A stretch of DNA of 59,258 bases from an uncultured Collinsella sp. (lineage in GTDB: Bacteria > Actinomycetota > Coriobacteriia > Coriobacteriales > Coriobacteriaceae). This document shows, piece after piece, positions 1-59,258 of the stretch; position 1 is the stretch's first letter, and every line of letters begins with the position of its first letter. The DNA is taken from positions 1-59,258 of the forward strand of contig USPC01000003.1 in NCBI GenBank assembly GCA_900556605.1, read 5' to 3'. The notes beneath the pieces were generated by a model. It saw only the letters and a list, made by a program, of their open reading frames with translations. It made no database searches and had not been told where the DNA came from. The position numbers were made by a program, and so were the translations under genes.

Positions 1-4
1 GTCC

Positions 5-38
5 GTCTCGTGGGCTCGGAGATGTGTATAAGAGACAG
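5..38 (+). other. Residual Nextera (Tn5) sequencing adapter
   Basis: Bases 5-38 reproduce the standard Nextera read-2 transposase adapter: the GTCTCGTGGGCTCGG arm followed by the 19-base Tn5 mosaic end that finishes in AGAGACAG. Bases 1-4 are probably the end of an index. This is library DNA rather than genome, so genomic sequence begins at about 39 and any reading frame begun inside the adapter is artificial. Confidence 0.97.
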
Positions 39-140
39 GGCCTGCGCCTTACCGCTGCGCTTTTGCTGCTGGCCCTGTTTGCCCTGCTGACTGCGCTGGT
101 TGTTCTGAGCGTGCTGAGGCTTTTTTGCCACGATCCCTCC
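39..140 (+). pseudogene. Possible 3' fragment of a membrane-protein gene cut by the contig end
   Basis: The frame beginning at 39 encodes a strongly hydrophobic, Leu/Ala/Val-rich stretch of about 27 residues that would form one membrane helix, followed by an Arg- and Cys-containing tail. The frame stays open further but soon stops looking like protein, so the true end is unclear. It may be the tail of a gene whose 5' part lies beyond the contig edge, or chance hydrophobicity in GC-rich DNA. Nothing identifies the family. Confidence 0.25.
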
Positions 141-169
141 CGGTGTTTGTATGCTGCACGTAATTGTAA

Positions 170-202
170 CCAGTCTTTTTGGGACGGGGCTAAAAAGACT
201 GG
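170..202. repeat. Hairpin with GGGACGGGG loop (palindrome family 2)
   Basis: An 11-bp perfect stem (170-180 with 192-202) closes an 11-base loop containing GGGACGGGG. The 19 bases at 171-189 recur exactly, inverted, at 59163-59181, so this is a member of a dispersed palindrome family. A stem made of a T-run and an A-run could also act as a terminator. Confidence 0.6.
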
Positions 203-384
203 TGGAGTACACGAGCTGGCGGATCGGCGTGTCGATGCGGGTGCCGTTTGTTTCCAGACTGTGTATCCCCGTGTCGAAGGGGCCGTCTCGCGCGCACGCC
301 ATGTTGTCAATGGGTTACAGTATGAACGGCGGCTACGTTTCCGCCAACGCACGAGAGAGTCGTCAACAAGGAGGATGCACGACG

Positions 385-1101
385 ATGCAGCGTGCCAAAC
401 AGATATCGGAGTCCATCGAGCTGGGCATCATCTTGGCGCTCGCCGGTGGCTTTATGGATGTGTATTCGTACATTGGGCGCGATCATGTTTTCGCCAACGC
501 GCAGACGGGCAACATCTTGCTGGTGGGCGTGAGCATCTCGGAGGGCAATTGGGCGCTTGCGGGGCGCTACTTCTTCCCTGTGGTGTCGTTTGCCGTGGGC
601 ATTATGCTTGCCGACCTGGTACACGAGCGGTTTGGCAGCGTGATTCACTGGCGCCAAGTGACGGTGTTCTTTGAAGCCGTCATCTTGCTGGGCGTGAGCT
701 TTATCCCCGGTGGCGGTTACAACTTGCTCGCCAACTGCCTCACCTCGTTTGCCTGCGGCATGCAGGTCGAGAGCTTCCGCAAGATACATGGTCACGGCAT
801 CGCCACGACCATGTGCATCGGTAACCTGCGCAATGCGCTGCAAAACGTGGACGACTACATCATCACTCACAAGCGCGGCTTTTTGGAAAACGGCGTGCTG
901 TACTTTGGCGTGATCTTTACCTTTGTGTTTGGCGCCGTGCTGGGCAACTGGTGTATTGAGCGCATGGGCCTGCACGCCATCGTCGTGGCGAGCTTGCTGC
1001 TGTTTGTCGCGTTTGCCATCATGTTCATCGACCGCGAGCGCGATTTGCGCTCTCGCTGGAAGCGTGCCTGCGAAGATTGGAAAGACGCCTGCCAAAAATA
1101 A
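385..1101 (+). CDS. YoaK/DUF1275 family membrane protein
   Basis: The 238-residue protein matches the DUF1275 (YoaK) family of small integral membrane proteins. The start is typical of the family (a glycine-rich first helix with GGFMDVYSYI followed by NAQTGNILLVGV near residue 50), and there are about six hydrophobic helices. The function of the family is not established. The start at 385 is chosen because AAGGAGG lies at 368-374, ten bases upstream; the frame is open further 5' but lacks a site there. The C-terminus is a short charged cytoplasmic tail (RERDLRSRWKRACEDW). It stands alone and is followed by a terminator at 1155. Confidence 0.85.
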   Translation: MQRAKQISESIELGIILALAGGFMDVYSYIGRDHVFANAQTGNILLVGVSISEGNWALAGRYFFPVVSFAVGIMLADLVHERFGSVIHWRQVTVFFEAVILLGVSFIPGGGYNLLANCLTSFACGMQVESFRKIHGHGIATTMCIGNLRNALQNVDDYIITHKRGFLENGVLYFGVIFTFVFGAVLGNWCIERMGLHAIVVASLLLFVAFAIMFIDRERDLRSRWKRACEDWKDACQK

Positions 1102-1154
1102 CGGCAGGATGCGGCAAGGGGCTGGCCCCTTTGTCGCACTGATCAATATTGGGG

Positions 1155-1187
1155 AGGGGACGGCCATCTCGGCCGCCCCTTTTTGTT
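1155..1187 (+). terminator. Rho-independent terminator after the YoaK-like gene
   Basis: AGGGGACGGCC pairs with GGCCGCCCCT with one bulge, and is followed by TTTTTGTTT. It separates the YoaK-like gene from the alcohol dehydrogenase. Confidence 0.75.
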
Positions 1188-1330
1188 TAGTGGTCTGGTG
1201 GTGACGATACCAGCTGTTGAAACGCTTTAACAACTTTGACGTTCTCACGCGCTTTTTGTTTCAAAAGCGTTAGGATGGGACATATAGCGCGGGGCGTAAT
1301 GGATGCCCCGCACACGATGGGAGGCTATCA

Positions 1331-2497
1331 ATGGCTAATCGTTTCGTTCTCAACACCATCTCTTATCATGGTTCCGGCGCCATCAAGGAGATCCCCGGCG
1401 AGCTCCAGCGTCGCGGCTACAAGAAGATCTTCGTCTGCTCCGACCCCGATCTGGTTAAGTTTGGCGTTACCGCTAAGGTGACCGATGAGCTCGACGCCGC
1501 CGGCATCGCTTGGAGCCTCTACTCCGAGATTAAGCCCAACCCCACTATCCAGAACGTCAAGGACGGCGTCGAGGCCTTCAAGGCCGCCGAGGCTGACGCT
1601 ATCGTGACCATTGGTGGTGGCTCCTCCATGGACACCGCCAAGGCTATCGGCATCATCATCAACAACCCCGAGTTCGCCGATGTCCGCAGCCTCGAGGGCG
1701 TTGCTCCGACTAAGAATCACGCTGTGTTCACCATCGCCGTGCCGACGACCGCCGGTACCGCCGCCGAGGTGACCATCAACTACGTCATCACCGACCCCGA
1801 GAAGGTCCGCAAGTTCGTGTGCGTTGACACCAACGACGCCCCCGAGGTCGCTGTCGTCGACCCCGATATGATGGCCTCCATGCCCGCTGGTCTGACCGCT
1901 TCCACCGGCATGGACGCTCTGACCCACGCCATCGAGGGCTACACCACCAAGGGCGCTTGGGAGCTCTCCGACATGTTCCACTTTGAGGCTATCAAGCTGA
2001 TCAGCGAGAACCTGCGCGACTCCGTCGCCGAGGCCAAGTCCGGCAAGCCCGGCTCCGGCCGCGAGGGCATGGCTCTTGGCCAGTATGTCGCCGGCATGGG
2101 CTTCTCCAACGTCGGCCTGGGCATCGACCACGCCATGGCTCACACCCTGTCCGCTCACTACGACACCCCGCACGGCGTTGCTTGCGCCATGCTGCTGCCG
2201 ATCGCCATGGAGTTCAACAAGCCGGTTTGCACCGAGCGCCTGGCCAAGGTTGCCGTTGCCATGGGCGTTGACACCACGGGCATGAGCACCGACGAGGCTG
2301 CCGACGCCGCTATCGCCGCCGTCAAGCAGCTTTCCGCCGACGTGAACATCCCGCACGTCTGCGAGGCCATGAAGGCTGACGAGATCGAGGTTCTGGCCAA
2401 GGACGCCATGGCCGACGCCTGCTTCCCGGGCAACCCGCGCGAGGCGACGCTCGACGACGTCATCGAGCTCTTCAAGAAGATCTGCCCGGCTGCTTAA
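1331..2497 (+). CDS. fucO: Iron-containing alcohol dehydrogenase, lactaldehyde reductase (FucO) type
   Basis: The 388-residue protein belongs to the group III metal-dependent alcohol dehydrogenases and resembles E. coli FucO nearly end to end, including FADVRSLEG, the TTAGTAAEVTINYVITD block and GNPREATL near the C-terminus. FucO reduces L-lactaldehyde to 1,2-propanediol with NADH. The dinucleotide-binding GGGSSMD lies at 95-101. The expected iron ligands are present: D195, H199, H267 and H281. GGGAGG sits about seven bases before the ATG. No fucose or rhamnose catabolic genes are adjacent, so the physiological substrate may be another short aldehyde, with a fermentative NADH-disposal role. 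Confidence 0.85.
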   Translation: MANRFVLNTISYHGSGAIKEIPGELQRRGYKKIFVCSDPDLVKFGVTAKVTDELDAAGIAWSLYSEIKPNPTIQNVKDGVEAFKAAEADAIVTIGGGSSMDTAKAIGIIINNPEFADVRSLEGVAPTKNHAVFTIAVPTTAGTAAEVTINYVITDPEKVRKFVCVDTNDAPEVAVVDPDMMASMPAGLTASTGMDALTHAIEGYTTKGAWELSDMFHFEAIKLISENLRDSVAEAKSGKPGSGREGMALGQYVAGMGFSNVGLGIDHAMAHTLSAHYDTPHGVACAMLLPIAMEFNKPVCTERLAKVAVAMGVDTTGMSTDEAADAAIAAVKQLSADVNIPHVCEAMKADEIEVLAKDAMADACFPGNPREATLDDVIELFKKICPAA

Positions 2498-2504
2498 CCT
2501 GGTT

Positions 2505-2632
2505 CGGCGGGCCCCGCCCGTTAGCCCCAGAATCGTCCTCGGACATGTCGGAGGCCCCGCTGCGCACTACGTGCGGCGGGGCCTCCTTCTGTCCTGCGGA
2601 AAGATTCTGGGGCTAACGGGCGGGGCCCGCCG
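2505..2632. repeat. Nested long palindrome
   Basis: A perfect 30-bp inverted repeat (2505-2534 with 2603-2632) encloses a second hairpin (2550-2560 with 2576-2586, 11 bp). The structure fills most of the space between fucO and the peptidase gene. It is far larger than a terminator needs to be and looks like an inserted palindromic element with a terminator-like core. Confidence 0.85.
2550..2590 (+). terminator. Inner hairpin, likely fucO terminator
   Basis: GGAGGCCCCGC pairs perfectly with GCGGGGCCTCC across a 15-base loop and is followed by TTCT. It is the most terminator-like structure after fucO, although the T tract is short. Confidence 0.5.
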
Positions 2633-2751
2633 GCTCGTTGTCGTGGCGGGCGCTGTTCGGAAGAGCTCGATGGGTCATCTCGCTAGGTAAAAAGATGGTT
2701 CGCGGTGGTATCGTTGCTGTGGGTTTAATTCGATATGAAAGGGTGACTTTG

Positions 2752-3780
2752 GTGTCCAAGATGGATTCTACGCTCTCCTATATTACTGACCAGTTGAAGG
2801 CGCTTACCTCGATTGCTTCGCCTACGGGCTATACCCGTGCGGCGACTGATTATCTGATGGAAACGTTGCGCGATATGGGCTTTGGGCCCGAGCGCTCCAA
2901 TAAGGGTAACGTGCTGGTTGAGCTTGGCGGTGAGGGTGAGCCGCTCGTGTTGGCGAGCCATGTCGATACCCTTGGCGCCATGGTGCGCTCCATTAAGGAC
3001 AATGGCCGCCTGCGTCCCACGACGCTTGGTGGGCATCAGTGGTCTACGGCCGATGGCGAGAACTGCACCGTCTACACGCGTGACGGCAATGTGTACACGG
3101 GTGTGGTTCTCAACACCGAGCCTTCGGCGCACGTGGCCGACGAGCCGGTCAAGACCATCGAGAAGAACATGGAAATCCTGCTCGACGAGAATGTCGACAG
3201 CAAGGACGATGTGCTCGAGCTGGGCATTCAGACGGGCGACATCATCGCTATGGGTCCGCGTACCACGGTGACGGAGAGCGGCTACATTAAGAGCCGCTTC
3301 CTGGATGACAAGCTGTCGGCGTCGATTCTGCTGGGTCTGGCCCGCGCCGTTGCTGACGGCGAGGTGTCGCTTTCGCGCAAGGTGTCGCTGCTCTTCACCG
3401 TGTACGAGGAGGTCGGCCACGGCGGCGCTTTCGTGCCGGCCGACACGCGCGAGATGATCAGCGTGGACATGGGCTGCGTGGGCGACGACCTGGGCTGCAC
3501 CGAGCGCATGGTGTCGATTTGCGCCAAGGATTCGGGTGGCCCCTACAACTACGATCTGGTGACCACGCTGTCCAACATCGCGCGCGAGCTGGAGCTCGAT
3601 TACGCCATCGATGTGTACCCGCACTACGGCTCCGACGTCGAAGCCACGCTCTCGGCCGGCTACGACATTCGCCATGGCCTGATCGGCCCCGGCGTGTACG
3701 CGAGCCACAACTACGAGCGCAGCCACATGGACGGCGTGCGCAACACCTTTGAACTGGTTCGCGCCTACGTTCAGCGCTAG
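2752..3780 (+). CDS. M42 family metallopeptidase (glutamyl aminopeptidase/endoglucanase-like)
   Basis: The 342-residue protein is an M42 (PepA/FrvX-like) dinuclear metal aminopeptidase that trims peptides in the cytoplasm as a large oligomeric shell. The signature residues are visible: His in ASHVDTLG, bridging Asp in SRFLDDKLSAS, Glu-Glu in YEEVGHGG, Asp in SVDMGC, and the terminal His region ASHNYERSH. A GTG start at 2752 is preferred because AAAGGG lies eight bases upstream; an ATG at 2761 is possible but badly spaced. It sits alone between palindromes and converges on the HipA-like gene. Confidence 0.88.
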   Translation: MSKMDSTLSYITDQLKALTSIASPTGYTRAATDYLMETLRDMGFGPERSNKGNVLVELGGEGEPLVLASHVDTLGAMVRSIKDNGRLRPTTLGGHQWSTADGENCTVYTRDGNVYTGVVLNTEPSAHVADEPVKTIEKNMEILLDENVDSKDDVLELGIQTGDIIAMGPRTTVTESGYIKSRFLDDKLSASILLGLARAVADGEVSLSRKVSLLFTVYEEVGHGGAFVPADTREMISVDMGCVGDDLGCTERMVSICAKDSGGPYNYDLVTTLSNIARELELDYAIDVYPHYGSDVEATLSAGYDIRHGLIGPGVYASHNYERSHMDGVRNTFELVRAYVQR

Positions 3781-3787
3781 GGGAGCA

Positions 3788-3825
3788 GCGGCCTCGGCTG
3801 GCACAGCAGTACCGACCGAGGCCGC
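3788..3825. other. Intergenic hairpin after the M42 peptidase gene
   Basis: GCGGCCTCGG pairs perfectly with CCGAGGCCGC (10 bp) around an 18-base loop. There is no T tract, so it may be an RNA-stabilising 3' hairpin rather than an intrinsic terminator. Confidence 0.5.
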
Positions 3826-3831
3826 CCACTG

Positions 3832-3902
3832 TAAGTTGCGGTGAAATAGGGACTGTTTAAGCGTTTAAAACCGCCAAACAGTCCCTATTTCACCGCAACT
3901 TA
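3832..3902. repeat. Palindromic element, family 1, copy A
   Basis: Perfect 27-bp arms (3832-3858 and 3876-3902) flank a 17-base asymmetric loop. The arm core is GTTGCGGTGAAATAGGGAC. A nearly identical copy lies inverted at 5359-5427, and a diverged copy lies at 16463-16529. It sits between the 3' ends of the M42 gene and the HipA-like gene. Confidence 0.9.
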
Positions 3903-3915
3903 GGGGGCAGTGCTG

Positions 3916-5289
3916 TTATCTCTGCACGTGCCGTAGCACCTCAACGGCGGCGCTTACCTCTATCGTGCGGCGCTCGAGACCGCGGCGGATGGCCTTGAGG
4001 CGATTGCCTGCTGTTGCCCATGCGCTTTGTGAGAGGATTTCGACTGCCTCGTCGACGAACCCATCGAGATGCGACGCATCGAACCAATCGAGCGAGTCAG
4101 CAAATGCTAGCTGAGTGGAAGGGTCCGGACCAAACGGTTTGGCGGCAAATCCAAATTCCCCGGCAACGAGCACGGCGGTTGGCACGTTGTACCACAGGCA
4201 ATTGCCACTATCGAACAGCGGTGCAGGCCGCATTTCCAGCGTGTCGACATTGCGGATGATGCCGAAGTTTCGCCAGTGGCGGTCGCTGTTGGCCAGGAGG
4301 GCATCGCAGACAATCATCTGCGACATGGATTTTCTTACCGTGGCTTCGTCAGCCCCGTGTCTGCCAAGAAAGCGACAGTATCGATCGTATGTTGAGTTTC
4401 CTCGCTGGCCACCGAGTGCGTCCCTGATATAAGCGGCCGGCACGTATTCCTCACGGCCATTAAGAAAGTCATCGCATAGGCATACGGGCCCGTCGAACAT
4501 GCGCTCGACCGTATAGGGAACAAACTCACCTTTGGATAGCAGACGCCGATGTAGAGCTGTTGCAACCGCCTCGTTAAACGGTCGCTGATCGTCCATTCCG
4601 CATCCTTTAACCAGGATGCGAACGCCATTGCGGATCATCCAGGATTTGGGGAGCTCGCCCTCGGACGTATTGTCAGGATTTTTGAGTCCGATGCCCTCAA
4701 GCCAGCCTGAACGATGCTCGGGTGCCGACCGTTCAAAATTGTTTTCGAAGTAATTGAGGTGCTGCCAATTGAGCTCGTCGCAGTCGACCGGTCTTAGCCA
4801 ATAGCAATCCGAAAGCGAAAAACCCAGGCAACGAACGGGCACTTCAATACCGCTGTCAATTCCCAGCTCGCGATAGCGCGAGATGAGTCCGGGGCGGACG
4901 TCGGGCACCGACCGGTGACTCCACCACGTGTTGAGTGCTCGTTTATTCACCGTTGGAGAAGAACTCGAGCACGTGCCAAACGGCATCCTTCGTGCATCGA
5001 GTATGTCGGCAATTTCAAAGGAAAACTCGCGCGTTGGATCAAACGAGACATGCGCGACCTCGTGGTCGGCTGACATCAACGTGAACTTGCGCCCTACGTC
5101 AGCTGCGGGACGGCGCCCACGCTTACGGACCTTTTGATAACCAATCGCGGAATCGTACTGAACCATTTTCCGCCCACCGACGATATCGCACGCGAGCGTT
5201 CCCGATGCAGCCAGTTGCGATATACGGGCCTTCGTAACGCCCAGCAGGCGCGCGGCGTCACCCATGGTTATATAGTTGGAAGTATTCAT
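3916..5289 (-). CDS. HTH domain-HipA-like kinase fusion
   Basis: This 457-residue protein joins an N-terminal helix-turn-helix of excisionase/MerR type (about residues 6-30, MGDAARLLGVTKARISQLA) to a C-terminal HipA-like Ser/Thr kinase fold. The kinase signatures are NSDRHWRNFG (catalytic D336, metal-binding N341) and PLFDSG (metal-binding D360), spaced as in HipA. HipA toxins phosphorylate targets such as glutamyl-tRNA synthetase and usually need a separate HipB antitoxin; no separate antitoxin gene is visible, so the fused HTH may provide self-regulation. The start at 5289 is set by GAGGTG nine bases upstream. It is bracketed by inverted copies of palindrome family 1. The target is unknown. 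Confidence 0.75.
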   Translation of the reverse strand: MNTSNYITMGDAARLLGVTKARISQLAASGTLACDIVGGRKMVQYDSAIGYQKVRKRGRRPAADVGRKFTLMSADHEVAHVSFDPTREFSFEIADILDARRMPFGTCSSSSPTVNKRALNTWWSHRSVPDVRPGLISRYRELGIDSGIEVPVRCLGFSLSDCYWLRPVDCDELNWQHLNYFENNFERSAPEHRSGWLEGIGLKNPDNTSEGELPKSWMIRNGVRILVKGCGMDDQRPFNEAVATALHRRLLSKGEFVPYTVERMFDGPVCLCDDFLNGREEYVPAAYIRDALGGQRGNSTYDRYCRFLGRHGADEATVRKSMSQMIVCDALLANSDRHWRNFGIIRNVDTLEMRPAPLFDSGNCLWYNVPTAVLVAGEFGFAAKPFGPDPSTQLAFADSLDWFDASHLDGFVDEAVEILSQSAWATAGNRLKAIRRGLERRTIEVSAAVEVLRHVQR

Positions 5290-5303
5290 CTGCTGCATCA
5301 CCT

Positions 5304-5358
5304 CGTTAAGCATTCTAATCGTTAAATATAGCAAACACAAACATCATAATACTTAACG
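5304..5358 (-). promoter_or_regulatory. Promoter and candidate operator of the HTH-HipA gene
   Basis: On the minus strand TTGTGT (5340-5335) and TAGAAT (5317-5312) are separated by 17 bases. The hexamer CGTTAA occurs at 5304-5309 and 5320-5325 and inverted at 5353-5358, surrounding the promoter. These are natural candidates for binding by the protein's own HTH domain; that is inferred. Confidence 0.5.
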
Positions 5359-5427
5359 AAGTTGCGGTGAAATAGGGACTGTTTAGCGGCTTGAAACGCT
5401 TAAACAGTCCCTATTTCACCGCAACTT
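5359..5427. repeat. Palindromic element, family 1, copy B
   Basis: Perfect 27-bp arms (5359-5385 and 5401-5427) enclose a 15-base loop. When reverse-complemented, the loop aligns with that of copy A, so the two copies face opposite ways around the HipA-like gene. It follows the 3' end of mnmA, as copy A follows the M42 gene. Confidence 0.9.
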
Positions 5428-5441
5428 ATCGAGGAGTGCTG

Positions 5442-6542
5442 TTATTTGATGGCTGCCGTAACGGTGCCGCCGCCCAGGACGATGTCGCCGCGATAGACTA
5501 CAACGGCCTGGCCGGGGGCGATGGCTCGTTGCGGCTCGTCAAAAGTTAACAGCATTTGCCCGTCTTCGTCACGCGTAAGGGTCGCTGCCTGGTCTTTCTG
5601 ACGGTAGCGGTACTTGGCGCCCACGCGAATGCCGCCGGCATTGAGCTCCGCCTCCATGCGGTCGGCAGGGGCGCTCCAGATCCAGTCGTTGGCCGTGAGT
5701 GCTGTGGCCGTCAGGTCCTCGGCCTCGCCCAGATGCACAATGTTGCTGGCGGCATCGACGCCCGTTACGTACACGGGGTGCGCCATCGCGACGCCCAGGC
5801 CCTTGCGCTGGCCGATGGTATAGCGCAACGCGCCGTTGTGGTGTCCGACCACGCTGCCGTCGCGCCACACAATGTCGCCCGGTGCAGCGGGATGTCCGCA
5901 GCGGCGCTCGATATAGCCCGCGTAGTCGCCGTCCGCGATAAAGCAGATATCCTCGCTCTCGGCCTTCTTGGCGTTGATGAAGCCCTGCTCGGCGGCAATG
6001 CGGCGCACGTCGCGCTCTTTGTCCAGGCCTGCCAGCGGAAAGATTGTGCGTGCTAGGCGCTCCTGCGTGAGCGAATACAAGAAGTAACTCTGGTCCTTTT
6101 TGGGGTCCTCGCCGCGATGCAGCTGCCAGGTGCCGTCGGGCGCCTGGCTCGTCTTTGCATAGTGGCCCGTGGCAATGTAGTCGCAGCCCATATCGAGTGC
6201 CGCATCGAGCAGCGCGCCAAACTTAATATGGCGGTTGCAGATGATGCACGGGTTGGGCGTCAGCCCCTCCTGATAGGCAGTCACAAATCGCTCGATAACA
6301 TTGCGGTCGAAGGTCTGCTGCAGGTCGAGCACATGGTGGGGTATCCCCAGGCGCTCGGCGACGGCCTTTGCATCGGCGATGTCGCGGTCGACCTTACTCA
6401 TGCCCGTGACGGGATCGGGCGCGGGGCAGGTGAGGCGCATGGTGGCACCGACGCATTCGTAGCCCTGGCTTTTGAGCAGGTACGCGGTCACGCTGGAATC
6501 GACGCCGCCGCTCATGGCGACGAGCACGCGCTTGTTGTGCAT
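5442..6542 (-). CDS. mnmA: tRNA-specific 2-thiouridylase MnmA
   Basis: The 366-residue enzyme adenylates and thiolates U34 of tRNAs for Lys, Glu and Gln, using sulfur relayed from a cysteine desulfurase. The PP-loop SGGVDSS occupies residues 11-17. The two catalytic cysteines are in place: C99 in NPCIICNRH and C200 in ESEDICFI. GHYAK and the C-terminal beta-barrel (PGQAVVVYRGDIVLGGG) are normal and the length is typical. AAGGAG lies nine bases before the ATG. It lies downstream of cysK on the same strand with a terminator between them, in a sulfur-related neighbourhood. Confidence 0.96.
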   Translation of the reverse strand: MHNKRVLVAMSGGVDSSVTAYLLKSQGYECVGATMRLTCPAPDPVTGMSKVDRDIADAKAVAERLGIPHHVLDLQQTFDRNVIERFVTAYQEGLTPNPCIICNRHIKFGALLDAALDMGCDYIATGHYAKTSQAPDGTWQLHRGEDPKKDQSYFLYSLTQERLARTIFPLAGLDKERDVRRIAAEQGFINAKKAESEDICFIADGDYAGYIERRCGHPAAPGDIVWRDGSVVGHHNGALRYTIGQRKGLGVAMAHPVYVTGVDAASNIVHLGEAEDLTATALTANDWIWSAPADRMEAELNAGGIRVGAKYRYRQKDQAATLTRDEDGQMLLTFDEPQRAIAPGQAVVVYRGDIVLGGGTVTAAIK

Positions 6543-6570
6543 GGGGAGGTTCTCCTTGGTGGCATGTGGC

Positions 6571-6610
6571 CAAAAAAGAAAAGCGGCGCGGGAGGCTGGT
6601 TCCGCGCCGC
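6571..6610 (-). terminator. Terminator of cysK
   Basis: Read on the minus strand, GCGGCGCGG pairs with CCGCGCCGC and is followed by TTTTCTTTTTT. It lies between cysK and mnmA, so mnmA is expressed from read-through or from a promoter inside this short gap. Confidence 0.85.
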
Positions 6611-6723
6611 AGACATTGTAGCAAGTTCAGACGTCTCGTGGGGCGCCCTGATGGGATGGGCTCAGACTGCCGGGAGAGAGGAGGCTGGCTCGTCCCTGAG
6701 CTCAACCTATGGGCGACAGGCCC

Positions 6724-7662
6724 TTAGTCCTGGAAGAGCGCCGTGGACAGGTAGCGCTCGCCGGTGTCGGCAAGCAGGGCCACGATGGTCTTGCCCTCGT
6801 TCTCGGGGCGCTTGGCCAGCTGCAGTGCGGCCCACACGGCGGCACCGGACGAAATGCCCACGAGCACGCCCTCCTTGTGGCCCACGGCACGGCCGGTGGC
6901 AAAGGCGTCATCGTTCTCGACGGGGATGATCTCGTCATAGATCTGGGTGTCGAGGACGTCGGGCACAAAGCCGGCACCGATACCCTGGATCTTGTGCGGG
7001 CCGGCCTGGCCCTTGGAGAGCACTGGGGAGGTGGCGGGCTCGACGGCGACAACCTGAATCTCGGGGTTCTGCTCCTTGAGGAACTCGCCCACGCCGGTCA
7101 CGGTGCCGCCGGTGCCGACGCCGGCGACGAAGATGTCGACCTTGCCGTCGGTGTCATCCCAGATCTCGGGGCCGGTCGTGGCCTTGTGGATGGCGGGGTT
7201 GGCGGGGTTCACGAACTGGCCGGCGATAATGCTGTTGGGCGTCTCCTTCTGCAGCTCCTCGGCCTTGGCGATGGCACCCTTCATGCCCTTGGAGCCGTCG
7301 GTGAGCACGAGCTGTGCTCCGTATGCCTGCATAAGCTTGCGACGCTCGACGGACATAGTCTCGGGCATGGTGATGATCACCTTGTAGCCGCGAGCCGCCG
7401 CCACCGAGGCGATGCCAACGCCGGTGTTGCCGCTCGTGGGCTCGATGATGGTGTAGTCGCCGCCGCGCACGAGCTTGCCGGCCTTCTCGGCCTCGTCAAT
7501 CATGTTCTTGGCGACGCGGTCTTTAACGGACCCGGCGGGGTTGAAGTATTCCAGCTTGACGAGCACGCGGGCCTTGAGGTCCTCATCGGCCTCAAAGTGA
7601 GTGAGCTCCAGAAGCGGGGTGTGGCCGATAAGCTGATCGATGGACGTATAAACATTGCTCAT
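6724..7662 (-). CDS. cysK: Cysteine synthase A (O-acetylserine sulfhydrylase)
   Basis: The 312-residue PLP enzyme makes L-cysteine from O-acetylserine and sulfide. The Schiff-base lysine is K47 in NPAGSVKDR, the substrate loop is PTSGNTG, and the PLP-phosphate loop is [12 protein letters not shown]. The C-terminus keeps [12 protein letters not shown]. Length is normal. GGAGGT lies five bases before the start. It is divergent from an Rrf2 regulator, with a promoter and an operator-like dyad in the shared intergenic space, suggesting cysteine- or Fe-S-responsive control. Confidence 0.96.
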
Positions 7663-7726
7663 GGTGAACCTCCAAAGTGTTCAAATGACTGGATACCGTT
7701 TGGTTTTACGGTGTGTGTAGCAGCGA

Positions 7727-7747
7727 AACCCATAAACCTTATGGGTT
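7727..7747. promoter_or_regulatory. Operator-like dyad in the cysK leader
   Basis: AACCCATA at 7727-7734 and TATGGGTT at 7740-7747 form a perfect 8-bp dyad with a 5-base spacer. It lies just downstream of the predicted cysK start point and 180 bases from the Rrf2 gene, so it could be a roadblock operator for that regulator (inference). Confidence 0.5.
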
Positions 7748-7769
7748 GTTCTTTTTGCTGTTGGCAAGC

Positions 7770-7798
7770 ATAGTAGACAGTAAAGCCTAGTAACGCAA
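7770..7798 (-). promoter_or_regulatory. cysK promoter
   Basis: On the minus strand TTGCGT (7798-7793) and TACTAT (7775-7770) are separated by 17 bases. Upstream, at 7815-7836, an 11-base unit (ATTACGAGGCG) is tandemly duplicated. Confidence 0.6.
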
Positions 7799-7862
7799 TA
7801 GGAAATAGAAGATTATTACGAGGCGATTACGAGGCGATTAACCAGCTTGACGGGAATAGGTA

Positions 7863-7890
7863 TTTTCAAAGCCAATTTTTCGGCTAGAAT
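7863..7890 (+). promoter_or_regulatory. Probable promoter of the Rrf2 gene
   Basis: TTTTCA (7863-7868) and TAGAAT (7885-7890) are 16 bases apart, 37 bases before the ATG. Confidence 0.45.
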
Positions 7891-7926
7891 TGCTACGGAT
7901 TAAAAGACCGAAAGGCAGCAATATAT

Positions 7927-8355
7927 ATGTTGGTTTCCACAAAGGGCAGATATGCCCTGCGCGTTATGGTCGACCTGGCCGAGCACCAGGCGGCTGGCCG
8001 CATTCCCCTCAAAGAGATCGCCGCGCGCCAGGGGATTTCGGAGAAATATCTGGAGAACATTTTGGCCACGCTCATCCGCGCCAATATGCTCTCGGGCATG
8101 CGCGGCAAGGGCGGCGGTTACGTGCTCACGCGCCCGCCCGAGCAGTACACGGTGGGCGAGATCTTGCGCCTGACCGAAGGCAGCCTGGCACCGGTCGCAT
8201 GCCTGGACGGCGACTGCAAGGGCTGCTCGCGTTCGGACGAGTGCCCCACGCTCGACGTGTGGAAGAACCTGGACAAGCTCATTAACGACTACCTCGACGG
8301 CGTGACGCTCGATACGCTCGTCGCCCCCAACGAGGGCTACGACTACGTCATCTAG
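7927..8355 (+). CDS. Rrf2 family transcriptional regulator (IscR/CymR type)
   Basis: The 142-residue protein has the Rrf2 winged-helix signature from its first residues (STKGRYALRVMVDLA, then ISEKYLENIL and the wing RGKGGGYVLTRP). Cysteines C92, C97, C100 and C106 form a cluster at the position where IscR binds its Fe-S cluster (C92, C98, C104), so this is more likely an Fe-S-sensing regulator than a CymR, which lacks these cysteines. It is divergent from cysK and near mnmA, suggesting control of sulfur supply. The Shine-Dalgarno site is weak (AAAGG). Confidence 0.85.
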   Translation: MLVSTKGRYALRVMVDLAEHQAAGRIPLKEIAARQGISEKYLENILATLIRANMLSGMRGKGGGYVLTRPPEQYTVGEILRLTEGSLAPVACLDGDCKGCSRSDECPTLDVWKNLDKLINDYLDGVTLDTLVAPNEGYDYVI

Positions 8356-8424
8356 TCCCACCTGCCATTTGGGGACGGGGTAGAAATGGTCGATTTTCTT
8401 GCCCTCTGAGGCTTGGCAAATGAC

Positions 8425-8460
8425 AAGGCCGCCCATCGTTGCGATGGACGGCCTTCGTTT
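8425..8460. terminator. Bidirectional hairpin between the Rrf2 and holin-family genes
   Basis: AAGGCCGCCCATCG pairs with CGATGGACGGCCTT with one mismatch and a 3-base loop, followed by CGTTTT. It lies between convergent genes. A half copy of the GGGGACGGGG motif (palindrome family 2) lies just upstream at 8375-8385. Confidence 0.7.
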
Positions 8461-8492
8461 TGGCGTGTTGTGGCGGTCCGTATCCGGTCGCT

Positions 8493-8858
8493 TTAGTTCC
8501 TGGCGATGCTGTCGAGAATGCTGCGCATGATGGATACCAGGATGCTGCCCATAAAGGCCGATCCAAAGCCGGCAATGGAGATACCCGCGCCCAGCAGATT
8601 GACCGACAGGTAGCTGGCCAGCTCGAGCATAAAGCTGTTGACTACGAGCTGAAAAATACCAAGCGTGATAATAGTGAGCGGCAGCGAGATGACCGTCAGG
8701 AACGGCTTGACGAGCGAGTCGACGATGTTGAGGAACAGTCCCACGAAGGCAAAACACACCCAGGCGTCGGCTATGCCGAAGGGCTGAATGCCGGGGACGA
8801 GAAACGTTGCGATCGCGATGGCGATTGAGGTAAAGAGCCAGTTAAGCATAAAGCGCAT
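8493..8858 (-). CDS. Phage holin family 4 (PF04020) membrane protein
   Basis: The 121-residue protein has four hydrophobic helices and the family's conserved core (GLFLNIVDSLVKPFLTVISLP, then ITLGIFQLVVNSFMLELAS). Despite the family name, such proteins are widespread chromosomal membrane proteins of unknown function and no phage genes are nearby. The start at 8858 is set by AAAGGA eight bases upstream. Confidence 0.85.
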   Translation of the reverse strand: MRFMLNWLFTSIAIAIATFLVPGIQPFGIADAWVCFAFVGLFLNIVDSLVKPFLTVISLPLTIITLGIFQLVVNSFMLELASYLSVNLLGAGISIAGFGSAFMGSILVSIMRSILDSIARN

Positions 8859-9070
8859 GGTGGAAATCCTTTCTTGCGCAAGACGTGGCAAAGAGGCGTG
8901 AGAGGCACGTGCCTTTGCAATTCGGATAGATGCGCGGGCACGGCCCTGTTTGGGCGCCCATTGTCTCAGATATTCATGGAGCTTGCGTGCGTATTCGGTT
9001 TCAAAACGGCGTTCGTCCTAGAAAACGCGCCGCTGGCAGAGAGTCTTGTCGCTTTAGTTTGGTGGTGTGC

Positions 9071-9076
9071 TACACT
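9071..9076 (+). promoter_or_regulatory. Extended -10 box for the YerC-like gene
   Basis: TACACT is preceded by TG with one base between, an extended -10 arrangement. No good -35 is present at 17 bases. It predicts a leader of about 100 bases. Confidence 0.4.
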
Positions 9077-9127
9077 GCTACGGGCAAAAGCCACAGGCGT
9101 TGCCCTATTGCATAGAACGGGCGAACG

Positions 9128-9178
9128 ATGTCCGATGTCAGTATCAACTTCGATGCCTTTTGGCGGGTTTGGCGGTGA
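9128..9178 (+). CDS. Possible 16-residue leader peptide with two Trp codons
   Basis: The frame encodes MSDVSINFDAFWRVWR, ending in TGA three bases before the YerC-like start and in the same frame. Two tryptophans in sixteen codons directly ahead of a TrpR-fold gene suggest an attenuation or coupling leader. No strong ribosome site precedes it, so it may equally be an old N-terminal extension or chance. Confidence 0.3.
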   Translation: MSDVSINFDAFWRVWR

Positions 9179-9181
9179 TCG

Positions 9182-9481
9182 ATGAATATCGAGAACATGT
9201 TTGACAAGCCTGATGTCAAGCAGCTGGTCCACGCATTTAGCCTTTTGGACGACGAGAAAGATATCCAAGCGTTCTTGACCGATATCTGCACGCCGCGCGA
9301 GATTTGTGATCTATCGCAGCGTCTGCAGGTCGCGCGTTACCTGGACGAGGGCGAGCCCTATGTCGAGGTTCAGGCGCGTACCGGCGCTTCGTCCACCACG
9401 GTGAGCCGTGTGTCCAAGGCACTCAACGGCGAGTACGGTGGCTACCGTAAGATTCTCATTAAACTGGAGGATGGCGAGTAG
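9182..9481 (+). CDS. YerC/YecD family TrpR-related protein
   Basis: The 99-residue protein belongs to the YerC/YecD subgroup of TrpR-like helix-turn-helix proteins. The body is helical and the HTH is at about residues 57-82 (VQARTGASSTTVSRVSKAL), preceded by the conserved LTDICTPREICDLSQRLQVA. In other bacteria the family is found near trp, purine or helicase genes and its ligand is uncertain. Here it ends in a terminator and is followed by the AddB-like gene. Confidence 0.88.
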   Translation: MNIENMFDKPDVKQLVHAFSLLDDEKDIQAFLTDICTPREICDLSQRLQVARYLDEGEPYVEVQARTGASSTTVSRVSKALNGEYGGYRKILIKLEDGE

Positions 9482-9504
9482 GCCGCGCCAAAAACGAATT
9501 GTGC

Positions 9505-9532
9505 AAAACCGCTCCTCCGGGGGCGGTTTTTT
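9505..9532 (+). terminator. Terminator after the YerC-like gene
   Basis: AAAACCGCTCC pairs with GGGGGCGGTTTT (one mismatch) and runs into T6. A degenerate GGGGACGG palindrome remnant follows at 9540. Confidence 0.8.
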
Positions 9533-9636
9533 GATCCCCTGGGGACGGAGGAAATCTGTTGGCGTGGGGCAAATCTGTCCGCTTGGGCGGGTAGGATGGA
9601 TACATTGATTATTGCGAACAGTTTGAGCGGAGGACC

Positions 9637-12600
9637 ATGCCTGTTCGAATCTATACCACCAATGCCGGCACGGATTTGAGCGATGCCGAGTCGGCGTTGC
9701 TTGCCGACCTTATTGCCCGCCACGGACGTGCCGTGCTGCTGGCGCCTACGTTTGCCGAGCTCGACCTGTGCCGTCATGATGCGGCGGAAGCCGGGGTTTC
9801 ACTAGGTATCGACTACAAGACGCCTACATCGTGGCTTCGCTCGCTTTGGGAGCTTTTGGGCGACGGACGCGGTTTCGTGGACAACCTGCAACGCCAGATG
9901 CTGTTTTCGGACATGGTAACGCGTCTCGACGATGCCGATTTGCAGCCGCTTTCGCGCAGTCAGGGCACGGTGCGCATGCTCGCGCGCATGGCCCGCGACG
10001 TGCTGCCGGGTGTGGCGGGGACGGGTGCCGAGCGATGCCGTGGAAACAACTGCCAACCGGAGCCAAAAAGCGATGCCGAGGCTCGTGTGTTCGAGCTTTT
10101 GCGCGCCTACGCGGGCGGTTTGGATCGTCGAGATATGGTCGAGCCCTGTGAGGCGGCCGACATTATGGCCGGTGCCCTGGCCGATAGCCTGCCGGCGTGC
10201 ACCCGCGCCGTATGCGTGCGCGGTGTCACGTCGTTTACGCACGGCCTGCTCGAGCTGCTGTCTGCCGTGGCGAACAATGGGGGAGAGGTCGTCGTGCTGC
10301 TTGCCCGCGAGCAGGCGGCGATGCGCGAGGAGCTTGCCGCGGCATTTGATGCCCGCGGTGTGCTGTTTGAGATTGCGCCGCTGGGGGAGGACGCCGTCGC
10401 GTCTGATGTCGCTTGCGGGACTGCCGCTCAGCCTGTCTTTATTGAGGTCGCCGGTCCCCATGCCCGTGCTCATGTCTATGCGGACGCCGTCGATAAGTTG
10501 GTGAAAGCGCACAAGGAGTCCAAGGCCGATAAAGCTACTGCAATGCCCACCGACCCCGTGCGCGTGCTCGTCGTTTCTGCCCGGGCACCCCAGCTGTTCG
10601 GTGAGCTCGCCTCTCGTCTGGCGGCTCGCCATATCGCTGCCGAGACAACTGAGTTCACGGCGTTTTCCCAATCCATTGCGGGCAGGCAGTTTGCGGCGCT
10701 TTCCGGCCTGATCGAGCGCATGAAGGCCGCCGATGAGGGCACGGCGTCAAAGACCGAGTGGTGGCCCGCGCCGGAGCTTACCGACTGGATCTACAGTCCG
10801 CTTTCGGGCGCTGATGCCGTCAATGCCCGTACCTTCGATAAGAATATGCGTCTCTCGCGCAGCAAGACTACCGCGGGCGTTAAGAGTCTGCTGCAGAGCG
10901 TCCAGGGCCAGGTGAGGGGCGCGCGCAAGGCGGCGAGCGACGAGAACTGGTTTAAGAACGTGCCGTGTGTGGTTTCGGACGTGTTCCAGGCGCTGTGGCG
11001 TGACAAGCCCGTGACGGCGCTCAAGGCCATGCTTGCCGTTGCCGAGGCGTTGCCCGATCGTTCGCTGGGCAGCTTAGATGGCCAAGCCCGTCGCCAGGCG
11101 GAGGTGGCCCTGCTGCGCCACGCCATCGACATCCTTATGAATGGCGCCCGCGCGCTCGACGTGTCGCAGGCCGCGACCGTGCCCGTGCTCGATGGCATTC
11201 GCACCAAGGTGGACAAGCGCAGCACCGCCTACGATTACGAGACCTACGAGGTTGACCGTGCGCCACGTGCTCAGGTTCGTTTTGCTTCGCTTGCCGATGC
11301 GGCGGCTCTGCGCCCCGGCAGCTACGATGCCGTGCTGTTTGCCGATGTCGATCTGGACAGCTATCCGCTCTCGCACGAGGAAGGGCCGCTGGCCACGCTG
11401 ACGGCGAGCCTTGGTCGCGAGGGCGTGACGCTTGAGCCCGCGGCCTTGCTGCGCGCGCGCTTTGGCCACGCGATGCAGACGGCACGCGGCCCGGTTACGC
11501 TCGCCCGTGTGACCCACGATCGCCAGGCGCGCGAGTGCTATCCGGCTGCCGTGTGGACCGAGTTGCGGGCGCATGCCGAGGCTGACGGCGCTAAGATCGC
11601 TGACGACGCTAAGGCCACTGACGCTGCTAAGGCAGCTGACGCCGACAAGGCTACTGACGCCGACAAGGCCGCTGACACCGACAAGGCGAAGTGCGTGGGT
11701 GAGGGCGATATCGTAAGGGACTTCGATCCCGCGGCAGGCGAAGGTCTCAAGCGCGAGCGCGTGACCTGTGAAGCCCCTCAGCATCTGAGTGCCGAGGCCG
11801 TGCCGTATTTGGTCCTGCGTCGTCGCGATGGCGAGGGCGAGGACGCGCCGCTCGTGCCGCGCCTGACGTCCGCCTCGCAGATCGAGGCCTATTCCACCTG
11901 CCCGCTGTGCTGGTTCGTCTCGTATCGCGTCAAACCCCAGTCCATCGATGCAGGCTTTGGCAACATGGAGAAGGGCAACTTTGTCCATGACGTGCTGGAG
12001 CACTTGCATGCACGTCTTCCGCAGGAGGGCATGGAGCGCGTGACGCCCGAGAACCTGCCGCGTGCACAGAAGCTGCTGCACGAGGTCTTTGACGAGACGT
12101 TGGCCGAGCACGCCGGCAAGCGAGGCACGGAGGGCCCGCTGGTGCCGCTCTCCCCGGTGGAGGAGCGTCAGGTGGCCGAGATTTTGCCCCAACTGGAGGG
12201 CGTGCTTGCCTACGAGTCCGAGGCGCTCACCCTCTTTGCTCCGCGCTACCTGGAGTTTGCGTTCAACGAGCTCCAGGTCGAGTATGCCGGTTGGCCGCTC
12301 GGCGGGCGCATCGACCGCGTGGATGTGGATGCCGAGAATCGCGCCGTGGTAATCGACTACAAGCATCGTTCGGGTGTCGAGGAGTTTAAGCTCGCTGACC
12401 CCACGGTGCGCGACGAGGAGTCGGGCGAGGCCCCCATCGACGACCCGCGCTGGCTGCCGCCCCATACCCAGACACTCATCTACGCGCAGGCCATGCGTCG
12501 GGCACTGGGCCTAGATACCCGCGCGGCGCTCTATTTTTCGACCAAGGGCGGCAAGCCCGCGCTGCGCGGTGCGGCGAGCGTCGAGTTGCTCGAGGAAGAG

Positions 12601-12822
12601 CGCGGCGACGGTCGCATTCCGGGCCTTAAGAAGGGCTTCCCGGGCGAGGGCGGCAACATGGACTTCGATGTGCTGCTCGATCGCGTGGAGACCGGCATTG
12701 CCGAGCGGCTGCGCGAACTCGAGGCGGGCGTCGTGACGGCGGTCGATCCGACATCGGCGCAAGCCGCGCATGCGCGCTGCTCGTATAACCACGAAGGAAC
12801 CTTTGTAAGGAGGGGCGTGTAG
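9637..12822 (+). CDS. addB: AddB-like PD-(D/E)XK nuclease subunit
   Basis: The 1061-residue protein is the AddB/RexB-type partner of the helicase-nuclease encoded next to it, for double-strand-break end processing and RecA loading. The C-terminal nuclease is intact: GGRIDRVDVD, VIDYKHRSG and the Q-x3-Y motif in TQTLIYAQAM, at about residues 885-960. No Walker A motif is visible near the N-terminus, as in RexB, so its helicase half is probably inactive. AddB enzymes staple the nuclease with an Fe-S cluster using one upstream and three C-terminal cysteines; here CPLC lies upstream but only one cysteine (ARCSYN) remains at the C-terminus. Residues 649-684 are six hexapeptide repeats. GGAGG precedes the ATG by four bases. 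Confidence 0.85.
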   Translation: MPVRIYTTNAGTDLSDAESALLADLIARHGRAVLLAPTFAELDLCRHDAAEAGVSLGIDYKTPTSWLRSLWELLGDGRGFVDNLQRQMLFSDMVTRLDDADLQPLSRSQGTVRMLARMARDVLPGVAGTGAERCRGNNCQPEPKSDAEARVFELLRAYAGGLDRRDMVEPCEAADIMAGALADSLPACTRAVCVRGVTSFTHGLLELLSAVANNGGEVVVLLAREQAAMREELAAAFDARGVLFEIAPLGEDAVASDVACGTAAQPVFIEVAGPHARAHVYADAVDKLVKAHKESKADKATAMPTDPVRVLVVSARAPQLFGELASRLAARHIAAETTEFTAFSQSIAGRQFAALSGLIERMKAADEGTASKTEWWPAPELTDWIYSPLSGADAVNARTFDKNMRLSRSKTTAGVKSLLQSVQGQVRGARKAASDENWFKNVPCVVSDVFQALWRDKPVTALKAMLAVAEALPDRSLGSLDGQARRQAEVALLRHAIDILMNGARALDVSQAATVPVLDGIRTKVDKRSTAYDYETYEVDRAPRAQVRFASLADAAALRPGSYDAVLFADVDLDSYPLSHEEGPLATLTASLGREGVTLEPAALLRARFGHAMQTARGPVTLARVTHDRQARECYPAAVWTELRAHAEADGAKIADDAKATDAAKAADADKATDADKAADTDKAKCVGEGDIVRDFDPAAGEGLKRERVTCEAPQHLSAEAVPYLVLRRRDGEGEDAPLVPRLTSASQIEAYSTCPLCWFVSYRVKPQSIDAGFGNMEKGNFVHDVLEHLHARLPQEGMERVTPENLPRAQKLLHEVFDETLAEHAGKRGTEGPLVPLSPVEERQVAEILPQLEGVLAYESEALTLFAPRYLEFAFNELQVEYAGWPLGGRIDRVDVDAENRAVVIDYKHRSGVEEFKLADPTVRDEESGEAPIDDPRWLPPHTQTLIYAQAMRRALGLDTRAALYFSTKGGKPALRGAASVELLEEERGDGRIPGLKKGFPGEGGNMDFDVLLDRVETGIAERLRELEAGVVTAVDPTSAQAAHARCSYNHEGTFVRRGV
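11581..11688 (+). repeat. Six tandem 18-bp repeats inside the AddB-like gene
   Basis: Each unit encodes a hexapeptide of the pattern A/T-D-x-A/D-K-A (for example ADDAKA, TDAAKA, ADADKA). It forms an Ala/Asp/Lys linker just before the nuclease domain. Because units are whole codons, copy number could vary without breaking the frame. Confidence 0.85.
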
Positions 12823-12825
12823 ACC

Positions 12826-15800
12826 ATGGATCTTTCGACTTTGATGCCGCAACAGCTGCAAGTCGTCAAAACGCTCGACCGCCCGCTATTTGTCTCGGCG
12901 GGTGCCGGCTCGGGCAAGACCTTTACCCTCACGCGCCGCATCGTCTACGCGCTCTCGCCCGAATCCGGTCCGTTTGTCGAGCATCTGGACCAGGTGCTCG
13001 CCATTACCTTTACCAAAGACGCCGCGGCCGAGATTCGCGACCGTGTGCGCCGTGCGCTTATCGAAGAGGGCATGGACGAAGAGGCCCTGACGGTCGATGA
13101 CGCTTGGATCTCGACCATTCACGGCATGTGTTCGCGCATTCTGCGCGCGCATGCGTTGGAGCTGGGCATCGATCCCGAGTTCACGGTGCTCACCGATACC
13201 GACGAGCTTATGGATCAGGCTGTCGAGCATGTGCTGGGGCGCGCGACGGCGCCCGATGCCGCGCCCGAGCTCGCCACTTCGCTTAAGGCCCTCTACGCCT
13301 GGTATCCCATGGCGGGCGAGGGCGGGACGTTTGGCGCCGGTACCACCATCAAAGGCCTGGTGCGCGACTTGCTGGAGCTATCGAGCCAGCTTCCGGGCGG
13401 CATGGACGATGTGTGCGTGGCGCGCGGCCAGGCCGACACCTCGGCGCTTGCCGATGCCTATCGTGCGGCGCTGGGCGCAAGCAAGGCCACGACCGAGAAA
13501 GCGCAGGTGGCACTCGACGCCATCGACGCGTTTGAGGCGAGCGGCAAAACCATGGAGGATGCGGCGCGACTCATGATGTCGTGCAGTATGCCTCGGGCGA
13601 GCAAGGCGTTTCCTAAGGAGCAGGTGGAGCTACTCAAGGCCGAGGCCGCCGATGCGTTTATCAATATCGTGCTTGCCTGCGGCGGCCCGGCGCTCGATGC
13701 GCTGGTGGGGCTTGCCCGTGCCGTAGAGGCGGAGTACCGTGCGCTCAAGGCCGACCAGTCCGCGCTCGATAACAATGACCTGCTGCGCATGGCGTACGAG
13801 GCGCTGCGCGACTACCCGGCTATTCGAGCTGCCTATGAGGGCCGCTTTAAGATGGTCATGATCGACGAGTTCCAAGATACCGACCAGATGCAGGTCGATC
13901 TGATTCGCTATTTGACGGGTGCGGGCGAGCGCGCGCTGTGCACGGTGGGCGATGCGCAGCAGTCGATCTATCGCTTCCGTGGTGCCGAGGTCGAGGTGTT
14001 TCGCCGCCAGGAGCGCAAGGTGGGTTCGACGACGGCGTCCGAGACGGTCACCACGTCCGATGCTCCCGCCGGCGAGCTCGTCAAACTCGTGCGCAACTTC
14101 CGCAGCCACGACGAGGTGCTGCGCTATGTGGCGCGCGTCTTTGACGGCGACACCGGTGGTTTGATGCAGGGGTTCTTGGATCTTGAACCGAGCGACAAAC
14201 GCAAGGACAAGCTCAAGGCAAAGGCTTCGCGCCGCCAGGCGCTGTTCGTTGCCGGCGGCAGTATGCAGGAGCGCACGCAGGCCAAGGCCCGTGCGATCGC
14301 CGAGCGATTCCATGCGCTTGCCGATGCCGGCCAGCCCCAGGGCGGCATGGTGCTGCTGCTGGGTCGCATGACCAATGCCGACGTCTACGCGCAGGCCTTC
14401 CGCGACCAAGGACTCGACTGCGTCATCGCAGGCGGCTCGGTCTTTGCCCAGGCGGCCGAGGTGCAGACGGTGCGTGCCCTGGTCTGCGCGCTCGCCAATC
14501 CGGCCGATACGGCCCAAGGCCTTATGCCGCTGTTGGCCTCGCCGATGTTTGCACTCGGCGCCCAGGAGTTCCTGGCGCTGGCGACCAAGCTCGACGAGCA
14601 GACGGGGGAGACCTCGCGCCGCAACATCGATGCGGGTATCATGAGCGATTCCGATGTGCCGGGCTTGCAGGGCTTGCCGCTCGTAACGCGCGCCCGCGAG
14701 GTGCTGCGCTACGCACTGCGTCGCGTGGGGCGTGATTCGTTCGCTGCCATCGCGCGCGACGTGGTCAACGCCTCCGGCTGGTTCGTGCGTCTGGCGCAGC
14801 GCGGCCCCGAGGGCAAGGCCATTGCCGCCAACGTGCTCAAGGCGCTCGACGCCGTGGCCGAGGCAGAGGCCGAGCTCGGCAATTCTCCGCGCTCCATCGC
14901 GCTCGCCTTCGACCGCTTCTTGGCGGGCAAGGAGGCCCCGGGCGCCCTCAACGAGGAGGGCGACGGCGCGGTGCGCATCATGACCGTGCATGCGTCCAAG
15001 GGCCTGGAGTATCCGGTCGTGGCGGTTGCCGAGTGTTTTGGCGTGCGCAAATCGTCCGGTGCGGCACAGATGGGTCGCGTCGAGGGCGGAGCGCAAGTCG
15101 TGGCGCTGCCGGCGCGCTTCGATGGCGTTAAGCTTGCCGACGGAACCTTCGTGAAGGGCGATGACGTCAAAAAGCAGTTTGAACACGCGTTTAAGGGCAA
15201 GGGTACGTCGCTGTGGCTGCCGCCGGAGCTCATGGAGGACGTCTGTGCGACGGGTTCTCCCGCCGAGGCATTTGCTCGCCTGCGCAACGACGACCTGCAG
15301 CTTTCGCTCGAGGAGCGGGCCCGCTTGCTCTATGTTGCCATGACGCGAGCGGGCGAGCTGGTGATCTTGGCGATGGATGCCGGTGTGAGCCGCGGCAAGG
15401 TGATGGCGCCGACCTTCGATGTCGAGACGGATCTGACCTACGACGTGCTGCGCCGCATCCTGCCGACCGATAGTCTGGACATGCCGCAGCTCGATAGCGA
15501 CCGTCTGGTGTTCGACAACTCCCAGCCGGGCGACTACGAGCTCATCTCGCTGGCGGACTTTACGTTTGGTGAGCAGGCGTTTGAGGCTAACGCTTCGCTG
15601 GATGCCGAGGGCAGGCTCGTTCGCGGCGATGTCGATGTCGCTGATAATGCTGCGCGCTCAACTGTGCCCGGTCCTGCCGACCCCAAGCCCGATGCGTTTG
15701 AGCTCGTGTATCCCCAGGCAGTGGGCGTGCGCATGGGCATCTGTCCGTTCCCGGTGCGTGACTCGTATAGCTACTCGTCAATTGCCGTGGCGCTGCATGC

Positions 15801-16452
15801 CGAGTCCGAGGACCGTGCCGCCGAGGCGCTTGTTCCCATGGACGAGTCCGGCGATGATGCGGAGTCGGATGGCTCGGAGATGGCCGATGCGGACGTGGCT
15901 GCTGTCGAGCCCGCCGGCAACCCCATGGCGCTGGGCTCGGCCTTCCACGCCGCTTGCCAGTGGCTCATCGAGATGGGTGCAGATGCGCTGCCCGTTGAGC
16001 GTGCCGACGCCCTGGCTCGCTTGTGGCGCCTGACGCCGGAACAGCGCGAGCGCTTCGATGTCGCTCTGGATCGCTGGCTCAAGTCGTCGGTTCGTGCCGA
16101 GCTGCTCGCGTGGCCGTGCATCCGTGCCGAGGTGCCGTTCTTCTCGCTGGGCTGCGAGGACGAGGATATCGCCCGCTACGGCGCCTATGCCGAGGGCGCC
16201 ATCGATGCCTTGGCAACCGACCCGGCGGATCCGTCGCGCGCACTGGTCATCGACTACAAGACGGGCGGCACGCCGGATGAGACGCCGGAGCAGCTGCTCG
16301 AGAAACACGCCTTGCAGGCGCGCGTTTACGCCGACGTTCTGCACAAGGCGGGCTTTGAGGTCGTGACCGTCAAGTTCGTTCGCGTGGAGCGGGCGAATCC
16401 AACCATCTTCGTCAATCCCGCCGAACCTCAAGTGGTCACCTACAACCTCTAG
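12826..16452 (+). CDS. addA: AddA-like UvrD/Rep helicase-nuclease
   Basis: The 1208-residue protein is the AddA/RexA-type subunit: a superfamily 1A 3'-5' helicase fused to a RecB-like nuclease. Walker A is SAGAGSGKT (K31); Walker B is IDEFQDTD; motif III is GDAQQSIYRFRGA; the late helicase motifs are MTVHASKGLEYPVV and LYVAMTRA. The nuclease has GAIDAL, VIDYKTGG near residue 1140 and QARVY. It begins four bases after the AddB-like stop codon, so the two are co-transcribed and probably translationally coupled. An acidic, low-complexity segment (about residues 1008-1025) separates helicase and nuclease. Confidence 0.92.
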   Translation: MDLSTLMPQQLQVVKTLDRPLFVSAGAGSGKTFTLTRRIVYALSPESGPFVEHLDQVLAITFTKDAAAEIRDRVRRALIEEGMDEEALTVDDAWISTIHGMCSRILRAHALELGIDPEFTVLTDTDELMDQAVEHVLGRATAPDAAPELATSLKALYAWYPMAGEGGTFGAGTTIKGLVRDLLELSSQLPGGMDDVCVARGQADTSALADAYRAALGASKATTEKAQVALDAIDAFEASGKTMEDAARLMMSCSMPRASKAFPKEQVELLKAEAADAFINIVLACGGPALDALVGLARAVEAEYRALKADQSALDNNDLLRMAYEALRDYPAIRAAYEGRFKMVMIDEFQDTDQMQVDLIRYLTGAGERALCTVGDAQQSIYRFRGAEVEVFRRQERKVGSTTASETVTTSDAPAGELVKLVRNFRSHDEVLRYVARVFDGDTGGLMQGFLDLEPSDKRKDKLKAKASRRQALFVAGGSMQERTQAKARAIAERFHALADAGQPQGGMVLLLGRMTNADVYAQAFRDQGLDCVIAGGSVFAQAAEVQTVRALVCALANPADTAQGLMPLLASPMFALGAQEFLALATKLDEQTGETSRRNIDAGIMSDSDVPGLQGLPLVTRAREVLRYALRRVGRDSFAAIARDVVNASGWFVRLAQRGPEGKAIAANVLKALDAVAEAEAELGNSPRSIALAFDRFLAGKEAPGALNEEGDGAVRIMTVHASKGLEYPVVAVAECFGVRKSSGAAQMGRVEGGAQVVALPARFDGVKLADGTFVKGDDVKKQFEHAFKGKGTSLWLPPELMEDVCATGSPAEAFARLRNDDLQLSLEERARLLYVAMTRAGELVILAMDAGVSRGKVMAPTFDVETDLTYDVLRRILPTDSLDMPQLDSDRLVFDNSQPGDYELISLADFTFGEQAFEANASLDAEGRLVRGDVDVADNAARSTVPGPADPKPDAFELVYPQAVGVRMGICPFPVRDSYSYSSIAVALHAESEDRAAEALVPMDESGDDAESDGSEMADADVAAVEPAGNPMALGSAFHAACQWLIEMGADALPVERADALARLWRLTPEQRERFDVALDRWLKSSVRAELLAWPCIRAEVPFFSLGCEDEDIARYGAYAEGAIDALATDPADPSRALVIDYKTGGTPDETPEQLLEKHALQARVYADVLHKAGFEVVTVKFVRVERANPTIFVNPAEPQVVTYNL

Positions 16453-16462
16453 TCCTCAGATA

Positions 16463-16529
16463 ACTTGCGGTGGAATACGGACTGTTTTGGTCAAAAAAGC
16501 CGCCAAACAGTCCGCATTTCACCGCAACT
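16463..16529. repeat. Palindromic element, family 1, copy C (diverged)
   Basis: Arms at 16463-16490 and 16503-16529 match the core of copies A and B but carry substitutions (CGGAC for GGGAC in both arms, plus GGAAT for GAAAT on one side) and an extra T. The loop ends in CCGCC, as in copy A, so it faces the same way. It follows the 3' end of the AddA-like gene. Confidence 0.85.
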
Positions 16530-16583
16530 GCAAGAGGAGCCGTGTGGGTTTGGGCTAGGTTCGGGTGCCGTCCGCGCTGTGCG

Positions 16584-16589
16584 GTAGAA
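16584..16589 (+). promoter_or_regulatory. -10 box of dnaE
   Basis: TAGAAT lies 41 bases before the dnaE start. The -35 region is poor. Confidence 0.4.
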
Positions 16590-16630
16590 TCGTAACCCTA
16601 AGATCACGAACCCGCATCGGAGCTCATTAC

Positions 16631-19600
16631 ATGGCATTCGTCCATCTGCACAATCACACTGTTTTCTCCATGCTCGACGGCGCAACCCGTATCCAGGATA
16701 TGGTCAACCGTGCCGTTGAGCTTGGCATGCCCGCCGTGGCCATTACCGACCACGGCTACATGTATGGCGTGCCCGACCTGGCGCTGGCCTGCGACGCCGT
16801 TAACCACAACACGCCCGAGTACAAAACCTGGAGTCACGACAGGGCCTTCTTGGAAAAGGACCGCCGCGACGAGCTGGTGGAGCCCGATCCCGAGGAAAGC
16901 CCGCGCGAGCATGCCCAGTATGTGAAGGACATGGCCATGTGGGACGAGAAGGGCAACATCGACGAGCTCAAGCCGCCCCTGGTCATCAAACCCATCTTTG
17001 GCTGCGAGGTCTACTTTACGCCGGACGAGACGCTCGCCCGCGACCACAAGCCCGAGCTCTACCACATGATCCTTCTGGCCAAGGACCAGGAGGGCTACGT
17101 CAACCTGATGCAGACGGTCTCCGAGGCCGCCGTACAGGGCTTTTACTACAAGCCCCGTGTGACGCTCGACAACCTGCGCCGCCACGCCAAGGGCATGATC
17201 TGCACCAGCGCCTGTATCGCCGGCATCATCCCCAAATACATCGACCGCGGTGACATGGAGGGCGCCATCAAGTGGGCCGAGACCTTCCGTGACACCTTCG
17301 ACCCCGGCGACTTCTATATCGAGATTCAGGAACACGGCATTACCACCGACAACGGCCTGACCGACGAGCAGATGGACCGCACGCTCATCGACATCGCCAA
17401 TCAGGTGGGCGTCAAGGTCATCGCCACCAACGACTTCCACTACCTGCGCCGCGAGGACGCGCCCGTGCAGGACGTCATCATGTGCATCGGCATGAACGCC
17501 AAGGTCGACGACCCCAACCGCATGCGCATGACCGGCTCGGAGTTTTACATGAAGACCGAGGAGGAGATGCGGGCGATGTTCCCGTATTGCCCCGAGGCCT
17601 GCGACAACACACTCGAGATCGCCGACAAGTGCTACGTGGAGCTGGACTGGGACTCCATCATCCTGCCGCGCTTCCCGTTGCTCGACCCCGGCGAGACGCA
17701 CGAGAGCCAGTTCCGCCGCGAGTGCGAGAAGGGCCTGCGCCAGCACTACGGCGACGACTGGGCCACGCGCGAGATCGGCGGCGTCAACATCAAAGAGCGC
17801 TTTGAGTACGAATACAAGGTCATCTGCGACAAGGGCTTTGCCGCCTACTTCCTCATTGTTGCCGAGTACGTGCAATGGGCCAAGGACAACGGCATCGGCG
17901 TCGGCCCCGGCCGTGGCTCGGCCGCCGGCGCTATCGTCGCCTACGCCATGAACATCACCGCGTTCGACCCGCTCGAGAATGGCCTGATGTTCGAGAGATT
18001 CCTGTCCCCGCAGCGTACCGAGATGCCCGATATCGATATGGACTTCGACGATGAGCGGCGCCTCGAGGTCGTGGAGCACGTTCGCCAGCTCTACGGCCCC
18101 GAGAAAGTTACCCACGTCATCACCTACTCGACCATCAAGGCCAAGCAGGCCATCAACGACGCTGCGCGCGTTCTGGACTACCCGGTCTACATGGGCCAGC
18201 GCCTGTCCAAGATGGTCTCGAGCGACCCCAAGGTCAAGCTCAAGCAGGTGCTCGAAAAGCAACCCGGCAAAGAGGATCTGTTTAACCCCGACTTTGCCGA
18301 GGCCTATAAAAAGGATGACGACGCCCGCCGCATCATCGACACGGCGCTCTCGATCGAGGGCCTCACCCGTGGCGAGGGCGTGCACGCGTGCGCCGTTCTG
18401 ATCTGCCGCGATCCCGTCAACGAGCATGTGCCCACCAAGCTCGATACCAAGGGCGGCGTCGAGATTACCCAGTACGAGGGCCATACCGTTGCCGACATGG
18501 GCCTGCTCAAGATGGACTTCCTGGGCCTGCGCACGTTGACGGTTATCTCCAAGGCCAAGGCCAACATCAAAAAGAACTTCGGCATCGACATCAAAGAGGA
18601 AGAGATTCCCTTTGACGACCCCGAGATCTTTAAGCTCATGGGTTCCGGCCACACCGCCGGCGTCTTCCAGGTCGAGTCCGCCGGCATGACGGCCACGATC
18701 AAGAACATGAAGCCCACCGAGTACAAGCACGTCGTGGCATTGATCGCTCTATACCGCCCGGGCCCGCTGGGCGCCGGCATGGTCTCGTCTTACATCAACC
18801 GTATGAATGGCAAGGAGCCGGCCGTCTCCTACGACGACCGCCTGGACGACATCCTGGGTGAAACCTACGGCACCATGGTCTACCAGGAGCAGGTTATGCT
18901 CATCTCCGTCGAGATGTGCGGCTTCTCCAAGGGCGAATCGGACTCGCGTATCCGTAAGCCCGTGGCTAAGAAAAAGATCAAGCTGCTCACGTCGACGGTG
19001 CTCCACTGGGAGGATGGCTCGGACGAGACCACCTACGACCACTGGATGAACGGCGCTATCAAGAACAACTACACGCGCGAGGTCGCCCAGAAGATTTGGG
19101 ACGATGTTCTCGAGTTCGCGTCCTACGCCTTTAACAAGTCGCACTCCGCCGGCTACGCCATCCTGGTTATGCAGACGGCATGGCTCAAGGCGCACTATCC
19201 GCACGAGTACATGGCGGCCGTCCTGACGTCCTACACAGGCAAGACCGACAAGATCGTTCACTACGTCTCGGCGTGCCGTCACGACGGCATCCCCGTGCTG
19301 TCGCCAGATGTCAACGAGTCCGGTACCGAGTTCACGGCTACCAAGGAGGGCGTGCGCTTTGGTCTGGCCGGCATCCGCGGCGTGGGCACCGGCGTGGCGC
19401 AGGCGATTATCGCCGAGCGCGAGGCGGGCGGCCCGTTTAAGACGCTGCACGACTTTGTCGAGCGCGTGGATTCCAGCCAGGCAAACCGTCGCGTGATCGA
19501 ATCCCTCATCAAGGCAGGCGCCTTTGACTCCACGGGGTATCCGCGTCGCCAGATGATGCACTTTGTGGACAAGAACAACCCCGAGAACATCATCGATGCC

Positions 19601-20434
19601 GCTGTGAAGCGCCAGAAGGATCGTGCGAGCGGCCAGACGTCGTTCTTCGATATGTTCGGCGATGTTGAGGGCTCGGGCTTTGAGGTGAGCGTGCCCGATC
19701 CGGATGGCCAGGAGTGGGACCGCCACCTTAAGCTGAGCCAGGAGAAGGATGTTCTGGGCATCTATGTCTCGGACCACCCGCTGCGCCCGTTTGAGTATGC
19801 GCTAGCCAAGGCACGCGACTTCTCGTTCTCGCAGATCGATACCGGCTACGAGGTGCAAAACCCCACGGGCGGTACCATCAACCAGGAGATTCCCGAGGGC
19901 AAGGCGCTGTGGTGGGCCGGTATGGTCTCGAGCGTGTCCAAGCGCGTGACCAAAAACGGCGACCCCATGGGTATTGTGCAGCTCGAGGACATGGAAGGCG
20001 AGGCCACGGTCGTGGTGTTCCCCAAGACCTACAAAGAGGCCGAGGGATACCTGTACGGCGAGGTCGATCCCGAGACCGGTGCACAGCTGTCCGATGCGTT
20101 TGTGCGCATTAAGGGCAAGCTCGAGCGCTCGGACCGCGGCGATCAGATCATCGCGCAGGAGATTGTGCCGCTGGAGCTCAACGAGGAGAGCAACAAGCCC
20201 AAGGTGTTTGAGGTCATGGTGCCCAACAGCCGCTTTAGCCAGGGCAATATGGCGCGTCTTGCCACGGTGCTTACCGCCAACCCGGGCGGCGACCGCGTGG
20301 AGATCTTTATCGAGCAGGTGGACGGGCGCGTACTGCGTGCCGAGGTGCCGGCCAAAGTCAACGCACGCTCGATTCCGCTGTTGGCAGAGGCAAAGGCCAT
20401 CGTCGGCAACCAAGGCCGCGTGACGGTGATCTAA
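16631..20434 (+). CDS. dnaE: DNA polymerase III alpha subunit
   Basis: The 1267-residue replicative polymerase begins with a PHP domain (HLHNHTVFSMLDGA, then DHGYMYG and GCEVYF) that keeps metal-binding residues, so an intrinsic proofreading activity is possible. The catalytic aspartates are in PDIDMDFDD (D467 and D469 on the first strand). A tandem HhH and OB domain follow (WWAGMVSSVSKRVTKNG near residue 1095). About 50 extra residues lie within the PHP domain before IFGCEVYF, with a run of charged residues. GGAG lies eight bases before the ATG. The next gene follows after 38 bases. Confidence 0.96.
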   Translation: MAFVHLHNHTVFSMLDGATRIQDMVNRAVELGMPAVAITDHGYMYGVPDLALACDAVNHNTPEYKTWSHDRAFLEKDRRDELVEPDPEESPREHAQYVKDMAMWDEKGNIDELKPPLVIKPIFGCEVYFTPDETLARDHKPELYHMILLAKDQEGYVNLMQTVSEAAVQGFYYKPRVTLDNLRRHAKGMICTSACIAGIIPKYIDRGDMEGAIKWAETFRDTFDPGDFYIEIQEHGITTDNGLTDEQMDRTLIDIANQVGVKVIATNDFHYLRREDAPVQDVIMCIGMNAKVDDPNRMRMTGSEFYMKTEEEMRAMFPYCPEACDNTLEIADKCYVELDWDSIILPRFPLLDPGETHESQFRRECEKGLRQHYGDDWATREIGGVNIKERFEYEYKVICDKGFAAYFLIVAEYVQWAKDNGIGVGPGRGSAAGAIVAYAMNITAFDPLENGLMFERFLSPQRTEMPDIDMDFDDERRLEVVEHVRQLYGPEKVTHVITYSTIKAKQAINDAARVLDYPVYMGQRLSKMVSSDPKVKLKQVLEKQPGKEDLFNPDFAEAYKKDDDARRIIDTALSIEGLTRGEGVHACAVLICRDPVNEHVPTKLDTKGGVEITQYEGHTVADMGLLKMDFLGLRTLTVISKAKANIKKNFGIDIKEEEIPFDDPEIFKLMGSGHTAGVFQVESAGMTATIKNMKPTEYKHVVALIALYRPGPLGAGMVSSYINRMNGKEPAVSYDDRLDDILGETYGTMVYQEQVMLISVEMCGFSKGESDSRIRKPVAKKKIKLLTSTVLHWEDGSDETTYDHWMNGAIKNNYTREVAQKIWDDVLEFASYAFNKSHSAGYAILVMQTAWLKAHYPHEYMAAVLTSYTGKTDKIVHYVSACRHDGIPVLSPDVNESGTEFTATKEGVRFGLAGIRGVGTGVAQAIIAEREAGGPFKTLHDFVERVDSSQANRRVIESLIKAGAFDSTGYPRRQMMHFVDKNNPENIIDAAVKRQKDRASGQTSFFDMFGDVEGSGFEVSVPDPDGQEWDRHLKLSQEKDVLGIYVSDHPLRPFEYALAKARDFSFSQIDTGYEVQNPTGGTINQEIPEGKALWWAGMVSSVSKRVTKNGDPMGIVQLEDMEGEATVVVFPKTYKEAEGYLYGEVDPETGAQLSDAFVRIKGKLERSDRGDQIIAQEIVPLELNEESNKPKVFEVMVPNSRFSQGNMARLATVLTANPGGDRVEIFIEQVDGRVLRAEVPAKVNARSIPLLAEAKAIVGNQGRVTVI

Positions 20435-20472
20435 GGGCGACCTTGCTGGTCCGCGCGAGATTGGAGGAAGTG

Positions 20473-23400
20473 ATGGCGCAGGGGACGTTTGTGCAGGCGC
20501 TTCGTAAGGAGGCGGCGCTTAGCAGCACCTTTATGAAGGGGCGCTCGCTCATGCTCAACGGCGCCGTGCTGTCGTTTGATGACTCCGGCTCGCGCTTCTC
20601 CAAAAACGTGAACATCGAGGGCACGGTGCGCGGCTCGCGCGGCGACCTGTACAAGACGCACGTGGTGCTCGACATGGACGAGCACGAGGTTGTCGACTAC
20701 GACTGCGATTGTCCCGCCGCCTTCCGCTATTCCGGCATGTGCAAGCACGCCATAGCCACGGCGCTGGCGTATCTGGATGCCAGTGGCGCTGAGCCCGTCG
20801 AGGGTTTGCGCACGCCGGTCCGCACGTTTACGGTACCGCCCGCACAGTCCAAGCAGCCCACGCGCCCCGCGCCCACCGCATCTGCGGTCAACCCCAATTT
20901 TCCCTTCCCGGCGCCCGTCCCCACGAGCCCGAGCCTTGTGGCGGCGCTTTCCGATCTTTCGGACGCGCGCATGGACGAGGTCGTGGCCATGCGTCGCAAG
21001 CTCGCCGGCACCATTGACCCCGATGCGCCCAAAGCGGTGCTGGAGCCCTCGCTGGTGCCGTACTACAATCCGCTGTTTGCCGATCGCTTTAACTGGGCGC
21101 TCGAGTTTCGCATTCGCTGCGGTTCGGTGTCCTACGTGGTTAAGGATATCGACGGCATGGCCGATGCCTATGTGCGCGGCGGTACGTTCTCCTATGGCAA
21201 GAAGCTTACGTTTGCCCATGTGCCCGAAGCTTTCGATGACGTGTCGACAAAGCTGCTCGACTTTATCGCAATGACGGTCGCCTACCTAGGCGATATTACG
21301 AGCTCGCGCTCGGCATCGTATGACTTTGCCCGCAGCGGCTTTGTCGCCGAGCGTCAGTTGCCGGTATCCGAGTATTCCGTCGTGTCCGTGCTGGACCTGC
21401 TGCGCGGCAGGGCCATGTCTTTTGAGCCTGCTTGGTCGCGGGGGACGACGACGCATCGCGCCTACGAGGTGGCAGTCGAGCCGTCGCCGCAGGGGGAGGG
21501 CGAAGTCCCGGCCAAGCGCCCGCCGCTCCTTGCCGCCAAGATTGCACCGGCGGCGGGTGGCAGCTACGACTTGCGCCTGCCGGCCGATACGTATTGCTTT
21601 GTCGCGGGCGACGCAGCCTATCTGGTCGATACGCGCCGCGCGCGCCGTACCGACACGGCGTTTGCCCAACATGCGGCGTCGTTCCTTTCGCACTTGTTGC
21701 CCTGCCGCACGCCGGTCCATATCGCCGCCGACCAGGTGGGCGAGTTCTGCCGCATGGCGCTACCTATCTTGCGCGACTATACCGACCTGACCGCTCCCGC
21801 CGCGCTCGACGCCGTGGCACCCGAGCCGAGTTTTGCCATGGCGATTGGCGTCGACGATGGTCTTGTGACCTGCAAGATTACGGTGACCTACGGCGATTGG
21901 TCGGCAGATCTCTTTAGTCTTGGTGCTCCGGGCAGTCCCTTCGAAGAACAACGCCCCGGCGTGCCGCCCCGCGATACGGTGGCGGAGTTTCGCGTTATGG
22001 ACACGGCGGCCCTGTACTTCGATTTCTACGAGGGCGGCCTGGCGTTTGAGGAGCGCGACGACGCCCGCCTGTTCCACTTGCTGACCGAGGGCCTGTCTGC
22101 TCTGTCCGAGCTGGGCGAGGTCATGCTCAGCGACCGCCTGCGCCAGATCTCGGTCCGTCCTGCGCCTAAGCTCTCGGTGCGCGCCACCGTCAAGAGCAAC
22201 TTGCTCGACGTCGAGTTGGGTGCGAGCGGGCTTTCGGCGGCCGACCTTGCCATCTATCTCGATTCGTATAAGCGCCACCAGACGTTTGCGCGTCTCACGT
22301 CGGGCGACATCGTTCGCCTGGATGAAGGTGCCCGCGCTGCGTTTGGTCTTGCCGAGGACCTGGGCGTCGATGCCGTCGACCTGCTCGACGGCGTGTCGCT
22401 TCCCGCGTCGAGCACCCTTTTTGTCGATAGCATGCTCGCGCGCACGCCGGCGCTCAAGGCCGATCGCGACGCGGCGTTCCGCCGCACCGTCGAGCGCCTG
22501 GACACGCTCGGCAAGATGGACTTTACGGTACCCGCCTCGCTCAAGGCCACGCTGCGTGGCTACCAGATTGACGGCTACCAGTGGCTCGGCTCGCTTGAGC
22601 ACCTGGGCCTTGGCGGCATCTTGGCCGACGATATGGGCCTGGGCAAAACACTGCAGATGATCGCGCACATTCTGGCGCGCGTGGAAGCGGGGGATACCAA
22701 GCCCACGCTCGTGGTATGCCCCGCGTCGCTCGTGTACAACTGGGCTGCCGAGTTGGAGCGCTTTGCCCCCTCGCTTGATGTGTGCGCCATCGTGGGCGCC
22801 AAGGCTCAACGCCGTGTGCAGATTGCCGGCGTGGCCGAGCACAACGTGGTCGTGACGTCGTATGACCTCATGCGCCGCGACATCGACGAATACATCGAGC
22901 AGGACTTTGCTCGCGTGGTGCTCGACGAGGCCCAGTACATTAAAAACCCGCTCACCCAGGTGGCGCGCGCCGCCAAGCGCCTGCCTGCCGGCGTACGCTT
23001 TGCCTTGACGGGAACGCCCATCGAAAACCGCCTGTCCGAGCTCTGGAGCATCTTCGACTTTTTGATGCCGGACCTTCTGGGTACGCGCGAGTCGTTTGCC
23101 AAGCGCTTCGAAAGCCCGGTCGAGCACGCCGAGGGTGACAGCGCCGCTCGTCTACAGGCGCTCGTGTCGCCGTTTGTGCTGCGTCGCGTCAAGGAAGATG
23201 TGGTGGCCGACCTGCCCGAGAAAATCGAGGATACGGTGATGGCGCAGCTTACCGGAGAGCAGCGCAAGCTTTACCTGGCCAACCAGGACCGCATTGCCCA
23301 GCAAGTGCAGCACCGCGAGGCATCCGAGTTTAAGAAAAACAAGCTCAAGGTGCTCGCCGAGCTCACCAAGCTGCGCCAGATCTGCTGCGACCCGCGTCTA

Positions 23401-23946
23401 CACTACGAGGATTACAAGGCGGGAAGCGCCAAGCTCGATACGTGCATGGAGCTCGTCCACGGAGCACTCGACGGCGGTCATCGTATCTTGCTGTTCAGCC
23501 AGTTTACGGGCATGCTCGATATCATCGGCAAGCGCCTGGCCAAGGAGGATATCGCCTTCCTTAAGCTCACGGGCGCATCGTCCAAGGAGGGCCGTGCCAA
23601 GATGGTTGCGCAGTTCCAAGCGGGCGAGGTTCCGGTCTTTTTGATTTCGCTCAAGGCGGGCGGCGTGGGCCTTAACCTGACGGCTGCCGACGTGGTCATT
23701 CACTACGACCCGTGGTGGAACGTGGCCGCGCAGGACCAGGCGACCGACCGCGCGCACCGCATTGGCCAGCAGCACACCGTGACCGTGTACAAACTCATCG
23801 CCAAGGACACGATCGAGGAACGCATTATGCAGATGCAGGAGTCCAAGCGCGATCTGGTCAACAGCGTGCTCGGCGGCGACGGTATCTCGTCGGCACTGTT
23901 TACCCGCGAAGATGTTCTGGCGCTGCTCGGCGGCGACGGGCGCTAA
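20473..23946 (+). CDS. SNF2-family helicase with SWIM zinc finger
   Basis: The 1157-residue protein is a bacterial Swi2/Snf2 DNA translocase. A SWIM zinc finger lies at about residues 78-92 (C78-x-C80...C90-x-H92), then a large SNF2-associated region, then the motor: DDMGLGKT near residue 720, DEAQYIKN, LTGTPIENR, SQFTGMLD, and QATDRAHRIGQ. Family members remodel protein-DNA or RNA polymerase complexes; the client is unknown. The ATG at 20473 has GGAGG five bases upstream; an in-frame TTG at 20443 is less likely. It follows dnaE by 38 bases and is probably co-transcribed. Confidence 0.92.
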   Translation: MAQGTFVQALRKEAALSSTFMKGRSLMLNGAVLSFDDSGSRFSKNVNIEGTVRGSRGDLYKTHVVLDMDEHEVVDYDCDCPAAFRYSGMCKHAIATALAYLDASGAEPVEGLRTPVRTFTVPPAQSKQPTRPAPTASAVNPNFPFPAPVPTSPSLVAALSDLSDARMDEVVAMRRKLAGTIDPDAPKAVLEPSLVPYYNPLFADRFNWALEFRIRCGSVSYVVKDIDGMADAYVRGGTFSYGKKLTFAHVPEAFDDVSTKLLDFIAMTVAYLGDITSSRSASYDFARSGFVAERQLPVSEYSVVSVLDLLRGRAMSFEPAWSRGTTTHRAYEVAVEPSPQGEGEVPAKRPPLLAAKIAPAAGGSYDLRLPADTYCFVAGDAAYLVDTRRARRTDTAFAQHAASFLSHLLPCRTPVHIAADQVGEFCRMALPILRDYTDLTAPAALDAVAPEPSFAMAIGVDDGLVTCKITVTYGDWSADLFSLGAPGSPFEEQRPGVPPRDTVAEFRVMDTAALYFDFYEGGLAFEERDDARLFHLLTEGLSALSELGEVMLSDRLRQISVRPAPKLSVRATVKSNLLDVELGASGLSAADLAIYLDSYKRHQTFARLTSGDIVRLDEGARAAFGLAEDLGVDAVDLLDGVSLPASSTLFVDSMLARTPALKADRDAAFRRTVERLDTLGKMDFTVPASLKATLRGYQIDGYQWLGSLEHLGLGGILADDMGLGKTLQMIAHILARVEAGDTKPTLVVCPASLVYNWAAELERFAPSLDVCAIVGAKAQRRVQIAGVAEHNVVVTSYDLMRRDIDEYIEQDFARVVLDEAQYIKNPLTQVARAAKRLPAGVRFALTGTPIENRLSELWSIFDFLMPDLLGTRESFAKRFESPVEHAEGDSAARLQALVSPFVLRRVKEDVVADLPEKIEDTVMAQLTGEQRKLYLANQDRIAQQVQHREASEFKKNKLKVLAELTKLRQICCDPRLHYEDYKAGSAKLDTCMELVHGALDGGHRILLFSQFTGMLDIIGKRLAKEDIAFLKLTGASSKEGRAKMVAQFQAGEVPVFLISLKAGGVGLNLTAADVVIHYDPWWNVAAQDQATDRAHRIGQQHTVTVYKLIAKDTIEERIMQMQESKRDLVNSVLGGDGISSALFTREDVLALLGGDGR

Positions 23947-23954
23947 CCCGCTCG

Positions 23955-23993
23955 GGTGGGGCCGCCAGGGCGGATAGTACGCGCCGCCCCACC
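23955..23993 (+). other. Hairpin after the SNF2 gene
   Basis: GGTGGGGC pairs with GCCCCACC around an interior loop. There is no T tract, so termination here is uncertain. Confidence 0.4.
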
Positions 23994-24096
23994 GTTCCCG
24001 CCCGTTATGTGTTCATTTGCCATGCCGTGGATGGTTCGCCTGCCTTTGGGCATAAGAAGCACCAGGAATATTGGCACATCAGCAAAGGAGAACATC

Positions 24097-24459
24097 ATGG
24101 CGAAATTCTTTAAGGACTCCGACGGCAAGCTCGTTGCCGCCCTTGGCGACGGCGTTGCAACCCCTGCCGGCTGCACGGAGCTGACGGCAAACACCGAGGA
24201 TGCGGCGCACGAGAAGCATGTGCCTGTTGTCGAGATTGAGCGCGACGGCCACGTCATTCGCGCACGTGTGGGCTCGACGGAGCACCCCATGCTGCCCGAG
24301 CACTACATCGAGTGGATCGCGCTTGAGGCCGAGGGCCGCCTGGAGGTCCATTACCTTGAGCCCGGCATGAAGCCCACGACGTTTTTCGCTGGCGGCTCCA
24401 AGACCGGTACCGTCTATGCCTACTGCAACCTGCATGGGCTGTGGTCCGCGACGTTCTAG
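24097..24459 (+). CDS. Superoxide reductase (desulfoferrodoxin, class III-like)
   Basis: The 120-residue protein reduces superoxide to hydrogen peroxide without making oxygen, a typical anaerobe defence. The Fe(His)4Cys centre is complete: H41 after the E-K pair, H63, H69, C110 and H113. The N-terminal 35 residues align with the desulforedoxin domain of desulfoferrodoxin but have lost its four rubredoxin-type cysteines (only C26 remains), so centre I is absent. AAAGGAG precedes the ATG. Confidence 0.92.
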   Translation: MAKFFKDSDGKLVAALGDGVATPAGCTELTANTEDAAHEKHVPVVEIERDGHVIRARVGSTEHPMLPEHYIEWIALEAEGRLEVHYLEPGMKPTTFFAGGSKTGTVYAYCNLHGLWSATF

Positions 24460-24505
24460 GAGCGCGCCCCCGCTCGGGGTATCATAGCTAGCATATGCAC
24501 ATGCG

Positions 24506-24537
24506 AGCGCCGGCTGCATTATGCGGCCGGCGCTTTT
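24506..24537 (+). terminator. Terminator after the superoxide reductase gene
   Basis: AGCGCCGGC pairs perfectly with GCCGGCGCT and is followed by TTT. Confidence 0.75.
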
Positions 24538-24576
24538 ACTACGACAACGACGATTTACGACGGAAAGGGCTGGGCC

Positions 24577-26562
24577 ATGAAGCTCGCACTTGCACAGATC
24601 GATATGCGCCTGGGTGACATCGAGGGCATTTGCGGCCGCATCGAGGACCAGGCTCGCTTGGCTCATGAGCGCGGCGCGCGCGTGCTGTGCGTTCCGGCCC
24701 CGCTCTTTATGGGCGCCATGCCGGGCAGCCTGGTGGGCGCTGCCGATTTTGGGCACGATATGCTGACGGGCCTGACGGGCGTTGCCGAGCGCATCCAAGA
24801 GCTCGATATGATCTGCATCGTGCCCGCTGCGGTTTCGTTTGAGGGCCAGCCCCTGCTTGACTATATGATGCTTAAGGACGGTCGCGTGGTGCCTGCGCGC
24901 GCAAGCATCGCCCTGCAGCGTGGCGAGAGCAACGACGCGCGTTGGGTGCCTCCGGTGTTTGACGTGGACGGCGTGCGCATCGCTGTGGTGTTTGACCTGG
25001 ATCGCGAGCTCGAGATGCTGCCGACCGGAGTCGACCTCATTGCCTATTTCCAGTTTAATGCGTTTGACATGACCGATCGCGAGACCGCCGCCGTCGCCGC
25101 CGTGCGCAGCGGTGCTTACCGCAAGATCGCCTCCAAGCGCAGCGTATGGTTTGCCTGCATGGCGCCGGTCGGCGCCTATGACGAGTCGGTGTATACCGGC
25201 GGGTCGTTTGTGCTCGACGATTGCGGTCGCGTGGTGGCCCAGGCGCCGTGTTTTGAGGAGAGCCTGCTGGTTCAGGAGATTCAACGCGGCGTGATGCTCG
25301 ATGCCCTGGAGGACCATGAGCTGCCCCAGTTTCGCTCCGAGGAGTGGCTGTGGCAGGCGCTGGTGCTTGCCGTGCGCGACAATGCCCGCGCCCGCGGTGC
25401 GTCGCGTGCCGTGGTGGCGCTCGAGGGCGATTTGCCGTCGTCCCTGTTGGCAGCGCTTGCCGTCGATGCCTTGGGTCCTCGTAACGTAATTGGCTTAGTG
25501 CTGGGACGCAACCGCATCTTTACGCCGGCGCAGGAGGAGGCCGAGGCCGCCCGCTGTTCTGCTGTTCGCTCAATCGCCGAACGCTTGCACATTCGCACCG
25601 TCGAGCGCGATGCGCCGGATGCGGAGCGCGTGCTCGACCGCGACGTGTCGGCGGGCGATGCCGAGCGCCTGCGTTCGCGCGCGCTGGGCCTGATGCTCGA
25701 GGATACGGCGCTCGAGCTGGGCGCTACGGCGCTGAGCCCGCTTTCCAAGACCGAGTACGCGCTGGCGGCGCCCGCGCTGTCCGGTGGCTACCAGGGCGAC
25801 TTTGCGCCCTTTGGCGATGTGTATCTGTCGACGCTCGAGTTTGTGGCACGCGTGCGCAACCGCGCCTCGGCCGTGGTGCCCCAAGAGCTCGTGACGCTCA
25901 ACGCGGTGGAGGATTGCATGGATCGCGTGCTGGCGCAGGCGCTCTCGACGCTCGCCGGTCCGGTTGATATGCTCGATCGCGCGGCGCAGCTGCTTGGCGG
26001 GCTTGAGCCGGGCGAGGTCGATGGTGCGCTCGAGTCGCACGTGGACCGCAACCGTCCCTTTGACGACATCCCGATGGCCGCCGCCAAGCCCGAGGCCTGC
26101 TCGCTGCTGCTGATGCTCGTGCGCCAGGGTGAGGCTGCCCGTCGCATGCTACCGACGGCGCCGATCGTTTCGGCCCGTTCGTTTGTCGAGCGCGCCTGGC
26201 CGTACATGCTTGCGTGGTCCGATCTGGGGCTCAACGGCAAGGAGCGCATGACGGTTGATTCGCTGGCGCGCGCCGAGGTGCGTCGCTTTGCCGACGACGA
26301 TACGAGTGACCGTATGCGCGGCGAGATGATGGGCATATTGGGCGAGCTGTTGGGTATTTCGCCCGAGCAGATGGAAGAGCTGCGCTCCGAGGACGGTCAG
26401 CGTCGTCTGCATGAGGGCATGAAAAAGTTTGAGGGCGAGGTCCAGGACGCCATTGATAAGATGATGGGCGGTCAGGGCGGACCGCAGGGTGGGTCCCAGG
26501 GAGGTCCGATGCCGCATCCGCCGGTTGATCCCCGACAGTTTCCGTTCTTCAGCCAGAACTAA
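24577..26562 (+). CDS. Degenerate glutamine-dependent NAD synthetase-like protein
   Basis: The 661-residue protein has the architecture of NadE: an N-terminal nitrilase/amidase domain (about 1-250) followed by an adenine-nucleotide hydrolase domain (about 265-490). Homology is clear in the second half, where SKTEYALAAPAL...GDFAPFGDVYLSTLEFVARVRN matches the family. The catalytic parts are eroded: the nitrilase Glu is Ala (VPAPLFMGAM for FPELxxTGY), no lysine or cysteine occupies the other triad sites (AYFQFNAFD), and the PP-loop SGGIDS reads LEGDLPSS. A helical and Gly/Pro/Gln-rich C-terminal extension (about 490-661) is unusual. It is probably a pseudoenzyme; its role is unknown. Confidence 0.7.
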   Translation: MKLALAQIDMRLGDIEGICGRIEDQARLAHERGARVLCVPAPLFMGAMPGSLVGAADFGHDMLTGLTGVAERIQELDMICIVPAAVSFEGQPLLDYMMLKDGRVVPARASIALQRGESNDARWVPPVFDVDGVRIAVVFDLDRELEMLPTGVDLIAYFQFNAFDMTDRETAAVAAVRSGAYRKIASKRSVWFACMAPVGAYDESVYTGGSFVLDDCGRVVAQAPCFEESLLVQEIQRGVMLDALEDHELPQFRSEEWLWQALVLAVRDNARARGASRAVVALEGDLPSSLLAALAVDALGPRNVIGLVLGRNRIFTPAQEEAEAARCSAVRSIAERLHIRTVERDAPDAERVLDRDVSAGDAERLRSRALGLMLEDTALELGATALSPLSKTEYALAAPALSGGYQGDFAPFGDVYLSTLEFVARVRNRASAVVPQELVTLNAVEDCMDRVLAQALSTLAGPVDMLDRAAQLLGGLEPGEVDGALESHVDRNRPFDDIPMAAAKPEACSLLLMLVRQGEAARRMLPTAPIVSARSFVERAWPYMLAWSDLGLNGKERMTVDSLARAEVRRFADDDTSDRMRGEMMGILGELLGISPEQMEELRSEDGQRRLHEGMKKFEGEVQDAIDKMMGGQGGPQGGSQGGPMPHPPVDPRQFPFFSQN

Positions 26563-26699
26563 CTATGGGATGGGATTCGCTCCCAACCCCGATACTTCAA
26601 CTAAGCGTCTTGGCCCCGTTGTGTTATTCTAGAACAGACGTTCGTGAATGATGCGCGGGGCCTTGCCTTGCGCTGTGCTTGTGACGAGGGGAGGTCGGC

Positions 26700-27221
26700 T
26701 TGGTTATCTTGGGTATCGACCCTGGTTTGGCCCATACGGGCTGGGGGATTATCGAGGAGCGACGTGGCGAGGTTCGCTGCCGTGCCTACGGCTGTATCGA
26801 GACCAGTGCGGGCAGCCCGCTCGCGGTGCGCCTGTCGCATATCGCCCGCGACCTCAAGGGCGTCGTCGAACGCTATCGCCCCGATACCGCGGCTATCGAG
26901 AGCATCTACTTTGGCGCTAACGTTCGTTCGGCTATCCCAACGGCGCATGCCCGCGGTGCTGCGCTCGTGGCGCTTTCGGAGTGCGCGCTCGAGATTGGCG
27001 AATACACGCCCATGCAGATCAAACAGGCCGTGGTGGGCACGGGCGCTGCAGATAAACGGCAGGTTGCCTACATGGTGCGCACGCTCACGCAGCTCGATCA
27101 CGACCCGCATCCCGACCATGCCGCCGATGCTCTGGCCTGCGCCATCTGCCACGTTAACCTCAGCCGCACCCGGGCGCTTACCGGCGGCGAGTTCTATCAA
27201 CAGAGAGGAACCGGATACTGA
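26700..27221 (+). CDS. ruvC: Holliday junction endonuclease RuvC
   Basis: The 173-residue resolvase cuts Holliday junctions. The four acidic residues are visible: D7 in GIDPG, E67 in AIESIYF, and the pair in HPDHAADALA near residue 140. Translation starts at a TTG, with GGGGAGG five bases upstream. Its TGA overlaps the ATG of ruvA by one base, the first of two such couplings. Confidence 0.94.
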   Translation: MVILGIDPGLAHTGWGIIEERRGEVRCRAYGCIETSAGSPLAVRLSHIARDLKGVVERYRPDTAAIESIYFGANVRSAIPTAHARGAALVALSECALEIGEYTPMQIKQAVVGTGAADKRQVAYMVRTLTQLDHDPHPDHAADALACAICHVNLSRTRALTGGEFYQQRGTGY

Positions 27222-27841
27222 TGATCTCCCAGCTCCATGGAACGCTTGTCGAGGCCACGATGAGCTCGGCCGTCGTCGATGTATCGGGCGTGGGCTTTGA
27301 GCTCGGTATTTCGGGCAGCACTGCCGCCACGCTGCCTACGCCCGGCGGTGAGGTTCGCCTTTATACCCGTATGCAGGTGCGCGAGGACGCCATGACGCTC
27401 TTTGGCTTTGCCTCCAAGGACGAGCGCACGATGTTCGATCGGCTCGTTTCTGTCTCGGGCGTCGGTCCGCGCCTGGCGCTTGCCGTGCTTTCCACCTATA
27501 CCGTGGGACAGCTGTATTCCCTGGTAATGGCCGAGGATGACAAGGGCATGGCCAAGGTGCCCGGTGTGGGTAAAAAGACTGCGCAGCGTCTGATCCTGGA
27601 GCTTAAGAGTACCTTTGCCAAGGACAAGGGCTTTGTTCCGGTCGACGTAATTCCCGGTCAGGTTGCGATGCCGGTTCCCGCTGCAGCTCCCTCGGCGATC
27701 GATGACGCCCGTGCGGCGCTCCTCTCCATGGGCTTTAGCCCGCAGGAGACCGAGGTTGCCCTGAGCGGGTATGATGGGCAGGATATGCGTGTCGAGGATT
27801 TGCTCGGCGCGGCGCTTAAGCGACTCGGAATGGATGCGTGA
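27221..27841 (+). CDS. ruvA: Holliday junction branch migration protein RuvA
   Basis: The 206-residue protein tetramerises on Holliday junctions. An N-terminal OB fold ([12 protein letters not shown]...[17 protein letters not shown]) is followed by two helix-hairpin-helix motifs ([13 protein letters not shown] and [13 protein letters not shown]) and a C-terminal UBA-like domain that contacts RuvB ([16 protein letters not shown]). Order and length are standard. Start and stop codons overlap those of its neighbours. Confidence 0.96.
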
Positions 27842-28908
27842 TGTGGGAAGCCGATGACTCTCAGGACCTGTGGGCGACGCCCGGCAACTCGCCGGCGGCA
27901 TCCATGGCGCACGGTGAGCGCATGGTGGGCTCGGAGCTGACGCCCGAAGACCTCGATGTCGACCGTACCCTGCGTCCCCAGCGCCTGGACGACTACTGCG
28001 GTCAGGAGCATATCAAGCAGAGCCTTCGCGTGCTGATCGAGGCGGCGCAGAGCCGTGGCGAGACGCTCGATCACGTGATCTTCTCGGGCCCTCCGGGTCT
28101 GGGCAAGACCACGCTGGCTACCGTTATCGCCAACGAGCTGGGCGCTCAGATCAAGACGACGAGCGGCCCGGCCATCGCGCGCACCGGCGACCTGGCGGCT
28201 ATCCTTACCAACTTGCAGCCGGGTGATGTGCTGTTTATCGACGAGATTCACCGCCTTAATCGCTCGGTCGAGGAAGTCCTGTATCCCGCTATGGAGGACT
28301 TTGCGCTCGATATCGTGATCGGCAAAGGCCCCGCCGCTCGCTCGATTCGCCTGGATATCCCCAAGTTTACGCTGGTGGCGGCAACGACCCGCTCGGGTAT
28401 GCTGACCGGCCCGCTACGCGACCGCTTTGGCATTTCGTATCGCCTGGACTACTACACGGTCGAGGAGCTTGCCCAGATCGTGACGCGCTCGGCAACCATC
28501 CTGGGCGTGACGATCGACCATCCGAGCGCGCTCGAGATCGGCTCGCGCTCGCGCGGCACGCCGCGCTTGGCCAACCGTCTGCTCAAGCGCGTGCGCGACT
28601 ACGCGCAGGTGCGCGGCAACGGTCCTATTGAGCTTGATATTTGCCGTCAGGCACTCGAGTTCTTCGAGATTGATGAGCTTGGTCTGGACTGGATGGACAT
28701 TCGTATCTTGGAGACGCTTGCCAAGACGTTCTCCGGCCGTGCCGTGGGCCTGACGACCCTTGCCAGCGCGGTGGGCGAGGACCCGGGTACGCTCGAGGAT
28801 GTCTATGAGCCCTACCTGCTGCAGTGCGGCTTGATGATTCGCACGCCCCAGGGCCGTCAGGCAACCTTGCGCACCTTTGAGCACTTGGGCATCGAGCCAG
28901 CCGTTTAG
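27841..28908 (+). CDS. ruvB: Holliday junction helicase RuvB
   Basis: The 355-residue AAA+ motor drives branch migration with RuvA. Walker A is [11 protein letters not shown], Walker B is LFIDEIHRL, sensor 1 is ATTRSGML, the arginine finger region is GPLRDRFG, and a winged helix ends the protein. The ATG at 27841 overlaps the ruvA stop; a GTG three bases earlier is an alternative. It closes a ruvCAB operon. Confidence 0.96.
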
Positions 28909-29054
28909 AGGCGGGTTTGTTTTGGCTGGTCTGTAAGCTATCGCTGAGCATTGGATAAACATATCGCCATTCATCGGTTACGGGTGTTTTACTATTGCGC
29001 GCCCGTGCTATGCTGAAATTGTCTTTTTCTCATTCGGTAACGAAAGGACCGCCC

Positions 29055-30722
29055 ATGCCTACTGACATCGAAATCGCACGTTCCGTCACGCCGCTGCCCA
29101 TTACCGAGGTGGCTAAGAACGCCGGCGTCGACGTAAAGCACCTGATTCCGTATGGCTTCGACAAGGCTAAGGTTGACTATTCACTGCTCAACGAGCCGAC
29201 CGATCACCAGGCCAAGCTCGTCCTCGTGACCGCTATCAATCCCACGCCCGCCGGCGAGGGCAAGACCACCACGACTATCGGTCTGGCCGATGGTTTGCGC
29301 CGTCGCGGCGTCAAGAGCGCTGTGGCCCTGCGTGAGCCTTCGCTCGGTCCCGTCTTTGGCGTAAAGGGCGGCGCCGCCGGCGGCGGTTGGGCCCAGGTCA
29401 TCCCCATGGAGGATATCAACCTGCACTTTACCGGCGACTTCCATGCTATTGGCGCCGCCAATAACCTGCTGGCCGCCATGCTCGACAACCATATTCAGCA
29501 AGGCAACCAGCTCGGTATCGATGTTAAGCGCATCACCTGGAAGCGCGTCGTCGACATGAACGACCGCCAGCTGCGCCACGTTATCGACGGCATTGGCGGC
29601 AAGGCCCAGGGCGTGCCGCGCGAGGACGGCTTCGATATCACCGTTGCCTCCGAGGTCATGGCAATCCTGTGCCTGTCCACGAGCATCAACGATCTCAAGG
29701 AGCGCCTGGGCGAGATCGTCGTCGGCTACAGCTTTGCCGGCGAGCCCGTCCGCGCCCGCGACCTCAAGGCTCAGGGCGCCATGGCTGCGCTGCTTAAGGA
29801 TGCGCTCAAGCCCAACCTGGTGCAGACGCTTGAGGGTACGCCCGCGTTTGTCCACGGCGGCCCCTTCGCCAACATCGCCCACGGCTGCAACTCCATCATG
29901 GCTACGCGCATGGCTATGCGCTTTGGCGATGTCGCCATTACTGAGGCCGGTTTCGGCGCCGATTTGGGTGCCGAGAAGTTCCTCGACATCAAGTGCCGCA
30001 TGACGGGCGTCCGCCCCAGCGCCGTCGTGATTGTCGCCACCGCCCGCGCGCTTAAGTACAACGGCGGCGTTGCCAAGGCCAACCTTAACGACGAGAACCT
30101 CGAGGCCCTCAAGGCCGGCATGCCCAACCTGCTGCGTCACGTTGACAATATCCAGAACGTCTATGGTCTTCCCTGTGTGGTCGCCATCAACCGCTTCCCG
30201 ACGGACACTGAGGCCGAACTCGAGCTCATCGAGTCCGAGTGCCAGAAGCTCGGCGTTAACGTTAAGCTTTCCGAGGTCTGGGCCAAGGGCGGCGAGGGCG
30301 CGCTCGACCTGGCTGATGAGGTCATGCGCCTGATTGAGCAGCCGAGCGAGCTCAAGTTTGCCTACGAGGACGGCGCCGATGTTGCCGATGCCCTCGAGGC
30401 CGTCGCCACCAAGGTCTACCGCGCCGACGGCGTTGACTTTACGCCGGCTGCCAAGCGTCAGCTCGCCGAGCTGCGCGAGAACGGCTTTGGCAACCTGCCG
30501 GTGTGCGTCGCCAAGACCCAGTACAGCTTTAGCGACAACGCCAAGGCGCTGGGCGCCCCCGAGGGCTTCCGCATCACCGTGCGCGAGCTCAAGGTTTCCG
30601 CCGGTGCCCACTTTGTGGTCGCGCTGACTGGCAGCGTCCTGACCATGCCGGGCCTGCCCAAGGTTCCCGCGGCCGAGAACATCGACGTCGACAACGACGG
30701 CAAGATCACCGGCCTGTTCTAA
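29055..30722 (+). CDS. fhs: Formate-tetrahydrofolate ligase
   Basis: The 555-residue enzyme makes 10-formyl-THF from formate, ATP and THF. The ATP loop [14 protein letters not shown] is near residue 67 and the family block [19 protein letters not shown] follows. Length is normal. The ATG at 29055 has GAAAGGA seven bases upstream. Together with fchA and folD elsewhere in the window it gives a complete route from formate to methylene-THF. A strong terminator follows. Confidence 0.96.
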
Positions 30723-30747
30723 GCCTGCTGCTTATAGCCGCTTGCCC

Positions 30748-30784
30748 GCCCCGCCGCGCCCACCAAGGCCCGGCGGGGCTTTTT
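30748..30784 (+). terminator. Terminator of fhs
   Basis: GCCCCGCCG pairs with CGGCGGGGC across a 14-base loop, followed by TTTTT. Confidence 0.9.
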
Positions 30785-30902
30785 GATCCTTAGGCACGCG
30801 CATGTCTTGTAGATACCGACGGCCTTTGCCCATCATAGGCTTTTGCGCGGGTAGAATGCATGGATAACTTGATGCTTACAGGCGACGGAAAGGAAACGTT
30901 GC

Positions 30903-31889
30903 ATGGACCAGGACAAGACGACCGTGATGGGCGGATATGGTTCCGCGCAGGCTGACGATAGCGCCGATGCGACCCGCGTTGTTCCCAACCCCGGTTATAC
31001 CGACCCCGCCGCGAAGCAGCCTTCTGCCGAACCCACACGTGTTATGGGCTATGGCGATACACCGCGGGATCCGTTTGATTATGCGCCGCAGGACCCGTAT
31101 GGCAATGCACCGCAGGACCCGTATGGCAGCGCGTCGGCAGGCGCTTATAACAACCTGCCGCAAAATCCCATTCCGCAGCCTCAGCAGACGACGTATATGC
31201 CGCGCACGGCGCAGTCCCAGCCACGTTATGAGTCGCGCGATCCGTATGCACGCCAGCCCTATCGCGAGTACCCCAAGTCGATTCCGCAGTATGGTGAGGA
31301 CGAGGAAGAGGCGCCGTCGCGTTCGTCGAGTGTGATCAAGAAGATCCTCATTGTGCTGGCGATCTTCTTTGCCCTCTCGATTGTGTTTGCCATCGTGTCG
31401 GGCATGCTCAACAGGCGAGGGAGTTCAACGGCCGATACCACTGCCGAGCAAACCGAGTCCGCCTCGTCTAGCACCGTCGATCTGAGCGATATCCCGGGGC
31501 AGTACTGGTCCAACGCCAAGAAGCTCCTCAAGTCGCGCGGGGCCGGTCTTTCGAATGCTGTGATTCTGACTGACGACGGCTCGACGCCTGTTGTCGATGC
31601 CAACTGGGTTGTTACTTCTGCCTACTATAACGACAACGGTAACCTCGAAATTCAACTCACGCACAAGAACAGCTCGGGCAACTCGTCTGACGGCCAAAGC
31701 GGCACCGACAATTCGAGCTTCAACACGCTGGAGGACCTGAGCAACAAGGCCCAGGAGCTTGGAGATAAGGCTCAAGAGCTGGGCGACACGGCTCAGAACC
31801 TCGGCGATACCGCACAGAACCTGGGCGATATGGCAACGAACGCCTGGGACGCGCTGCAAAACGGCATTTCGGGCGCACAGGGAAACTAG
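30903..31889 (+). CDS. Single-pass membrane protein with Pro/Tyr-rich N-terminus and heptad repeats
   Basis: This 328-residue protein matches no family I recognise. Residues 1-140 are disordered and rich in Pro, Gln, Tyr and Asp, with a duplicated APQDPYG unit. One transmembrane helix follows (about 147-168, KKILIVLAIFFALSIVFAIV), then an outside domain (about 185-265) in which DIPGQYWSNAKKLLKSRGAGL recalls PASTA-like surface domains. Residues 283-310 are four perfect 7-residue repeats (AQELGDK, AQELGDT, AQNLGDT, AQNLGDM) that should form an amphipathic helix or coiled coil. AAGGA precedes the ATG. Confidence 0.7.
   Translation: MDQDKTTVMGGYGSAQADDSADATRVVPNPGYTDPAAKQPSAEPTRVMGYGDTPRDPFDYAPQDPYGNAPQDPYGSASAGAYNNLPQNPIPQPQQTTYMPRTAQSQPRYESRDPYARQPYREYPKSIPQYGEDEEEAPSRSSSVIKKILIVLAIFFALSIVFAIVSGMLNRRGSSTADTTAEQTESASSSTVDLSDIPGQYWSNAKKLLKSRGAGLSNAVILTDDGSTPVVDANWVVTSAYYNDNGNLEIQLTHKNSSGNSSDGQSGTDNSSFNTLEDLSNKAQELGDKAQELGDTAQNLGDTAQNLGDMATNAWDALQNGISGAQGN
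31749..31832 (+). repeat. Four tandem 21-bp repeats in the membrane-protein gene
   Basis: Each unit encodes a heptad of pattern A-Q-E/N-L-G-D-x. The units differ mainly at third codon positions. Confidence 0.85.
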
Positions 31890-31907
31890 CGGCTGAGCGA
31901 AGCGGGG

Positions 31908-33089
31908 CTACAACTGCTCTGCCGGACGCTCGGGCGAGCTAAAGCCGGAGTCAAACGTGACGACGCATGATGCATCGGGTCTGCGCTCGTGCACGATGCG
32001 CGTGACGAGCTCCAGCAGCTCCTCGTCGGATATGTCAAAGCCGTCGGGACGCACCAGGTCAAACGAAACAAAGCCGTCGTGCTCGTGCAAGTCGTGGATG
32101 GAAAGCGCGGGGTCGATCTGCGCTACGCCGCGCTTGACCCAGCCGCGCAAGTCATCGCCGGTTGTTGCAATGGGGTCGCAGTGCAACGTGATGGCGATGC
32201 CCATCTGGCGTTTGATATCGTGTTCGATGGTGTCCAGGATCTCGTGGTGCTCAAAGGCATCGCCCTCGCCGGGCATTTCCACGTGTGCGCTGGCAAACTG
32301 GCGGCCGGGGCCGTAGTCGTGCACCATGAGGTCATGAGTGCCCAGGACCTGGGGGTACGACATGATCCTGTCGCGGATTTCCTGGACGAGCTTGGGGTCG
32401 GGCGCTTGTCCCAGCAGCGGGCTGATGGCGTCGCGCACCAGGCCCAGGCCGCTGATGCAGATGAAGATGCCCACGCCCAGGCCCGCCCAGCCATCGAGGT
32501 CAAAGCCGGTCGTCTGCGAAATAAGCGCCGCCACCAAGACCGAGCCTGAGGTGATGACGTCGTTTTTGGAGTCCTGCGCCGTGGCGATGAGCGTCTCCGA
32601 GTCGATGCGATCGCCCAGCGTGCGGTTGAACGCGGCCATCCAGAGCTTAACGAGCATGGACGTAGCCAGTGCCGCAAGGGAAACGAGCGTGTAGGCGGTG
32701 GGGGAGGGCTTGATGATCTTGGTAACGGACTCGAGCACCAGGTTGATGCCGACGGCACAAACGAGGACGGCGACAAACAGGCCGGCGAGGTATTCGTAGC
32801 GGCCGTGGCCATAGGGGTGACCTTCGTCAGCCGGGCGACTGGCAAGGCGGAATCCGAGCAGGCTCACAATGTTGCTCGACGCATCGGAGAGGTTGTTGAA
32901 GGCATCGGCGATAAGCGAGACGGAGCCGGCGAGCAGGCCCGCGATGCCCTTGGCTAGGCACAGGGTAATGTTGAGGCCAATGCAGATGAGACTTGCGGCA
33001 AAGCCTGCGTTGGTGCGGCAAATCGTATCGACCGGCTCGTCCACACTGCTGGGAACAAGCGTATGTACCAGCCGATTTACAAATAGCAT
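31908..33089 (-). CDS. Cation diffusion facilitator (CDF) transporter
   Basis: The 393-residue protein is a CDF-family proton/divalent-metal antiporter with six membrane helices and a long cytoplasmic C-terminal domain. Helix 2 carries DAFNNLSDASSN and helix 5 carries QDSKNDVITS; the metal site would therefore use Asn/Asp in helix 2 and Asp/Asp in helix 5 rather than the common His-x3-Asp, which argues against a plain zinc exporter. HPYGHGRYEYLAG is the family loop. The C-terminal domain (HDLMVHDYGPG, HVEMPGEGD) is normal, with an extra ~70 residues at the end. GAGGAG precedes the start at 33089. Confidence 0.88.
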   Translation of the reverse strand: MLFVNRLVHTLVPSSVDEPVDTICRTNAGFAASLICIGLNITLCLAKGIAGLLAGSVSLIADAFNNLSDASSNIVSLLGFRLASRPADEGHPYGHGRYEYLAGLFVAVLVCAVGINLVLESVTKIIKPSPTAYTLVSLAALATSMLVKLWMAAFNRTLGDRIDSETLIATAQDSKNDVITSGSVLVAALISQTTGFDLDGWAGLGVGIFICISGLGLVRDAISPLLGQAPDPKLVQEIRDRIMSYPQVLGTHDLMVHDYGPGRQFASAHVEMPGEGDAFEHHEILDTIEHDIKRQMGIAITLHCDPIATTGDDLRGWVKRGVAQIDPALSIHDLHEHDGFVSFDLVRPDGFDISDEELLELVTRIVHERRPDASCVVTFDSGFSSPERPAEQL

Positions 33090-33307
33090 GGCGTATCTCC
33101 TCGCATCCTCGTTTAAGGGGATAGTGTAGCTCGCATGAGCGCACCGTGCGCCGATGCTCAGAAAATGCAGCAATAGTCTGCCGGTGCTAACGAGCGAGCC
33201 TTCTCGTCTGCCCGGGCGGTCCATTTTGGGCCACATGGGTATGGGCATGTGCCTGCCTACCCGACATACTTAATGTCGACAGCCCCTGTGCAAAGGAGGA
33301 CGTATCC

Positions 33308-34645
33308 ATGGACGAGATGTTTGCCATTAAATGCCAAAACTGCGGCGGCCCTATGTACTCACACCAGGCTAAACGCAGCTTTGAGTGCGCCTATTGCGGC
33401 ACGGTCGTTCCGTGGCAGGCCGATGCGGGGGAGCCCAAGAGCGCCCTGGGCATTCGCCATACGCCGCTGACGGTTGTCGATGGGCTACTTAAGCTCACCC
33501 ATGTGTCGCAACTCGAGCGCCCGGAGGACCCGGACTGGTATTTCTTTAATTCACACTGGCGCAATCAGTCGGTTCTGGAGCATCTGCTGTGGGAGGACCG
33601 CGGCACGGCGCAGGAGTTCCAAGAAGCCACGCACGTGAGCATTCCCTGCCCCTTCTGCGGCGCGTCCTTTGAGGGGTCATCGACCCAGCGCGTGTTTGAG
33701 TGCCCGTCCTGCGGTAATAAGATCGGCGTTGCCGACCTACTCAAGCCCGGTACCTTTAGCAAGCGTCTGACCATGGGCGTTGGTGCCGAGTACGTGCCTG
33801 AGCAGGGTATTCCTTGCGAGATAACGCCGCAGCAGGCACGTGCCAACGCGCTGCAGCTGGTGCGCCAGTATCCCGATGCCTTTGCCGGGCACGACGTGGA
33901 AGACGCGATTCAAAATGACATGATGCTCTTCTACTTCCCCATGGCGCTCGCGGATTTGCGCATGATGGCGTCCTTCCCGGGCAAGGGGCTAAGCAAGGAG
34001 ACCCTGGTGTACTACGAGGTGCTCGACTGGGCGTATCCGCGGGCAAACTACCTGGACGTTTGCCTTATGGGCATTTTGGAGCCGTGGGACTTTGCCAAGG
34101 TTGGGCCGTTTGACTCGGCCATGCAGGAAGGCGACTTCCGCGTTGTCTCCGTCGATGCGTCTACCAAGGACCAGGTGGTCATTGATAAGCTGGCGCTCGA
34201 CATTGCCGGCAACGATGCCGAGGCGGTGCTGGGGCTCAATAAAAAGAGCATCCGCACCTGGGCGCGCAAGGCTCGCAAGCATAAAGACGGCCTGGTGATG
34301 GTACCGGTCTACTTTGTCGATCGCCCAGTGACGGACAGCCGCGATGGCGAGCAGGCGCGCATTGCCGTAAACGGCCAGACGGGTCGTGCGGCTGCGGTAG
34401 TGTTTAGCGACAAGCGTGAGACGCATGTGGTGGCGCCGCTCAACCCGAGCCTGCATCTATCGAACGAAAGCACCGTGCACGCCACGCCCGTCGAGGTCAA
34501 ATACGTTAAATCGCCGTTCCTATACCAGATCGTACGCCGTGGAGGCGGCGAGCAGCCGCGACAGGTGGCGGCCGCAGCCGAGGGTTCCTACCGAGAGGAG
34601 AAGCCCAAACGCCGCGGTCTGCTGGGTGCGCTATTTGGGAAGTAG
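33308..34645 (+). CDS. Protein with two zinc ribbons (TFIIB-type)
   Basis: The 445-residue protein has two C-x2-C...C-x2-C zinc ribbons: residues about 9-32 (CQNCGGPM...CAYCG) and about 114-137 (CPFCGASF...CPSCG). The remainder resembles bacterial proteins annotated only as TFIIB-type zinc-ribbon proteins and has no enzyme motif I can name. The C-terminus is basic (KPKRRGLLGALFGK) and may bind membrane or nucleic acid. A strong site (AAGGAGG) precedes the ATG. It is divergent from the metal transporter, but no functional link is shown. Confidence 0.7.
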   Translation: MDEMFAIKCQNCGGPMYSHQAKRSFECAYCGTVVPWQADAGEPKSALGIRHTPLTVVDGLLKLTHVSQLERPEDPDWYFFNSHWRNQSVLEHLLWEDRGTAQEFQEATHVSIPCPFCGASFEGSSTQRVFECPSCGNKIGVADLLKPGTFSKRLTMGVGAEYVPEQGIPCEITPQQARANALQLVRQYPDAFAGHDVEDAIQNDMMLFYFPMALADLRMMASFPGKGLSKETLVYYEVLDWAYPRANYLDVCLMGILEPWDFAKVGPFDSAMQEGDFRVVSVDASTKDQVVIDKLALDIAGNDAEAVLGLNKKSIRTWARKARKHKDGLVMVPVYFVDRPVTDSRDGEQARIAVNGQTGRAAAVVFSDKRETHVVAPLNPSLHLSNESTVHATPVEVKYVKSPFLYQIVRRGGGEQPRQVAAAAEGSYREEKPKRRGLLGALFGK

Positions 34646-34917
34646 GGGGGAGTAGCACCGGTTGTTGCCGTAAGGTGATGGCCGGGGGTGCGGGGCAGCT
34701 CTCAGGAGTGCGGGCTGCCGTCTGATTGTTTGAGGGTGCCAGATGTAAATAAACAGTGGAGCGGCTGCAAAAGAGCCGCCCCACCGGGTAAAATCAGGTT
34801 GTGCCGCGGAACCCGCTCCTCAGCTAGTCACACTTCGGAAGCGCGGGCAACGCAGGTATTATCGTCTAAAGGGCCGGCTGCAACCGGCCCTTTTCTGTGG
34901 CAGCCAATGGACCCACA
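34646..34917. other. Non-coding stretch with candidate small RNA and terminator
   Basis: No convincing reading frame is present. GTGGAGCGGCT/AGCCGCCCCAC forms a hairpin at 34756-34783. TAAAAT at 34789-34794 could be a -10 box, followed by a potentially structured region and a clear terminator at 34868-34896. That arrangement fits a short non-coding RNA of about 95 bases, but no known family is recognised. Confidence 0.3.
34868..34896 (+). terminator. Intrinsic terminator
   Basis: AAAGGGCCGG pairs perfectly with CCGGCCCTTT around CTGCAA and continues into TTTTCT. Confidence 0.85.
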
Positions 34918-35060
34918 TCAGACGAAGGCCGCGTCTTTGCCTGTCAGGTCACGCTCGCCAGCCACGGCTAGAATGTCGTTGCCGGCTTCCATGACCGGTA
35001 TTGTTTCGTAGCGTGCGTCGCAACCGCGAGTGCGCCTGCGACGGCTGCGGTGGTTTCGGT
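34918..35060 (-). pseudogene. Possible 3' remnant of an unrelated gene
   Basis: Just beyond the DUF1016 stop codon, the minus strand has two adjoining frames that read like ordinary protein: TETTAAVAGALAVATHA, then after a frame change YETIPVMEAGNDILAVAGE, followed by about ten more residues and a TGA at 34920-34918. This suggests a decayed gene end. The family is not recognised. Confidence 0.3.
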
Positions 35061-35072
35061 CGCAATGTGCTG

Positions 35073-36155
35073 CTACCCTTGCGTTTCGCCATTAGTCGCT
35101 TCGTTGATGGCGCGGTACTCGGCACTCAGCTCGCGCGCCAGCTCTTCCTTGCTTGGAAGATACGGCAGGTATTTGGCGGCAAACACTTGGTCGTTGTCTT
35201 CGGGCAGCGTGTACTCGACGATCGAATCGCTTTTGTCCGCGCAGAGCACGATGCCTATGGGCGGATTGTCGCCTTCGTTCATGAGCTCGCGCGTGTAGTA
35301 GTTCACATACATTTGCATCTGGCCCAGGTCCTGGTGCGTAAGATCGTCCGTCTTAAGGTCGATGAGCACGAAGCAGCGCATCAGATAGTTGTAAAACACA
35401 AGGTCAATATAGAAATGGCGCCCATCAAAGGTGATGCGCCTTTGGCGCGCCTCGAAAGCGAAACCACGGCCAAGCTCCAGCAGGAACTTCTGAAGATGCG
35501 TGATGAGCGCCTGCTCTAGATCGCTCTCGCGAAACGCAGTATCGTCCGAGAAACCTAAAAACTCCAGTACATATGGGTCGCGGATGATATCCTCGGGGCG
35601 ACGAGCCGGGGCGCTCTTTTGGATTTCCTGGGTGACGGCCTCCTTGTCCTTGCTGGCAAGCAGGCGCTCGCGGAACATGGTGTTGATCTGGCGCTCGAGC
35701 TGACGCGTGCTCCAGCGAGAATCGGCACATTCGTTCATGTACCATGTTCGAGCATCAGGGTCGGTTATACGCGATAACCTGCGGTAATGTGTCCAATTCA
35801 ATTCGGAACGCAGCGCGTTCCGAATTGGGAACGCAAGATAAAACTGACGCATGTATCTTAAGCTTCTGGCGTTGAAGCCTCTGCCAAAATCCTTAGTCAA
35901 TCTAACGGCAAGTTCGTCGATCAGTGCATCGCCATACTTGGCGCGCTCCTCTCCGCCCTGTTCATCAACAATACTCTTGCCGATCTCCCAATATGCCTCA
36001 ACCATCGCAAAGTTAACGGCGGTATAGGCCTTGTCGCGAGCGGCGTTGAGAATCGAGGAAACCTGCTTGTAAAAAACTTCTGGCACGATTGCCGATTCCC
36101 CGCGGTTTGCCAGTTCACTCATCAATATCGCCCGACTTTCCTCTTGAGGACGCAT
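35073..36155 (-). CDS. DUF1016 (YhcG-type) PD-(D/E)XK nuclease
   Basis: The protein of about 360 residues has the N-terminal DUF1016 helical domain (VNFAMVEAYWEIGKSI, then GFNARSLRYMRQFYLAFP) and the C-terminal YhcG nuclease domain. The active-site residues are seen in FYIDLVFYN (Asp), FVLIDLKTDDL (Asp-x-Lys) and LGQMQMYVNYY (Gln/Tyr). Such proteins are linked to mobile DNA and restriction-like systems, with an uncertain substrate. Start choice is unclear: 36155 gives the fuller N-terminus, and 36122 is an alternative. No helicase or methylase partner is adjacent. The flanks carry gene debris, suggesting acquisition. Confidence 0.85.
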   Translation of the reverse strand: MRPQEESRAILMSELANRGESAIVPEVFYKQVSSILNAARDKAYTAVNFAMVEAYWEIGKSIVDEQGGEERAKYGDALIDELAVRLTKDFGRGFNARSLRYMRQFYLAFPIRNALRSELNWTHYRRLSRITDPDARTWYMNECADSRWSTRQLERQINTMFRERLLASKDKEAVTQEIQKSAPARRPEDIIRDPYVLEFLGFSDDTAFRESDLEQALITHLQKFLLELGRGFAFEARQRRITFDGRHFYIDLVFYNYLMRCFVLIDLKTDDLTHQDLGQMQMYVNYYTRELMNEGDNPPIGIVLCADKSDSIVEYTLPEDNDQVFAAKYLPYLPSKEELARELSAEYRAINEATNGETQG

Positions 36156-36289
36156 CTTTATTGCATTTAGTTTAAAGACTCGTACGGACACGAATCGCTG
36201 CGCTGTCTGGCAACTTCGCATGGAGGCCTTGCGGTGACTAAAATTTGGCAATAGAGACAGTTTTCACGAACCCCATGGGAGTGACATGC

Positions 36290-36559
36290 ATGGACAACAA
36301 CACCTTGCTGTTTCAGGACAAGGGCTCGGGTAGGTTTAAAGACGTCAAGATCTACCCCAACCGTATCGAGGTGCTCAGGAAGGGCACTTTCGGCGGCAAG
36401 CACACCGAGATTGTCTATCTTAAGGACATCACGGGCGTCAATAGAATCAAAGGCCGTGATGTTTTTCTGCGTAACAGGCTGTTGACCGCTTGCGTCTTTA
36501 GCCTGAGTAGCCGTGCGAAGGCCCAGGAATTTGTGAACGCGCTGAACATGGTGATGTAG
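36290..36559 (+). CDS. Small PH-like domain protein
   Basis: The 89-residue protein appears to be a single beta-rich domain ending in an amphipathic helix (SRAKAQEFVNALNMVM), the pattern of bacterial PH-like (bPH) domains. The strands include FKDVKIYPNRIEVLRKG and HTEIVYLKDITGVNRIK. GGGAGTG lies seven bases before the ATG. Function is unknown. It is divergent from the DUF1016 gene. Confidence 0.6.
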   Translation: MDNNTLLFQDKGSGRFKDVKIYPNRIEVLRKGTFGGKHTEIVYLKDITGVNRIKGRDVFLRNRLLTACVFSLSSRAKAQEFVNALNMVM

Positions 36560-36584
36560 CCGATAACGGCGTTCGGTCCAAGGT

Positions 36585-36621
36585 AAAAATCGGGGCGCAG
36601 AACGGTATTCTGCGCCCCGAT
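36585..36621 (-). terminator. Terminator for the leftward PLC-like locus
   Basis: A perfect 14-bp stem (36589-36602 with 36608-36621) with a 5-base loop runs into T5 on the minus strand. It may also stop the rightward PH-like gene. Confidence 0.9.
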
Positions 36622-36651
36622 TGAGTTGATGCGCCCAAAAAACTGGCTTGC

Positions 36652-37380
36652 CTATTCGTTAACGTCCTCGGTATTGTCGCGGTCACTGGCAAGCATTGCT
36701 GCGCCGGCGACCGTCGTCGCTACGGCGGCGGCAGCGAGCCCGGCGGCAACGCCAGAACCGTCGCCCGTGTTGGCGAGCTTTCCGCCCGAGCTCTTGCCCT
36801 GGTCTCTCTTGTTGCCCTTGCCGTTCTTGTCGGCGCTGCCTGCGTTGGAACCCGTGCCGCTGCCGTTGCCGCCCGCACTGCCCGAGGCCGCTACGGTAAA
36901 GCTTGCGGCTCCGTCGGTGGCAAGCGTGTAGTTTTTCGCCGCGTCGCCCAACAGGCCTTTCGCACGCACCCAATACGTCCCCGCGGCAAATGCCTCGCCC
37001 TCGGCCATCGCCGTTCCCGGAGCGCCGTTCGCGTCGTGCACAAACTCGAGCTGGGCCGTGCAGGCATCGGTTTCGAGCTTGCCCTCGAGTGATGCCGCAA
37101 TCTTGGCGCGCACGTCTTCGCCGGCCTTAAGGCCTTCGAGTCCCTCAAAATGGGGCGTCAGCGCGCGTGGATCGATATCGATGGGCACAGAGCCCTGCAG
37201 CCCCGTAACGGTCTCGTTGCCCAGGGCGTCGACATCCACGTATTCAATGGCAAACGCATGGCCCGAAGCTGTCGCGTTGAGCGCGTTGCTGCTGTCAGCA
37301 AGGCGGAAATGACCCTCGCCAACGGTCTTGCCATCCTGGAATGAGGCATCGCTCAGCGAGTCGCCGTACGTCATGCGCAT
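36652..37380 (-). CDS. C-terminal part of the PLC-like surface protein (separated by frameshift)
   Basis: This frame continues the PI-PLC-like gene after a one-base loss near 37556. In the restored frame the segment begins YINPSGTEDTKSDYLKHIGI just after the frameshift and runs through Ig-like repeats (GTYWVRAKGLLGDAAKNYTL) to a Gly/Asn linker. It then ends in a sortase-type sorting signal: LANTG, a hydrophobic Ala/Val-rich helix and a charged tail. The first in-frame ATG at 37380 has no ribosome site, so this is not an independent gene. Restored, the whole protein would be about 832 residues, exported and wall-anchored. Confidence 0.8.
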   Translation of the reverse strand: MRMTYGDSLSDASFQDGKTVGEGHFRLADSSNALNATASGHAFAIEYVDVDALGNETVTGLQGSVPIDIDPRALTPHFEGLEGLKAGEDVRAKIAASLEGKLETDACTAQLEFVHDANGAPGTAMAEGEAFAAGTYWVRAKGLLGDAAKNYTLATDGAASFTVAASGSAGGNGSGTGSNAGSADKNGKGNKRDQGKSSGGKLANTGDGSGVAAGLAAAAVATTVAGAAMLASDRDNTEDVNE

Positions 37381-39149
37381 GCGGGTCGGGAGATAGTACG
37401 GGAGATAGTACGAAGCCGTCTGCTTGTGCTCCGTATCGTAATTGCGCTGGTAGATGCTCCGGGCCAGCGCCGCATCAACAAAGTCGGATGCGATGATGCC
37501 AATGTGCTTGAGGTAATCTGACTTTGTATCCTCGGTGCCGCTGGGGTTGATGTACGGCTCTTATACAGATGCTCGTTGACTACTCGTGCCGAGGTAAAAG
37601 GATTGCCTCCGTGCGACAAGCCCGTGCAGCTGGTGTAGTTGATAGACCAGCAGCGCTCCAGGACTTGCTCCTTGGCCCCGTTATCGTCCTCGACATCTAC
37701 CTCGTTGCGCGTGCGCCCGGTCGTTTCCTTCAGCGCATTATCGACCCAGCTGAGCTTGTCGGTTCCCGTGAGTTTGTACTTGTCCTGGGCGTATACCTTG
37801 GTGCAATAGGGCTCTTTGTCGCCTGTTTCTCCCGCGGCTTCAAAGCCCCGCGCGTCTTGGACGAGACACATAGTGGCGCTGTCGGAGTGAGCCTTGATCT
37901 TGTCATCCCATTCGGTAAGGTCGAGGCCCCACGTGTGGCCGCTTACACTGTTGCCGGCGAGCCTAAATCGACGCAGCAGAACGATCTTTCCGCGCACCTC
38001 GTGTAGCGCGGGGATTCGGCTCGACGTATAGAACAGTTTGGGGTTGTCGTCCAAAACCTTGGCGAAAGCCGTCGTAACACTTTCGTCGGTAGCCTCGTCG
38101 TTGCCTCGTGATACAAGCATGATGAGCGCTTCTGTCGGGTTTTCGTTCAAAAACGTTTTGAAGTAGCCTATGACATCGGAAAGATGCATAAAGTACGCGT
38201 CTTTTTTGAGCAGGTAGTAATCCCCGTGGTCGATACCGGGGTCGTCGCCCTTTCCGAGCCGGATATCAAAATAGCGAATGCCTTCGAGCAACTGCGTGGG
38301 AATGTAATCCTGCTGGCATTTTACTTGCGAGGATTGGGGCTCAGTGTCGTTGTCCACGCTGCAGGTGCCCGAATCGTGCGTACCCGGGATGCTCAGCTCG
38401 TCGAGGAACTTGTTGTCGTCGACGTATTTCATCCAACATGGCCCATCGACGTAGCTGCTGTACGTGATCCAGTCGAGGCTGCTAACCGTGGCATCGTTCT
38501 TTTTCATGTCGTAACCGATAAGTTCGAGCTCCCACGGAATGCTCTTACTCTTATGGCAGATCTTATTGTTGTCCTGGTCTTCGCCGTTCGATTCTATTGC
38601 CAGGTACTTAATGTCTTTTTTCTCGGTTTCTTTCTCGACCGTGCGGTCTCGGATGATATAGGTTCCGTTTGATTGACGCTCGAACGCAAAAGCGCGGCTG
38701 GGCTTGTTGTCATACTCGCCGCCCCATACGTGGATGACCTTTCCATCTTTGTCAGAGTCGTCGTCGACCGACCAAATGCTGTAGCCCGTCTTTTTATGCT
38801 CTTCGAAATTGAGCAAGGTGCGGATAGCATACCAGTTTGTATCGTCATTCTTGGTCGTTACGTTCTCAAGGATGAGCTTGCTGGACGTGCCGTCGTTAAA
38901 CAGGTGGCAGACGTTGCCGCGAACGTTGCCGTCTTGGTTGACGCTCGCGGTGCGAAAATAGCCCGCGGGGCGAAGGCGAATGACGAACTTGTCGAGGGTG
39001 GCCGCCGGTGTGGGCGTGTCTTCTGCAAATGCCGCGCGCATGGGAAGGCCCAATCCCGCGGTTTCGGGCAGGCTTGCAAGCGGCGACAACGCCGCAAGTC
39101 CTAGGCCCAGCGTAAACGCTCGACGACTGATGGCGTGGTGTTCGGTCAT
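37371..39149 (-). CDS. Secreted PI-PLC X-domain protein, N-terminal part (frameshifted)
   Basis: The protein begins with a twin-arginine-like signal (SRRAFTLGLGLAALSPL), then a region of about 200 residues resembling a lectin-like beta domain, then a phosphatidylinositol-specific phospholipase C X domain. Catalytic histidines are H258 in SIPGTHDSGT and H308 in GIDHGDYY; ALIMLVSRG is a conserved barrel strand. The last 35 or so residues, after EHLYK, are out of frame and nonsensical, because the frame shifts near 37556. GGAGG precedes the ATG at 39149, and TATAGT (39198-39193) is a good -10. The enzyme would act on glycosyl-phosphatidylinositol or related lipids outside the cell. Confidence 0.85.
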   Translation of the reverse strand: MTEHHAISRRAFTLGLGLAALSPLASLPETAGLGLPMRAAFAEDTPTPAATLDKFVIRLRPAGYFRTASVNQDGNVRGNVCHLFNDGTSSKLILENVTTKNDDTNWYAIRTLLNFEEHKKTGYSIWSVDDDSDKDGKVIHVWGGEYDNKPSRAFAFERQSNGTYIIRDRTVEKETEKKDIKYLAIESNGEDQDNNKICHKSKSIPWELELIGYDMKKNDATVSSLDWITYSSYVDGPCWMKYVDDNKFLDELSIPGTHDSGTCSVDNDTEPQSSQVKCQQDYIPTQLLEGIRYFDIRLGKGDDPGIDHGDYYLLKKDAYFMHLSDVIGYFKTFLNENPTEALIMLVSRGNDEATDESVTTAFAKVLDDNPKLFYTSSRIPALHEVRGKIVLLRRFRLAGNSVSGHTWGLDLTEWDDKIKAHSDSATMCLVQDARGFEAAGETGDKEPYCTKVYAQDKYKLTGTDKLSWVDNALKETTGRTRNEVDVEDDNGAKEQVLERCWSINYTSCTGLSHGGNPFTSARVVNEHLYKSRTSTPAAPRIQSQITSSTLASSHPTLLMRRWPGASTSAITIRSTSRRLRTISRTISRPACA

Positions 39150-39455
39150 AACTCCTCCATTCGCAGGGTGCGGTAATGCGCTCATTTTGGTCACTATACT
39201 GCCCGGATGTTTAAAGGTGTCGGCTTAAATTGTGTGCGCGGCGCTATAAATCGGCGGGCGGACGTGTTTGGGTGCTTGCCGTTTTCGTACCGTTGCCACA
39301 TTTGGGGTGGTTCCGGCGTCCGGCATCCTCGCGTTCGTCAGGTGCCGGCATAAGAAAGGGAGGGTCGGTTTACCGGCCCTCCCTTAGTACGAAACGCTGG
39401 GGCACCGTCGCTTGTTTGCACTGCGCCCGTGTTTCCCGCTGCGCTCGCCAGTTGC
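39150..39455. other. Intergenic region between PLC-like gene and lipoprotein gene
   Basis: It contains the PLC-like promoter (-10 TATAGT at 39198-39193, weak -35) and the terminator of the lipoprotein gene at 39351-39383. I see no other gene. Confidence 0.6.
39351..39383 (-). terminator. Terminator of the first lipoprotein gene
   Basis: GGGAGGGTCGG pairs with CCGGCCCTCCC (one wobble, 4-base loop) and runs into TTTCTTA on the minus strand. Confidence 0.75.
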
Positions 39456-40049
39456 TTAGCGCTTGATCTCGATATCGTCGAGCTTGACGTCCATGGCCTC
39501 GGTCTTGGCTTCGGCGATGTCGTCGGCAAATTCCAGAGACTTCATCATGGTCTCGACGGCGTCCTTGTGCTCCTCGACGTTGTCGATGCTCACGTATACG
39601 CTGCCGCCGCCTGCTTCGGTGAAGTACTCAGTCGTCACGCCGCCCGAGTGTGTATAGGAAGCGTTGCGCCAGGTCTTGCCGTTGTACTTGACGGGATCAT
39701 TCTCGGTCCACTCAAAGTTGGCCTTCCATTTGGCCTCGTAGTCGAACAGCTCGTCAGCGTTCTTGTCAGAGTCGAAGACGGGGATGAAGCGGTCGCTGGC
39801 GTGCTCGCTCTCGGTGAACTTAAACTGGGCCCTATCGGCCGTGTCGCCTGCGACGTCCGTGATTTCGACGCCCTCGGGCACCTCGACCTTAAACCAGATG
39901 AAGTCGGTCCTCATATCCACGGCTGGCTTTTCTGCGCCGCCGCCACCGCCACTGCCGGTAGCGCCGCCGCTTCCGCCGCAACCCACCAGGGCAACCGCGG
40001 CAAAGAGACTGATGCAGAGGGTGAGAATCGCAAAGGCCTTCTTTTTCAT
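39456..40049 (-). CDS. Lipoprotein A of a tandem paralogous pair
   Basis: The 197-residue protein has a type II signal peptide (KKKAFAILTLCISLFAAVALVGC) with lipobox LVGC and a Gly/Ser linker. The mature domain contains TDFIWFKVEVPEGVEITDVAGD, NGKTWRNASYTHSGG and a C-terminal pair of beta strands (MDVKLDDIEIK). It is strongly similar to the neighbouring protein encoded at 40290-40889. No family is recognised. GAGGAGGA precedes the ATG. Confidence 0.8.
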   Translation of the reverse strand: MKKKAFAILTLCISLFAAVALVGCGGSGGATGSGGGGGAEKPAVDMRTDFIWFKVEVPEGVEITDVAGDTADRAQFKFTESEHASDRFIPVFDSDKNADELFDYEAKWKANFEWTENDPVKYNGKTWRNASYTHSGGVTTEYFTEAGGGSVYVSIDNVEEHKDAVETMMKSLEFADDIAEAKTEAMDVKLDDIEIKR

Positions 40050-40122
40050 GGTCGTGTCCTCCTCGATCTGTAACCGCCCATGGATTACCTGCCTTTACTG
40101 TACGCGTGGACGGCTCGCTAGG

Positions 40123-40140
40123 GTGGGCCATGTGTCCCAT
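40123..40140. promoter_or_regulatory. Shared 18-bp operator-like site upstream of lipoprotein A
   Basis: The sequence contains a dyad of form TGGGnCAnnTGnCCCA and recurs identically at 41088-41105 upstream of lipoprotein B. It lies about 74 bases before the start codon of A. Confidence 0.45.
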
Positions 40141-40289
40141 TCTGAGGGCTGGAATTGCGCCGACAAGTGGCAATATGCGCGGGTCCAAAAGAGGGGAGGG
40201 CCGATGCTGTCGGCCCCCCCCGGGTTGGGCGCCCGTTGTTTTAATGGGCGCATGCGCGCTGGTGCGCGTAGGCGCGTGCGGGTGTCCCG

Positions 40290-40889
40290 TTACTTGATCT
40301 CGATGCTCGAAATCTCGACTTCGCGTGCCTCGGAAACTGCCTCTGCCATGTCATCGGGGAACTCGATGGAGTTGAGGAGCGCCTCGGCTTCTTTCTTGTG
40401 CTGGTCGAAGTTCGAGATGAGGACGTAGACGCTTCCCGGCTCAACGTCGGTAAAGAGGAGGGTTGTGATGCCACTGTTGTCCTCGTACGTTCCGACGAGC
40501 CACGTCCTGCCGTTATACTCGACGGACCCGCCATCCTTCCACTGGAACGTATCCCCCTTCTTTTCCGCCTGGTCGGCGTGGGATTCCTCGGCAGTCAGCG
40601 CTTTTTTCCAAACGGGGATAAAACGATCGGCCGAGGCGTTCTCGTCTTCGGGGAAGGTGAGCTGGACCCTGTCGGCATTCTTGCCGGCGGAGTCGCTTAC
40701 GCCGACGCCCTCGGGCATCTCGACCTTAAACCAGATAAAGTCGGTCTTCTTGGCGACGGGGGTCTTTTCCTTGCTCTCGCTCTTGGAGGCGCTGCTGCCG
40801 CCCGATGCGCTCCCGCCGCAGCCGACAAGGGCAAACGCGGCAAAGAGGGCGATGCAAAGGGAAAGGATCGATAGGGTCTTTTTCTTCAT
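40290..40889 (-). CDS. Lipoprotein B of a tandem paralogous pair
   Basis: The 199-residue paralogue of lipoprotein A has a near-identical signal peptide (KKKTLSILSLCIALFAAFALVGC), a Ser/Lys linker in place of Gly, and the same mature core (TDFIWFKVEMPEGVGVSDSAG, NGRTWLVGTYEDNSG, VEISSIEIK). AAGGAGGA precedes the ATG at 40889, and an upstream in-frame start lacks a site. The pair arose by tandem duplication. Function is unknown; a small ligand-binding or envelope role is possible. Confidence 0.8.
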   Translation of the reverse strand: MKKKTLSILSLCIALFAAFALVGCGGSASGGSSASKSESKEKTPVAKKTDFIWFKVEMPEGVGVSDSAGKNADRVQLTFPEDENASADRFIPVWKKALTAEESHADQAEKKGDTFQWKDGGSVEYNGRTWLVGTYEDNSGITTLLFTDVEPGSVYVLISNFDQHKKEAEALLNSIEFPDDMAEAVSEAREVEISSIEIK

Positions 40890-41087
40890 GGTGGCGTCCT
40901 CCTTGTCTGCCAGGGACATCGTGTGCCGCGGATCGCTGGGGCGGCGGTTGCGCGTGCACATGACGACTTTGTTTGCTGTGCGGTGATTCCTCCATTCGTC
41001 GTCCGGTGCCGTGATGAGCGTTGCCCCAACATGGGGCTCCTTACCTATATGTATGCCCTAGTTGCCGCTGCCCGGGAGTCTCGAAAC

Positions 41088-41105
41088 GTGGGCCATGTGT
41101 CCCAT
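41088..41105. promoter_or_regulatory. Shared 18-bp operator-like site upstream of lipoprotein B
   Basis: Identical over 18 bases to 40123-40140. It lies about 200 bases before lipoprotein B and 56 bases before the fchA promoter, so it could act on either side. Confidence 0.45.
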
Positions 41106-41160
41106 GTTTGCGTTGGCATGGCCTATCGTTCGTCATAGAAATCCGCGATGGCCAGGTGTG

Positions 41161-41189
41161 CTGACGCCCATGTGCTTATGGGCTAGACT
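41161..41189 (+). promoter_or_regulatory. Promoter of fchA-folD
   Basis: CTGACG (41161-41166) and TAGACT (41184-41189) are 17 bases apart. Confidence 0.5.
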
Positions 41190-41266
41190 TAGCACCATTA
41201 CGTGTTCGATGCGGTTGGTCGGCGGTTGCCGCCTGACCGATGTATATGACTTGAAGGTGCGTGCGT

Positions 41267-41899
41267 ATGAGCCAAGAGATGATGGATAAAACCTGTCGAG
41301 AGTTTGCCGAGGCACTTGCCGCACGCGAGCCGGTTCCCGGCGGTGGCAGCGCGAGCGCCTTTGTGGGCGCGCTGGGCGCCTCGCTGTGCGGAATGGTTGC
41401 CCGCTACGGTGCGACCAATCCCGCGCTTGCTGATCGTGCGGATGACCTGACGCGTGCGTTTGCCCATGCTGATGAGCTGGCCCAGGAGCTTGTCGAGTTG
41501 GTTGCCGAGGACGTTCGTGCCTATGGGCAGGTGTCCGCGGCATACGGTATTCCGCGTGACGATCCGGCTCGAGCGACCGCGATTCAGGATGCGCTGCATG
41601 TGGCCGCTATGCCGCCGTATCGCATTATGGATGCCTGCGGGCGCGCGCTGGCGCTGCTCGAGGACATGGCCGACAAGGGTTCGCGTCAGCTGCTGTCCGA
41701 TGTGGCGTGCGGCGCCGTGTTCTGCCGTTCCGCTATGCAGGGCGCGAGCTTGACGCTCTTTGCGAACACCACGTCTATGAAGGATCGCGCTCGTGCTGAG
41801 GAGCTCGAGACGGCGTGTGATGAGTTGCTCGACATGTGGTTGCCGCGCGCCGATGCGCTGGCGCGCCGCGCCGCCGACGCCGCAAGGAAGAGGGGATAG
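41267..41899 (+). CDS. fchA: Cyclodeaminase/cyclohydrolase family protein (FchA, FTCD_C)
   Basis: The 210-residue protein belongs to the formiminotransferase-cyclodeaminase C-terminal family, whose stand-alone members act as formimidoyl-THF cyclodeaminase or methenyl-THF cyclohydrolase. The N-terminal VPGGGSASAFVGALGASL is the folate-binding signature and the rest is helical. AAGGTG lies seven bases before the ATG at 41267. Its stop codon is two bases before the folD start, so the two are co-transcribed. Because the adjoining FolD appears to lack cyclohydrolase function, this protein probably hydrolyses methenyl-THF. Confidence 0.85.
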   Translation: MSQEMMDKTCREFAEALAAREPVPGGGSASAFVGALGASLCGMVARYGATNPALADRADDLTRAFAHADELAQELVELVAEDVRAYGQVSAAYGIPRDDPARATAIQDALHVAAMPPYRIMDACGRALALLEDMADKGSRQLLSDVACGAVFCRSAMQGASLTLFANTTSMKDRARAEELETACDELLDMWLPRADALARRAADAARKRG

Positions 41900-41901
41900 C
41901 C

Positions 41902-42756
41902 ATGGCTGAACTGCTGAAGGGTGCCCCCGTTGCTCGCGCTTTGACTGAGGAACTTGCTGCTCGCTGCGTGGCCTTGCGCGAGCGCGGCGTTGTGCCGACG
42001 CTGGCTATCGTGCGCGTGGGTGAACGCGAGGACGACCTATCCTACGAGCGCGGTGCGCTCAAGCGCTGCGAAAAGGTTGGCATTGAGGCTCGCCGCGTTT
42101 TGCTTCCTGCCGATGTTTCGCAGGACGAGCTGTTGGCGGCCATCGAGGACATCAATACCGATTCGTCTGTTCATGGCTGCCTGATGTTCCGCCCGCTGCC
42201 CGCCGGCCTTGACGAGGATGCGGTTGCCGCGGCACTCGATCCTGCCACGGACGTTGACTCCATGACGCCGGTTTCGCTGCTCACCACGCTTTCGGGGCGC
42301 GGCGAGGGTTTTGCCCCCTGCACAGCCGAAGCCGTGCTTGCTTTGCTGGATCATTACGGCGTTGAGCTGGATGGAGCTAAGGTTGCTGTGGTCGGGCGCT
42401 CGCTGGTGATCGGGCGTCCTGTTGCCGCCATGCTTACGGCGCGCAATGCGACCGTGACGACGTGCCATACGCATACGCGCGACCTTGCTGCCGAGTGCCG
42501 TGCTGCCGACATTGTGGTTGCCGCCGTTGGACGCGCGCGTACGATTGGCGTGGATGCGGTTCGCGAGGGCCAGACGATCATCGATGTTGGCATTAATTGG
42601 GACGAGGCCGCTGGCAAGCTGGTGGGTGACGTCGATTCTGATGCTGCGGAGCCGGTCGTTAACGCCATCACGCCCGTGCCGGGCGGCGTGGGCGCTGTGA
42701 CGACGGCGATCCTCGCTAAACACGTGATCGAAGCGGCCGAGCGCGCATCGAAATAG
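41902..42756 (+). CDS. folD: FolD-like methylene-THF dehydrogenase, probably lacking cyclohydrolase activity
   Basis: The 284-residue protein has the complete FolD fold. The N-terminal folate domain contains PTLAIVRVG; the C-terminal NADP domain has VVGRSLVIGRPVAAML, and the tail is TPVPGGVGAVT. The catalytic motif differs: where FolD has Y-x3-K (YVxSK), this protein has YERGA, placing alanine 52 at the essential lysine, and the QLPLP motif reads FRPLP (R97 for Gln). D119 of the DVD motif remains. The next lysine, K54, is two positions away. It is therefore expected to oxidise or reduce but not to hydrolyse. It follows fchA after two bases. Confidence 0.85.
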   Translation: MAELLKGAPVARALTEELAARCVALRERGVVPTLAIVRVGEREDDLSYERGALKRCEKVGIEARRVLLPADVSQDELLAAIEDINTDSSVHGCLMFRPLPAGLDEDAVAAALDPATDVDSMTPVSLLTTLSGRGEGFAPCTAEAVLALLDHYGVELDGAKVAVVGRSLVIGRPVAAMLTARNATVTTCHTHTRDLAAECRAADIVVAAVGRARTIGVDAVREGQTIIDVGINWDEAAGKLVGDVDSDAAEPVVNAITPVPGGVGAVTTAILAKHVIEAAERASK

Positions 42757-42789
42757 GCGTTTTGGGCTGTTTGAGGGGTTAGCTCTATA

Positions 42790-43028
42790 CCCCGTGGACA
42801 GAAAATGCCAAATATGAGTACTGTTGCCAAGATAGTCACATATATTTTAGGCCAAATAGGTTCTCTAACGATATTTATTATCGATAGAGAGCCTATTTTA
42901 TTGGACCTATGAGGAATTACATCATCTAATTTTTGAACAAATGTAGACTTTCGACACCCATACGTAGCAAAATTGCTGTTACTAAATTGGTGACAGTACT
43001 CATATTTGGCATTTTTTGACCACAGGGG
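42790..43028. mobile_element. AT-rich palindromic (MITE-like) element
   Basis: Terminal inverted repeats of about 38-40 bases with a perfect 23-bp core (42802-42824 with 42993-43015) flank an AT-rich interior of about 170 bases, in contrast to the GC-rich surroundings. The interior has its own hairpin (AAATAGGTTCTCT with AGAGAGCCTATTT, 42853-42898 approximately). There is no reading frame of note. It fills the gap between folD and the dipeptidase gene. Mobility is inferred from structure and composition. Confidence 0.6.
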
Positions 43029-43110
43029 TTGCCAGCGCCGTGGTTTCGCCCTTTCTGCGCCGAAGCGATACACTGTTATCGTTTGATTTCTTCGCTCAAG
43101 GAGGATGCGC

Positions 43111-44634
43111 ATGCCGTGCACAACGATTTTGGTTGGTAAGAACGCGAGCTACGACGGGTCGACGTTGGTCGCCCGCAACGAGGATTCGTCCAACGGGGTG
43201 TTTGAGCCCAAGCGTATGCGTGTGGTGCATCCCGACGAGCAGCCGCGCGTCTATACGAGCGTCCTGAGTCACCTGACCGTTGAACTGCCCGATAACCCCA
43301 TGCGCTACACGAGCGTCCCCGATGTTGTCCCGGGCCACGGCATCTGGGCCGAGGCCGGTTTCAACGAGCTCAATGTGGGCATGTCCGCAACCGAGACGCT
43401 CACCACCAACGAGCGCGTTCGCGGCGCCGACCCGCTCGTCGACTACGTGCCCGCCAAGGGCAACGAGGACGAGGACGGCTATGTTCCGGCGCAGCCCGGC
43501 GGTCTGGGCGAGGAGGACATGGTGACCCTGGTGCTGCCATATGCCAAATCCGCCCGCGACGGCGTACGCATTCTGGGTGACCTGCTCGAGCGTTATGGCA
43601 CCTACGAGAACAACGGCATCGCCTTTAGCGATGTGGACGAGATCTGGTGGCTCGAGACCATCGGCGGTCACCACTGGATCGCCAAGCGCGTGCCTGACGA
43701 CGCCTATGTGACCATGCCCAACCAGCTGGGTATCGACAGCTTTGACCTGGATGACGCCGAGGGCGCCCAGGCCGACCACATGTGCTCCGCCGACCTGCGC
43801 GCCTGGATGACCGAGTGGCATCTGGACCTGACGCTGGGCGTTGAGGGCGACGGCCCGGCTGCGGTCTTTAACCCGCGCGAGGCCTTTGGCTCGCACAGCG
43901 ACAGCGACCATGTCTACAACACGCCGCGCGCCTGGTACATGCAGCGCTGCCTCAACCCCAGCGACGTGTGGGATGGCCCCGACGCCGACTACACGCCCGA
44001 GAGCGACGACATTCCCTGGAGTCGCGCGCCCGAGCGCAAGGTGACCATCGAGGACATCAAGTACGTACTCTCGAGCCACTACCAGGGCACGGAGTACGAC
44101 TGCTACGGCAGCAAGGGCACGCCCGCCACGCGCGGTGCCTATCGCCCCATCGGCATCAACCGTAACAGCCAGCTCGCCGTGCTGCAGCTGCGCCCCTATG
44201 CGCAGCCGGCCTACCGCGCCGTGCAGTGGATGGCCTTTGGTTCCAACTCGTTTAACGCGCTGGTTCCGCTGTACGCCAACGTCGAGACCATGCCCGAGTA
44301 CTTTGCCGACACGCAGGCTCGCGTGACGTCCGAAAACTTCTACTGGGCCAACCGCCTGATCGGCGCGCTGGCCGACGTCCGCTTCCATGAGTGCGGCCGC
44401 GCTGTGGAGGACTACCAGGAGAAGGTCGGTGGCATGGGCCACAAGCAGATCCATGACGTCGACGCTGTCGTAGCCGTTCTGCCCGAGGCCGAGGTGCCTG
44501 CCGAGCTTGCACGCGCCAACGAGGTCTTTGCCGAGCGTGTTCGTGTAGAGACCGATGCTCTACTGGGCAAGGTGCTCTACACCACGAGCTGCGCCATGAA
44601 GAACTCTTTCGCGATGAACGACAACGTGAGATAG
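43111..44634 (+). CDS. C69 family dipeptidase (PepD)
   Basis: The 507-residue protein is an N-terminal-nucleophile dipeptidase of family C69. The mature N-terminal cysteine would be C3 in MPCTTILVGKNASYDGST, exposed by removing only Met-Pro, so this is a form with almost no propeptide. ARNEDS is the conserved second block. The C-terminal half has the usual NRNSQLAVLQLRPYA block. AAGGAGG lies six bases before the ATG at 43111. It hydrolyses broad-specificity dipeptides and probably works with other peptidases in peptide fermentation. Confidence 0.9.
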   Translation: MPCTTILVGKNASYDGSTLVARNEDSSNGVFEPKRMRVVHPDEQPRVYTSVLSHLTVELPDNPMRYTSVPDVVPGHGIWAEAGFNELNVGMSATETLTTNERVRGADPLVDYVPAKGNEDEDGYVPAQPGGLGEEDMVTLVLPYAKSARDGVRILGDLLERYGTYENNGIAFSDVDEIWWLETIGGHHWIAKRVPDDAYVTMPNQLGIDSFDLDDAEGAQADHMCSADLRAWMTEWHLDLTLGVEGDGPAAVFNPREAFGSHSDSDHVYNTPRAWYMQRCLNPSDVWDGPDADYTPESDDIPWSRAPERKVTIEDIKYVLSSHYQGTEYDCYGSKGTPATRGAYRPIGINRNSQLAVLQLRPYAQPAYRAVQWMAFGSNSFNALVPLYANVETMPEYFADTQARVTSENFYWANRLIGALADVRFHECGRAVEDYQEKVGGMGHKQIHDVDAVVAVLPEAEVPAELARANEVFAERVRVETDALLGKVLYTTSCAMKNSFAMNDNVR

Positions 44635-44733
44635 GGATTTCCCGTCGATCGAATAGCTCTAAAACGCTTTGTCGCTTTCACTCAATCTTGGGTACAAGAA
44701 CGCCAATGCAGTTGTTTGTGATTGGAGACAGCC

Positions 44734-45150
44734 ATGGTTATGAAACTCGATCAGCTTGTTAACGGTGCCATTAACGTGGGCTTCGGCGCCGCTGCTGTTG
44801 CCGTCGAGGGCAGCAAGAAGGTTCTCGACGACCTCAATACCAAGGGCGAGCAGGTGCGCAAGGACGCAGGCGCCCCCGACATCGCCCGCAGCGTGTCCGA
44901 CATGTTCGAGCAGGCCGGCGGTACCATCTCCGATCTGACCGAGCGCTTGGGCATGCAGGGCGAGACCGCGGCCCAACGCGTGCTCGACGAGCTCATTCTG
45001 GCTCGCGTCCGCGTTATGACCGCGCCCGAGCGTACGGCCTTCCTGGCCCATGTGCGCGACATCGTCGATTCGGTCGAGGACAACGTGACCTCGGTGCCCG
45101 TCGAGTCCGTTGAGCCCGACGATGCGAAGGATACCGAAGAGGCCGAGTAG
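44734..45150 (+). CDS. Phasin-like helical protein
   Basis: The 138-residue protein is almost wholly helical. A hydrophobic N-terminal segment (NGAINVGFGAAAVAVEGSKKVLDDL) is followed by long amphipathic helices (SVSDMFEQAGGTISDLTERLG) and an acidic tail. Its pattern is that of phasin/PhaF-type or UbiB-associated helical proteins. It lies eight bases before the AarF kinase gene, so the two are one operon; a structural or regulatory partnership is plausible but unproved. GGAG lies six bases before the start. Confidence 0.6.
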   Translation: MVMKLDQLVNGAINVGFGAAAVAVEGSKKVLDDLNTKGEQVRKDAGAPDIARSVSDMFEQAGGTISDLTERLGMQGETAAQRVLDELILARVRVMTAPERTAFLAHVRDIVDSVEDNVTSVPVESVEPDDAKDTEEAE

Positions 45151-45158
45151 CAGCGCAG

Positions 45159-46922
45159 ATGGCAGATTCCACCACCGATTACAACAATCTAGATCCCTTG
45201 GGTGACGAGGCGGCGGTTGTCGATGAGGTCGATGCCGCCGTCTCGGGCGCTCGCAAGAAGCCGCGCGCTGTCGATATGGTGCCAGAGGAGCCCGACGCGA
45301 TGGCGCCGGACGAGGAATACCAGCTCACGCCGGCGGGTCGTCGCGAACGCATCGGGCAGATTGTTCGCCTGGTCAAAAAGTACCGTGTGTGGGATAACCT
45401 CACGCCGGTTCGTTTGCGCCGCCTGCTCGAGGAACTCGGCCCCATGTTCGTCAAGATGGGGCAGATTCTGGCCAACCGGTCCGAGATTCTGCCGCAACGC
45501 TTTTGCGACGAGCTGCGTCGTCTGCGCTCCGACGTGGAGCCGGTGCCGTACGAGGTCGTACTCAGTTGTCTGGAAGAAGAATACGGCCTGCGCCTGGGGG
45601 AGATGTTCGATGCGATCGACCCCAATCCGCTTGGTAGCGCATCGCTCGCGCAGGTGCACCGCGCTCGTCTGGTGACGGGCGAGGACGTGGCCGTCAAGGT
45701 GCAGCGCCCCGGTGCGCAGCAGGTTATGGCACAGGACATCGATATCATCCGCTCGGTGGTGCGTATCGTTTCCAAGTTCGTCAACACCGATCAATTCGTT
45801 GACCTGCACGGCGTAGTCGAGGAGTTGTGGACCTCGTTTCGCGAGGAGACCAACTTTTTGGCCGAGGCCAAAAACCTCAACGACTTCTACGAGTTCCATA
45901 AGAGCGTTCATGGCGTGACGTGTCCTAAATCCTATCTGGACCTGTGCACCGAGCACGTGGTGGTTATGGACTACGTCGACGGCATTTCGATCGCCGATCC
46001 TGAACGCTTGGTGGCCGAGGGCTATGACTTGGAAAAGATCGGTGCCGCGATTGTCGAGGACTACTCGACGCAGGTGCTCGACGACGGCTTTTTCCATGCC
46101 GACCCGCATGCGGGAAACATTATTCTCAAGGATAGCATCGTTTACTTTATCGACTTGGGCATGGTCGGACGCATGTCGAGTCACGATCGCGGTATCGTCA
46201 AGGACATGATTTTCGCCGTGGCCGAGGGTGACGTGCCCAAGCTCAAGGATTCGCTCATGCGCTTTGCCGTGACGCGTGGCGATTCGGCTGAGCTCGATCA
46301 TTCGGCCTTTTTGTCCGATCTTGACTTTATCGTGGCTGACTTTGCAGGCCTTGACCTGAAGGATCTGGATATCGGCGAGTTTTTGACCTCGCTGTTAAAC
46401 CTGGCGCGCAAAAACGACGTTGAGCTGCCGAGCGTGGTAACGATGTTCGCCCGCGGCATGGTGACGCTCGAGGGCCTGTTGACCGAGTACATGCCCAACG
46501 TCAACATGATCCAGATCATTCAGACGCATATCAAAAACGAAAAAAGCACTTATGCGCGCGTGCGCGACATGGGACGCGATCTTGCCGCGAGCAGCTATCG
46601 CGCGGCAAAAGGCTCGCTCGAGGCGGCCGAGTATCTGGGCTTGGCTTCGCGTATGCTCACGCGCGGCCAGCTTAAGGTGAACACGCAGATCATGAGCAGC
46701 GATAAGGCGCTGCGACAGCTGGGCGGAATTATCGACCGCATGTCGATGGCAATTGTGATCGCCGGTCTGTTTATCGGTTCGTCGGTGGTGTACTACGCAC
46801 GCATCGAGCCGGTTGTGTTTGGTATCCCAGTCATTGGCTTTATGGGCTACGTGAGCGCGCTGGTGCTGGCGCTTATGCTGGGCCGCAATATCTGGCTCAA
46901 CAGTCACGGCGGCAAGCACTAG
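45159..46922 (+). CDS. AarF/UbiB (ABC1) family atypical kinase
   Basis: The 587-residue protein carries the UbiB signatures: the KxGQ motif (VKMGQILANRSEILP), the Ala-rich ATP loop with its QVH (GSASLAQVHRARL), the catalytic segment HADPHAGNI and the metal-binding DLGMVG. Two C-terminal transmembrane helices follow (MSMAIVIAGLFIGSSVVYYA and the segment ending VLALMLGRNIW). In other bacteria these kinase-like ATPases support isoprenoid-quinone or lipid biosynthesis at the membrane. No quinone genes are nearby. It follows the phasin-like gene. Confidence 0.92.
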   Translation: MADSTTDYNNLDPLGDEAAVVDEVDAAVSGARKKPRAVDMVPEEPDAMAPDEEYQLTPAGRRERIGQIVRLVKKYRVWDNLTPVRLRRLLEELGPMFVKMGQILANRSEILPQRFCDELRRLRSDVEPVPYEVVLSCLEEEYGLRLGEMFDAIDPNPLGSASLAQVHRARLVTGEDVAVKVQRPGAQQVMAQDIDIIRSVVRIVSKFVNTDQFVDLHGVVEELWTSFREETNFLAEAKNLNDFYEFHKSVHGVTCPKSYLDLCTEHVVVMDYVDGISIADPERLVAEGYDLEKIGAAIVEDYSTQVLDDGFFHADPHAGNIILKDSIVYFIDLGMVGRMSSHDRGIVKDMIFAVAEGDVPKLKDSLMRFAVTRGDSAELDHSAFLSDLDFIVADFAGLDLKDLDIGEFLTSLLNLARKNDVELPSVVTMFARGMVTLEGLLTEYMPNVNMIQIIQTHIKNEKSTYARVRDMGRDLAASSYRAAKGSLEAAEYLGLASRMLTRGQLKVNTQIMSSDKALRQLGGIIDRMSMAIVIAGLFIGSSVVYYARIEPVVFGIPVIGFMGYVSALVLALMLGRNIWLNSHGGKH

Positions 46923-46973
46923 AGGCTGCGACCGTCACCGCATTTTCCTATCGCAAACAATAGCTTTTACCTT

Positions 46974-47001
46974 GGGCTTCGCCTGCGTGCGAGGCCCTTT
47001 T
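46974..47001 (+). terminator. Terminator of the UbiB-like operon
   Basis: GGGCTTCGC pairs with GCGAGGCCC (one wobble) and ends in T4. The T run overlaps the -35 box of the following promoter. Confidence 0.8.
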
Positions 47002-47028
47002 GCGTGCTACCATATCGACGGTAATAAT
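47000..47028 (+). promoter_or_regulatory. Promoter of the cobalamin riboswitch transcript
   Basis: TTGCGT (47000-47005) and TAATAAT (47022-47028) are 16-17 bases apart, starting transcription just before the riboswitch. Confidence 0.55.
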
Positions 47029-47040
47029 CGATGGTCTAGA

Positions 47041-47208
47041 TGGTGGTGCGGAGACGCACGAATGCGCGGTTTTCCTGCGCGTTTGGGAGAATCGGGGTGC
47101 AAGTCCCCAGCTGTACCAGTAACCGTAATTCCTCTTGGCTCGGGATGTTCGCGTCGCAGATCGGACGACGTGCCCGAGTCGTTAAGGTTAAGTCGGATCG
47201 CCTCCCAT
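47041..47208 (+). ncRNA. Cobalamin (AdoCbl-type) riboswitch
   Basis: The region has the core of the cobalamin aptamer: GGGAGAATCGGGGTGCAAGT with a closing CCCC (47086-47108), and the B12-box form GCTGTACCAGTAACCGTAA at 47110-47128. The far arm closes with AAGTCGGATCGCCTCCC. Upstream and downstream stems P1 and P3-P6 can be drawn. It lies in the leader of the DUF4430 surface-protein gene. Normally such riboswitches shut expression when cobalamin is abundant. Confidence 0.9.
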
Positions 47209-47210
47209 CT

Positions 47211-47266
47211 TGCATGCGGCTGCGGCGTATGCAGCCGGTGTGCATAGGGCTCTGGAGGGAAGGGGG
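47211..47266 (+). promoter_or_regulatory. Riboswitch expression platform and ribosome site
   Basis: GGCTGC (47218-47223) pairs with GCAGCC (47231-47236), extended by TGCA ends. The ribosome-binding region (GGAGGGAAGGGGG, 47254-47266) follows without an obvious T tract, so control is more likely at translation than by termination (inference). Confidence 0.45.
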
Positions 47267-47272
47267 ACCCCG

Positions 47273-50200
47273 ATGGGGGAACTCGAGCGCAACATGCGCG
47301 ATGACGTGGGGCAGCCTCAAGGCAACGCTCCGAGTATAGACAATGGGGGACAAATGGATATGTTTGAGGACGAGCGTGAGCGCGCCTCGTTGCATCGCCG
47401 TGGCGCGATTGCACGCGGTGTAGCTAAGCGCGGCCTGGTGGCATTCCTGGCCTTCGCGATGGCCTTTGGCACCACGCCGGCTCAGCTGTGGGCCGAGGGC
47501 GCCGAGGGCATTGCCGAGGCTGTGGCTCAGGCTGCGACGCCGAGTGAGGACGCAGCGCTTGCGGGCGGTGCCGCTGAGCAGAGCGGCGCCGAGGTTTCGG
47601 ATTCTGGGAGCGCGCCCGCAGCTAGTACCGCCACAACAGGGGCGGTAGCTGGCGACGAAGGCTCGGCGACGGGGGAGAACCCTGCCGCGAGTGAGCAGTC
47701 TTCGACGGCATCCGCTGGCCAAGCAGGATCTGCCGCCGTGGCTACCGTCCAGGCAGAGAACCCGACAGAAACCGGCGATGTCGCCAAGAAGCAAGTCGAG
47801 GTCTCGTTCTCGATTATCGGCACCGATGCCGACGGCAAGGCTCAGACCTGGGTGGCACCTACGCAGCTCAAGCTCGACGAGGGCGCGACGGCTGCGGATG
47901 CCTTTATTAAGCTGCAAGAGAAGACGGGCTTCAAGGCGGACTACGATCCGAACACGGCATACGGTTTCTACCTCGAAAGCATCACATCCCCGAGCGATGG
48001 CCGCACGCTTGCCTTCGATCCGGCGACTTATGCCTACTGGCAGCTGTTCGTCGACGGCGCGTCTTCCTCGGTTGGCGCGAGCAGCATCAAGCTCACCCAG
48101 GGGCAGAAGATTGAGTTTGCCTATACGGCTGGTAGCGCGTCCCCTGTCGTTAAGGACCAGGTTGCCGCAAATGTGACCGTCATTGGTCGCGATGCCCAGG
48201 GCAAGACTCAGACTTGGGTCGATAACGCGCAGTATGTGGTGACGTCCGGCTCGAGCGCACTTGACCTTACGAAGGTCGCGCTCGAGGCGAATGGCATCGA
48301 CGCCTTTGCTGCGGGCTCCTTCATTCTGAGCCTTAAGTACAACGGCGTTGAGCTGGGTACGCCGTTCGATTATTCGACCTCTTGGCAGCTGTTTATCAAC
48401 GGCAAGTCGAGCGACCGCACGGCAGACAATGTCACCATTCATGCTGGCGATACCGTTACGTGGTTCTACGGTGGCTGGGGCGACCAGTTGCCATCCGATT
48501 CTGTTCATGCTTCCGTTCAGGTCCTCGGTAAGGACAAGGACGGCAAGCAGCAGGTTTGGGCCTCGACGGGCCAGACGAGTCTCAAGGCTGGTTCCACTGC
48601 TAAGGATTTGCTGGAGCAGACTGGTCTTACCCTCCATGCTACAGAAGAGTCTTGGGGTTGGTACCTCAGCGGCATTACCTCGCCGCTTGACGGTAAGATC
48701 TATGAGTATGATCCTGCGACCAAAAGTTATTGGCAGTTCTATGTAAATGGCAAGTTCGCCCAGGTCGGGGCCGGCAACTACGAACTCCAAGAGGGTGACG
48801 CCGTCACCTTTATGTATGGTGCTGACGCCGATGCCCTCCCCGGTCAGGTTCTTGGGTCCGTCGATGTTGTCGGTCCCGATGTCAACGGCAACAATACTCG
48901 CTGGGGCTCGGCAAGCAATGTTTCCCTGCCCGAAGGCTCTACGGCCCAGGACCTTATTGAGACGGTTCTGAAGGCGAAGGGCGTTACGTACAACGGCTCC
49001 CAGAGTGGTGAGTACTGGTTCCTGAATTCCATTACTTCGCCGTTCGATCACAAGCCGTATGGCTGGGATGGTGCGACCAAGAAATATTGGCGTCTGTTTA
49101 TCAACGGAGAGCCCTCATCTCTCTGCGCCAACCAGGTCACGCTCAAGAGCGGCGACAAGGCTACGTTTGCCTACACCACCGATAAATCGCCCATGCCCGA
49201 TCCCGACAAGATTGTCGTGGACCCGAGTGCAACGACTCCTGATTGGGATGCCGAGTGGGCCGGCTACGGCAACAGTGGCAACGGTTCGACCGTAACGGAT
49301 GCCAAGACACCTGCGCAGGCCGCCGGTCTTAAGTGGGCCTTCGATTGGAAGGCCGAGTCTGGTCAGCAGTATGCCAACTGCAGCGAACCTGTCATCGCTA
49401 ACGGCTTTGTGTACATCGCGACCGAGAACGAGCTCATTAAGATCGATTCGTCCACGGGCAAAAAGGTTGCCTCTGCGCCGCTTGCCTCCAAGGTGAGCTA
49501 TACCTCTCGTCCGATCTATACCAACGGCCTTATCATCGTTCCGCTCAACGGCGGTGCGGTCCAGGCGATTACTGCAGACAAGCTGATCTGCAAGTGGCTG
49601 ACGCCTGGTTTGACGGACTTGACGCAGAGCTCCTGCACCGTCGTTTCGGACGGCGAGTATGTCTATGTTGGTACGGTCGATATTTCGTATGACGAGAACT
49701 ACAACGCGACCTACGGCAACGGCTCCCTGAAGCGTATCAAGATTGCCACGGGCGAAGTCTCTTGGCAGAACATTGACCCTTCCGAGGGCTATTATTGGAC
49801 TGGCGCTGCGCTGACGGATAAGTACACCATTGTTCCTACGAGCGCGGGCACGCTTAAGTGCATTGATAAGACGACGGGCGATGTCGTTTCGACCATGAAG
49901 CTCGGCGCTGTCGCAAATGCCGATTGCATTGCCGATCCGTCCAATGGTTCGACCTTCTATCAGATGACGCACGACGGAAAGCTCCATGTGATTTCGCTTT
50001 CGGCGAAGGGTGTGCTGAGTGAACAGAAGACGGTTGATCTGAGCCTTACGAATAATCTGAGCGCCCCAGCGGTGTCTGGTGACAATCTGATTGTCGGCGG
50101 ACAGACGGCTACGGGCTCTGCTCTGGTTCTCTATAACCTGAAGACTGGTAAGACCACGATGGTCGCTGCTGCCGACGGCAAGGCGCTGCCGGCTGGCCTC

Positions 50201-51148
50201 AACGGTATTGCTGCTACTCCGCTGGTGAGTGTTCAGGGCGGCAAGACCTATGTGTACTTCACCGTTAACAGCGCGGATAGCAAGGATTACGTCAACTACT
50301 CTGCTGGTGGTGGCGTGTATCGCTATACGCTCGGCGACGCAGAGGCGACGCAGATTTATGATGCGGCTGGCCATTACCAATACTGTGACTCTCCGGTCAT
50401 TGCCGATGCTTCTGGCAACCTCTACTACATCAATGATTCGGGCACGCTGTTCAAGCTCGGGGCTGTTGAGTCTTGGACGGTTGCCTTTAATTCCAACGGC
50501 GGGTCTGCTTGCGACACTAAGTTTGTTGCTACGGCCGACGGCAAGCTGGTCAAGCCGGCCGATCCGACGCGCGATGGCTACACTTTCGGCGGTTGGTTCA
50601 CCGATGAGGCTTGCACGCAGGCGTATGACTTCAGTACGCCGGTGACGGCCGATCTGACGCTGTATGCCAAGTGGACCAAGAATGCTGTTAACCCTGGCGG
50701 CAATGGCGGTTCTGGCACTAATGGTGGCAACGGTGGCGCTGGCAACGGTTCTGGTGCTGGTGCCGGCACTGGCACGGGTTCCGGTTCCGGCTCTAAGGGC
50801 CAGCAGGCCGGCGGCGCTATCGCCCCGGGTCATAAGCCGACGACCAAGACGACGGTGTCGACCAAGACCGAGACCAAGGACAACAAGTCCGACAAGAAGG
50901 ACACCGATAAGTCCGATAAGAAGGACGAGAAGAAGTCTGACAAGAAGTCTGACAAGAAGGACAACAAGTCCGACAAGAAGTCCGATTCCAAGTCCGATAC
51001 GGGTGCTGCTTCCACGACCACTGCTAAGAAGTCCTCTAGTGCCTCCGAGCAGGAGACTGGCACCAACCCGCTCGCCATTGTTGGCGTTGCCGCCGGCGTC
51101 ATCGGTCTCGCCATCGTCGGCGTGTTCGTGTTCACCAAACGTCGGTAG
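47273..51148 (+). CDS. Riboswitch-controlled surface protein: four DUF4430 domains, beta-propeller, InlB-like repeat
   Basis: The 1291-residue protein has an extended signal peptide (core LVAFLAFAMAFGTTPAQLWA) and four DUF4430 (transcobalamin C-terminal-like) domains at about 176-286, 296-403, 411-520 and 526-638. Each contains a version of the motif W-(Q/R)-(L/F)-(F/Y)-(V/I)-(D/N)-G. A repeat-built beta-propeller resembling PQQ/WD-type folds occupies about 676-1068 (IANGFVYIATENELIKIDSS, TSAGTLKCIDKTTGDVVSTM). An InlB B-repeat is at 1069-1136 (RDGYTFGGWFTDEACTQAYDF), then a Gly-rich linker, a Lys/Asp/Ser wall-spanning stretch (about 1198-1243) and a C-terminal membrane helix with an RR tail. 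Riboswitch control argues for B12 binding. No canonical LPxTG is present. A later start at 47353 is possible. Confidence 0.85.
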   Translation: MGELERNMRDDVGQPQGNAPSIDNGGQMDMFEDERERASLHRRGAIARGVAKRGLVAFLAFAMAFGTTPAQLWAEGAEGIAEAVAQAATPSEDAALAGGAAEQSGAEVSDSGSAPAASTATTGAVAGDEGSATGENPAASEQSSTASAGQAGSAAVATVQAENPTETGDVAKKQVEVSFSIIGTDADGKAQTWVAPTQLKLDEGATAADAFIKLQEKTGFKADYDPNTAYGFYLESITSPSDGRTLAFDPATYAYWQLFVDGASSSVGASSIKLTQGQKIEFAYTAGSASPVVKDQVAANVTVIGRDAQGKTQTWVDNAQYVVTSGSSALDLTKVALEANGIDAFAAGSFILSLKYNGVELGTPFDYSTSWQLFINGKSSDRTADNVTIHAGDTVTWFYGGWGDQLPSDSVHASVQVLGKDKDGKQQVWASTGQTSLKAGSTAKDLLEQTGLTLHATEESWGWYLSGITSPLDGKIYEYDPATKSYWQFYVNGKFAQVGAGNYELQEGDAVTFMYGADADALPGQVLGSVDVVGPDVNGNNTRWGSASNVSLPEGSTAQDLIETVLKAKGVTYNGSQSGEYWFLNSITSPFDHKPYGWDGATKKYWRLFINGEPSSLCANQVTLKSGDKATFAYTTDKSPMPDPDKIVVDPSATTPDWDAEWAGYGNSGNGSTVTDAKTPAQAAGLKWAFDWKAESGQQYANCSEPVIANGFVYIATENELIKIDSSTGKKVASAPLASKVSYTSRPIYTNGLIIVPLNGGAVQAITADKLICKWLTPGLTDLTQSSCTVVSDGEYVYVGTVDISYDENYNATYGNGSLKRIKIATGEVSWQNIDPSEGYYWTGAALTDKYTIVPTSAGTLKCIDKTTGDVVSTMKLGAVANADCIADPSNGSTFYQMTHDGKLHVISLSAKGVLSEQKTVDLSLTNNLSAPAVSGDNLIVGGQTATGSALVLYNLKTGKTTMVAAADGKALPAGLNGIAATPLVSVQGGKTYVYFTVNSADSKDYVNYSAGGGVYRYTLGDAEATQIYDAAGHYQYCDSPVIADASGNLYYINDSGTLFKLGAVESWTVAFNSNGGSACDTKFVATADGKLVKPADPTRDGYTFGGWFTDEACTQAYDFSTPVTADLTLYAKWTKNAVNPGGNGGSGTNGGNGGAGNGSGAGAGTGTGSGSGSKGQQAGGAIAPGHKPTTKTTVSTKTETKDNKSDKKDTDKSDKKDEKKSDKKSDKKDNKSDKKSDSKSDTGAASTTTAKKSSSASEQETGTNPLAIVGVAAGVIGLAIVGVFVFTKRR

Positions 51149-52051
51149 GTGAGGGCTGTGTCCAATAAATCCAAGGACGCTGACCCCAAGCAACCAGATT
51201 CCTCGTTCATTCAGTTCGACGATGCAAAGCAACAGGGCGCCGCTTCGGCGGCGTCCGCCCCTCGTCGCAAGACGCTCCTCGGCGTCCTGACTGCCGCGTG
51301 CACCATTCTGATCGTCGTCTCGCTGGGTTTCGTCCATCCTTCCGAGAGCGGTGCCTGGTCCATCGACTGGATCATTCAGACCGTGACGGGGGAGAGCGTC
51401 GTAACCAAGGACACCAAGGTGTCTGGCTCGACTACGACTTCGGGCGAGGCCAGTTCCAAGGATTCTAAGTCATCGAATGACGCAAAAGATGAGTCCAAGC
51501 ATTCTGATGAGTCCAAGTCCAAGGACGATTCCGAGTCTTCAAACAAGGAATCGGACAAGAACTCGGATAACAAGAAGTCCGAGGACCAGGACGGCAAGAA
51601 GTCTGGCGATAAATCCGCTGCCCAAAATACGGGAGTCGGTGATACTTCCAATGCGTCTGGCGGTGGCCAGTCGTCTGATGGAGCCTCATCCTCTAATGGT
51701 GGAAACGCCTCCTCGGGCGGCCAGGGCGGCTCGCAGGAGTCCAGCTACGTAACGGTGACGGTTTCGGTCACATCGAGCGCTGTGGGCAATCCTGTGTCTT
51801 CTGGTGGCACCTTTACCTTTAACGAAGGCGCTACCGTCTACGATGCCCTGTGCGCGCTGGGCCTTTCTGTCAACGCACATGGCTCGTCGTACGGCACGTA
51901 TGTTTCTGCGATTGGTGGTTTGGCCGAGAAACAGTACGGCGGCACGAGCGGCTGGATGTACTCCGTCAACGGCACAACGCCCATGACGGCCTGCAGCAAC
52001 TACGTTCTCTCCAACGGCGACAACGTGGTCTGGTATTACGTTACAGGCTAG
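51149..52051 (+). CDS. Second DUF4430 protein with membrane anchor
   Basis: The 300-residue protein has an N-terminal membrane helix (about 38-55, KTLLGVLTAACTILIVVSLGF), a long Ser/Lys/Asp-rich linker (about 90-200), and one C-terminal DUF4430 domain (TVYDALCALGL, GGTSGWMYSVNG, GDNVVWYYV). It starts at the base after the stop of the large DUF4430 gene (a GTG; a second GTG at 51158 is alternative), so both are under the riboswitch. The linker resembles that of its partner. A companion receptor or cobalamin handover partner is inferred. A terminator follows. Confidence 0.85.
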   Translation: MRAVSNKSKDADPKQPDSSFIQFDDAKQQGAASAASAPRRKTLLGVLTAACTILIVVSLGFVHPSESGAWSIDWIIQTVTGESVVTKDTKVSGSTTTSGEASSKDSKSSNDAKDESKHSDESKSKDDSESSNKESDKNSDNKKSEDQDGKKSGDKSAAQNTGVGDTSNASGGGQSSDGASSSNGGNASSGGQGGSQESSYVTVTVSVTSSAVGNPVSSGGTFTFNEGATVYDALCALGLSVNAHGSSYGTYVSAIGGLAEKQYGGTSGWMYSVNGTTPMTACSNYVLSNGDNVVWYYVTG

Positions 52052-52073
52052 AGGCTTCGACATAGCGCGCCAG

Positions 52074-52111
52074 ACGGGCGGTTCCGACAGACATCCGGGC
52101 CGCCCGTTTTT
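52074..52111 (+). terminator. Terminator of the DUF4430 operon
   Basis: ACGGGCGG pairs with CCGCCCGT and runs into T5. Confidence 0.9.
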
Positions 52112-52150
52112 CATGCGAATGGGATTGGGTCGCCGGGTCTCTCGGCAAAC

Positions 52151-52184
52151 AAAAAACCGGTTGGAATGGGAATTCCAACCGGTT
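52151..52184 (-). terminator. Terminator of the first GtrA gene
   Basis: AACCGGTTGGAAT pairs perfectly with its complement (13 bp, 4-base loop) and runs into T6 on the minus strand. Confidence 0.85.
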
Positions 52185-52210
52185 ATACATTCAAGCAAAT
52201 AGCGAATCGA

Positions 52211-52618
52211 CTACGACCGTGCGCCCTCGAGGAAGAAGCGGCGGCTGAAGTAGTTGTACCAGGTGACGAGGAACGTGGCGATGGCCTTCATGGCCTGGTA
52301 GCCGATGCTCAAAAACGTGACGCCCACAAACATGTACAGGTCGTTGAGGCCCAGGCCGATCACCGACAGGATGGTGAAGATCGTGAACTCGCGCTTGCGG
52401 CTCATGCCCTCGCGATGGTCGAACACGTACTTCATGCTGAGCCAGTAGTTGACCACGACGGACGTGGTAAACGAGACCGTGGTGCTCATCAAAAAGTCGA
52501 GGTGAAACAGCTCGACGAGCGCAATGAGCATACCCCAGTCGATGCCAAAGGAGATAAGACCCACGACAGCGAACTTGAGGAACTGCTTGGTATGAGGTTG
52601 TGCCAGTGCCTTGCGCAC
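52211..52618 (-). CDS. GtrA family membrane protein (copy 1)
   Basis: The 135-residue protein has four membrane helices and the GtrA signature (FLKFAVVGLISFGIDWGML, then NYWLSMKYVF). GtrA proteins are thought to flip or shuttle polyprenyl-phosphate-linked sugars for cell-surface glycans. Translation probably begins at a GTG with a weak ribosome site. It is paralogous to the neighbour encoded at 52837. No glycosyltransferase is adjacent. Confidence 0.85.
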   Translation of the reverse strand: MRKALAQPHTKQFLKFAVVGLISFGIDWGMLIALVELFHLDFLMSTTVSFTTSVVVNYWLSMKYVFDHREGMSRKREFTIFTILSVIGLGLNDLYMFVGVTFLSIGYQAMKAIATFLVTWYNYFSRRFFLEGARS

Positions 52619-52764
52619 GTAATCACATCCAATGCGTTGATGAATCGAGCAGAGGATACTTTAGAGCTTTTGCAAGGGAAACGTAAGGTCCTTGCCAAGA
52701 ACTATACGAACTCGCCAAATTTTCAAGAGCTAATCCGCAAACGTTGAAAATTTGCCCGTAAACG

Positions 52765-52815
52765 AGCAAAGCCCACGAACGACACAGCGCTCGACGTGCG
52801 TCATCCGTGGGCATC
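52765..52815 (-). terminator. Hairpin between the two GtrA genes
   Basis: GCCCACG pairs with CGTGGGC across a long loop with an internal stem and runs into TTTGC on the minus strand. It probably terminates the second GtrA transcript. Confidence 0.55.
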
Positions 52816-52836
52816 GTAAAGCTGTAAGGTTGCGAG

Positions 52837-53232
52837 TTACTTGGTCTCGTCGCCTTCCAGGAAGATCTTTCGGGTCACAAAGTTGTAGACCATGACAAGC
52901 GCGGTGGCGCAGATCTTGGCGATATTGGCCTCGAGTCCCAGACCGGCGTTGAGTGTCAACACGATAGCGTCGTTGAGTACCAGGCCGATCACGGACAGCA
53001 CGACAAAGATAATGAACTCGCGGCGGCGGCTCATGCCCTCCTTGTGCGCAAACACGTACTTCATGCTGGCGAGGTAGTTAAAGATGAGTGAGATGATAAA
53101 GCCGCTGGTGTTGGCGATTAGGATGTTGAGGCCCAGACCGTAGTGGAGCAGATTCATAATGCCAAAGTCGATGACCGTGGCAATGACACCGACGACGCCA
53201 AATTTCATGATCTGCGCAAGGAGCTTTTGCAT
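52837..53232 (-). CDS. GtrA family membrane protein (copy 2)
   Basis: The 131-residue paralogue of the preceding GtrA shares the block GMSRRREF-IIFVVLSVIGLVLND and ends FVTRKIFLEGD. Four helices are present. The start at 53232 is chosen because AGG lies at a suitable distance and it fits the usual GtrA length; a TTG at 53295 would add 21 residues. It lies downstream of fbp on the same strand. Confidence 0.8.
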   Translation of the reverse strand: MQKLLAQIMKFGVVGVIATVIDFGIMNLLHYGLGLNILIANTSGFIISLIFNYLASMKYVFAHKEGMSRRREFIIFVVLSVIGLVLNDAIVLTLNAGLGLEANIAKICATALVMVYNFVTRKIFLEGDETK

Positions 53233-53310
53233 GGTACCTGCCTTAAGCTGGCGCCGAAGCGCCGCGGGGATGACAAACTCAGCAAGTTTAGCCAATCCCC
53301 ACGGGTGGAG

Positions 53311-55227
53311 CTAGGCGCGCTCCTCGATAGCACCGTTTCTATATGCATCGAGCAGCTGGCGCAGGTCCTGGATCTGGCTGCGGATCTTGACACCGGAATC
53401 GGTGTCGCTCACCATGCGGCGACGGTCTGCTTGGTCAAAACGATTGGTCTCGCTCTCGATGTCCACGTTGCGTGTGAGTGCCTCGGCAACCGTCGTAAAG
53501 GCCCGGTGCGACTTGAGGCGGCAGCCGCGCGAGCTCGAGATGAGCGTATAGCCGGCGATACCCGTCTTGGGATGGTAAGCGCGGCAGAAGCCGCCATCGA
53601 TGACCAGCAGCTTGCCCTCGGCGCGGATGGGCTGCTCGCCCTTGGTGGTTTTAACGGGCGTGTGGCCGTTGATGATGTGGCCGGTCGGTGAACATGCCAT
53701 GGGCGCGACACCAAACTCGCGCATGATGTCGTCGCAGACCGAGGGCGACTTGGTAAGCGTAAAGTACGGGTCCATCGGCTCGACCCAGGTGCTCTTATCG
53801 GCGATATAGGCGCGCTCAAAGGTACGCACCAGGCGTCCGCTGGCGGGTGAGTTAAAGCCAATCCACAGGTACCACATCCAGTCGAGGGCGTCGCGGTCGC
53901 CCACGCGCCAGGCGCGGCGGGCGATGTGGTCGCAAAAATCGAGATAATCGCGGCCAGCGTGCCAGGTGCCCAGGCAGTTCATGCTGCTAAAGGTGCCGTC
54001 TTCGTTGAGCGGCACGCAGCCATGGAACAGCAGGTTGCCGTTGGCGACCTTGTATATCGAGCCGTGGGAATAGAGGAAATCGATATGGCGATGCAGGTGA
54101 TCGGCTGTGACAAACTCGGACACGAGCTTGTCGATGATGTGCTGCTCCTGGGGCGTGAGCGTATAGGGGTCCGTCGGGTCGACGGTGGGGAAGTCGTTGG
54201 TCGTGAGCGGCCACACGCTGCCGTCGGCGAGCGTGACCGTGCCGGTGTCGTGGTCGATCTTGTCGAGTAACAGGCGGTCGGTCATGTCGAACTCGGGATG
54301 GCGCTGGATAATCTGACCCTCGAGCTTAAAGAGCAGCACGTTGATGGCCTTGATCAGCGGGGTGATGGACTCACCGGCGGTGTAGGTGGCATCGGCAAAG
54401 GCGACAAGCTCACGCAGCGAGATGCCGTAGTCGTTCTCCAAGATCTCGTAGTTGTCGTAGCGTAGGTTGTTGCGCAGCACCGTGGCGATGCAGGCGGGCT
54501 CACCGGCCGCAGCGCCCATCCACAGCAGGTCGTGGTTGCCCCACTGGATGTCGAGTGAATGGTAGGTGAGCAGGCGGTCCATAATCTTGGCCGCGCCGCC
54601 ACCGCGGTCGAAGATGTCGCCCACCAGGTGCAGGTGGTCGACGGCCAGGCGCTTGATGAGCGAGGCAAGCGACTCGATAAAGTCGTCGGCGCTTGCGGTC
54701 TCCAGGATGGACTCCACGATGCGCTCGTGATAGCGCACGCGATAGTTGTTCTCGTCCGGGTGCGTGTGCAACAACTCGTCGATGATATAGGCGTAATCGC
54801 GTGGGATGGCCTTACGCACCTTGGAGCGCGTATAACGGCTCGAAAGCGAGCGGGCAACCATAATGAGTTGGTCAAGCATCGTCTTGTACCAGGTGGGCGA
54901 GTCCTCGCGCTGGCTGCGGACCAGCTCGATCTTCTCGCGCGGGTAGTAGATGAGCGTGCACAGCTCGCCCTTCTCGTCAAAGGAGAGCGTTTCGCCAAAA
55001 ATCTCGTCGACATGCTCGCGCACGACGCCCGAGCAGTTGTTGAGGATGTGCATAAAGGCTTCGTACTCGCCATGCACGTCGCTCATAAAATGCTCAGTGC
55101 CTTTGGGCAGGTTGAGGATGGCCGAGAGGTTGATGATCTCGGTAAACGCGGATTGCTCGGTGGGAAACTGTCTCGACAGCAGGCGCAGATACTTGAAGTC
55201 TTGCGGATTGCGATCGAATGCGACCAT
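53311..55227 (-). CDS. fbp: Fructose-1,6-bisphosphatase, class III
   Basis: The 638-residue gluconeogenic enzyme is of the class III type found in Firmicutes and some Actinobacteria. The metallophosphatase motifs are SDVHGEYEAF near residue 50, LVGDIFDRGG, and WGNHDLLWMG; a second half shows GHTPVKTTKGEQPI and the family C-terminal block. Length is standard. GGAAGGTG precedes the ATG. An inverted repeat with TGATAAAC arms lies upstream. Confidence 0.95.
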   Translation of the reverse strand: MVAFDRNPQDFKYLRLLSRQFPTEQSAFTEIINLSAILNLPKGTEHFMSDVHGEYEAFMHILNNCSGVVREHVDEIFGETLSFDEKGELCTLIYYPREKIELVRSQREDSPTWYKTMLDQLIMVARSLSSRYTRSKVRKAIPRDYAYIIDELLHTHPDENNYRVRYHERIVESILETASADDFIESLASLIKRLAVDHLHLVGDIFDRGGGAAKIMDRLLTYHSLDIQWGNHDLLWMGAAAGEPACIATVLRNNLRYDNYEILENDYGISLRELVAFADATYTAGESITPLIKAINVLLFKLEGQIIQRHPEFDMTDRLLLDKIDHDTGTVTLADGSVWPLTTNDFPTVDPTDPYTLTPQEQHIIDKLVSEFVTADHLHRHIDFLYSHGSIYKVANGNLLFHGCVPLNEDGTFSSMNCLGTWHAGRDYLDFCDHIARRAWRVGDRDALDWMWYLWIGFNSPASGRLVRTFERAYIADKSTWVEPMDPYFTLTKSPSVCDDIMREFGVAPMACSPTGHIINGHTPVKTTKGEQPIRAEGKLLVIDGGFCRAYHPKTGIAGYTLISSSRGCRLKSHRAFTTVAEALTRNVDIESETNRFDQADRRRMVSDTDSGVKIRSQIQDLRQLLDAYRNGAIEERA

Positions 55228-55255
55228 GAAACACCTTCCGATAGGGCTGGTAAAA

Positions 55256-55283
55256 CTGATAAACAGCGTAAAACGTTTATCAG
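55256..55283. promoter_or_regulatory. Operator-like dyad upstream of fbp
   Basis: CTGATAAAC (55256-55264) and GTTTATCAG (55275-55283) form a perfect 9-bp dyad with a 10-base spacer, 29-56 bases before the fbp start. This arm and spacing resemble a dimeric repressor site; the regulator is unknown. Confidence 0.5.
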
Positions 55284-55545
55284 TATGCGCTGCTTTTGTT
55301 TCGATTGGGGATGGGCAGCCGAATTGTTAGCCGAACGGTTTGGTAAATCGATTTAGTGGAGGTAGATATGGCGGTTGAGTGGAGACGTAGGGTCGTTTTT
55401 ACAGACGTATGCCTCCGGGATCGATAGAGATGATGACGGTAAAGATGTTCACCACCTTTGGCTCTATTTGGTAAATAGTGGACATTTGTACCGTATTTAT
55501 GCTTGCTGTGCGATAATTTTTATAACTATACGTAAGGAGCCTCAT

Positions 55546-56436
55546 ATGAGTGATTTTGTCCTGACCTGTGAATCCGCCGCCGATCGAACTCGGGAGTTCT
55601 TTGAATCGCGCAATATCCCTGTCGTGTGTTTTCATTACGAGATCGACGATGTTGTCTATACGGACGATCTGTATCAGTCGATTACGCCGGACGAGTTTTT
55701 TGCCCAGATATCCGCGGGCGCCATGCCCAAGACGTCTCAGGTGAGCGTGGGTGAGTACGAAGAGTTTTGGGAGCCGCTTGTTGCCGAGGGCAAAGACGTG
55801 CTGCACCTGACGTTGTCGTCGGGCATTTCGGGCACGTATGGATCGGCCTGCGTTGCGGCGCAGATGCTCGCGGATCGCTATCCCCAGGGCGGCAAGGTGC
55901 GCATCATCGATTCGCTGGGGGCGTCTTCGGGCTTTGGCCTGTTGCTGGAATATGCCGCCGATGTGCGCGATAGCGGGGCTTCACTCGACGAGACGGCTGC
56001 CTGGATCGAGGAGCACAAGCTCAACCTGCACCACTGGTTCTTCTCGACCGATCTGTCGAGCTACCTGCGCGGCGGTCGCATTTCGGCTGCGAGTGCGATC
56101 ATCGGCACGGCGCTTAAGATTTGCCCGCTTATGACGGTCGATTGCGACGGCAAGCTGTCGCCACGTGAGAAGATTCGCACTAAGAAGCGCGCGATTTCCG
56201 AGATGGCCAAGACCATGATGGCACACGTGCAGGACGGTGCGGATTATTCGGGTAAGTGCGTCATGTCGCACTCGGCGTGCCGTGAGGATGCCGAGGCAGT
56301 TGCGGCGCTGATCGAGGAACAGATTCCGCAGCTTAAAGGCAAGATTGAGATCAATAACATCGGTACTCTGATTGGCTCGCATACCGGACCTGGTACGGTG
56401 GCGCTCTTCTTTATGGGCGACAAGCGCGTGGATTAG
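55546..56436 (+). CDS. DegV family fatty-acid-binding protein
   Basis: The 296-residue protein belongs to the DegV family, the FakB-type fatty-acid carriers for fatty acid kinase. Conserved features include SQVSVGEYEEFWEPL, LSSGISGTYGSA, RGGRIS and SHTGPGTVALFF, which hold the fatty-acid carboxylate. AAGGAG precedes the ATG at 55546. The N-terminal TCESAAD block replaces the typical TDSTSD pattern. No fakA is next to it. It is transcribed away from fbp. Confidence 0.9.
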   Translation: MSDFVLTCESAADRTREFFESRNIPVVCFHYEIDDVVYTDDLYQSITPDEFFAQISAGAMPKTSQVSVGEYEEFWEPLVAEGKDVLHLTLSSGISGTYGSACVAAQMLADRYPQGGKVRIIDSLGASSGFGLLLEYAADVRDSGASLDETAAWIEEHKLNLHHWFFSTDLSSYLRGGRISAASAIIGTALKICPLMTVDCDGKLSPREKIRTKKRAISEMAKTMMAHVQDGADYSGKCVMSHSACREDAEAVAALIEEQIPQLKGKIEINNIGTLIGSHTGPGTVALFFMGDKRVD

Positions 56437-56470
56437 TTTGCCCCATCACATCGCTGCATGATTGCTCAAA

Positions 56471-56510
56471 CGAAAACGGCCCGCCTCACGTTTGTGGGGC
56501 GGGCCTTGCT
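56471..56510. terminator. Bidirectional terminator between DegV and the TIM-barrel gene
   Basis: GGCCCGCCTCAC pairs with GTGGGGCGGGCC (mismatch near the loop). On the minus strand it is followed by TTTTCG, so it serves the leftward gene best. Confidence 0.8.
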
Positions 56511-56517
56511 GTTGGGG

Positions 56518-57609
56518 TTAGCGTTTCTTTCCGCGGAAGAAGAAGCCGTGCAGTGACGGCTTGAGGCCGCGGTTGGCGCGATGCTCCTCGACGCGCTCGT
56601 GGATCGAAGCGACGCGCTCGATGACTTCGTCGGGAATCGGCACGTCGGGATTCATGTTCTCGACCTGGCTGACCTCGGCGGCGGAGACCTGGTCGATAAT
56701 GGGCACATCGTCGTGCGAGATGACAGGTGTGGCGTCTTCCTTCATCTTGCGATAACGCTGCATCATGTCGGTCTGAAGCTGCTGGGCCGAAGGCGGCGTC
56801 CAGATGATGGCATTGGCGCCGGCAGCGATGGTCTCACGGATGCTCTCGGGCGTCTTGCCGCCCGGTGCGATGAGCGGCAGGTTGGGATAGTGCTCGCGCA
56901 GTTCACGCAGGACCTGCGGCGCGTTCTTGCCGGCCGCGATGTTGAGGATCTTGGCTCCGGCGCGCACCTTGGCGTGAGCATCGTCGTCGCAGCGAACGAC
57001 CGTGGCGATGACGGGGATGTCGGCGATGTTGGTGATGTGCTCGACCATCTCGGCGGTAGCGGGGGAATTGACCACGCAGCCCGCCGCGCCCTGCATCTCG
57101 GAGACGGCCGCCATCTGCACGGAGCGCTTACCGGTGGTGGTGCCGCCGCCAACGCCCACAAAGACCGGGCACTCGGCAACGGTCAGCAGCGCCTGCGTAA
57201 TGGCGGGCTGCGGCGTGAAGGGGTAGACGGCAAACACGGCGTCGGCATTGGAATTGCGGATGACCGCCACGTCGGTGGTGTAGATGAGCGATTTGATGCG
57301 GCGGCCAAAGAGCGTAAAGCCGCTGGCCTCCTCGATCTCGTCGGGCATGCGAAGGGCCGCCTTGCGTAAACGTCCGTCGATGGGCAGTGGCTCCATGGGG
57401 AGCAGTCCGTTGGGGGTCACGGCTACCTGGGGCTCGGTGAACTCGTCTGCGAGCTCGACCTCGGAGAAATCGACCGAGGCGACGATGTCCTCGTGAACCT
57501 CGGCGGGTACATCGATGGGAGCTTGGTCGTTTGCCGCGGCAGGCGTGTCGAAGGAGCTGGTGCCGACAAAGGCGTCGACGCGTTCGTTTAGGTCGTTGAG
57601 GGTATCCAT
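56518..57609 (-). CDS. TIM-barrel-like protein of unknown function
   Basis: The 363-residue protein has an acidic N-terminal region of about 80 residues, then a barrel-like domain: VFAVYPFTPQPA, VFVGVGGGTTTGK, PVIATVVR, AKILNIAAGK, PLIAPGGKTPESI and ANAIIWTPPS. The last two resemble phosphate-binding strands of KDPG-aldolase or PdxS-type barrels. The C-terminus is basic. I cannot name the substrate. The -10 box lies so close to the ATG that a leaderless message is likely. Confidence 0.6.
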   Translation of the reverse strand: MDTLNDLNERVDAFVGTSSFDTPAAANDQAPIDVPAEVHEDIVASVDFSEVELADEFTEPQVAVTPNGLLPMEPLPIDGRLRKAALRMPDEIEEASGFTLFGRRIKSLIYTTDVAVIRNSNADAVFAVYPFTPQPAITQALLTVAECPVFVGVGGGTTTGKRSVQMAAVSEMQGAAGCVVNSPATAEMVEHITNIADIPVIATVVRCDDDAHAKVRAGAKILNIAAGKNAPQVLRELREHYPNLPLIAPGGKTPESIRETIAAGANAIIWTPPSAQQLQTDMMQRYRKMKEDATPVISHDDVPIIDQVSAAEVSQVENMNPDVPIPDEVIERVASIHERVEEHRANRGLKPSLHGFFFRGKKR

Positions 57610-57618
57610 GGAGGCTCG

Positions 57619-57624
57619 ATTCTA
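57619..57624 (-). promoter_or_regulatory. -10 box giving a probable leaderless transcript
   Basis: TAGAAT on the minus strand ends nine bases before the ATG at 57609, and no Shine-Dalgarno is present. Transcription would begin at or next to the start codon. Confidence 0.4.
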
Positions 57625-57802
57625 TGCGATGGTGGCCGGCGCGATGCAGCCGGAATTGCGAATGCTAAATCGTTTGACGAGTTGATTTTTCCCCGCCGCG
57701 CCATCCGTTAGACTGAAGGACCGGCGAACGTGAAGGAGCTGTGGTGGCGGGAATCGAGGTGCTATCTTGAATGTCCCGTATGCAAAAGAGAGGTGACGCG
57801 GT

Positions 57803-57973
57803 ATGGAATTCTCGGCAATGTTAGGCTCGATTGGCCTATGCGTGGGCGCAATCGTTGCCGCCGCGGTCATCTACTTTGCGGTCACGGCCATTAAGGGCAA
57901 AAAGGCCGAGCGCAAGGAGCGTGAAGCGCTTGCGCGGCATAAGGACCAGCAGGACAGGCGCGCACGGCGATAG
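57803..57973 (+). CDS. 56-residue single-pass membrane protein
   Basis: MEFSAMLGSIGLCVGAIVAA then AVIYFAVTAIKGKKAERKER and a basic, charged tail ending DRRARR. Residues about 7-29 form one membrane helix and the C-terminal half is a highly charged amphipathic helix. GAGAGGTG precedes the ATG by about seven bases, and codon use is like that of its neighbours. Function is unknown. Confidence 0.6.
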   Translation: MEFSAMLGSIGLCVGAIVAAAVIYFAVTAIKGKKAERKEREALARHKDQQDRRARR

Positions 57974-57997
57974 CTTGTTGAGTTTTGAATCCGTGCG

Positions 57998-59101
57998 CTA
58001 GCTGCGTTTTCGGACCAGGGCGATATAGAAGCCCTCAAAGTCGCGACTGGGCGGAATGGTCAGCGTGCCTGGCATGCCGTTGGCAATGGCCGAGACGTGA
58101 CCCGCGGCAATGGCTTCGGTAAGGGCGTTGCACTCGATATGCGGCTTGTCGCCGGTATCCTGTGTGCGACGCGCTTCGCTTTCACTTGGCGTGCCGTCGA
58201 GGGGGATGAGCTCGCAGTCCATATGCTTGTCGAGGGCCTCTTGCAGGGCGTCCTCGTTTTCCTGCGGCAAGATCGAACAGGTCGAATAGACGAGCGTGCC
58301 GCCCGGTTTGAGGGCCCCCATGGCGCGGTCCAGAAGTGCTCGCTGCGAGCGGGCGCACTTGACGAGCAGCTGCTCGGTGAGGCCGCGCAGACTTTTCTCG
58401 TTGCCGCTGATGACGGTGCCCGTACCGGTACAGGGGGCGTCGAGCAGGATACGGTCAAAGCGGAAGAACTCGTCAAGCTCGCGCGCGTCAATGCGCATGA
58501 CGGGCACGTTTTTGGCGCCCTGGCGGCCCAAGTTGGCCTCGAGCTTTTCGGCGCGGGGAATGCTCATCTCGCAGGCGGTGAGGTGCGCCTGGCCCTGGGT
58601 GAGGGCGGCGATCTGCGTCGTCTTGCCGCCGGGGGCCGCGCACATGTCCAAGATGTCCTCGCCGGCCTGAGCGCCTAATACCAAAGGCGGCATCATGGAC
58701 GACAGACTTTGCAAGTAGATCTTGCCGTCGCGGTAGATGTCGAGATCCCACAGATCGGAAACCTGGGCCTCGGGCAGGATAAAGGCTTCTGGGTACCAGG
58801 CAACGGGGTTGTGGGCGATGCCGGCGGCATCGAGCGCCGCAGCGATGTCCTCGGCGGTCGCCTTGAGCGTGTTGGCGCGCAGCGTGACCGGGCGTGTGGC
58901 CGCGGCGCCAAAGCCTTCGATCACGAGCTCGGCATCGGCAGGCGTATAGGCGCCAGCAACCGTGTCGACCATAAAGCGCGGCAGGTCGGCGGCGGAGTGT
59001 TGGGCGGCAAGCTGGTCGGAAAGCTCGGTGGCGGCAAACTGCCTAAGCTTGAGCTCGGGCTTAACCTGCTTTTTCTGCTTACGACGACGCGGCTTGGACA
59101 T
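57998..59101 (-). CDS. RsmB/NOP2 family rRNA cytosine-C5 methyltransferase
   Basis: The 367-residue protein carries the SAM motif LDMCAAPGGKT, the catalytic motif DAPCTGTG and the general-base cysteine motif YSTCSI, with RAN in the N-terminal part. It methylates cytosine C5 in rRNA or tRNA. A basic N-terminus (SKPRRRKQKKQ) and a C-terminal region (FEGFYIALVRKR) are usual. GGAAGG precedes the ATG. A family-2 palindrome lies upstream. Confidence 0.92.
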   Translation of the reverse strand: MSKPRRRKQKKQVKPELKLRQFAATELSDQLAAQHSAADLPRFMVDTVAGAYTPADAELVIEGFGAAATRPVTLRANTLKATAEDIAAALDAAGIAHNPVAWYPEAFILPEAQVSDLWDLDIYRDGKIYLQSLSSMMPPLVLGAQAGEDILDMCAAPGGKTTQIAALTQGQAHLTACEMSIPRAEKLEANLGRQGAKNVPVMRIDARELDEFFRFDRILLDAPCTGTGTVISGNEKSLRGLTEQLLVKCARSQRALLDRAMGALKPGGTLVYSTCSILPQENEDALQEALDKHMDCELIPLDGTPSESEARRTQDTGDKPHIECNALTEAIAAGHVSAIANGMPGTLTIPPSRDFEGFYIALVRKRS

Positions 59102-59131
59102 CCGTCTTTCCTTCCACCTAAATGATTATTC

Positions 59132-59181
59132 TGGGACGGGGATTAAAAAATCATTTAATGATCCCCGTCCCAAAAAGACTG
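59132..59181. repeat. Palindromic element, family 2
   Basis: Perfect 12-bp arms (59132-59143 with 59161-59172; arm core GGGACGGGGAT) surround an AT-rich loop containing a further short hairpin. The 19 bases at 59163-59181 equal the inverse of 171-189. The AT-rich loop motif AATGATTTTTTAA recurs just after at 59199. Confidence 0.75.
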
Positions 59182-59258
59182 TACTGTGGCGCCCGGGAAT
59201 GATTTTTTAAGGCTCTGTTAGACCAGGATTGACATACATGTGTCCCCACGGTGCCATA

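Follow-up and report, generated by a model that had tools for sequence, protein, structure and literature searches.

An operon linked to a putative cobalamin riboswitch and encoding transcobalamin-like DUF4430 proteins in Collinsella, with a likely role in surface capture of B12

In a 59,258-nt stretch of a contig of an uncultured Collinsella sp. (the window), we found a two-gene operon that is probably cobalamin-responsive. Its DUF4430 proteins, predicted to be anchored, would catch B12 or another corrinoid for delivery to an ECF importer of the CbrT type, whose genes probably lie elsewhere in the genome; we put the probability of this reading at about 0.77. In the proposed order of events, the leader RNA would read the corrinoid level, the two surface proteins would be produced, their DUF4430 domains would bind B12 or another corrinoid outside the membrane, and the importer would carry the ligand inward. 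A B12-related function of the operon can be assigned with good confidence. Surface capture of B12, the purpose proposed in an initial annotation of this DNA, is well supported by the predicted fold of the domains, by a class-wide riboswitch link and by related regions which add a CbrT-like ECF importer; the wall-bound device envisaged there gives way to a likelier membrane location. What we infer within this reading is that the proteins are exported, become anchored and bind the ligand, that they hand it over to the importer, and in which direction the switch acts.

All elements described below lie on the forward (+) strand. The operon is parted from the upstream gene by a terminator-like hairpin (46974-46997), weak evidence when taken alone (1 found vs. 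0.6 expected in shuffles); position 47000, where the initial annotation began its region, falls just behind it. Gene 1 (47273-51148; 1291 aa) encodes four DUF4430 domains (47819-48124, 48185-48469, 48527-48817 and 48872-49174, the last also covered by a modelled fragment), a beta-propeller (49310-50464), a Flg_new/List_Bact_rpt repeat (50477-50671; 76.7 bits) and a C-terminal hydrophobic segment with a basic tail (51077-51145), predicted to serve as a membrane anchor. Gene 2 (51149-52051; 300 aa) encodes a hydrophobic segment near the N-terminus (51278-51334), predicted to span the membrane, a Ser/Asp/Lys-rich linker and one DUF4430 domain (51734-52048). The count of four domains plus one, given from the start, is confirmed by the Pfam model PF14478 (cut-off 23.8 bits), which scores 150.4 bits over the four stretches of protein 1 and 68.6 bits for protein 2.

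The sequence of protein 2 alone found no sequence match in the PDB. When PDB entries were ranked by a DUF4430 profile built from 19 domains (the five of the window and 14 of relatives), haptocorrin came first (E 1.9e-5), followed by 3u7z of Ruminococcus gnavus, transcobalamin 2 and then intrinsic factor (E 0.045). The AF2 model of the protein 2 domain, the only one of the five domains to be modelled alone, reached a pLDDT of 95.5, and its 19 Foldseek matches in the PDB at E<=0.001 comprise 17 animal B12 carriers and two of 3u7z. In VIA, the top 15 entries for this model score 13.8-15.4 and the next one 7.8. Among the matches is 5np4, the human beta domain solved alone with cyanocobalamin. In the model, a helix (35-41) is followed by two strands (46-51 and 54-60), i.e., by a beta-hairpin, and it is a beta-hairpin inserted after the beta-grasp helix that defines the transcobalamin-like clade and touches B12 in transcobalamin (Burroughs et al., 2007; PMC1796856). 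As modelled, the DUF4430 domain of protein 2 has the fold of the transcobalamin-like SLBB clade, which bears out its earlier equation with the domain fold of animal B12 carriers.

The leader upstream of gene 1 (47084-47272) carries the putative riboswitch. A default Rfam scan of the whole window returned no cobalamin family, and a permissive scan of 46880-47420 gave AdoCbl-II (RF01689) at 47086-47202 with 25.7 bits (E 0.0011), a score below the gathering score of 36.5 that counts against the main reading. In the nearest compared genome (G001; 2.5 Mb), RF01689 matches just once at E<=1, in the equivalent leader (27.4 bits, E 3.5e-4). This family appears as AdoCbl-variant in PMC2864571; the window leader shares its core sequence and pairs, and differs by its sub-threshold score, by a P6 arm with a long insertion and by an expression platform of its own. 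The aptamer extends between the ends of its closing helix (47084-47207) and is followed by the hairpin of the expression platform (47214-47245) and by a GGAGGG ribosome-binding site (47254-47259), which can pair with CCUCC at 47201-47205, overlapping the closing helix. For the L5 loop bases at 47115-47117 we propose a pseudoknot with 47237-47239, pairable in 17/17 leaders; these bases are invariant, so covariation is no test of it.

The leader set comprised the window and 16 Collinsella loci, i.e., 16 of the 19 related to protein 2, as L010, L023 and L025 stop short upstream. Over 209 columns, the mean identity among the 17 leaders is 97%, and the gene 1 stretch behind them drops to about 33-48% identity in several of these loci. 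A structure of 47 pairs was drawn by hand from the Rfam core plus the fold. Across its 799 pair cells, 99.9% hold standard pairs, compared with 37-41% in slid-partner controls. Two pairs, one in the P6 arm and one in the platform hairpin, have both partners replaced (U-A to C-G), each time in the same four leaders of the 17. None of 500 shuffles reached the observed number of doubly changed cells (8), the percentage paired or the covariation score. Two results of the same comparison count against the main reading: the two doubly changed pairs were matched by 252/500 shuffles, and the 13 further pair types lie below the shuffled mean of 14.4 and were reached by 500/500. The core pairs are mostly invariant and uninformative, and the support for the core is the Rfam match. 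The leader is likely a conserved, covarying aptamer structure of a variant AdoCbl-II type. The initial statement that a cobalamin riboswitch heads the operon has in its favour the AdoCbl-II match, the conserved leader and the class link, and against it the score below the Rfam gathering score. A chance aptamer was considered and ruled out by the sole match in G001 (E<=1), the conservation in 17 leaders and the recurrence before DUF4430 genes. The leader has no match in the phages searched. In two-dimensional folding, which does not include pseudoknots, the fold that hides the ribosome site is favoured with the aptamer open (-115.0 vs. -110.5 kcal/mol) and sets the closing-helix CCUCC against the GGAGG of the ribosome site. 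Taken naively, this folding would mean that translation is on with ligand, a further point against the main reading.

The initial annotation had also suggested looking in Coriobacteriia for the same pair behind cobalamin riboswitches. Among 196 genomes of the class, which we take to be Coriobacteriia, the class of Collinsella aerofaciens, RF01689 matches occur in 69 (over the gathering score in 16/196), DUF4430 in 115 and RF00174 in 114. At 62 of the 74 RF01689 places, a listed DUF4430 domain follows on the same strand at a distance of up to 12 kb, where about 0.19 would be expected in 2.3-Mb genomes; as this count drew on the 150 DUF4430 matches listed (109 of the 115 genomes), and G090 was scored as a miss despite a DUF4430 directly downstream, the linked counts are lower bounds. 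By genome, an RF01689 or RF00174 match precedes a listed DUF4430 in at least 77 of the 109. The other 32 have no riboswitch match nearby, a point against the main reading; at four such unlinked loci rescanned with a permissive filter, no cobalamin match was found, and their DUF4430 genes lie near EcfT or EcfA genes. Only 19 of 93 places with RF00174 alone have a listed DUF4430 behind them, which indicates that many other cobalamin riboswitches of the class control something else. In G001, RF00174 gives just a 14.8-bit match, on a different contig, before a lipoprotein gene, presumably CbiK-like, and a FecCD gene.

In turn, the partner importer emerges from related regions. In 28/39 riboswitch regions, downstream genes on one strand encode DUF4430 proteins together with EcfT, EcfA and an S component. 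These regions come from 37 genomes and nearly all were picked near riboswitch and DUF4430 matches, so that the DUF4430 count is set by selection; the counts of EcfT, EcfA, S component, propeller and toroid are independent of it, but the profiles used for EcfT, EcfA, S component and toroid were themselves made from these regions. L071, a continuation of L070, was excluded from the counts, and G070 was scored as a miss although DUF4430, EcfA and S genes lie in L071. With an S-component profile (n = 5), a single PDB entry stands out as a strong relative, 6fnp (E 3e-15; next 0.04). This entry is ECF-CbrT of Lactobacillus delbrueckii, a characterised importer of B12 (PMC5997447). Two S components also exceed the Pfam cut-off for PF07155, a riboflavin-type S model, and for PF20221. 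By these sequence relationships, a CbrT-related S component together with EcfT and EcfA appears to be encoded both in the related regions and at separate loci in G001 and other genomes, outside the window. The window, counted as a fortieth region, gave no match to the EcfT, EcfA and S profiles over its whole length, and the earlier report that it holds no ABC transporter or Btu gene stands for these three, the ones covered.

A CbrT-like S component is present in 41 of 42 genomes of the genus of G001. Among the 28 of these with an RF01689 place, the S gene lies about 3.2 kb off in 5, at 57 kb to 1.4 Mb on the same contig in 4 and on another contig in 19. Linked and separate arrangements thus both exist in the genus, and G001, the closest genome to that of the window, shows the separate type. 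EcfT, EcfA and S are encoded together at such a separate locus in L117, L118, L120 and L121; no cobalamin Rfam match was found at any of these four, which weighs against the main reading. The importer for the operon of the window is probably encoded elsewhere in its genome, and we infer that the surface pair and the distant importer cooperate.

The beta-propeller assigned to the large protein is confirmed by an AF2 model of the fragment 48890-50470 (pLDDT 84.9, 16 sequences). Its best Foldseek matches are BamB and tetrathionate hydrolase, and its best VIA matches are YxaL, designed eight-bladed propellers, BamB and Rv3035. BtuG is not among the best 50 propeller matches listed by Foldseek and VIA, an absence that excludes nothing. 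The earlier analogy with BtuG/BtuH, similar in purpose and built from different parts, is well supported for the purpose, and the best propeller matches listed are BamB, YxaL and the designed eight-bladed proteins, not BtuG. In other genera, the counterpart of gene 1 encodes an alpha/alpha toroid in place of the propeller. Scored by profile, the 39 related regions divide into 22 with the propeller, 7 with the toroid and 10 with neither, and no region has both, the toroid profile being built from 5 of the 7 toroid-bearing regions. Compared with Pfam, one of five toroid proteins exceeds a cut-off, three give weak matches and one none. A sequence relationship of this toroid to the transcobalamin alpha domain was rejected, as the profile finds squalene-cyclase-like chains (E 2e-6) and not transcobalamin. 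We take the two to be tied at the superfamily level only. The window itself lacks an alpha/alpha toroid by profile and with it the full transcobalamin architecture. Since transcobalamin clamps B12 between its toroid and beta domain (PMC1796856), and propeller and toroid are mutually exclusive, the propeller may fill the same place; the pattern suggests that it serves the place of the toroid in the device. The same paper proposed a tethering role for such extra domains. More tentatively, and with somewhat less than even odds in our estimate, an eight-bladed-type propeller may have replaced the toroid as the second jaw of a B12 clamp, with five beta domains on two anchored proteins delivering B12 to the CbrT-like S component.

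Each protein has one strongly hydrophobic segment, at the C-terminal end of protein 1 and near the N-terminus of protein 2, and a search of both for an LPxTG-like motif ([LMN]Px[TS]G) gave no match. This favours membrane attachment over sortase-mediated wall anchoring, so that of the membrane or wall anchor initially described the membrane part is retained. From their sequences, both proteins are predicted to be exported and anchored in the membrane outside the cell.

All four genomes searched encode one B12-binding domain, CbiC and one FecCD permease each; in G001, CbiC and the FecCD permease flank a cbi-like cluster, one per side. The gene names within that cluster are our presumptive assignments. 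A BtuCD-like route and own synthesis may thus also be present, which counts against the main reading. Collinsella aerofaciens ATCC 25986 is a predicted producer (PMC4403557), and a review lists C. aerofaciens with strains requiring B12, which it regards as auxotrophic for precorrin-2 rather than dependent on B12 (PMC8123684). Salvage alongside synthesis is a fitting picture, in which a precursor may be the ligand. That the ligand is a different corrinoid or precursor (cobinamide, pseudo-B12 or an early tetrapyrrole precursor), with cobalamin merely the signal of the riboswitch, agrees with this auxotrophy, with the cbi-like genes including CbiC and with the wording of Burroughs et al. (PMC1796856), who name B12 or its precursors; yet the S component of the partner importer has CbrT, which serves cobalamin, as its nearest relative, and the fold family binds cobalamin in animals, and we consider this alternative rather unlikely. 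Still less probable is that the two proteins are adhesins or wall scaffolds, with the beta-grasp used for other contacts and B12 control serving niche sensing, as 28/39 regions carry importer genes on the same strand and the structure matches at E<=0.001 are confined to B12 carriers and one bacterial DUF4430 protein. Capture of a metal, namely cobalt for B12 synthesis, would fit the title of 3u7z (putative metal binding protein) and the frequent position of cobalt genes under cobalamin riboswitches, but is very improbable given an S component that resembles CbrT and, for two S components, PF07155 over cut-off with no cobalt-transport model among the listed matches.

Surface capture of B12 ahead of a CbrT-like importer agrees with a prediction made by Burroughs et al. 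(2007; PMC1796856), namely that anchored transcobalamin-like SLBB proteins, often two per operon, scavenge B12, and the window belongs to this kind. In common with their clade, it has secreted or anchored DUF4430-type domains, which there are fused to an alpha/alpha toroid or a beta-propeller, and a second paralogous surface protein; CbiO/CbiQ-like genes in the operon are a further likeness of the kind, although in the genus of the window the importer is mostly unlinked. The available text of that paper names low-GC Gram-positives, planctomycetes and euryarchaea and mentions neither a riboswitch nor a CbrT-like S component; its carriers usually lack key synthesis enzymes, whereas the genomes studied here carry cbi genes. 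Compared with animal transcobalamin, haptocorrin and intrinsic factor, the window has no toroid, and gene 1 combines four tandem domains with a propeller and a predicted membrane anchor. Among solved structures, ECF-CbrT of L. delbrueckii comes closest to the partner S component; in that importer, the S component is described as binding the substrate (PMC5997447), whereas in many of the relatives genes for surface proteins precede those for the importer. BtuG and BtuH of Bacteroides likewise help to capture B12 as accessory proteins at the surface, and one of the two is a propeller (PMC6143338; PMC8941943), but BtuG is a seven-bladed lipoprotein that works with BtuB, and the best matches of the window propeller include designed eight-bladed proteins. 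The binding domain of BtuH is said to be without a known structural homologue (PMC8941943). Our literature search, open-access and only partly in depth, met neither a riboswitch tied to transcobalamin-like proteins nor an experimental test of the kind predicted in 2007. Relative to the literature met, the class-wide riboswitch link and its count, the CbrT-like partner and the exchange of propeller for toroid are new here.

Transcobalamin-like proteins linked to a riboswitch across the class, mostly beside a CbrT-like importer, make the 2007 prediction directly testable. If the reading is correct, ECF importers would gain an external capture stage, a receptor relay of their own, and a propeller acting as second jaw would be a new mode of gripping B12. 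B12 competition of Gram-positive bacteria in the gut is poorly known, as stated for Firmicutes in the BtuH paper (PMC8941943), and the system described here is relevant to how gut bacteria compete with the intrinsic factor of the host, as well as to the origin of the animal B12 carriers.

Where the genes of the ECF importer lie apart from the DUF4430 operon, they are not organized uniformly. A split layout was found in G001, the Collinsella genome nearest to the window (L117 4915-14023), and in G134 (L118 537-9441), where EcfA and the S component are separated by approximately 5.7 kb with five called genes inside; in two other regions (L120 and L121), unlike these, EcfA adjoins the S component. 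In G001, contig C12 32513-53948 (regions L145/L146) also carries a cbi-like B12 synthesis cluster, together with a divergent gene set behind a weak match to the cobalamin riboswitch family RF00174 (14.8 bits). This set includes a CbiK-like lipoprotein, FecCD, two lipoprotein-like genes (one small, one large) and one further gene. Two other genomes of the genus possess RF00174 matches above the cut-off, both away from the DUF4430 operon: G100 (C2 31112-31238, 48.2 bits) and G137 (C13 46020-46146, 46.8 bits).

Just past the operon, two neighboring minus-strand genes (52211-52618 and 52837-53295) encode mutually similar small membrane-like proteins, presumably GtrA-like. The Rfam scan of the window also matched a structured RNA family, Collinsella-1 (RF01700; 34694-34890, plus strand, 221.8 bits). 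A raiA RNA (RF03072; 3914-4168, minus strand, 171.8 bits) lies near the DUF4430-ECF operon of region L126.

In four Collinsella loci (L012, L020, L021 and L022), gene 1 shares 33-34% identity with that of the window over the DUF4430-plus-propeller part, while the leaders remain nearly identical. The DUF4430-plus-propeller part looks, from sequence comparison, as if it had been swapped among relatives.
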